NCBI GenBank assembly: GCA_002898315.1
Contig: BEHV01000019.1
Location: forward strand, 1-29,658
Reading direction: 5' to 3'
Origin: a bacterium HR19
Lineage (GTDB): Bacteria > Calescibacteriota > Calescibacteriia > Calescibacteriales > Calescibacteriaceae
Length of the DNA stretch: 29,658 nt
In this document: in pieces, positions 1 through 29,658 of the stretch
Layout of the letters: the number at the start of each line of letters is the position of its first letter
How positions within the stretch are numbered: the first letter of the stretch is position 1
Notes under the pieces: model-generated
Told to the model about the DNA's origin: nothing
The model's database searches: none
Seen by the model: only the letters and a program-made list of their open reading frames with translations
Position numbers and translations under genes: made by a program

Positions 1-311
1 GCCTGTCCGCCAAAAGTGAAAACAAGCTGAATAACCAATTTATCTGGGAACGCGCTTTTTATCTCTGTATAGTATGAAAGCAATCTTATAGCAAACTCTC
101 TTGATATTTTGAGCTGAAACTCAAAGTTTATGACCGCCTCCGAATCTTTGAATTTTCCTAAAAAAAGCTTGTCAACTCTTTTTTGTCTGACATGCGGAAA
201 CTCAACATTCTCAACTTTCTCAATCTTTATGTGTTCTATTCCACATATTTTCAGAATCTCACTTTCTATGCCTGAAAACAAATCTTTGAGTGTTATGTCA
301 AACATACCCAT
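1..311 (-). CDS. Rpn-family PD-(D/E)XK nuclease/putative transposase, C-terminus cut by window edge
   Basis: This reading frame opens with ATG at 311 and runs off the left edge without a stop (103 full codons). The N-terminus begins MGMFDITLKDLFSG. A VDKLF segment is followed by VINFEFQLK, which fits the D...E-x-Q core of the Rpn/DUF4351 (PD-(D/E)XK) family. Rpn proteins are DNA nucleases that promote RecA-independent recombination and are often annotated as putative transposases. The C-terminal half cannot be seen, so completeness is unknown. An in-frame ATG two codons in (305) is an alternative start. It follows the nth remnant on the same strand by 64 bp. Family assignment is from motif recognition only. 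Confidence 0.65.
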   Translation of the reverse strand, partial: MGMFDITLKDLFSGIESEILKICGIEHIKIEKVENVEFPHVRQKRVDKLFLGKFKDSEAVINFEFQLKISREFAIRLLSYYTEIKSAFPDKLVIQLVFTFGGQ

Positions 312-375
312 GATAAATAATTTCAGGAATTGGAAAAGTTTTTCCAGAGATTTTTTAAATTGTAAATTTGATTTT

Positions 376-1280
376 TCAGGTATATTTGAAGGAAGCTTTA
401 TACCATCTGCAAAGGTTTTTTAAATCACAAATCTGGCACTCCGGGTTTTTAGCGTGGCAAACTTTCTTCCCGTGTCTTATAAGAGCAAACGAAAACTTGG
501 TCTGGACTTCCTCTGGCACAATTTCTTTTAGCTTGAACTCAATTTCCTCTGGTGAAAGTCCTTCATCTACTAAACCTAATCTTTGAGATACTCTCATCAA
601 GTGCGTATCAACAATTATCGCGGGTTTCCCGTATGCTCCCCCAACAACCATATTAGCTGTTTTTCTTCCTATACCTTTTATCTTCACAAGTTCATCAACA
701 GAATCAGGACAACCATATTAGCTGTTTTTCTTCCTATACCTTTTATCTTCACAAGTTCATCAACAGAATCAGGAACCTTTCCCTGATACTTTTCAATTAT
801 CTCTTTTGATACATTTATTACCGTCTGGGCTTTTTTGTACCAAAAGTTTATCTTTGACACATAATCTTTAAGGTCTTCTGGTTTCAGGTTAGCGAAATCC
901 TCAGGGTTCTTATATTTTTGAAATAACTTTTCTGTCGCGGAATTCACAACTTCATCTCTTGCTTGAGCTGCAAAAATAGCAGAAACAAGAAGCTCAAAAG
1001 GACTTGCAAATCTGAGGTCCAATCTTTCATCGGGATAAGTTTCCAAAATTCTGCTGATAACTTTTTTCTTCTCGTCATATGATTCTAATTCCGAATGCTC
1101 ATAAGGTTTTTCTTCCAAAGGCAATCTCTTTGCTAATCTCTTTTTCACACTTGATCTCTTTCTTGCATCTTCTTTCCTCTTCTTCTTATCAGAAGATTTC
1201 GCCTTTCTTATCTTTGAACTTTTTGATTTTGCTTTCAATTTTTCTGTTTTCTTTTTTGAATGTTTTGATTTTCTTGGCAT
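376..1280 (-). pseudogene. nth: Endonuclease III (Nth), frameshifted by a 65-bp tandem duplication
   Basis: The protein is the base-excision-repair glycosylase/AP lyase for oxidised pyrimidines. Two frames carry it. Codons from 1280 down to about 684 encode a Lys/Arg-rich tail of about 60 residues, the catalytic core and the helix-hairpin-helix VKIKGIGRKTANMVV, then run into unrelated residues and stop. The frame ending at 376 repeats KIKGIGRKTANMVV, then gives the catalytic-Asp stretch IIVDTHLMRV and the iron-sulfur loop C-x6-C-x2-C-x5-C. The break is caused by a perfect 65-bp tandem duplication (644-708 and 709-773). Because 65 is not a multiple of three, the frame is lost; removing one copy restores an intact 279-residue Nth. 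It may be a recent inactivating slippage event or an assembly error. The basic N-terminal tail is absent from E. coli Nth. The gene starts 34 bp after the acyl-CoA synthetase stop and probably shares its transcript. Confidence 0.88.
644..773. repeat. Perfect tandem duplication, 2 x 65 bp, inside nth
   Basis: Bases 644-708 and 709-773 are identical and directly adjacent, and the match continues one base further at 774. The unit begins ACAACCATATTAGCTG and ends AGAATCAGG. It covers the codons of the Nth helix-hairpin-helix. The length causes a frameshift. The absence of any mismatch means the duplication is very recent or is an assembly artefact. Confidence 0.97.
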
Positions 1281-1314
1281 AAATTTTTGACTCGTTGCTT
1301 TTGCTCTGGAAGTT

Positions 1315-3273
1315 TCACATAGCTTTTTCTATCTCATCAAGTGCGCTGGGATTTTCAAGAGAAGATATATCTCCCAGTGGCTTTCCAAGATACTTCGCTC
1401 TTATCAATCTTCTCATTATTTTAGCGTTCCTGGTTTTGGGAAGAGCGCTGACGAATTTCACATCTTTTGGAGCAATAGCTTTACCGAGCTTCTGTGCTAC
1501 GATATTTTTTATCTCTTCTTTGACCTTCTCTGATGGCTCAACACCCGGTTTCAAAACAGCAAAAACAACAGGAACCTCTCCCTTCACTTCATCTGGAACT
1601 CCTATTGCTGCACACTCAACAACCTTACCACTTTCTATAACAGCGGTTTCTATTTCAGCAGGACCTACTCTTTTGCCGGCGACTTTCAGCGTATCATCAC
1701 TTCTACCGTGCAGAAACCAAAAACCATCTTCATCTTGCGAGGCAAAATCTCCATGATACCACACTCCTTCAAATGTTGACCAATATGCTTCTTTGTATCT
1801 TTGGGGATCTCTCCACAGACCGCGGGTCATACCAGGCCAGGGTTTCTTACACACAAGCTCTCCAACCTCCCCCCTTTTCACAGGTTTCCCATCGCTCCCG
1901 AATATATCTATATCCATCCCGAGAGCTGGACCGACAAGACTCATCGGCTTGATTTTATCTATCGGATGCGGAGATAGGAAACAAGCAGCAACTTCTGTCC
2001 CCCCAGAAAGGTTTATTATCGGAATCTTTCCTTTCCCAACCTTTTCAAAAACCCACATATATGGAGCGTAGTTCATCGGCTCACCCGTAGAACCTATATA
2101 TTTAAGAGAGCTTATGTTATGTTTCAGAACTTCTTCATCTTTGAACTTCATCAGAGACCTGACGAATGTCGGGGAAAGTCCGAGCGAGGTTATCTTATGC
2201 TTTTCTATCATCTCAAAAACACGTGAAGGGTACGGATAATCAGGAGCTCCGTCATATAAGAACACTGCAGCACCATTTGCGAGTGAGGCAACAAACTCCC
2301 ACGGACCCATTATCCACCCTATATCTGTTATCCAGAACATTATATCGCCAGGTTTGAGGTCCATCTGGAACGCTCCTTCTTCCGCTATTTTGACAAGGAA
2401 ACCACCATGAACATGAACAGCTCCCTTTGGCTTCCCCGTAGTTCCAGATGTATAAATTATCATAAAAGGATGTTCTGAATCAACTTCCTCAGGTTCTGCA
2501 TAACCATCAGAAGATATAACATCAGAAGCGAAGACATCTTTTTGGGTTCTTGGAATTTTCTCGTCTGTATATCTGAAAACAAGAACCTTTTCACAGGATT
2601 GGACATCTTTCACCGACTCATCTGCGACCTCCTTCATGTTTATAAATTTTCCTCTTCTTTTTGTTCCGTCTGCGGTAATAAGGAGTTTTGCTTCCGCATC
2701 TTGCAACCTTATTCTAACTGCATCAGGACCGTAGCCGGAAAACATGGGGACAACGATAGCTCCTATATGAGCTATGGCGAGAAACGATGCGAGCGCTTCG
2801 GGTGTCATAGGCATAAAAAGTCCAACCCTATCTCCTTTCTTTACTCCAAGCTTTTTGAGAGCGGACCCAATCTTTGACACAAGGTCTGATAGCTCTCCAA
2901 AAGTAAGCCTTCTCACCTTCCCTTCTTCATTCTCCCAAATTACCGCGAGAAAATTCCTATCATATTTTAAGCAGTTTTCGGAGAGGTTTATTTTCCCATC
3001 AACAAACCACTTCGCCCATTCTATACCCTGAGATACATCTAAAACCTTTGTGTATTTTTTTCTCCACTTTATGCCTAAGAACTTTTCAACTTCTCTCCAG
3101 AAATGTTCTATATCTTCCTGAGATTTTTTTCTGAGGTCCCATATATCTTCTGCTCCGAATTTATGCATAAATTCCGCAACCCGAGATTTGAGATAATGAC
3201 CGTATGGCTCCCAGATTATATGAAGTTTCTCCTCCACAATGTAAAATTTATTCACTCCTGAACATTTGTTCAA
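1315..3273 (-). CDS. AMP-forming acetyl-/acyl-CoA synthetase (Acs-like)
   Basis: The enzyme activates a carboxylic acid (acetate or a similar short acid) with ATP and CoA in the cytoplasm. The 652-residue length matches the Acs family. The Acs-type N-terminal domain comes first, then the ATP-binding loop YTSGTTGKPKG (about 274-284), SGGTE (about 423-427), the hinge region GRSDDTLKVAGKRVGPAEIE (about 523-542) and the C-terminal PKTRNAKIMRR (about 612-622). Its Lys (about 618) corresponds to the adenylation lysine that is acetylation-controlled in Acs. The acyl-pocket segment SGGTEVAACFL differs from the WQTETGG stretch of classical Acs, so acetate is not certain; propionate or another short acid is possible. 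TTG at 3273 is taken as the start: the first in-frame ATG is about 36 codons in and would remove conserved N-terminal sequence. A TATTTT hexamer lies 7 nt upstream. GTG at codon 7 or 13 is an alternative. Confidence 0.88.
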   Translation of the reverse strand: MNKCSGVNKFYIVEEKLHIIWEPYGHYLKSRVAEFMHKFGAEDIWDLRKKSQEDIEHFWREVEKFLGIKWRKKYTKVLDVSQGIEWAKWFVDGKINLSENCLKYDRNFLAVIWENEEGKVRRLTFGELSDLVSKIGSALKKLGVKKGDRVGLFMPMTPEALASFLAIAHIGAIVVPMFSGYGPDAVRIRLQDAEAKLLITADGTKRRGKFINMKEVADESVKDVQSCEKVLVFRYTDEKIPRTQKDVFASDVISSDGYAEPEEVDSEHPFMIIYTSGTTGKPKGAVHVHGGFLVKIAEEGAFQMDLKPGDIMFWITDIGWIMGPWEFVASLANGAAVFLYDGAPDYPYPSRVFEMIEKHKITSLGLSPTFVRSLMKFKDEEVLKHNISSLKYIGSTGEPMNYAPYMWVFEKVGKGKIPIINLSGGTEVAACFLSPHPIDKIKPMSLVGPALGMDIDIFGSDGKPVKRGEVGELVCKKPWPGMTRGLWRDPQRYKEAYWSTFEGVWYHGDFASQDEDGFWFLHGRSDDTLKVAGKRVGPAEIETAVIESGKVVECAAIGVPDEVKGEVPVVFAVLKPGVEPSEKVKEEIKNIVAQKLGKAIAPKDVKFVSALPKTRNAKIMRRLIRAKYLGKPLGDISSLENPSALDEIEKAM

Positions 3274-3280
3274 ATTCAGA

Positions 3281-3286
3281 AAAATA
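3281..3286 (-). promoter_or_regulatory. Candidate -10 element of a leaderless promoter (acyl-CoA synthetase)
   Basis: TATTTT read on the minus strand lies 7 nt before the TTG start at 3273, and no Shine-Dalgarno is present. A transcription start about 7 nt downstream would fall on the start codon. No good -35 was seen. Confidence 0.3.
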
Positions 3287-3293
3287 GCGGAAA

Positions 3294-4211
3294 TTAAAAC
3301 TTGACAAAAGATATGAGATTGATGTATTTTTCGTCTTTTCCTCTTACAACGTTGAAATATTTCTGTTGAATCATACGGGTTATCTTGAAATCTCCATTTC
3401 CTATTTTTCGCCCATCTATTTCTCTTATCGGAGTTATCTCAGCTGCTGTTCCCGTCAGGAATGCCTCATCTGCAATATACAGCTCATCTCTCGTTATATC
3501 TCTTTCTACACAATCTATCTGAAACTCTTTGAAAAACATCATTACAACTCTTCTTGTTATGCCGGGCAATATAGATTTTGGAGGGGGAGTAAAAACTTTT
3601 GAATCCTTCACAACAAATATGTTTTCTCCTGCTCCTTCTGAGACAAACCCGTTTGAATCAAGCAAAATAGCTTCATCGTACCCGAGTTCTTTTGCCTCTT
3701 TTTTCGCAAGAATTGAATTGACATAGTATCCACAGACCTTAGCTTTTGCCATAGATGAATTAACATAATGCCTCTGAAATGAAGAAATTTTGGCTCTTAT
3801 TCCGTTTTTCAATCCTTCTTCGCCAAGATATGTTCCCCACGGCCAAACAGCTATCGCAACATGAACAGGATTTGTATAAGCATAAAGTCCCATATCTCCA
3901 TCACCTATGAAAACTATCGGTCTTATGTATCCCGCTCTCACCGAATTGATTCTGACTGTTTCAACAATTGCATTTTCTAACTCCTTCTCTTCAAAAGGTA
4001 TTTTTATACCCACTATCTTTGCAGATTCAAACAATCTCTGCACATGCCAAGAGAGGCAGAATATCCCTGACAGATTTTTCTCACACTCATATACTCTTAT
4101 TCCTTCAAAAACCCCAAGCCCGTAGTGAAGCGTGTGAGTTAGAACGTGTATTTTTGCATCTTCCCACCTGACGAATTTACCATCAAACCAAATGTATTCT
4201 GTCCTTTCCAC
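3294..4211 (-). CDS. ilvE: Branched-chain amino acid aminotransferase (IlvE)
   Basis: This fold-type IV PLP aminotransferase carries out the last step of Leu/Ile/Val synthesis (and the first of their breakdown) with glutamate/2-oxoglutarate. At 305 residues it matches the E. coli enzyme (309). The conserved sequence follows it throughout: TLHYGLGVFEGIR near residue 30, the PLP lysine in AKAKVCGYY (about Lys158), DSNGFVSEGAGENIF, LPGITR, ADEAFLTGTAAEITPI and the C-terminal ITRMIQQ helix. The start is GTG, supported by a GGGAG Shine-Dalgarno 6 nt upstream and a TATAAT hexamer about 40 nt upstream. It lies 20 bp upstream of the acyl-CoA synthetase on the same strand. D-amino-acid transaminase and aminodeoxychorismate lyase share the fold but fit less well. 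No other ilv/leu gene is nearby. Confidence 0.95.
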   Translation of the reverse strand: MERTEYIWFDGKFVRWEDAKIHVLTHTLHYGLGVFEGIRVYECEKNLSGIFCLSWHVQRLFESAKIVGIKIPFEEKELENAIVETVRINSVRAGYIRPIVFIGDGDMGLYAYTNPVHVAIAVWPWGTYLGEEGLKNGIRAKISSFQRHYVNSSMAKAKVCGYYVNSILAKKEAKELGYDEAILLDSNGFVSEGAGENIFVVKDSKVFTPPPKSILPGITRRVVMMFFKEFQIDCVERDITRDELYIADEAFLTGTAAEITPIREIDGRKIGNGDFKITRMIQQKYFNVVRGKDEKYINLISFVKF

Positions 4212-4217
4212 TTCCGT

Positions 4218-4222
4218 CTCCC
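4218..4222 (-). promoter_or_regulatory. Ribosome binding site deciding the GTG start of ilvE
   Basis: GGGAG on the minus strand stands 6 nt before GTG at 4211. It is one of few clear Shine-Dalgarno sites in this window and it selects GTG, since no ATG is near. Confidence 0.6.
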
Positions 4223-4251
4223 GTCGCTCAATAGAAAAGCAAAAATAAAAA

Positions 4252-4257
4252 ATTATA
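4252..4257 (-). promoter_or_regulatory. Candidate -10 box (TATAAT) for ilvE
   Basis: A perfect TATAAT on the minus strand lies about 40 nt before the ilvE start in an A-rich 135-bp gap (4212-4346) between ilvE and the ferredoxin reductase. No convincing -35 was found at 16-18 nt. Confidence 0.4.
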
Positions 4258-4346
4258 AAGCAGAAAAAGAGAAAAAATAAAAATCAAAAAATAAATCAAG
4301 TGAAAAAAGAAAAGAAAAAAATCATGCTTCAAAAATTCTTTCAGTA

Positions 4347-5093
4347 TCAGTAATATTTCTCTTCTTTTATTCTGTTCTCTGGAAACTTTGCTCTTTTCAG
4401 TATATCTTTCACATTCTTAATCATATCAGGATTACCGCAAGCATATCCTGTTGTGTCTTCGTAGGTGAAACCGTGGTTATCTGCATATTTCCTGACAAGC
4501 TCATCAACTCTTCCTGTTTCCCCCTTCCAGTTTGTATCCTCCCATGGTCTTGAAACCGTAGGAACATATATGAGCCAATCAACTTTTTTTGAAAGCTCTC
4601 CGAGTTCTTCTTTATATATTCCAAGCTCCCACGACCTTGAACCACCGTGAATTACAAGAAATTTATTTGGCTCCTTTAATTTTCCCATCTCAAGCTCGTA
4701 CTTTTGCGTTCTTATCATGCTCAAAAAAGGAGCAAGACCAGTGACAGTGCAGACCATAAGATGCTTTTTTGTTTCTGGGTTCAGAGTGAACTTCCCGACT
4801 ATTCTTGGTCTGAGCCATATCTTATCTCCGACCTTCATCTTCCATATTTTCGGAGTCAATTTTCCGTGAGGGACAAGTTCTATGTAGAACTCAAGAAATT
4901 CTTCATATATAGATGAGGCAATTGAGTAGGGACGCCAGATTATTTTTCCGTCATCTCCCTCAAGTCCGAGTGTAGCATATTGACCCGGAACGAACTTTGG
5001 TCTTTCAGCATCAAGAACTCTGAATTTGAACATACCGAGGTCTTCCGAAAAGTCAATTCTTTCTATAAGCTCTGCTTTCAGAAAATCTGGCAT
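4347..5093 (-). CDS. Ferredoxin/flavodoxin-NADP+ reductase family protein
   Basis: This FAD enzyme would move electrons between NADP(H) and ferredoxin or flavodoxin in the cytoplasm. The 248-residue protein has the single-subunit bacterial Fpr layout: a FAD beta-barrel with RPYSIAS (54-60), then the NADP domain with TVTGLAPFL (116-124), HGGSRSWELGIY, GYACGNPDMI (217-225) and an aromatic C-terminus EEKYY that is expected to stack on the flavin. There is no 2Fe-2S domain, so it is not an oxygenase reductase. ATG at 5093 is chosen; the frame extends to TTG at 5111, but neither has a Shine-Dalgarno. It is transcribed divergently from the NrdJ-like gene across an AT-rich gap of about 125 bp. The natural partner is not in the window. 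Confidence 0.87.
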   Translation of the reverse strand: MPDFLKAELIERIDFSEDLGMFKFRVLDAERPKFVPGQYATLGLEGDDGKIIWRPYSIASSIYEEFLEFYIELVPHGKLTPKIWKMKVGDKIWLRPRIVGKFTLNPETKKHLMVCTVTGLAPFLSMIRTQKYELEMGKLKEPNKFLVIHGGSRSWELGIYKEELGELSKKVDWLIYVPTVSRPWEDTNWKGETGRVDELVRKYADNHGFTYEDTTGYACGNPDMIKNVKDILKRAKFPENRIKEEKYY

Positions 5094-5218
5094 ACGAAAA
5101 TTTTTCTGCAAGACGATTTGATTTCTCTTATTTCAATTTTTTTATCTGTTAATTAAAAAAAACTTCAAATATTGAATATTTAATAAAATTATGATTGAAG
5201 ATTAAAATTTTTCAGGTT

Positions 5219-5818
5219 ATGGGAGCTAAGGAGTTTGAGAGACCTTTTTCCATGAGAGGATTGACAACGAAGTTGAAGACACCACATGGCTCAATGTTCA
5301 TCACAATAAACTTCTGGGAAGGTCAGATAAAAGAGGTTTTTGTCGTCGTATCAAAACCCGGCTCAGAAGTTAGAGCTTGCGCAGAAGCTCTCGGAAGAGT
5401 TATATCTCTTGCACTCCAAAAGGGAGTTCCAGCAGAAGATATCGCAGAAACTCTTGAAAACATAAAAACAGAAGAGGTTGTATGGAACAAAGCGCAAGAT
5501 GGAAAAAGTTTCACCGTATCTTCTATACCAGATGCAATAGCAAAAGCAATAAGGTTCTGCCTATCTCTTAAACATTCCCCCGATACCCTGATACACCCCA
5601 CAAAACCCCAAAAAGAAAATGATGAGAAAAAAAATAACAGCAAAAACAAACCTGATAAAGAAAATCCCGCTCCGGCAGAAAGAGAAAATAACCCTCAAGA
5701 TAAAAAAGTAAAATCTTCAGGAGAACTCGGTATATGTCCCGATTGCCACTCTTCATCGGTCGTTTTTCAAGAAGGATGTTACACCTGCATGAACTGTGGA
5801 TACACAAAATGCTCATAA
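5219..5818 (+). CDS. Free-standing C-terminal (TSCPD plus Cys-rich) domain of B12-dependent ribonucleotide reductase, NrdJb-like
   Basis: The protein matches only the C-terminal part of class II (cobalamin) ribonucleotide reductase. Residues about 5-110 hold the TSCPD-type segment: RPFSMRGLTTKLKTP, FITINF, AEALGRVISLALQKGVP and SIPDAIAKAI. A Lys/Asn/Pro-rich linker (about 120-168) follows. The tail is CPDC...GCYTCMNCGYTKCS (Cys 173, 176, 187, 190, 193, 198). In NrdJ this tail holds the cysteines that re-reduce the active site. The catalytic barrel is absent: upstream is an opposite-strand reductase, and no other part of NrdJ is in the window. A two-gene NrdJa/NrdJb arrangement is known in Pseudomonas aeruginosa, so this may be a partner subunit rather than debris. 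ATG 5219 is preferred (TAAAAT 10 nt upstream); TTG at 5195 is the longer alternative. Confidence 0.82.
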   Translation: MGAKEFERPFSMRGLTTKLKTPHGSMFITINFWEGQIKEVFVVVSKPGSEVRACAEALGRVISLALQKGVPAEDIAETLENIKTEEVVWNKAQDGKSFTVSSIPDAIAKAIRFCLSLKHSPDTLIHPTKPQKENDEKKNNSKNKPDKENPAPAERENNPQDKKVKSSGELGICPDCHSSSVVFQEGCYTCMNCGYTKCS

Positions 5819-5908
5819 AAACCTTTCGCCATCAAAAGAAAGTCAGATAAAAGAAAACAAAAAAACATAAATAAAATCACAACATAACTAAAAATCTTTT
5901 GTATCATA

Positions 5909-7294
5909 ATGAAAACAAAGAGAAATCTTTTCAGATACATATTTTTGCTCTTTCTCACCACATTCCCATCACACCATATATCTGGTAGCACAAATCAAAA
6001 AGAAATATGGCAGAAAATACTTATAAAAGATAGCATCATAGGATACTCAGTAGTAAGAAAAAAGGGAGAACTCGTAGAAGAAAGAATAAACATGAAACTC
6101 AAAGCCATGGGAGTTCAGCGTGAAGTAAAAACGTATCTCAACTGGATATCAAAAGAAGATTATTCGTTCAGAGAACTCCACTTTGAGATGGAAAGTGAAG
6201 GAAATAAAATAAGTATATCTGCAAAAGTTGCTCCCGGAAAACTTAAAATATCATCAGGTAAAAACTCTGATGAAATACCAATACCGCAAGGCAATGTTTG
6301 GACCGGCTCGTCTTTTATCTTCATAATAGAAAACCTTATATCAAAAGGAGAAAAAATAATCAACATATCAATTCCATACTTTGACCCATCTGTTCTCAGG
6401 AAAGACGAAATGACTATAAACTTTGAGAGAGAATGGGGAAACCTTCTTGTATTCCGTAAAACCTTCGCCGGAATCTCCTCTTTCATATACTTTGATAAAA
6501 CCGGAAAATTCATAAAAGAAGAGGGACCGATGGGAATAGTATCTTATACATCAGAAAAAGATGAGGTACTGAAGGCACTTGAAAAATCTAAAAAAGATAT
6601 AGATATAATTTTCTCAACATCTGTTGCGGTTGAAGGGAATTTATTCCCGGAATCATCAATGAGAAACAGAATAAAAAGGGTACTGCTTCTTGTAAGTGGA
6701 GTGAAAGAGATACCTTCTTTCCCACCGAGGCAAATTTCAAAAGAGACGAAAGAAGGATTTCTCGTTGAGATACTAAAAGACGCAAAGCTAAAAGACGATG
6801 GAAATGAAATATCAAAGTATCTTTCTTCTGAACTTCTTATTGAATCTGATTCACCAGAGATAAAAAAGATAGCCATGCAGATAAAGTCGTCCGCAGACGG
6901 AAAAAATCCAAAAGATTTGATGAAAGCGGTCTCTGATTGGGTTTATAAAAATTTAGAAAAAACATCGGTCCTCAGTATGCCTTCGGCATTACAGGTTTTG
7001 AAAGACAAAAAAGGAGATTGCAATGAACACTCTGTTCTCACCGTCGCAATCTTGCGAGCTCTCAACATACCATCGCGGGTGGTCTTCGGATTAATCTACG
7101 ACTCCCGTAAATTCTACTACCACGCATGGGTTGAAGCTTTTGACGGAAAAGAATGGATAGAATTTGACCCCACATGGGGATTGTTCCCAGCAGATATACT
7201 CAGGGTAAGAATAGGCACAGGAAATGTTTCAGAATGGGTAAAAGTTCTTGAATATGTGGGAAAAGTGAGAATCAAATTCATAAAATGGGAATAA
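5909..7294 (+). CDS. Secreted transglutaminase-like (cysteine protease fold) protein
   Basis: The 461-residue protein begins with a signal peptide or membrane anchor (Lys/Arg start, hydrophobic residues 8-20). About 300 residues of unrecognised, probably beta-rich region follow. The C-terminal 130 residues form a transglutaminase-like domain with the full catalytic triad: Cys371 in GDCNEHS, His405 in YYHAWVEA and Asp420 in FDPTWG. Such domains in bacteria act as proteases, amidases or cross-linking enzymes, usually outside the cytoplasm. The substrate cannot be told. The start ATG has no clear Shine-Dalgarno. The 4-TM gene follows after 18 bp, so the two are probably cotranscribed and may work together at the membrane. 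Confidence 0.8.
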   Translation: MKTKRNLFRYIFLLFLTTFPSHHISGSTNQKEIWQKILIKDSIIGYSVVRKKGELVEERINMKLKAMGVQREVKTYLNWISKEDYSFRELHFEMESEGNKISISAKVAPGKLKISSGKNSDEIPIPQGNVWTGSSFIFIIENLISKGEKIINISIPYFDPSVLRKDEMTINFEREWGNLLVFRKTFAGISSFIYFDKTGKFIKEEGPMGIVSYTSEKDEVLKALEKSKKDIDIIFSTSVAVEGNLFPESSMRNRIKRVLLLVSGVKEIPSFPPRQISKETKEGFLVEILKDAKLKDDGNEISKYLSSELLIESDSPEIKKIAMQIKSSADGKNPKDLMKAVSDWVYKNLEKTSVLSMPSALQVLKDKKGDCNEHSVLTVAILRALNIPSRVVFGLIYDSRKFYYHAWVEAFDGKEWIEFDPTWGLFPADILRVRIGTGNVSEWVKVLEYVGKVRIKFIKWE

Positions 7295-7312
7295 AATAAG
7301 TCAAAAAAGCTT

Positions 7313-7690
7313 ATGCCTTTTCTTGCAAGATTATTTGTGAGAACATCTTTTATCTTCCTCATAATTGGACTTTTTCTCATGATACTATCAAATAAATTTC
7401 CCTCTCTCTTCCCCGTATCAATCCACTCAATAACTCTCGGATGGATAACCAACATGATATTTGGTGTCAGCTTCTGGATGTTCCCAAGAGTGAGCAGAGA
7501 AAACCTCTATGGCAACACAAAAATCGTCTTTCTATCATTTGCTCTTCTTAATGCCGGAAATTTCACAAGAATAATATCTGAACCATTCATCTATAAAAAT
7601 ATACTGAAAATTCTTTTCGTTCTCTCGCTGACTTTACAGTTTCTCGGATGTCTCACCTTCTCTATTTATATCTGGAAAAGAATAAAGTGA
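7313..7690 (+). CDS. Small 4-TM membrane protein with a heme-copper-oxidase-subunit-I-like motif
   Basis: The 125-residue protein is almost entirely four hydrophobic helices (about 8-26, 36-57, 70-88 and 98-120). The second helix carries SIHSITLGWITNMIFGVSFW followed by MFPR (about 37-59). A single His, then GW, FG and WMFPR recalls the first conserved helix of heme-copper oxidase subunit I and related NnrS-like proteins. There is only one clear His, so a catalytic centre is not possible within this protein alone; heme binding or quinol contact would need a partner or oligomer. It lies 18 bp downstream of the transglutaminase-like gene. The family link is my inference from the motif. Confidence 0.65.
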   Translation: MPFLARLFVRTSFIFLIIGLFLMILSNKFPSLFPVSIHSITLGWITNMIFGVSFWMFPRVSRENLYGNTKIVFLSFALLNAGNFTRIISEPFIYKNILKILFVLSLTLQFLGCLTFSIYIWKRIK

Positions 7691-7710
7691 TGAAAAGTCA
7701 AGAACAAGAT

Positions 7711-7716
7711 TATAAT
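7711..7716 (+). promoter_or_regulatory. Candidate -10 box (TATAAT) ahead of the kinase-SDR-methyltransferase-glycosylase unit
   Basis: A perfect TATAAT lies 20 nt before ATG 7737, with an AGAGG Shine-Dalgarno at 7726-7730 (6-nt spacing). It would give a short leader for the four overlapping genes that follow. No clear -35 is seen. Confidence 0.4.
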
Positions 7717-7736
7717 TTTCTATCAAGAGGCATAAT

Positions 7737-8579
7737 ATGGTTGATTTAGAGAAAATAGGGAAGTTCCCCGATGTTCCAGAAGTATCAGAAGAATGGAAAA
7801 ATGTAATAGAGAGAATAAGGGAAAGAGAAAGAGTTCTGGTTTTGGGAGAGACAGATTCAGGCAAGACGAGCTTTTGCATCGCAGTGGAAAAAATCAAAAA
7901 GAATGTGGCAACGGCAGACCTTGACCCGGGACAGCAGAGGCTTTTCATTCCGGGATGTGTCTCGCTAAAACTCAAAGATAAAATTTTGAAATTTTTTATC
8001 GGTTCAATGACTCCAAGATTTTCAGAGTGGCTGATTTTAATTGCTATCTCAACATTCTTACAAAAGCTCAAAAAACATAAAGGTCCCCTCATAGTTGATA
8101 TGCCGGGATACATAAAAGAAGATAGGGCTATAATGCTACTACTTCTAAAAATAAATCTCATAAAACCCCACAAAATAATAATCTTCAAAAGCCCAGAAAC
8201 AGACAAAATAAAAAATCTCTCTGCAAAATTTTCTGAAATAATAGAGATAGAACCGAATAAGAAAACAAGAAAAATAAGTCCAGAAGAAAGAGCGAGAATA
8301 AGAGAAGAAAAGATAAAGCTTTATTTCAGAAATTACAAGATAATAAGAATTCCAAAAACCAAGATTATAAATCTATCTTATCAGAACGAGAACTTTCAAG
8401 ATTTCATTGGTTTTTTCAGAAATTGGCTGACAGAATTTATTGGAATCGTTATGCAAGAAGAACAAGATAACTTACTTGTTGCAGTCCCACAAAATTTCAG
8501 AGACAAAAAGTGGGATTTTATCTTAAAAAGCTCAATGAAAATTAAAATTGAATTTGATGGACAAGAAGAACGGAGTTGA
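7737..8579 (+). CDS. Clp1/Grc3-type 5'-hydroxyl polynucleotide kinase
   Basis: This 280-residue P-loop protein belongs to the Clp1/Grc3 kinases, which phosphorylate 5'-OH ends of RNA or DNA. The Walker A motif is GETDSGKTS (37-45). The family-specific ADLDPGQ (60-66) follows, then MTPRFSEW (91-98) and the Walker B-like LIVDMPGYI (118-126). The basic helix SPEERARIREEKIKLYFRN resembles the segment after the kinase domain in archaeal members. The family is best known in archaea and eukaryotes (tRNA splicing, rRNA and mRNA 3' processing), so its role in a bacterium is open: end repair or RNA processing is plausible. ATG 7737 has AGAGG 6 nt upstream. Its 3' end overlaps the SDR gene by 23 nt, and the unit continues into a DNA methyltransferase and a glycosylase-like gene. 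Confidence 0.82.
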   Translation: MVDLEKIGKFPDVPEVSEEWKNVIERIRERERVLVLGETDSGKTSFCIAVEKIKKNVATADLDPGQQRLFIPGCVSLKLKDKILKFFIGSMTPRFSEWLILIAISTFLQKLKKHKGPLIVDMPGYIKEDRAIMLLLLKINLIKPHKIIIFKSPETDKIKNLSAKFSEIIEIEPNKKTRKISPEERARIREEKIKLYFRNYKIIRIPKTKIINLSYQNENFQDFIGFFRNWLTEFIGIVMQEEQDNLLVAVPQNFRDKKWDFILKSSMKIKIEFDGQEERS

Positions 8580-9426
8580 AAATCCCGAAAAACTACTTGA
8601 AGGGAAGGCAATAGTGGTAACAGGTGGTGGAGGAGGAATAGGTTCTGAGGTATGCATGTACCTTGCAAAACTCGGAGCAAAAATTCTTGTGAGCGACCCC
8701 GGCACAGACATAGAAGGGAAAGGTAGAAACCCGACCATTGCAGAAAGCGTGGTTGAGAAAATAAGAGAAGAAGGAGGCATAGCTTATCCGAACTACGATA
8801 GTATAACATCGGAAGAAGGAGCAAAAAACATCGTAAAAAATGCTGTTGACCTCTTTGGGAAAATAGACGGACTTGTAAATTGCGCGGGAAACATAAAAGA
8901 TGCTTTCACACTTGATATGACTCTGCAGGATTTTGAAAATGTTCTAAAAGTAAATCTCATAGGTGCGTTTTTGATAGGAAGAGAGTGCCTTCGGGTCATG
9001 GTTGAAAAAGGTATAAGTGGCAGTATAATAAACATGACATCTGTTGCGGGAATACTCGGTAATTGGGGGCAGGCAAATTTCGCATCAGCAAAAGCAGGAC
9101 TCATAGGTTTGACAAAAACTTGGGCTATTGAGTTTGCAAAATACGGTATAAGAGTAAATCTCATCGCACCGACCGTCAAAACACGCATCACAAAGACCAT
9201 ACCATTCTTCAAGTCAGAAGAAGAAGATATGCTCCACCCAAAGCATGTCGCTCCCGTCGTCGCCTTCTTGCTCTCAGACCTCTCAAGAGAAATAAACGGA
9301 GCTTTGATAGCAGTATATGGAACAAAACTTTTCTCCTTCCATATAGTTCAGACAGAAGGAGCGATGAAAAAAAGTATGTGGAATCCATACGAAATCAAAG
9401 ATAAGATAAAAACAATATTTGAGTGA
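8557..9426 (+). CDS. Short-chain dehydrogenase/reductase with catalytic Tyr replaced by Phe
   Basis: This is a Rossmann-fold SDR of 289 residues (from ATG 8557). It has the dinucleotide loop TGGGGGIG (22-29), NCAG (108-111), the active-site Ser162 in NMTSVAG, and GQANFASAKAG (172-182). The motif should read Y-x-x-x-K, but here Phe175 (codon TTC) stands in place of Tyr while Lys179 is kept. Without the Tyr hydroxyl a normal hydride-transfer cycle is doubtful. The GQANxxxAKAG context and the long C-terminus resemble hydroxyacyl-CoA dehydrogenase-like SDRs. The start overlaps the end of the polynucleotide kinase by 23 nt, and the stop overlaps the methyltransferase start by 4 nt (GTGA), so translation is probably coupled. 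TTG at 8548 is an alternative start. Ile codons are mostly ATA (about 24 of 31 by hand count), as in most neighbours. Confidence 0.85.
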   Translation: MDKKNGVENPEKLLEGKAIVVTGGGGGIGSEVCMYLAKLGAKILVSDPGTDIEGKGRNPTIAESVVEKIREEGGIAYPNYDSITSEEGAKNIVKNAVDLFGKIDGLVNCAGNIKDAFTLDMTLQDFENVLKVNLIGAFLIGRECLRVMVEKGISGSIINMTSVAGILGNWGQANFASAKAGLIGLTKTWAIEFAKYGIRVNLIAPTVKTRITKTIPFFKSEEEDMLHPKHVAPVVAFLLSDLSREINGALIAVYGTKLFSFHIVQTEGAMKKSMWNPYEIKDKIKTIFE

Positions 9427-10355
9427 GAAAAATCGCTATGGCAGATGCAAATATAAAGACATATCATAAATTGATATTTGGAGATAGCGAAAATATGAAA
9501 GAACTACCGGATGGTAGCGTACATCTTGTAGTTACAAGCCCGCCATACTTTAATGCCCCTTTTGATTATCCAGACCTATTTGAAAGTTATGAAAAATATC
9601 TTGATAAAATGACCAAAGTTGCAAGAGAGATAAAAAGAGTATTAGCAAAGGGAAGAATTGCCTGTATCGTCTGCGATGATATATTAATAGACGGGAAAAA
9701 ATATCCAATCGTAGCAGACCTTACAAAAATTTATATCAACGAAGGGTTTATATATCGTGATAAAATTATCTGGATAAAACCAGAAGGTTATATTCGTATA
9801 AGTAGGAGGAGCGGAGTTATCTTGCAACATCCATTCCCTATGTATTTTTATCCTGATAACATGCAGGAGACAATACTGATTTTTCAGAACGGCAAATTTG
9901 ATTATAAGAGCATTCCTGAAAAAGCAAAAGAACAATCAAAAATAGATATTTCAGAATATCAAACGAAAAAGTGGTATCTAAATATCTGGAATATTGTTAA
10001 TGTTCTACCTTTAAAAAATCGTGCAGAAAATGGAATAGCAGCGTTCCCAGAAGAAATACCATATAGACTTATAAAGCTCTTCTCTTTTATTGGTGAAACG
10101 GTTCTTGATCCGTTTATGGGATCGGGCACAACAAACAAAGTATCTGCGATGTTAAAGAGAAATAGTGTAGGATACGAAATTGATTTGGAGTTGCTTGAAG
10201 TTGTTAAAGAAAAAATGAAATTAAAGTATGCAAGAATATTAAAAGATTACGAAGTTGAAATCATCATAAGAGATGATGCTAAATATCTCAGAACTCAACT
10301 ACAAAACAAAGTTTCGGTAAAAAATGCCAGAAAAAATTCAAAAAGGTCTCTCTGA
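9423..10355 (+). CDS. Beta-class site-specific DNA methyltransferase (N4-cytosine or N6-adenine)
   Basis: This AdoMet-dependent DNA methyltransferase has motif order IV then I, the beta class. Motif IV is TSPPY (38-42) near the N-terminus. Motif I is LDPFMGSGTT (228-237), preceded by AAFPEEIPYRLIKLFSFIGE, the usual lead-in for this class. TSPPY is the form common in N4-cytosine enzymes, but some N6-adenine enzymes share it, and the target cannot be read from sequence. The 310-residue length is normal. It starts at GTG 9423, overlapping the SDR stop by 4 nt; ATG 9438 is an alternative. The next gene overlaps its 3' end by 32 nt. Ile codons are less ATA-biased than in flanking genes (about 15 of 34), which may mean transfer. 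No restriction endonuclease of a known type is adjacent. Confidence 0.88.
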   Translation: MRKIAMADANIKTYHKLIFGDSENMKELPDGSVHLVVTSPPYFNAPFDYPDLFESYEKYLDKMTKVAREIKRVLAKGRIACIVCDDILIDGKKYPIVADLTKIYINEGFIYRDKIIWIKPEGYIRISRRSGVILQHPFPMYFYPDNMQETILIFQNGKFDYKSIPEKAKEQSKIDISEYQTKKWYLNIWNIVNVLPLKNRAENGIAAFPEEIPYRLIKLFSFIGETVLDPFMGSGTTNKVSAMLKRNSVGYEIDLELLEVVKEKMKLKYARILKDYEVEIIIRDDAKYLRTQLQNKVSVKNARKNSKRSL

Positions 10356-11280
10356 TAAGGAAAAAGAAGAGCTACTTTCAATTTTAGAAGAACAAGGTAA
10401 AACTAAATGGAAGGAAAGATGGAAAAATCATATCTCTTTCCCAAAGAATCTAAACCCACTTTTAAAAGATAAAGATGAACAAGAAAAAGTCCTCAGATAT
10501 CTGCTGTTTAGGGTCTTGATCAATCAACAAGCAAAATCCGAAAAAGTCAGAGAACTATCGGTAAAGGTAGCTGAAAAATTCGGTGATAAATTGCTATTTG
10601 AACCTTATGAAATTTCAGAGCTGAAATTATTTGAAGTTTTTAAAAGCGTAGCAAGAGACAAAGGTTCACTTTTATATAGAGTTGGAGCACTTGGAGGAAT
10701 AAAGCCAATTTCACTATTTATTTATCGCTTCAAAGCATACGAGGGTTTTATTAAATGGTTGAAAACAACTAAGCAATCCTTCCTTGAACTTATCATTATT
10801 CAATTGCAAAACAAAAAAGCACTTGATTTATTTAAATTCTTGAACAGCCATCCCATTCTTGAAGCTGGCTGGGTAGGAAATGATCCAAAAGCTTGCAGAA
10901 TGCTTGTAAATTGGATTATTTTTCTTCTTAATGAGATATGGGGAACAGAAATATCAAAAACGGAAGATACTTTAATGATAGTTGATGGACATGTTGCCAA
11001 AGTGTTTTGTAGGACAGGATTGTTAGACAAAGTTCTTTACGAAAAAAAACGACCATTTATTATCCAAGCAAGCAAAATGAGAAATGAGATTGAAAAAACT
11101 GTATCACAATTCGGGAAAATCCCCTTTTATGTTGATAACGGTGCATTTTATATTTTTGAAGATGGTTTCTGCACAGATTTAAAACCCAAATGCGAAAGTT
11201 GTCCGATAAATAAAATATGCAAGAAATATACAAAGTGGACAGCGTATCAGAAGATCAAGAAGAAGGAAAAGAAAAAATAA
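10324..11280 (+). CDS. HhH-GPD/endonuclease III-like protein with 4Fe-4S loop, paired with the methyltransferase
   Basis: The 318-residue protein is a diverged member of the HhH-GPD DNA glycosylase superfamily. Residues 185-192 (GNDPKACR) stand where Nth has its helix-hairpin-helix and carry Lys189 where the catalytic Lys would be. MIVDGHVAKVFCR (218-230) matches the catalytic-Asp stretch (Asp221). The C-terminus has a complete iron-sulfur loop C283-x6-C290-x2-C293-x5-C299. The hairpin itself is degenerate, and residues 1-180 have no close resemblance to Nth. ATG 10324 lies within the methyltransferase gene (32-nt overlap), so translation is probably coupled. Only about 6 of 26 Ile codons are ATA, against about 24 of 31 in the SDR upstream, a sign of transfer. 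The role may be removal of lesions from deaminated methylated bases (as for the Mig.MthI glycosylase next to a methyltransferase) or restriction by base excision. Neither can be decided here. Confidence 0.75.
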   Translation: MPEKIQKGLSDKEKEELLSILEEQGKTKWKERWKNHISFPKNLNPLLKDKDEQEKVLRYLLFRVLINQQAKSEKVRELSVKVAEKFGDKLLFEPYEISELKLFEVFKSVARDKGSLLYRVGALGGIKPISLFIYRFKAYEGFIKWLKTTKQSFLELIIIQLQNKKALDLFKFLNSHPILEAGWVGNDPKACRMLVNWIIFLLNEIWGTEISKTEDTLMIVDGHVAKVFCRTGLLDKVLYEKKRPFIIQASKMRNEIEKTVSQFGKIPFYVDNGAFYIFEDGFCTDLKPKCESCPINKICKKYTKWTAYQKIKKKEKKK

Positions 11281-11314
11281 TACAATAACTCTGAAAATTA
11301 AACCTCAAGCTTAT

Positions 11315-12490
11315 TTACAAAGCAAGTATCACTCCCTCTTTTTTGAGTTCGTCTATCTCCTTATCTTCAAGTGAAAGCTCTCTTTTCAAAATTTCTCTTG
11401 TATGCTCTCCGAGTTCTGGCGCAGGATTGCTTAGCTTCTTCATAAAGCCAAGCTTCAAAAGTTTGAACTTCCTTCCCTCACCCATATCTATCTCGTAAAA
11501 TATATCCCTTTGCCTTATATGTGAATCTTCAACCATCTCACCATAACCTCTTACAAACTCATAAGGTATATCATACCTTGAGAACGCCTCTTCTATCTCA
11601 GAAGATGTCATAGATGCGATTTTATCTTTGAGCTTTTTATATGCTGGATTTTCTCTTTCATCTGGCTTCGTCATAGCATCAGACGGGAGGAGGTCTAAAC
11701 CAAGAGCTTTTACCACATTTTCCCAGAACTTAGGTTCAAGAGCTCCTAAACTCAGCCATCTGCCATCCTTCGTTCTATATATGTTATAGCAGATTACTCC
11801 ACCTGTCAATATTTCTCCAAAAGGCTCAGGTTGAATTCCAGTAGCCAAAAACTTGCTCAAACTCTCAACAGCAAAAAACAAAGATGTCTCAACCATACTT
11901 ATATCAATAAACCTTGCAGAAAAGTTTTCTCTATCTCTCTCCCTCTCAAAAAGAGCGTGTAAAATCGCAATAACCGCAAAAAGAGATGAAGAAATATCTG
12001 CAATCTGAACCTGTGGAATAACCGCAATACCCTTCTCATCTGAAATGAACATCCTCTCTATGCCAGCAAAAGAGATGTAATTTAAGTCGTGTCCTGATTT
12101 AAGAGCTAAATTTCCCGTCTGACCATAACCCGTTATTGAACAGTATATTATCTTTTTGTTTAAATTCTTCACCGAGTCAAAATCAAGACCAAATTTCTTC
12201 ATAACACCCGGTCTGAATCCTTCCACTATGACATCAACCTTTTTGATAAGTTCAAGAGCTATCTCTCTTCCTTTTTCTGTTTTCAGGTTTATTGAAACAG
12301 ATTTTTTTCCGGCGTTAAGAAAAGAGAAAACAGCACTTTTCCCGTCAACAAAAGGCGGAGAATAACGAGTAAAATCGCTCCCTACCGTATCTTCTATCTT
12401 TATGACTTCTGCACCAAGATGAGCAAGAATATATGTAGCAAGAGGACCAGGAAGTAGCCGTGTGAAGTCAAGAACTTTTATTCCATACAT
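11315..12490 (-). CDS. CaiB/BaiF family (class III CoA-transferase or alpha-methylacyl-CoA racemase-like)
   Basis: The 391-residue protein spans the whole CaiB/BaiF family: N-terminal VLDFTRLLPGPLATYILAHLG, GAEVIKIED, then VEGFRPGVMKKFGLD, the SITGYGQTG stretch, SGHDLNYISFAG (132-143), QVQIADISSSLFA, and a C-terminal YDIPYEFVRGYGEM plus NPAPELGEHT. His134 and Asp165 are placed like the acid/base pair of alpha-methylacyl-CoA racemase, and GHDLNY is typical of that subgroup. CoA transferases use an Asp near the same place, so both functions remain possible. It acts on acyl-CoA esters in the cytoplasm. The gene converges with the HhH-GPD gene across 34 bp. A TACAAT hexamer 6 nt before ATG and the absence of a Shine-Dalgarno suggest a leaderless mRNA. 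Confidence 0.88.
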   Translation of the reverse strand: MYGIKVLDFTRLLPGPLATYILAHLGAEVIKIEDTVGSDFTRYSPPFVDGKSAVFSFLNAGKKSVSINLKTEKGREIALELIKKVDVIVEGFRPGVMKKFGLDFDSVKNLNKKIIYCSITGYGQTGNLALKSGHDLNYISFAGIERMFISDEKGIAVIPQVQIADISSSLFAVIAILHALFERERDRENFSARFIDISMVETSLFFAVESLSKFLATGIQPEPFGEILTGGVICYNIYRTKDGRWLSLGALEPKFWENVVKALGLDLLPSDAMTKPDERENPAYKKLKDKIASMTSSEIEEAFSRYDIPYEFVRGYGEMVEDSHIRQRDIFYEIDMGEGRKFKLLKLGFMKKLSNPAPELGEHTREILKRELSLEDKEIDELKKEGVILAL

Positions 12491-12496
12491 ATCTTT

Positions 12497-12502
12497 ATTG
12501 TA
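12497..12502 (-). promoter_or_regulatory. Candidate -10 element of a leaderless promoter (CaiB/BaiF gene)
   Basis: TACAAT on the minus strand ends 6 nt before ATG at 12490, so the expected transcription start is at or next to the A of ATG. TTGCTA 19 nt further upstream is a weak -35 candidate. Confidence 0.4.
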
Positions 12503-12608
12503 GATTTACAAAAACTCAAAATAGCAAAATTAAAAAGAAAGTCCGAAGCAAATTATTGATTTTTGAATAAGATTCTCCATAACACCAGAAAATTAAAAAA
12601 TAAATTTT

Positions 12609-13190
12609 ATGCTTCTGCTTTTCAGGAGTATGATGAAGAGATTTTTGAAAAGAGAAGTTTTTGTTTTCCAGATTCTTTCAGTTCTGATTCTTTTATATAT
12701 CTGGGCAAAGGCGACCGCTCTTTTTCTTTCATTCCCCAAAAACGCAGAAATATCTTTCTCTGTAAGTGAAGGAAATTATGTATATTTCGGAAAAATAAAA
12801 AATGTATTTCCCCTCTGTGTATCTTTATCTCTCATCCCGCTTTCAATACTTTTGATCCTTTCTTTCAGAGAAAAAATCATATCCCGAATGATAAAAAAAT
12901 ACTCCGAAAAAATAGACCAAGAACACAAAGAGAACTCCGAAGAGATACTCAAGAGGTCAGAAAAAATAGTCAGGAGAATTTTTGCTCTAATATCTCTCAC
13001 AAACTTACTTATTGCACTCTATATGCTTGCTATAGCAGAAGGAATATTTTTCGCACTAAAAGAAGGGTTTTTATCAACTTGGTTTATTCCGTTTTTTATC
13101 CTGACCCCTCTCCTCATAGCAGTATTTTTCATAATAAAATCGCTTCTTATAATCTTCAAAGAAAGTGAAAAGAAGGATTCAACAAGTTAA
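12609..13190 (+). CDS. Unknown membrane protein, four predicted TM helices
   Basis: I do not recognise this 193-residue protein. It has four hydrophobic stretches (about 17-42, 64-84, 122-145 and 155-183) and a charged, Glu/Lys-rich segment between helices 2 and 3 (about 86-120) that may be a cytoplasmic coiled coil. There are no conserved catalytic or metal-binding residues to point to. ATG 12609 is the longest start; the two ATGs at 12630 and 12633 follow an AGGAG at 12624-12628 and may be the real start. It is transcribed divergently from the CaiB/BaiF gene and lies about 100 bp upstream of ispH on the same strand, which says little about function. Confidence 0.6.
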   Translation: MLLLFRSMMKRFLKREVFVFQILSVLILLYIWAKATALFLSFPKNAEISFSVSEGNYVYFGKIKNVFPLCVSLSLIPLSILLILSFREKIISRMIKKYSEKIDQEHKENSEEILKRSEKIVRRIFALISLTNLLIALYMLAIAEGIFFALKEGFLSTWFIPFFILTPLLIAVFFIIKSLLIIFKESEKKDSTS

Positions 13191-13275
13191 AGAAAACGAA
13201 CCAATGCGAGAAGAATAGAAGCCAGAAAATTCAAAGAAGGTTGAAAATCAGAAAAAAATAAAGAAAATGTCTAAT

Positions 13276-13281
13276 TATAAA
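13276..13281 (+). promoter_or_regulatory. Candidate -10 element of a leaderless promoter (ispH)
   Basis: TATAAA ends 8 nt before the GTG start at 13290, with no Shine-Dalgarno between. The expected transcription start coincides with the start codon. Confidence 0.35.
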
Positions 13282-13289
13282 AGAATAAA

Positions 13290-14243
13290 GTGATAAAGGT
13301 TTTTATAGGTGAGAACTCTGGATTTTGTTTCGGAGTCAAAAGAGCGATAGATAAAATAGTAGAACTAACAGATAAAAAAGAGAAAGTTTATTCTCTCGGC
13401 TATGTAATACACAATCCGCAGGCAATTGAAAAAATCAAGCAAAAAGGAGCAGAAATAATAGAAAACCCCGAAGATATACTCAAATTATCAAATCAAAACA
13501 GCCAATCCAAAAACGGAATCACTCCAATAGATGGGAAAGTGGTGATAAGAACACATGGAGTGAAAAAAGAGATAACTGAAACCCTCAAAAAAAATAAAGT
13601 TGATTTTTTTGACGCAACATGTCCATTTGTCACAAGGTCGCAAAGAATAGTTGAGAAACTATCTGATCAGGGATACGGAATAGTTATTTTTGGGAACCCA
13701 GAACATCCAGAAATAGTAGGAGTCGTCTCATACGCAAAAACGAAAAATGTGTTTGTGGTTCAAAAGCCAGAAGATGTTGAACTTATTCCCCCCATGAAGA
13801 AAATCGCGGTCGTCTCACAGACAACCCAAAAGCTTGACGATTACATAGAAATCGTGAAAAAACTCATTGAAAAGGGATTTGAGATAAGGGTTTTCAACAC
13901 CGTATGCGAAGTGACAGTAGATGCTCAAAAAGAAGCGTATGAAATAGCGAAAATGTCAGATATCGTCATAGTCATAGGTGGAAAGATGAGTTCAAACACA
14001 GATAAACTTTATAAGGTCTGCAAAAACATAACTTCTGCCTATAAGATTGAAACGGCAGATGAAATAGACCCAAGCTGGCTGAAAGGCAAAAAAAACATCG
14101 GAATTGTTGCAGGAACCTCAACCCCAGATTGGATAATAAAAGACACAATAAAGAAAATTGAAGAAATAACAGGTGAAAAAGTCAAAATTCAAAGGGTAGG
14201 TAAGAAGAACAAATTCTCAGCAGAATCATTTGAATGGGAATAA
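13290..14243 (+). CDS. ispH: 4-Hydroxy-3-methylbut-2-enyl diphosphate reductase (IspH/LytB)
   Basis: The enzyme makes IPP and DMAPP from HMBPP, the last step of the MEP isoprenoid pathway, in the cytoplasm with a 4Fe-4S cluster. The three cluster cysteines are present: Cys13 in GFCFGVKRA, Cys111 in DATCPFV and Cys206 in FNTVCEVT. So are His41 in VIHNP, His89 in RTHG and the HPEIVG segment with the expected catalytic Glu (about 141). The 317-residue length is normal; an insertion near 62-80 is a small peculiarity, and the usual T-x-x-R-Q after the third Cys reads TVDAQ. The start is GTG: it places the conserved GENSGFCFG stretch at the usual distance. No other MEP gene is nearby. Confidence 0.95.
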   Translation: MIKVFIGENSGFCFGVKRAIDKIVELTDKKEKVYSLGYVIHNPQAIEKIKQKGAEIIENPEDILKLSNQNSQSKNGITPIDGKVVIRTHGVKKEITETLKKNKVDFFDATCPFVTRSQRIVEKLSDQGYGIVIFGNPEHPEIVGVVSYAKTKNVFVVQKPEDVELIPPMKKIAVVSQTTQKLDDYIEIVKKLIEKGFEIRVFNTVCEVTVDAQKEAYEIAKMSDIVIVIGGKMSSNTDKLYKVCKNITSAYKIETADEIDPSWLKGKKNIGIVAGTSTPDWIIKDTIKKIEEITGEKVKIQRVGKKNKFSAESFEWE

Positions 14244-14349
14244 AGTAATTGTCATAAATTAAACAAGAGAAAACTGAATCTACAAAAAAATAACGCAAGA
14301 TTCGTTCTACGCTTATTCCCTCAAACTAATTCGTTTAATTCAGTTAGAA

Positions 14350-14718
14350 CTATATTTCCCCAACTGGCTTGAAGCCGGCTTTCTCAATTGCCTTGAAGAC
14401 CTGCTGCACATCTACACCACTTTTCATCTTCACCTTGCATGTCCCAGCTTTGTAATCAGCTTTGACTTCAACGACACCGCTTATTTTCGATACCTCTTTT
14501 TCTATTGCTCTTGCACATTTCGCACAGTCCATTCCATCTACTTTTATTGTTTTTTCAACAAGTGATTCTGTCTGGGACATCAAGATTGCAGGAGACATAA
14601 AAATAGGACCCGAGGCGGATTCTCTTTTGGTTTTGCCTTCAAAACCGCAAGCTATTGCTTTACCTACTGATACACCCAAAACAAAAACCAAAACCGCAAA
14701 AAGAACTTTTGCCTTCAT
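14350..14718 (-). CDS. Secreted heavy-metal-associated (HMA) domain protein, MerP-like
   Basis: The 122-residue protein has a signal peptide (about 1-23, MKAKVLFAVLVFVLGVSVGK), a spacer of about 30 residues and a C-terminal HMA ferredoxin-like domain (about 55-120) with the metal-binding GMDCAKC motif (Cys65, Cys68). Such domains bind Cu(I), Hg(II) or Zn(II) and pass the metal to a transporter; here the location would be periplasmic or surface. An extra Cys24 lies at the predicted cleavage region, but the lipobox (AIAC) is weak. No P-type ATPase, mer or cop gene is nearby, so the metal is unknown. The start is fixed by an excellent GGAGGTG Shine-Dalgarno 10 nt upstream. Confidence 0.85.
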   Translation of the reverse strand: MKAKVLFAVLVFVLGVSVGKAIACGFEGKTKRESASGPIFMSPAILMSQTESLVEKTIKVDGMDCAKCARAIEKEVSKISGVVEVKADYKAGTCKVKMKSGVDVQQVFKAIEKAGFKPVGEI

Positions 14719-14726
14719 CTTTAATT

Positions 14727-14733
14727 CACCTCC
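14727..14733 (-). promoter_or_regulatory. Strong ribosome binding site of the HMA protein gene
   Basis: GGAGGTG on the minus strand lies 10 nt (measured from GGAGG) before ATG 14718. It is the strongest Shine-Dalgarno in the window and shows that the organism does use the mechanism even though most genes here lack such a site. Confidence 0.75.
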
Positions 14734-14904
14734 ATCTGTTTAAACTTAATAATTTCTGCTGAAATTTGTGAATGAAATGAAAAATTTTGCTCATAAAAAT
14801 TCCCCCAAATTGAACTCAAAGGGCTGAGTATTCATCTTCTTCTATTTTTCCTATTTTCGTAAAATTGAAATATTTTCTCCTCTTCGTTTAGAATATTGAA
14901 AATT

Positions 14905-15633
14905 ATGATAAAGAGAATAAAAAGCGGAATACCTGGATTTGATGAACTCGTAGGCGGAGGAATACCCGAAAGAAGCGTCATACTCTTGAGTGGCATAGCA
15001 GGAACTGGCAAAACAACCTTTGCGTTCCAATTTCTCTGGGAAGGTTTGAAATCAGATGAGAACGGAATATATGTTGCACTTGAAGAGCATCCCACTCAGG
15101 TGAGAAAAAATATGGAGGACTTCGGATGGAATGTGAGAGAATTTGAAGAAAAGAAGAAAATAGCATTTGTAGATGCATTCACATCTGCCATAGGAAAAGT
15201 TAAAGAATACGAAAAATTCATAGTTCAAGATATTTCAGATATAAACGAGTTCACAGAGGTTCTGAAAAATGCAGTAAAAGATATATCAGCCAAAAGAATC
15301 GTCGTAGATTCAATCACGACGCTTTTTACAAGCAGAACACCCACAACTCCAAGAAATATACTTTTACAGCTCAAAAGAACCATATACGCGTTAGGTTGCA
15401 CAGCTATTTTTGTAAATCAATTGAACACCGCAGAAAGAGGTTCAGGCGGAGCAGGAATTGAACACCTCGCAGACGGAATAATAAAACTTGATCTAACCGA
15501 ATCTAACGGAGAACTCAAACGCTCAATTTTGGTATGGAAAATGAAAGGAACAGCCCATTCCCTAAAAAGACATCCATTTGAAATAACTTCAAACGGAATA
15601 GTTGTATTTTCTGATAGAATAATAAATCTATAA
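14905..15633 (+). CDS. KaiC/Rad55-like RecA-superfamily ATPase
   Basis: The 242-residue protein is a single KaiC-type RecA-fold domain. It opens with [17 protein letters not shown], then Walker [10 protein letters not shown] (30-38), the paired glutamates ALEEHP (Glu60-Glu61) used for hydrolysis in KaiC-like proteins, and Walker B RIVVDSIT (131-138). The sequence [15 protein letters not shown] and a basic C-terminal part ([17 protein letters not shown]) complete the family pattern. One-domain KaiC-like proteins are frequent in archaea and thermophilic bacteria and mostly have no known role; regulation or DNA/RNA-related functions have been proposed. KaiA/KaiB genes are absent here, so a clock role is not implied. 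ATG 14905 is preferred over TTG 14896; TAGAAT lies 10 nt upstream and there is no Shine-Dalgarno. Confidence 0.85.
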
Positions 15634-15668
15634 AAAATACTTAACCTGATAAAATCTTTCCGATTATC

Positions 15669-15674
15669 TAAAAT
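15669..15674 (+). promoter_or_regulatory. Candidate -10 element of a leaderless promoter (glycosyltransferase gene)
   Basis: TAAAAT ends 9 nt before ATG 15684. The nine intervening bases (TCTTCTTAT) contain no Shine-Dalgarno. Confidence 0.35.
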
Positions 15675-15683
15675 TCTTCTTAT

Positions 15684-18650
15684 ATGCAGAGGAAGGTTTC
15701 GGTTCTCATTCCAACCTACAAAAGACCTCATTTTTTAAAACAGGCACTTGAAAGCGCTATACACCAGTTGCTAAAACCCTATGAAATAATAGTTTGTGAT
15801 AACGACCCAACTCCTAACACAGAGACAGAAAAAATAGTCCTTGAGCTCTCAAAAGAGTTCAGGCAGATAAAGTATTTCAAAAATCCAGAAAATATAGGAG
15901 CACTTGAAAACTACAAAAAACTTTTCCACCTTGCCGAAGGAGAATTTATTCAGTTCCTGCCAGATGATGACCTGCTCGCACCACATACTCTTGACGAACT
16001 CTCAAAACCTCTTTGCGAAAACGAAGAAATTAAAATATCTGCTGGAAAAGGCGTATTTTTAGATGAAAACTTAAAAATCATCCCTTCTCTATTTTTCTAC
16101 CAGAAATTCTACTCAAATTATAAAGACCTTTTCAAAAACGAAGCTTTAGACGGCAAAGAATTTATAAAAAAATCTCTTTATCACCTCGCTAATTTTACTG
16201 TCGGCTTTCCTATGTTTAGAAAAAAAGATGTTGATTTTGAACTTTTCAAATTTGATAACTTTGAGATAAAAGCAAACATTGATTGGTTCTTATGGTTGTA
16301 TATTTTGCGAAAACCTAACTCAAAGGTCTTTCTTTCAGGTAAAGTAACCTATTTTCTCAGGTCTCACGAAAGTCAAGCACAGATGAAAAGTTTCATAATT
16401 GGCGCAAAAGAGCATCTAATTTTTCTCTCCGACGAATTCTTGGGGTCAGTAGGCGTAAGCATAAGCAAAAAAGAACTTGCCAGAACTAAAGAGGAAATAA
16501 TTTTTTCAATCTTTAACATAATCCCTTTACTTGACAACGAACAGAAAAAAGAAGCCGAAAAAATAGTTCAGGACATCATAAACGAAGCAAAACAAAAAAG
16601 CAAAAACCTAATAATCCAGAACCTCGTGGAAAGAGAAAAAAGAGAACCATTCTCAATAATAATAATAACTTACAACTCCCAAAAAACAATAATAGATTGT
16701 CTTACAACAATTTTGCAGAACTCAAAAGATGAAGATGAAATCATCGTTATTGACAACAACTCAAAAGATAACACCCCTCAAATACTCCTTGACCTCCAGA
16801 AAAAATTTGGGAACATAAAAGTTATTCTCAACCAAAAAAATCTTGGCTTTGCAAAAGCGGTAAATCAAGCGGTAAAACAGGCAAAAAACGAGTTCCTCGT
16901 CATAATAAACCCAGATACATTCGTCGCAACACCCGACTGGCTTGAAATATTCTACAAAGAACTTAAAAAAAATAATGCCGGAGTCGTAATACCTACCTCG
17001 GAAGCGGTTGCGTTCAGATTTGAACTTATAAGATTCACCAAACTTCCCTACATATACCGCGACCCAAAAATAATTTCAGATTGGCTACGATTCCACTTTG
17101 ACAACGAAAAAGAAGAAGTCCCATTCTTCGCAGGTTTTTGCTTCGCCACACGAAAAAAAATATTTGAAGAAATCGGTATGCTTGATGAAAACCTCATTCT
17201 CGGCATGGAGGACTACGATTTCTCTCTCCGTCTCAGAGAAAAAAATTACAAAATTCTGCTACTTCCTTCTGTTTTGGTCGGGCACATCGGACACGTCTCA
17301 TTTGAATCAGACAGAGAAAACGCCGAAAAACTCAACAGAATATCAATCTGGAACTTCGCTAAAAAACTCATAAAAAAATATGGTTATGGCAATGTCCCCA
17401 CACCAGATAAACTCATCGCTGAAGAGGAAAATCCCCTCAATTTCCAAGCTATCAACCTTCATGGAAAATATAAATTCATGTTTGATTTTTCTGGAACAAA
17501 AAAAGAGAAAGATTTTTTCAGAAAAAAAGCTGTTGAGCTCCACTCAAAACCCCCTATCTCAATCGTCACCGTCTCTTTCTTCTCATCAGATGATATAGAT
17601 GAACTCTCTCAATCCATCGCAAATTCAAACTACCCAAATTTGAACCTCGTGGTTGTTGACAACTCAGAAGATGAATCTGAATTCAGAAAACTCAACGAAA
17701 TTTTGCAGAAAAACTTCAAAAATACCCAGAAAAAATTTTTCATCATAAAAAATCAAAATACTGGTTTTGCAGGTGGGACAAATAAAGGTATAAAGTTCGC
17801 AATTGAAAACTTAAATGCAAGTTACATCTGGATTTTGAACCCTGACACCATAATAGATAAAAATACTCCTTTTGAACTACTCAAAACTCTTCTTTACACC
17901 GATTCCCTTGCAGTCACCTGTAAAATCAAAGACATAAAAACTGGAAAATGTCTTTACGATGGTATAAGGTATTCTGAAACCCCTTTTGACGAGCAGGATA
18001 TCGGAATAATTCCTGCACTCTTTTTATCCGGAGCAAATATCCTTGTAAAAAAAGAACTTATAGAAAAAACAGGATTTTTCAGAGAGGATTTTTTCCTCTA
18101 CTTTGAAGATAACGACCTTATGACAAGAATGAAAGAAAAAGGAATAAAGCTCATCTATACCCCATACACATTTATATACCACAAAGTTAAGGGAGGACTT
18201 CTGAGCAACCCCACAAAACTCTACTACTTCACAAGAAACTTTTTTTACTTTTTTGAAGAAACCCAAAAAAAAGATTTTATCCCTGCTCTACAATACATAA
18301 CAAATACACTGTGGCGGTATTACGAAGAACTCCAAAACAAACTCCCACAAAACATAATCCCAATCATCATAGGAATTGAACACTACCTTCTTGGAAAAAA
18401 AGGGAAACAGAACTGGGAAAAAGATACTTTTTACTATGGGGAAAAGATCTCAGAAAATCTCCCCGAAAACCTGAGAAAAATAAACGGAATAAAAATTATG
18501 GAAGATTTTTACAAGCTCAAAAAAATTCTTATAGCTAATCCAAAAGATAAAAATGCTTTTGCATGGATAATAAATCTGATATACTTTATGAAATTCTCTG
18601 AACTCTTCGGTTTTTCAAATTACTATGAATTTAAAAACTCTCTTCAATAA
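15684..18650 (+). CDS. Triple-domain family 2 glycosyltransferase (988 aa)
   Basis: Three GT-A family 2 glycosyltransferase domains lie in one chain. Domain 1 (about 4-240) starts VSVLIPTYKRP and has the donor/metal motif PDDD (93-96). Domain 2 (about 322-560) starts FSIIIITYNS, has IDNNS, LNQKNLGFAKAVN, NPDT (409-412) and GMEDYDFSLRL (507-517). Domain 3 (about 624-870) starts ISIVTVSFFS, has VDNS, NQNTGFAGGTN, NPDT (719-722) and YFEDNDLMTRM (806-816). Domains 2 and 3 look like rhamnosyltransferase-type GT2 members. A C-terminal helical region of about 120 residues follows. No membrane segments are evident, so it is probably a cytoplasmic enzyme building a surface polysaccharide or glycan with several linkages. 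It is not in a polysaccharide cluster. Its 3' end is followed 46 bp later by the CobA-HemD start. Confidence 0.9.
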   Translation: MQRKVSVLIPTYKRPHFLKQALESAIHQLLKPYEIIVCDNDPTPNTETEKIVLELSKEFRQIKYFKNPENIGALENYKKLFHLAEGEFIQFLPDDDLLAPHTLDELSKPLCENEEIKISAGKGVFLDENLKIIPSLFFYQKFYSNYKDLFKNEALDGKEFIKKSLYHLANFTVGFPMFRKKDVDFELFKFDNFEIKANIDWFLWLYILRKPNSKVFLSGKVTYFLRSHESQAQMKSFIIGAKEHLIFLSDEFLGSVGVSISKKELARTKEEIIFSIFNIIPLLDNEQKKEAEKIVQDIINEAKQKSKNLIIQNLVEREKREPFSIIIITYNSQKTIIDCLTTILQNSKDEDEIIVIDNNSKDNTPQILLDLQKKFGNIKVILNQKNLGFAKAVNQAVKQAKNEFLVIINPDTFVATPDWLEIFYKELKKNNAGVVIPTSEAVAFRFELIRFTKLPYIYRDPKIISDWLRFHFDNEKEEVPFFAGFCFATRKKIFEEIGMLDENLILGMEDYDFSLRLREKNYKILLLPSVLVGHIGHVSFESDRENAEKLNRISIWNFAKKLIKKYGYGNVPTPDKLIAEEENPLNFQAINLHGKYKFMFDFSGTKKEKDFFRKKAVELHSKPPISIVTVSFFSSDDIDELSQSIANSNYPNLNLVVVDNSEDESEFRKLNEILQKNFKNTQKKFFIIKNQNTGFAGGTNKGIKFAIENLNASYIWILNPDTIIDKNTPFELLKTLLYTDSLAVTCKIKDIKTGKCLYDGIRYSETPFDEQDIGIIPALFLSGANILVKKELIEKTGFFREDFFLYFEDNDLMTRMKEKGIKLIYTPYTFIYHKVKGGLLSNPTKLYYFTRNFFYFFEETQKKDFIPALQYITNTLWRYYEELQNKLPQNIIPIIIGIEHYLLGKKGKQNWEKDTFYYGEKISENLPENLRKINGIKIMEDFYKLKKILIANPKDKNAFAWIINLIYFMKFSELFGFSNYYEFKNSLQ

Positions 18651-18696
18651 ACCAGAAAAAAATCTTGACGCATCAGCAGAAATAAAGTTTATCATT

Positions 18697-20205
18697 ATGA
18701 GAGAGGGCAAAGTTTTCATATTGGGAGGAGGACCCGGCGACCCATCTTTGATAACCCAAAAAGCCATAGAGGTTCTCAAAAAAGCAGATGTGGTGATATA
18801 CGATCACCTTACCTCCAAAGAGCTACTCTTATACGCAGAGAAAGCAGAAAAAATTTATGTAGGGAAAGAGGCAGGAAAACACACACTATCACAAGAGGAG
18901 ATAAATGAACTCATGGTGCGAAAAGCAAAAGAAGGGAAAATAGTTGTGAGATTAAAAGGGGGAGACCCGTTCATATTCGGCAGAGGAGGGGAAGAGTGCG
19001 AGTTCCTTTATGAAAACGGAATTGACTTTGAGGTAGTTCCGGGAATCTCCTCATTCTATTCTGTCCCAGCATACGCAGGAATTCCATTAACTCACAGAGA
19101 TTTCAACTCCTCGTTTGCAGTAGCAACAGGAGGCTCAGCAGAGGGACTTTCAAAACTTGATTTCTCTGCTCTATCAAAGTGCGGAACAATAGTGTTTTTG
19201 ATGACAGTAAAACCACTTGATACGATTGTCTCAAACCTTCTCAAATTTCTACCAGAAGATACACCGTGCGCAATAATAGAGAACGGAACGACTCCACTTC
19301 AAAGAACAATAAAATCAGACCTCAAAAACATAGTAAAAGAGTCAAGAGAAAATAAGATAAGTCCCCCGGCTATATTTATTGTTGGTGAAGTTGTAAAACT
19401 CAGAGAAAAACTGAAATGGTATGAGAAAAAGAAACTTTTCGGGAAAAAAGTGGTCATAACAAGACCTGCAAATCAATCGCTTGAGTTTTCGGAACTTCTC
19501 TACAATAGAGGAGCTTTGCCTATACTCTTTCCCGCAATAAAAATCTCATTCCAAGAGAGACATAAAAAAAACATAGAAAATTTCATAAGATACATGGAAA
19601 AAGATGGTTATGGAAATTCAATTGTGGTGTTCACAAGTCAGAATGGAGTGAAAAACTTTTTCTCGTATCTCAATCAGATGAAAAAAGATTCACGAATATT
19701 TGCCGGAAAAAAAATCGCAGTAGTCGGAGAGAAAACAGCAGAAGAGATAAAAAAATTCGGCATAATAGCAGATATAATTCCACAAAACTTCACAACATCT
19801 GAACTTTTAAAAATCCTCAAAGAAACCAGAGAAGAAAACATATTTTTTCTGCGAGCCGAAGGAGTAAAGAATATAGAAGATGAGCTCGTAAAATCAGGAA
19901 AAAATGTTTTCAACATTGAAATATACTCAATAGAAAAAGAAGAACACAGCGAAGAAGAAGTCAAAGAAATCTACAACATATCTCCTGATATACTGACATT
20001 TACATCTTCTTTATCTTTTCTATACTTCAAAGAACATTTTGATTCCGAGTGGATAACTAAAAGAACGATTGCGTGTATAGGTGAAGTCACCGCAAAAACA
20101 GTAGAAAAACATATCGGAAGGAAACCAGAGATAATCTCACAAAAACAAACAATAGAAAACCTCGTTGAAGAAATAGAAAGATATTTTTCAGAAGCAAAAT
20201 TATAA
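18697..20205 (+). CDS. Uroporphyrinogen-III C-methyltransferase / uroporphyrinogen-III synthase fusion (CobA-HemD)
   Basis: One protein carries two consecutive steps of tetrapyrrole synthesis. Residues 1-245 are a SUMT (CobA) domain that methylates uroporphyrinogen III at C2 and C7 to precorrin-2: VFILGGGPGDPSL (6-18), VIYDHL, VRLKGGDPFIFGRGGEE (84-100), VPGISS, GIPLTHRD and PCAIIENGT. Residues about 250-502 are uroporphyrinogen-III synthase (HemD): KKVVITRPANQS, VVFTSQNGVKNFF, VVGEKTAEEIKKFG, FLRAEG, then DILTFTSSLSF and ACIGEVTAKT. The fusion is known in clostridia and other bacteria. It feeds siroheme and cobalamin. ATG 18697 is preferred over the upstream TTG/ATG frame (18625), which would overlap the glycosyltransferase and add unconserved residues. 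It converges with an aldo/keto reductase at only 14 bp. Confidence 0.94.
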   Translation: MREGKVFILGGGPGDPSLITQKAIEVLKKADVVIYDHLTSKELLLYAEKAEKIYVGKEAGKHTLSQEEINELMVRKAKEGKIVVRLKGGDPFIFGRGGEECEFLYENGIDFEVVPGISSFYSVPAYAGIPLTHRDFNSSFAVATGGSAEGLSKLDFSALSKCGTIVFLMTVKPLDTIVSNLLKFLPEDTPCAIIENGTTPLQRTIKSDLKNIVKESRENKISPPAIFIVGEVVKLREKLKWYEKKKLFGKKVVITRPANQSLEFSELLYNRGALPILFPAIKISFQERHKKNIENFIRYMEKDGYGNSIVVFTSQNGVKNFFSYLNQMKKDSRIFAGKKIAVVGEKTAEEIKKFGIIADIIPQNFTTSELLKILKETREENIFFLRAEGVKNIEDELVKSGKNVFNIEIYSIEKEEHSEEEVKEIYNISPDILTFTSSLSFLYFKEHFDSEWITKRTIACIGEVTAKTVEKHIGRKPEIISQKQTIENLVEEIERYFSEAKL

Positions 20206-20219
20206 AGGAGTCGCACAAT

Positions 20220-21203
20220 TCAGCTACTTCTCATAGTAATGTATGGATGGAGGTCTTCATAATATGCTTTTTTAATCTCTTCAAGGATTTCCCGATTTCC
20301 TATTTTCTTTCCTGCAACCTGAACCCACTCTGATATTTGAGATTCATCTGTAAAGTTAGGCAATACAGTTGTAACAGATGGTTCGGTGAGGCAGAAAGCT
20401 ATTGCGATTTGCCCGAGCGTCATTCCCGAAATTTTTTGAGTGAGCTTTAGTTTCTGGACAACCGAGTAAGCTCTTTTCATCCAATCAGACTTTCTGAAAC
20501 TTCTGTGGTCTCTGCTATCAAAAACAGTATTTGCATCAGCAGTTCCGTCTAAAAGACCGCTTGCGTGAGGAACTCTGACTATAAACCTCGCGTCAAATTT
20601 TTTTCCTATCTCAAAAAAAGTATTCGCGGGTTCTTGTTCAAGGATACTGTAAATTATCTGAATGTTCAGAACTCCTTTTTCCATAAGCATTTTTCCTTCT
20701 TCAACCCAACCTATGTCTGGACCTAAAGCACCACCATAAGCTCTTATCTTACCCTCCTCTTTCAATCTTTCAAGAAGTTCAACGAGTTCATCTGTTATGT
20801 GATTTTTTTTCGGATTATGAATCTGATACAGGTCTATACAATCTAAACCTAATCTTTTGAGCGAGTTTTCAAGGGCTCGTCTCACATATTTTTCTGAAAA
20901 GTCCTGCGGATGCTCTCTGTGTCCATCTCTCTTATAATCGTAGAAATTATATCCAACTTTCGTAGCAATAACGAAGTTTTTGAGATTTGGACCGAAAACT
21001 TTTTTTAATATCTCTTCACCATATCCATCACCATAAACATCTGCTGTATCAAAAAAGTTTATTCCTGAATCAACTGCTTTTATGAGCAATTTTCTTCTTT
21101 TTTCTTCGTCTGCGACACCCCACCAATCAGAAGCAACGGTCCAGACACCAAAACCTATAACAGATATATCTTTATCTAAACCCTTAAATCTTCTGTATTC
21201 CAT
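20220..21203 (-). CDS. Aldo/keto reductase
   Basis: This NAD(P)H-dependent oxidoreductase of the AKR superfamily has 327 residues and a TIM-barrel layout. The catalytic tetrad is complete: Asp52 and Tyr57 in FFDTADVYGDG, Lys82 in ATKVGY and His129 in YQIHNP. ALENSLKRLGLDCIDLY and the C-terminal LGQIAIAFCL...VTTVLPNFTDESQISE, the cofactor region, follow the usual pattern. The substrate cannot be inferred; the subgroup looks like the general bacterial AKRs annotated as predicted oxidoreductases. ATG is preceded 8 nt upstream by TAAAAT and no Shine-Dalgarno, so a leaderless mRNA is likely. It is convergent with cobA-hemD and divergent from nuoH. Confidence 0.92.
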   Translation of the reverse strand: MEYRRFKGLDKDISVIGFGVWTVASDWWGVADEEKRRKLLIKAVDSGINFFDTADVYGDGYGEEILKKVFGPNLKNFVIATKVGYNFYDYKRDGHREHPQDFSEKYVRRALENSLKRLGLDCIDLYQIHNPKKNHITDELVELLERLKEEGKIRAYGGALGPDIGWVEEGKMLMEKGVLNIQIIYSILEQEPANTFFEIGKKFDARFIVRVPHASGLLDGTADANTVFDSRDHRSFRKSDWMKRAYSVVQKLKLTQKISGMTLGQIAIAFCLTEPSVTTVLPNFTDESQISEWVQVAGKKIGNREILEEIKKAYYEDLHPYITMRSS

Positions 21204-21211
21204 ACTTGAAA

Positions 21212-21217
21212 ATTTTA
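21212..21217 (-). promoter_or_regulatory. Candidate -10 element of a leaderless promoter (aldo/keto reductase)
   Basis: TAAAAT on the minus strand ends 8 nt before ATG 21203, with no Shine-Dalgarno in the interval. Confidence 0.35.
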
Positions 21218-21291
21218 GAGAGAGATTTAGGACATCTTAAAAAATCAGAAAAAGAAAAAATTTTATTTTTGTGCTAAAAAGAAATCTATAT

Positions 21292-22311
21292 ATGGGTATA
21301 GAAATAAGTGAGCTGATAGCTTTTTTGGTAAGGTCTGCTGTTGTGATATTTCTTCTTCTCAATATAGTTCCACTTATGGTCTTTTTGGAAAGGAAAGTAG
21401 CTGCTTTTGTGCAAGATAGGATTGGTCCCGAAAAATCTGGCTTATATGGTTTAATTCAACCGCTTGCAGATGCGGTGAAGTTCTTCTTGAAAGAAGAGTT
21501 TATTCCACCAGAAGCTAATAAATTCATATACTATATAAGTCCAATAATAACAGCTGTAACTCCTATATTAGGTTTTGTGGTAATTCCTATCATACCCGTT
21601 TTACAGCCGATAAGTTCTGAGTTAAGCGCACTTACTCTTATTGCATTTGCGTCAATGGGAGTATGGGGGTTGCTCCTTGGCGGATGGAGCTCAAACAATA
21701 AATTCTCACTCCTCGGTTCGCTCCGGTCTGCCTCTCAATTCATATCTTATGAAGTTCCTCTGTCTGCATCTATTCTCGCAATGCTTATATTGTATGGCAC
21801 TTTTGACTTTCTGAAAATAGTTCAGGCACAGGAAGGAAGTATATTCAAGTGGGGAATATTTTTAAATCCGCTCGCTTTTCTTGTGTTCTTTATCGCATCG
21901 CTTGCTGAATCTGCAAGAATACCCTTTGACCTACCCGAAGCAGAAGGAGAAATAGTTGCAGGTTATCATACAGAATACTCAGGCATGAAATTCGCTCTCT
22001 TTTTCATGGGAGAGTATATGCATCTTACCCTCGCATCAGCCCTTATGATAATTTTGTTCTTAGGTGGATGGAATATACCATTTGTGAAATTTGAACTTCC
22101 AGAAGATTACCTTTTTGAAGATGTGATAGAGTACGCCGTAGGATTTGTGGTCTTTTCTGTCAAATTATTTTTACTGCTTGGACTTTATGTTCTTATAAGA
22201 TGGACTCTTCCGAGGTTCAGGTTTGATCAGCTCATAAGGTTCAGCTGGGGCGTCTTAATACTCCTTGCTCTGATAAGCATTCTTATATCAGGAGTTATAG
22301 CGGTGTTTTAA
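21292..22311 (+). CDS. nuoH: NADH-quinone oxidoreductase subunit H (NuoH)
   Basis: This membrane subunit of respiratory complex I forms part of the quinone chamber at the junction of the hydrophilic and membrane arms. The protein (339 residues from ATG 21292) has about eight hydrophobic helices and the signature loops: LMVFLERKVAAFVQDRIGP near residue 27-45, YGLIQPLADAVKFFLKEE, RSASQFISYEVPL, and AESARIPFDLPEAEGEIVAG then YHTEYSGMKFALFF. These charged loops distinguish NuoH from more distant hydrogenase subunits. GTG at 21271 gives a seven-residue longer form. No other nuo gene is in the window, so the complex I genes must be split over several loci, or this copy serves another Nuo-like complex. 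It stops 2 bp from the convergent flavin reductase gene. Confidence 0.95.
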   Translation: MGIEISELIAFLVRSAVVIFLLLNIVPLMVFLERKVAAFVQDRIGPEKSGLYGLIQPLADAVKFFLKEEFIPPEANKFIYYISPIITAVTPILGFVVIPIIPVLQPISSELSALTLIAFASMGVWGLLLGGWSSNNKFSLLGSLRSASQFISYEVPLSASILAMLILYGTFDFLKIVQAQEGSIFKWGIFLNPLAFLVFFIASLAESARIPFDLPEAEGEIVAGYHTEYSGMKFALFFMGEYMHLTLASALMIILFLGGWNIPFVKFELPEDYLFEDVIEYAVGFVVFSVKLFLLLGLYVLIRWTLPRFRFDQLIRFSWGVLILLALISILISGVIAVF

Positions 22312-22313
22312 AT

Positions 22314-22793
22314 TTATCCACCATAATACCATCCTGTCTCCATCATTCCAAGAGATTCAAGGTCTTGGCAGGCGTGAACATCAACAACTTTGCCTATGAA
22401 AACATCATGGTCTCCACCGAAATCAATTTTGTTCAAAACCTCGCACTCAAAAGCAGAAGCAGATGCTTTGATTATAGGACAGCCCGTTGAACCGTAGAAT
22501 ATTTCGTATCCTCCAAGCTTCCCATTCTCAACAGAATAACCTTTGAAAAATGTCTGAGCCATATCTTTCTGTCCCTTACCTACTATGTTTATAGCGAACT
22601 TACCAGATTCAGATATAACTTTGTGAAGGAAAGAATCTTTCTTTATGGCAACCGCTACTGCTGGTGGCTTGAAAGATACCTGAGTCAGCCAGTTTATAGT
22701 TCCAGAAGCGGTGTCTTTATCGCTTGAAGATGTAGCTACGAACAAACCATAATGGATTTTTCTCAAAACCTTCTTCTTCAAGTTCTCATCCAT
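22314..22793 (-). CDS. Flavin reductase-like FMN-binding protein
   Basis: The 159-residue protein is a flavin-reductase-like split barrel that binds FMN. It opens LRKIHYGLFVATSSSDKD and continues with GTINWLTQVSFKPPAVAVAI, a pattern also seen in the N-terminal domain of high-molecular-weight rubredoxin and in flavoredoxin. FAINIVGKGQKDMAQTFF, ASAFECEVLNKIDFGGDHDVFIGKV and the aromatic end GWYYGG follow. It could reduce free flavin or pass electrons to a small redox protein; the partner is not here. No rubredoxin domain is attached. The ATG start is without a clear Shine-Dalgarno. It converges with nuoH at 2 bp. Confidence 0.82.
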   Translation of the reverse strand: MDENLKKKVLRKIHYGLFVATSSSDKDTASGTINWLTQVSFKPPAVAVAIKKDSFLHKVISESGKFAINIVGKGQKDMAQTFFKGYSVENGKLGGYEIFYGSTGCPIIKASASAFECEVLNKIDFGGDHDVFIGKVVDVHACQDLESLGMMETGWYYGG

Positions 22794-22866
22794 AGCAGTA
22801 AATAAAAGTAAAACTCTTCAAGAAAAATTTGGTAAATGAAAAATTTTTTTGAGTTAGAAATTTTGG

Positions 22867-23817
22867 TCAATCTCTGTTGGAGAATCTGATATATATTGAG
22901 AGTTTTTTTGGCGGAGCTGGAAACGGTGCAGAATCAGAAATCGCCTTCATAACAAACGAATCAAAGCTTGGATTACCCGATGATTCGTCAATCCTGATAT
23001 CAGATATATTTCCAGATTCGTCTAAAACAAGATAGACGACACACACGAGTTTATCTTTTTGAAGTGATGGCGGGACCTTGAAATTCTTCTGCACTATATC
23101 TCGTATAAGTTCGCCGTATATAGATTTTACCTTTGCTAACTCCTCACCGCTTATTTCTTCGCCATCACCTGCTCCTCCTCTACCCGCTCCGTATTGCTTT
23201 ACGAGATTTTCTATGGCTTTTTGAACCTCTTCGTAATTGGCTCGGGTATCTATACCTTTTTTACCCTCTGTTTTTGTACTTTTTTCATCAGAACCAGAAT
23301 TTTTTGAACTCCGACTTGCCAAAACTTTCCGCTCTTTCTGCAACTTATCTTTTCCAACACGAATCTGACTTTTTTCATACTCTTTCTGATTCTTCAGAGA
23401 TTTTTCCGAATTCTTTTTCGTTTTCGTTTCGCTGATATTTAAATTCTCGGTCTTCTTCTGCGAATCAGAAACTTTGTTCTGTTTCTTCTCCCGAACTTCT
23501 CTTGATTTTTCCCTGCCATCTTTATTTTTTGGTTCTGTGTTTTCGGTCTTCTTGAGCGGTTCAAGTTTTTGTTCGCTCTTTATATCTTCTGACTTCGGTT
23601 TTCCTTTATCTTGAATCTCATTTCCTTCATCTGCAGATGGTGCTGGTGGGAGAGAATTTGAAGGTGATGGATTACTCATAGGGCTTGTTGTCAAGCTCAC
23701 CCAAACGATTTTTTTCTCCTCTTTCTTACTTGTTATGGAAGGTATTATAAAAATCAAAAGCACGTGAAGGAAAGCGGAAATAAAAAGGGAAACAAATAAT
23801 ATTCTTTTATCATACAT
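22867..23817 (-). CDS. TonB-family energy-transducing protein with a long charged linker
   Basis: The 316-residue protein has the TonB/TolA layout: a short cytoplasmic tail and one N-terminal membrane helix (about 7-28, with a His near its middle), a long low-complexity periplasmic linker (about 45-190) made almost wholly of Lys, Glu, Ser, Asn and Asp, and a C-terminal TonB domain (about 225-312) with VVYLVLDESGNISDIRIDES, then GNPSFDSFVMKAISDSAPFPAPP. In TonB systems the C-terminal domain couples the proton motive force (through ExbB/ExbD) to outer-membrane receptors; in TolA it serves envelope integrity. Neither exbBD nor tolQR lies next to it. It supports a two-membrane envelope. Confidence 0.82.
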   Translation of the reverse strand: MYDKRILFVSLFISAFLHVLLIFIIPSITSKKEEKKIVWVSLTTSPMSNPSPSNSLPPAPSADEGNEIQDKGKPKSEDIKSEQKLEPLKKTENTEPKNKDGREKSREVREKKQNKVSDSQKKTENLNISETKTKKNSEKSLKNQKEYEKSQIRVGKDKLQKERKVLASRSSKNSGSDEKSTKTEGKKGIDTRANYEEVQKAIENLVKQYGAGRGGAGDGEEISGEELAKVKSIYGELIRDIVQKNFKVPPSLQKDKLVCVVYLVLDESGNISDIRIDESSGNPSFDSFVMKAISDSAPFPAPPKKLSIYIRFSNRD

Positions 23818-23847
23818 AAGCTCTTTTTTAAATATGTAGCGAAAAAA

Positions 23848-24285
23848 TTAAGCTCTGCCAAAATCATCTTCTAATCTTTCTATGTCATCTTCAAGCAGTT
23901 TTTCACCCATCCATATCTCAACTATTTTAAGGACTTTATCTTTTGAGATGTTTTCAACTCTGTGAAGTTCGCCTTGTTCAACCATAACGGTATTCCCCTT
24001 TTCCATAATGAATTTTTTATTTCCCTTTGTTATCAGAGCAGAGCCATCTGCTATCATCCACTTTTCCTTCCTGAATTTATGTCTCTGCAAGCTCAACCTT
24101 TTTCCCGGAAGCACAAAAAGAATCTTGACTTTGAAATTTTTGTCTTCCCACAATGTTATAAATCCACCCCAAGGTCTTATATCTTTATCACGTGAAGGAT
24201 GAGCCAAAATCGCCTCTTTAACCTCTTTTTCAAAATCGTAAGAATCTTTTCCCTGCGGAGAAGCAACATCTTTGCTCCCTTTCAT
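23848..24285 (-). CDS. Mannose-6-phosphate isomerase type II-like cupin
   Basis: The 145-residue protein matches the cupin half of bifunctional mannose-1-phosphate guanylyltransferase/mannose-6-phosphate isomerase: RPWGGFITLWEDKNFKVK, then LFVLPGKRLSLQRHKFRKEKW with the metal-binding QRH, a Gly-poor strand region, VEQGELHRVEN with the second metal His, and KIVEIWMGEKLLEDDIERLEDDFGR at the end. The enzyme would interconvert fructose- and mannose-6-phosphate for GDP-mannose or glycan synthesis. The guanylyltransferase half is missing. The frame extends to TTG 24330, but ATG 24285 (or 24288) is chosen because TAAAAT lies 8 (or 5) nt upstream and the extra residues are not conserved. The glycosyltransferase at 15684 could be a pathway user, though the genes are 5 kb apart. 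Confidence 0.82.
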   Translation of the reverse strand: MKGSKDVASPQGKDSYDFEKEVKEAILAHPSRDKDIRPWGGFITLWEDKNFKVKILFVLPGKRLSLQRHKFRKEKWMIADGSALITKGNKKFIMEKGNTVMVEQGELHRVENISKDKVLKIVEIWMGEKLLEDDIERLEDDFGRA

Positions 24286-24293
24286 CATAAATA

Positions 24294-24299
24294 ATTTTA
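24294..24299 (-). promoter_or_regulatory. Candidate -10 element of a leaderless promoter (cupin gene)
   Basis: TAAAAT on the minus strand lies 8 nt before ATG 24285 and 5 nt before ATG 24288. It favours the shorter protein over the TTG 24330 start. Confidence 0.33.
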
Positions 24300-24353
24300 T
24301 CATTTGGGAAATTAGCTTTGATATAATCAAAAATTGCAGAGGATATACGATTT

Positions 24354-25016
24354 TTATGCTGAATGCTGACCGTAAGATGAAGAAATTCCTCTTTTACTTC
24401 TGACTTTGTTCAGGAGAAATATAGCTGCGGATACAGCAGGGGGAGTTCCACCACGAGGAGAGAGGTTCGTCAAAAAGGGGATAGGAAAATTCTCTTTTTG
24501 CGCGAGCTTTCTCTTGACATCTTCTGCTAAAACGAAACCAACAGGGAGAGCTATAACAGATTTTGGAAGGAAACAATTTCCGTTTTCAACAATATCTATC
24601 AGTTCAAGAAGAAAAGTCGGAGAGTTTCCACAGACAACAAGTCCAACCTCTGATTCGCCTAAAACTTTCCTGACAGCCATCGCAGACCTTGTAGTACCTT
24701 CTTTTTTCGCCTCCTCAACGACATCTTGCCTTGATACAGCGCAGATTATCTCAATTCCAAGAGGAGAAGAATAGTTTTTCAGACCACACCGAGCCATCTC
24801 AACATCAACAAATATCGGAAGCCCTTTTTCAATAGCAGAAAGAGAAGATTGAATAAATTTTTCGTGTATCACAAGTGATTTTGCAAGTTCTATATCAGCA
24901 GTTGAATGCGCAATCCTTACAGCCAGCTCGTATTCATCTTCATCTCTGAAAATCTCGCGCGGAAGATACCTCCTTATAATCTCATAACTCCTCTTTTCTA
25001 TCTCGTAGGGATTCAT
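24354..25016 (-). CDS. cbiC: Precorrin-8X / cobalt-precorrin-8 methylmutase (CobH/CbiC)
   Basis: The enzyme moves a methyl group from C11 to C12 to form (cobalt-)hydrogenobyrinate in cobalamin synthesis. The 220 residues cover the whole family: the catalytic His37 in RIAHSTAD, GLPIFVDVEMARCGL, the EAKKEGTTRSAMAVR helix, VVCGNSPTFLLELIDI, IALPVGFVLAEDVKRKL and LSPRGGTPPAVSAAIFLL. It stands alone, with no other cbi/cob gene beside it; the CobA-HemD fusion is 4 kb away on the other strand. Sequence does not tell whether the pathway is the anaerobic (CbiC) or aerobic (CobH) one. A TATTTT hexamer lies 6 nt before ATG and no Shine-Dalgarno is seen. It is divergent from dnaJ across 139 bp. Confidence 0.93.
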   Translation of the reverse strand: MNPYEIEKRSYEIIRRYLPREIFRDEDEYELAVRIAHSTADIELAKSLVIHEKFIQSSLSAIEKGLPIFVDVEMARCGLKNYSSPLGIEIICAVSRQDVVEEAKKEGTTRSAMAVRKVLGESEVGLVVCGNSPTFLLELIDIVENGNCFLPKSVIALPVGFVLAEDVKRKLAQKENFPIPFLTNLSPRGGTPPAVSAAIFLLNKVRSKRGISSSYGQHSA

Positions 25017-25022
25017 AAATCC

Positions 25023-25028
25023 AAAATA
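25023..25028 (-). promoter_or_regulatory. Candidate -10 element of a leaderless promoter (cbiC)
   Basis: TATTTT on the minus strand ends 6 nt before ATG 25016. There is no Shine-Dalgarno in the interval. Confidence 0.3.
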
Positions 25029-25155
25029 AGTTTAAGCATATAAATCAACAAAAGAAAATAACCGATTTGATAAAAAAGTCCGAAAGAAAGCTCAATTTTT
25101 ATACAAAAAACAAAACCCCATCAAGATTTATTAGAATAATAAATCTGGAGCGATT

Positions 25156-26244
25156 ATGAGGAATGGGAAAGATTACTACGAAATTTTAGGTGTTCCAAGA
25201 AATGCTTCACAGGAGGAGATAAAGAGAGCTTTCTGGGAACTTGCGAAAAAATGGCACCCGGATAGAGTACCGCCAGAAAAAAAGAAAGAAGCGGAAGAAA
25301 AATTCAAAGAAATAAACGAAGCATATCAGGTTCTATCTGACCCGGAAAAAAGAAAAATATATGATATGTATGGCGAAGCGGGATTGAAAGGAAATTTCGG
25401 AGAACAATATACCACAACATATAACTTCACGAACTTTGACGAATTTGTAAAACAGGTGTTTGGTGAAGACCTATTCGGATTCGCATCAGATATACTTGAT
25501 GAGTTCTTCGGAATAGGTAGAGAAAGAACAAAAACCCAAAGAAAAAGAAAAGGAGTAGCTGAAGAAAAACAGAAAATCATACTTGAACTCACCTTGAAAG
25601 ACATCTACCAAGATGAAGATGTTGAGAGAGAAATAACCGTTGAAAAAAGGAACATATGCCCAAGATGTGATGGCGTCGGACAGGTTGAAGTAGATACATG
25701 TAAAAGGTGCGGAGGGAAAGGAATGATAGGATTCACACGTGGATTTTTCTCGTTCAGTCAGACCTGCCCCGAATGCAAGGGATATGGTAGAAAAATGACA
25801 ACATGCTCAAACTGCAAAGGTAGAGGTTTCACATCAAAAATAGAAAATATAAAAGTGAAAATTCCAAGAGGTATAAGAGAAGGAGACATACTATCTTACG
25901 GGAATATAGATTTTGTGGTACGAATAATACCTGACCCAAGGTTCGTAATTCAGGGAGATGACCTTATATCTGAAATAACCGTTGACGCTCTATCTGCTAT
26001 CCTCGGAGATGAAGTACAGTTTATACTCCCAGACGGAAGAGAAATGAAAGTCAAAATACCCGAGGGAACTGATTCCGGAACTATTCTGCGACTCAAAGAT
26101 GCGGGACTGCCAAGAAAAGACAGAAAAAGAGGTAATATGTATCTCAAAGTAAAAATTTCCTCACCCAAAAATCTAACACAAGAAGAAAAAGAAGAACTCA
26201 AAAAACTAAAGGAGAGAATTGAAAAAAGAACAAAATACCACTGA
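25156..26244 (+). CDS. dnaJ: DnaJ-type (class A) co-chaperone
   Basis: This Hsp70 co-chaperone has all class A parts in 362 residues: the J domain (1-70) with HPD at 34-36, a short Gly/Phe-containing region rich in acidic residues rather than a typical long G/F stretch (about 75-120), the zinc-binding domain with four CxxCxGxG repeats ([32 protein letters not shown]; about 168-224) and the C-terminal substrate-binding domain with [24 protein letters not shown] and LKDAGLPR. It stimulates DnaK ATPase and holds unfolded clients. dnaK and grpE are not adjacent, and I see no CIRCE-type inverted repeat upstream. ATG has GGAG 5 nt upstream, one of the few good ribosome binding sites here. Confidence 0.93.
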
Positions 26245-26318
26245 AAAAGTTCTTATATAACTCCAAAAAGCGGGAAAAATTTTCCTATGGAATATATTTT
26301 GCTTCGTATAAGGGAAGA

Positions 26319-26738
26319 ATGGATCAAAACGACATAAAAATTTTCGGAAGGGATTTTGAACTCTACAAGCAAGCTCTTAACATGCTATTTCAAAGACATC
26401 TTATAATAACATCAAACATCGCAAACATTGATACACCGGGATACAAATCAAAAGATATTGAGTTTGAAAGTTATCTTGAATCTATTGTTGAAGGCGAAAA
26501 GCCGAAGATGGAGCTTCTACGAACAAATCCCGCTCACATACCCAATCCATATCCTCCTCCACCCAAGCCACGAGTGTTTTATGAGATGACATCTTTTGGA
26601 CCGGACGGGAACTCGGTTGATTTAGATAACGAGATGATGAAGTTATCTGAAAACTTCATAAGATACAGAATTGCAGGAAGGTTCATATCAGGGAAATTCA
26701 CAGACATAAAGACAACTCTTGAAAGGTTAAGACCGTAG
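26319..26738 (+). CDS. flgB: Flagellar basal-body rod protein FlgB
   Basis: FlgB is the proximal rod protein of the flagellar basal body. The 139-residue protein has the N-terminal rod motif RHLIITSNIANIDTPGYKSK, shared by all axial proteins, DIEFESYLES, and the C-terminal GNSVDLDNEMMKLSENFIRYR, which fits FlgB better than FlgC. The length is normal. In most genomes flgB heads flgB-flgC-fliE; here no flagellar gene follows, only an opposite-strand Sel1 gene 3 bp away, so the flagellar genes are dispersed. ATG 26319 is preceded by AGGGA with about 4-5 nt spacing. It lies 74 bp downstream of dnaJ. Confidence 0.93.
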   Translation: MDQNDIKIFGRDFELYKQALNMLFQRHLIITSNIANIDTPGYKSKDIEFESYLESIVEGEKPKMELLRTNPAHIPNPYPPPPKPRVFYEMTSFGPDGNSVDLDNEMMKLSENFIRYRIAGRFISGKFTDIKTTLERLRP

Positions 26739-26741
26739 GTT

Positions 26742-27497
26742 TTAGAGTTCTCTGCAAGCGTAATCTAAACCCATCGTACACGCTTTGAGAAGGAATTTTT
26801 TATCTTTTAGTTCTCTCCATAGTTCATAGCAGGCATCAGGTCTCACACCTTCACACGCGAGACGCAGGTATTCAAGATACTTCTTTTTATCTCTATCTTT
26901 GTACTCGTAAGCGATCTCATAACAACCCCCTCCTCCCCCGAGCTTGCATGATTTCTCAAAAAGTTCCTTTGCTTTGTTTTCGTTCTTTTCAACTCCTCTT
27001 CCCACCTTATACATAAATCCAAGAATAAAGCAATCAGCCGGGTCATTGGCGTGGCATCCTCTTTTGGCAAGATCAACAGCTTTTTCAAGAAGTTTTTTCG
27101 CTTCGGCGCTATTTTTATATCTTTCTTCGTAAAGCCCAGAAAGATGGAAGCAATCTGATGCGACCCCAAGCGAACATCCCTCTTTGTAAAAATCCTCTGC
27201 TCTACTATTACCTATTATATCAATAGCTTTTTTAGCGTAACCAAAACTTACTTGAAGATTCCTACCCATTCCCCACATATCTTTCATATATACCGCATAA
27301 AGTTTTATACAAGATTTCCAAGAACCTAATGAACACGCGGAGTCATAAAATTGAACCGCCTTTGAGTAATCTTTATTCTTCTCGTAAGACACAGCAGAAC
27401 TTTCACAGGCGGTAATACTGCCAGAAAAACATTCATCATCTGCCCGAGAAGGTGATAATAAAATGATAAAAAATGAAAAAAGAAGTTCTGACACCAT
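26742..27497 (-). CDS. Secreted Cys-rich Sel1-repeat protein (Hcp-like)
   Basis: The 251-residue protein has a signal peptide (about 1-19, then ADDECF) followed by Sel1-like alpha/alpha repeats. Seven C-x7-C pairs recur at repeat intervals: CFSGSITAC, CSLGSWKSC, CSLGVASDC, CHANDPADC, CKLGGGGGC, CEGVRPDAC and CTMGLDYAC. This is the pattern of Helicobacter cysteine-rich proteins (Hcp), where each pair forms a disulfide within a helix hairpin, and it agrees with an oxidising, extracytoplasmic location. Such proteins are thought to bind partners rather than catalyse; the beta-lactamase label of some members is not supported by any motif here. The gene converges with flgB at 3 bp. TATTAT lies 9 nt before ATG. 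Confidence 0.87.
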   Translation of the reverse strand: MVSELLFSFFIILLSPSRADDECFSGSITACESSAVSYEKNKDYSKAVQFYDSACSLGSWKSCIKLYAVYMKDMWGMGRNLQVSFGYAKKAIDIIGNSRAEDFYKEGCSLGVASDCFHLSGLYEERYKNSAEAKKLLEKAVDLAKRGCHANDPADCFILGFMYKVGRGVEKNENKAKELFEKSCKLGGGGGCYEIAYEYKDRDKKKYLEYLRLACEGVRPDACYELWRELKDKKFLLKACTMGLDYACREL

Positions 27498-27575
27498 ACA
27501 TAAAAGATAATAATGTCAAACAATGAATAAAATCGCAAAACTGTTCAGATTTTCAGAAAAGAGCTACGCAGAAGT

Positions 27576-27581
27576 TAAAAT
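27576..27581 (+). promoter_or_regulatory. Candidate -10 element of a leaderless promoter (GldG-like gene)
   Basis: TAAAAT ends 8 nt before ATG 27590. The interval (TTAAAAAT) contains no Shine-Dalgarno. Confidence 0.35.
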
Positions 27582-27589
27582 TTAAAAAT

Positions 27590-29017
27590 ATGAAAATAAC
27601 CAAAAGAGAAGCGTCATTTTGGGCAAACTTCGGAATATCAATCATAATGTTCGGAGCGATACTGGTGATAATAAACATAGTGTCAAACAAATACTACATC
27701 CTGAAAGACATAACAGAAGAAAAAATCTTCACTTTATCAGATCAAACAAAAAAGGTCTTGAAAGAACTTGATGAAAAAGCGAAACAAAATCAAACCAAAC
27801 TTGAAGTAATAGCATTTATGAGAGAAGGAGACGAGCAAACACGCGAATTTGAAAACCTGATGAAACTATATCAATATGAGTCAAAAAATATAAGGTATGA
27901 GATTGTAGACCCCGAGAAAAAACCTCAGCTTGCATCACTATATGAAGTGAAAACGCTTGGAACCGCAGTTCTCAAGTTTGGAGACAAAAAACTCAAAGTT
28001 GAAATAGATATGAACAATCCAGAAAAAACTCCCGAAAGCATAATAACAAACTCACTGATAAAACTTGTGAGAGTTATTGAGCCAAGAGTTTGCTTCACAG
28101 AAGGACACGGAGAAAAAGACCCAAACGATCAAGAACCTTTCGGGGTATCAAAATTTGCAGAATATCTCAAAAACGAAGGGTTTCAAGTTGGCAAAATCAG
28201 AACATGGGATCCAACCCCCATAGAATCTCTTTGCGACCTCATTATAGTAGTCGGTCCGCTCGTCAAATTCACTCCGACAGAAGTGACGAAAATTGTTGAC
28301 TATCTGATGGCGGGTGGAAGAGCGGTATTTTTCTCTGAGATTGAAGGTCAAGATAACATCGGAGAAATCGTAAGTCCATGGGGAATAAAATTAGATAACT
28401 CGCTTATTATAGATTTGGCTTCAAGGGTTATCGGGGCTTCACCCGCTCACCCAGTAATAGTAAATTACGATGAAAATCATCCAATAACAAAAGGTTTTCA
28501 ATTAGGAGTCCTTATGAGAACAGCAAGAAGGGTCTTTTCTGAAAGGAATGTATCAGGAGTTGAATCTGATGAGATAGCGAAAACATCAGAAAACTCATGG
28601 GCAGATTATGATTGGAAGTCAGGTCAGGTCAAGTTAGATAAAGAAGATATAAGGGGACCGGTTCCTGTTGTTGTTGCAGCAAGTGGCATACCCGGGACGA
28701 AAGAAGGTTCCGCAGCATACGGTACAATGCAGAACCCATTAACAGCACAGGCAAGAATAGTGGTCTTCGGTGATTCTGATTTCATATCAAACGGTATGAT
28801 AGACCTTCTTGGAAATAAAGACCTTGCTTTAAATGCGGTAAATTGGGTCGCAGAAAGAGGAGAACTCATAGCCATAAGACCGAAAGAGAGGAAGCAGAGA
28901 AATTTGGTTCTTACACCCGAGCAAATCGCATCTTTGAGGAATCTTTTCCTGTTTGCAATGCCTGCTGTATTTTTCATTCTCTCGTTCGTGATGTATATCA
29001 GAAAAAGAAGATTATAG
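27590..29017 (+). CDS. GldG-like ABC transporter auxiliary protein
   Basis: The 475-residue protein has one N-terminal membrane helix (about 12-32), a large extracytoplasmic region, and one C-terminal helix (about 447-468) ending in basic KRRL. The first part after the helix reads LKDITEEKIFTLSDQTKKVLKEL and TKLEVIAFMREGDE, then FTEGHGEKDP, VVGPLVKFTPTEVTKIVDYL, GGRAVFFSE and VVFGDSDFISNG near the end, all typical of the GldG / uncharacterised ABC-2 auxiliary family. In gliding Bacteroidetes GldG works with GldA/GldF; elsewhere the role is unclear. The ATPase and permease genes that usually come just upstream are not here, so this gene is an orphan or its partners lie elsewhere. Confidence 0.85.
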   Translation: MKITKREASFWANFGISIIMFGAILVIINIVSNKYYILKDITEEKIFTLSDQTKKVLKELDEKAKQNQTKLEVIAFMREGDEQTREFENLMKLYQYESKNIRYEIVDPEKKPQLASLYEVKTLGTAVLKFGDKKLKVEIDMNNPEKTPESIITNSLIKLVRVIEPRVCFTEGHGEKDPNDQEPFGVSKFAEYLKNEGFQVGKIRTWDPTPIESLCDLIIVVGPLVKFTPTEVTKIVDYLMAGGRAVFFSEIEGQDNIGEIVSPWGIKLDNSLIIDLASRVIGASPAHPVIVNYDENHPITKGFQLGVLMRTARRVFSERNVSGVESDEIAKTSENSWADYDWKSGQVKLDKEDIRGPVPVVVAASGIPGTKEGSAAYGTMQNPLTAQARIVVFGDSDFISNGMIDLLGNKDLALNAVNWVAERGELIAIRPKERKQRNLVLTPEQIASLRNLFLFAMPAVFFILSFVMYIRKRRL

Positions 29018-29046
29018 CAAAAGTCGTTCTTCAAAATATAAACCAT

Positions 29047-29090
29047 TTTACTTGAAAAAATTTTCTAATTTACTTGAAAAAATTTTCTAA
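29047..29090. repeat. Perfect tandem repeat, 2 x 22 bp, in the promoter region of the last gene
   Basis: TTTACTTGAAAAAATTTTCT plus AA occurs twice in direct succession (29047-29068 and 29069-29090) in the 91-bp gap before the last gene. Each unit contains the imperfect palindrome GAAAAAATTTTC and a TTGAAA that could serve as a -35. The second copy is 15 nt from TATCTT (29096-29101), which lies 7 nt before ATG 29109. Confidence 0.95.
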
Positions 29091-29108
29091 AAAATTATCT
29101 TATAAGTT

Positions 29109-29658
29109 ATGGAGATCAGAGAGGAATTAAAACAGAGTTTGAAAAAAGCAGTAGAGGCAAAAACGAAAATCCATATAGGGGTGGTCAGAGATGAAGACGG
29201 AGTTCCAATACCTTTCCCGATAGTATCTCCGGAACTCAGGGGAGAAAACATAATTTTTGACCTCCCTCGCTCCTTCCCAGCATACGAAAAAATAAAAAAA
29301 TTCCCAGAGGTATCTTTGTCTTTTATAGATATGGAAAGCATCTGGAAATGGGATAATCCAACAGGACTACAAGTGAAAGGAATAGCAAAAGAGGAAGGAG
29401 GAAAATTCAAGCTTGAAATTTTTGAGATATACGATGTACTACCGAGAGCCGGAGTAGACCTCAACATACCAATTTATAGGAAAAAACTTATGTGGATGGA
29501 GACAAGGTTTATGAAGAAGTTCAATTTTGATAGGAACTTCAAACCGGTTCCGCAAAATGTGGTTCAGGAGCTGAATTCGGTCAGAGAAAAGGTTCACCGA
29601 AAGGGATTTCCCGCTGTGGTGCTCACAATTAATCCATCAAATGGAGTTCCGAATGTTT
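29109..29658 (+). CDS. Probable FMN-binding split-barrel protein, truncated by window edge
   Basis: An open frame from ATG 29109 reaches the right edge without a stop (183 codons). The first 125 residues read like a pyridoxamine-phosphate-oxidase-like split barrel: THIHIGVV-type strand (KTKIHIGVVRDEDGVPIPFP), a DLPRSFPAYEKIKKFPEVSLSFID stretch and GLQVKGIAKEE. After residue about 155 a similar opening recurs (KGFPAVVLTINPSNGVPNV), which suggests a second copy of the domain continuing outside the window. The identification rests on overall pattern, without a catalytic motif. There is no Shine-Dalgarno; TATCTT lies 7 nt upstream, and a 2 x 22-bp repeat precedes it. Confidence 0.55.
   Translation, partial: MEIREELKQSLKKAVEAKTKIHIGVVRDEDGVPIPFPIVSPELRGENIIFDLPRSFPAYEKIKKFPEVSLSFIDMESIWKWDNPTGLQVKGIAKEEGGKFKLEIFEIYDVLPRAGVDLNIPIYRKKLMWMETRFMKKFNFDRNFKPVPQNVVQELNSVREKVHRKGFPAVVLTINPSNGVPNV

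Follow-up and report, generated by a model that had tools for sequence, protein, structure and literature searches.

A beta-class DNA methyltransferase gene coupled to an HhH-GPD/Fe-S protein gene: a candidate restriction glycosylase in the slot of a type II restriction enzyme

The gene pair and its methyltransferase

The window, a stretch of 29,658 nucleotides from the bacterium HR19 (contig BEHV01000019.1), contains a DNA methyltransferase (MTase) gene overlapped at its 3' end by the gene of a glycosylase-like protein, hereafter the HhH protein. The features of the pair are as follows.

9423..10355, plus strand: MTase gene, beta class, probably N4-cytosine (Pfam N6_N4_Mtase, E = 4e-46)
9534..9548, plus strand: MTase motif IV, TSPPY, residues 38-42 (from the sequence; invariant in MTase alignment A2)
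10107..10133, plus strand: MTase motif I, DPFMGSGTT, residues 229-237 (from the sequence)
10324..10355, plus strand: overlap of the MTase and HhH genes, 32 nt (ORF coordinates)
10324..11280, plus strand: HhH-GPD/Fe-S glycosylase-like protein, 318 aa, proposed restriction glycosylase (AlphaFold fold of the endonuclease III/AGOG/MutY type; family alignments A1 and A3)
10660..10758, plus strand: family-specific segment, residues 113-145, KGSLLYRVGALGGIKPISLFIYRFKAYEGFIKW (without a counterpart in the aligned Nth; gap in hhalign)
10888..10890, plus strand: Lys189, candidate Schiff-base lysine (falls on the HhH lysine of Nth in the alignment; unvarying wherever a sequence covers it)
10984..10986, plus strand: Asp221 of VDGH, candidate catalytic Asp (aligned with the Nth VDTH Asp; invariant in all 10)
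11170..11220, plus strand: 4Fe-4S loop C283-x6-C290-x2-C293-x5-C299, residues 283-299 (letter-by-letter check)

The ORFs, their coordinates and overlap, the beta-class MTase motifs, Lys189, the VDGH Asp221 and the cysteine loop had been described in a first-pass annotation, and all were confirmed when checked on the sequence. The GTG at 9423 overlaps the stop of the upstream gene, and alignment with relatives indicated that the ATG at 9438 is likely the true MTase start. At the other end of the gene, the 32-nt overlap makes translational coupling of the MTase and HhH genes plausible.

The MTase was assigned to the beta class because TSPPY (motif IV) precedes DPFMGSGTT (motif I). A TSPPY motif points to N4-cytosine as the target. 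The enzyme appears to belong to the MTase subfamily of SuaI-type restriction-modification (R-M) systems, with 50 to 71% identical relatives accompanied by a PDLC03572-type partner at eight loci, the tie to SuaI running via the profile of the partner restriction endonuclease (REase) and not via the M.SuaI sequence itself. The first-pass annotation had proposed either an N4mC or an N6mA mark; the motif and the SuaI-type relatives together indicate that the mark is probably N4-methylcytosine (m4C). The R-M system of Sulfolobus acidocaldarius is SuaI/M.SuaI, which modifies GGCC as GG-m4C-C (PMC5809426). The generic MTase family PDLC03353 was too broad as a search model, most of its matches being about 30% identical and without an REase or HhH match.

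Members of the subfamily were also observed in viruses. The Sulfolobus viruses STSV1 and STSV2 (L030, L032, L033) carry an orphan MTase, annotated as an N4-cytosine methylase, with 65% identity to the window MTase; it probably serves as anti-restriction against SuaI-type or HhH-type systems. On another viral contig (L034:4321-5373) the gene adjoining a subfamily MTase resembles a SIR2-domain protein, possibly a further defence partner.

Fold and predicted active site of the HhH protein

The HhH protein was only faintly recognised by sequence. Its match to Pfam HhH-GPD (PF00730) had an E value of 0.012 and 16.4 bits (cut-off 26.2), the match to NCBIfam mutY (E = 1.6e-5) was far under the cut-off, and that to EndIII_4Fe-2S was weak. 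The sole PADLOC match, also weak (0.0018), was to a 221-aa model labelled type II nicking endonuclease. The best phmmer match in the PDB was Mig (1kea, E = 0.09), and a profile search of PDB sequences with the HhH family returned weak matches only, ROS1 among them.

The AlphaFold (AF2) model, computed from an input alignment of 10 sequences, had a pLDDT of 85 and a pTM of 0.85. In structural alignments it matched endonuclease III (Z of about 15), Mig.MthI (13.6), AGOG (13.0) and ROS1 (12.5). This fold and the alignment of Asp221 with VDTH place the protein in the HhH-GPD superfamily: it is a complete member, Fe-S loop included, and forms its own separate family. Membership of the HALFPIPE (PabI) family was ruled out, the model being almost all-helical HhH-GPD. 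The model also matched the queuosine-salvage protein DUF2419 (Z of 14.8, level with endonuclease III), where K199 and D231, named in PDB titles, are likewise spaced by 32; this resemblance possibly connects the HhH glycosylases that act on DNA with those that act on nucleosides.

The HhH hairpin is atypical, and the position of Lys189 comes from a profile alignment (hhalign) with an ordinary Nth, not from superposition. Since both the Lys and the Asp are kept, the protein is predicted to be a bifunctional glycosylase/AP lyase. The Lys-Asp spacing in the family is 32, the same as that of the AGOG pair K140/D172 (PMC3397491), whereas in Mig.MthI Tyr126 lies 18 positions from the Asp of VDAN. The four cluster cysteines were invariant in every homologue covering them. 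Within the family-specific segment, residues 121-140 formed the best conserved block of the HhH family (94%), and the segment may act as a DNA-recognition element, reading the DNA sequence. The gene was found to be under purifying selection, with dN/dS (omega) of about 0.09 to 0.13 where dS was unsaturated.

Distribution, exchange with an endonuclease and decay

All five complete HhH genes, mostly from metagenome-assembled genomes (MAGs), lay directly 3' of, and overlapped, an intact subfamily MTase gene. Apart from that of the window they come from two bacterial MAGs (L002, L003), from a MAG of Euryarchaeota (L004) and from G148, whose copy is diverged, and overlaps of 23 to 35 nt were observed in these four and in G639. 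A further HhH gene, in a Thermoplasmata MAG (L005), lies on a contig that ends before the MTase position. This recurrent linkage supports the idea of the first-pass annotation that the two genes form a dedicated MTase and glycosylase system, although an orphan MTase with a repair glycosylase would produce the same linkage. The annotation had set co-occurrence as a check in advance, naming an HhH gene mostly without an MTase neighbour as grounds for refutation, and every complete copy had the MTase directly upstream.

The pair recurred at 63 to 75% protein identity across unrelated bacteria and archaea, and this identity indicates horizontal transfer of the pair. The genes flanking it were unrelated between hosts, which belong to different phyla, except for sister species. 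The cassette looks mobile, since the SDR gene that precedes it in the window occurs in two relatives (G001 and G003) without an adjoining cassette. Recurrence of the overlapping pair, together with purifying selection, argues that the association is not due to chance. No HhH homologues were found in the viral contigs, plasmids or phages scanned. Upstream of the L003 pair, a 587-aa ORF (L003:1979-3742) weakly matched, in its N-terminal part, a model for type IV methyl-directed REases, and these surroundings are possibly a defence island.

Across the MTase subfamily the downstream slot was occupied either by an HhH gene (10 loci, in any state) or by a type II REase gene (8 loci). The first-pass annotation had noted that no standard restriction nuclease is adjacent. 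This is true of the window, but G001, of the same genus, has an REase in exactly that slot: its MTase is 71% identical and overlaps by 4 nt a gene of 352 aa that matches PADLOC PDLC03572 with an E value of 5e-101. The same order of MTase and PDLC03572 REase was found in G596, G428, G445, G390, G863 and G978 and on one viral contig. HhH and REase were never found together at a locus (Fisher p = 0.004, relatedness ignored), and PDLC03572 was found nowhere in any of the 12 HhH genomes. Among 14 control genomes it matched one, that of S. acidocaldarius. Absence of a cognate-family REase from every HhH genome ruled out the HhH protein as the guard of an intact R-M system. The earlier alternatives, left on an equal footing, had been that the glycosylase either protects methylated sites or cuts unmethylated ones; since the HhH gene takes the REase slot and never accompanies an REase, cutting is favoured and protection disfavoured.

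A 13-row clade of the MTase tree (support 87/85) held every HhH-type MTase and two REase-type sequences, the other REase types lying outside. Replacement of the REase by the HhH protein would be expected to give such a grouping, which, read at clade level, suggests exchange on one MTase lineage.

Several copies of the cassette were found to be damaged. In three genomes the HhH gene was broken and the MTase intact: in the sister species L006/G064 the HhH gene had lost its start and suffered a deletion of about 273 bp and a frameshift; G147 was the second; and in G639 residues 111-191, Lys189 among them, were lost in frame. Both genes were broken in G292 and G293. No intact HhH gene without an intact MTase was seen among the loci found. 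A similar asymmetry is known for R.PabI, where R is often disrupted and M is not (PMC4615327). This pattern fits a toxic R with a protective M but fits a losable repair partner too, and we regard it as supportive, not decisive. G149 lacks an MTase of the subfamily; behind its N-truncated HhH remnant (L055:3224-3706) comes another MTase, of N6/N4 type.

Candidate target site and competing readings

Avoidance of short sites was computed on fetched genome stretches. The median observed/expected ratio of GGCC was 0.13 in HhH-type genomes (n = 10), with values of 0.01 to 0.02 in G062 and G148, whereas the 17 controls gave 0.84 and REase-type genomes 0.49. GGCC was also low in some cases outside the HhH genomes (G003, 0.46). 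TCGA was as depleted as GGCC in most HhH genomes, but because G061, G063, G639 and most REase genomes are exceptions, GGCC is the more consistent site candidate. We treat GGCC as a lead to the MTase site, since several tetranucleotides are avoided, maybe through other R-M systems. In the window's own genome (G000, stretches L104-L113) TCGA, CTAG, GATC, ACGT and GGCC were all strongly avoided, which suggests several past or present R-M systems.

Our preferred reading, which we hold to be fairly probable, is that the cassette is an R-M system in which a glycosylase/lyase with the HhH-GPD fold, restricting by base excision, has taken over from the endonuclease. The comparisons establish the pairing of the genes, the predicted fold and its invariant residues, the exchange in the slot and the mutual exclusion of the partners, the asymmetry of decay and the avoidance of GGCC; glycosylase/lyase activity, target site, target base and restriction in the cell are inferred. 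As in the SuaI family, the MTase would modify a short palindromic site, most likely to N4-methylcytosine within GGCC, and the HhH-GPD/Fe-S protein would recognise the same site when unmethylated, flip out a base and excise it with Asp221. Lys189 would then break the strand by beta-elimination, and heat or AP endonucleases may complete the breaks, so that invading DNA is destroyed. An ancestral endonuclease of SuaI type, encoded behind this MTase, would have given way to the glycosylase.

A close functional parallel is R.PabI/HALFPIPE (PabI, HpyAXII, CcoLI), which shares the proposed logic of sequence-specific base excision at unmethylated sites, an MTase neighbour and an AP-lyase end step; there, too, R is often disrupted while M is not, and R-M loci undergo exchange (PMC4615327, PMC10273834). 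The two differ in fold (HhH-GPD with Fe-S here, HALFPIPE in PabI) and in the MTase, which here is of the beta class with a likely m4C mark and probably a GGCC site, and in PabI is of the gamma class with m6A and GTAC. SuaI, acting on GGCC with m4C, shares the MTase subfamily, and related cassettes carry the REase family matched in S. acidocaldarius; in the window and its relatives the HhH protein stands in the endonuclease slot instead. AGOG, Nth and MutY have the fold and the Lys/Asp pair in common with the window protein, with the spacing as in AGOG and the Fe-S loop as in Nth, but the window protein differs in its weakly recognisable sequence, extra conserved segment and strict MTase linkage. 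The Brig1/2/3 defence glycosylases likewise provide glycosylase-based immunity, but with other folds and without an MTase.

Restriction glycosylases have been described with the HALFPIPE fold (PMC10273834), and no other fold is known for base-excision restriction. Among the openly accessible papers searched, none paired HhH-GPD with restriction-modification. The functional kind is thus known, and the HhH-GPD molecular version appears to be undescribed. We put at slightly better than even the chance that the family makes up another class of restriction glycosylase, independent of the first, in which an endonuclease III-like HhH-GPD/Fe-S protein has become the methylation-inhibited, sequence-specific effector of a type II-like R-M system and has replaced a SuaI-type endonuclease behind the same m4C MTase; the cognate MTase neighbour of such a class was present for all five complete HhH genes. 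If so, base-excision restriction would use two folds, HALFPIPE and HhH-GPD, repair and restriction enzymes would interconvert, R and M would be exchangeable across unrelated chemistries on one MTase, and a sequence-specific glycosylase would act on a normal base, unusual for HhH enzymes.

The main rival is repair as by Mig.MthI, the G:T/U mismatch glycosylase of pFV1, with the HhH protein clearing the base left by deamination (U or T opposite G) from MTase-marked sites and so preventing mutation. Mig.MthI, too, is an Fe-S HhH-GPD glycosylase encoded within the R-M locus of a thermophile. The phmmer result points to it, as does the PADLOC model, whose 221 aa are the length of Mig.MthI; U/G is a Mig substrate (PMC2714593), and deamination of m4C would yield U. 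We nevertheless consider this rival unlikely, because the family has Lys where Mig has Tyr126, the mark is apparently m4C (TSPPY) rather than 5mC, and the HhH gene is absent wherever the endonuclease is present. The pFV1 mig gene accompanies a complete R-M system, with an intact NgoPII-family endonuclease and a C5-type cytosine MTase, whereas the HhH family occurs behind a beta-class MTase and only where the endonuclease is missing. The Lys-Asp spacing also differs, and Mig.MthI lacks the 113-145 segment of the 318-aa window protein. Neither Tyr at the Lys position nor a C5-MTase R-M system with endonuclease neighbours, by which a Mig.MthI protein would be known, was found for the window protein.

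A less probable rival still, to which we give little weight, supposes an MTase orphaned by loss of its endonuclease and takes the HhH protein for a hitch-hiking general repair or regulatory protein. Subfamily MTases of viruses (STSV1/2, L034, L035, L037) are indeed orphans, and the general GGCC avoidance in some relatives agrees with an orphan MTase. Against this stand repeated co-transfer of both genes between bacteria and archaea, to different sites and with the overlap conserved, and the strict alternation with the REase in the slot together with purifying selection on the HhH gene; a general repair role is further disfavoured by a separate, ordinary Nth-type repair gene in the window. Least credible, and in our judgement very improbable, is a glycosylase of the ROS1/DME kind whose target would be the methylated base itself, as a demethylase or against methylated invaders: ROS1/DME share the superfamily chemistry (Lys, Asp, Fe-S) and ROS1 was both a weak sequence match and a structural match, but these enzymes act on 5mC and related bases, every complete HhH copy is coupled to an MTase, and an eraser next to an active MTase would turn on the DNA of its own host.

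The Nth gene of the host itself, at 376-1280 on the minus strand of the window, was found to be split: about 65 bp are duplicated in tandem and shift the frame. The ACAACCATATTAGCTGTTTTTC... unit, which carries the KIKGIGRKTANMVV motif, is present twice, through either real mutation or assembly error.
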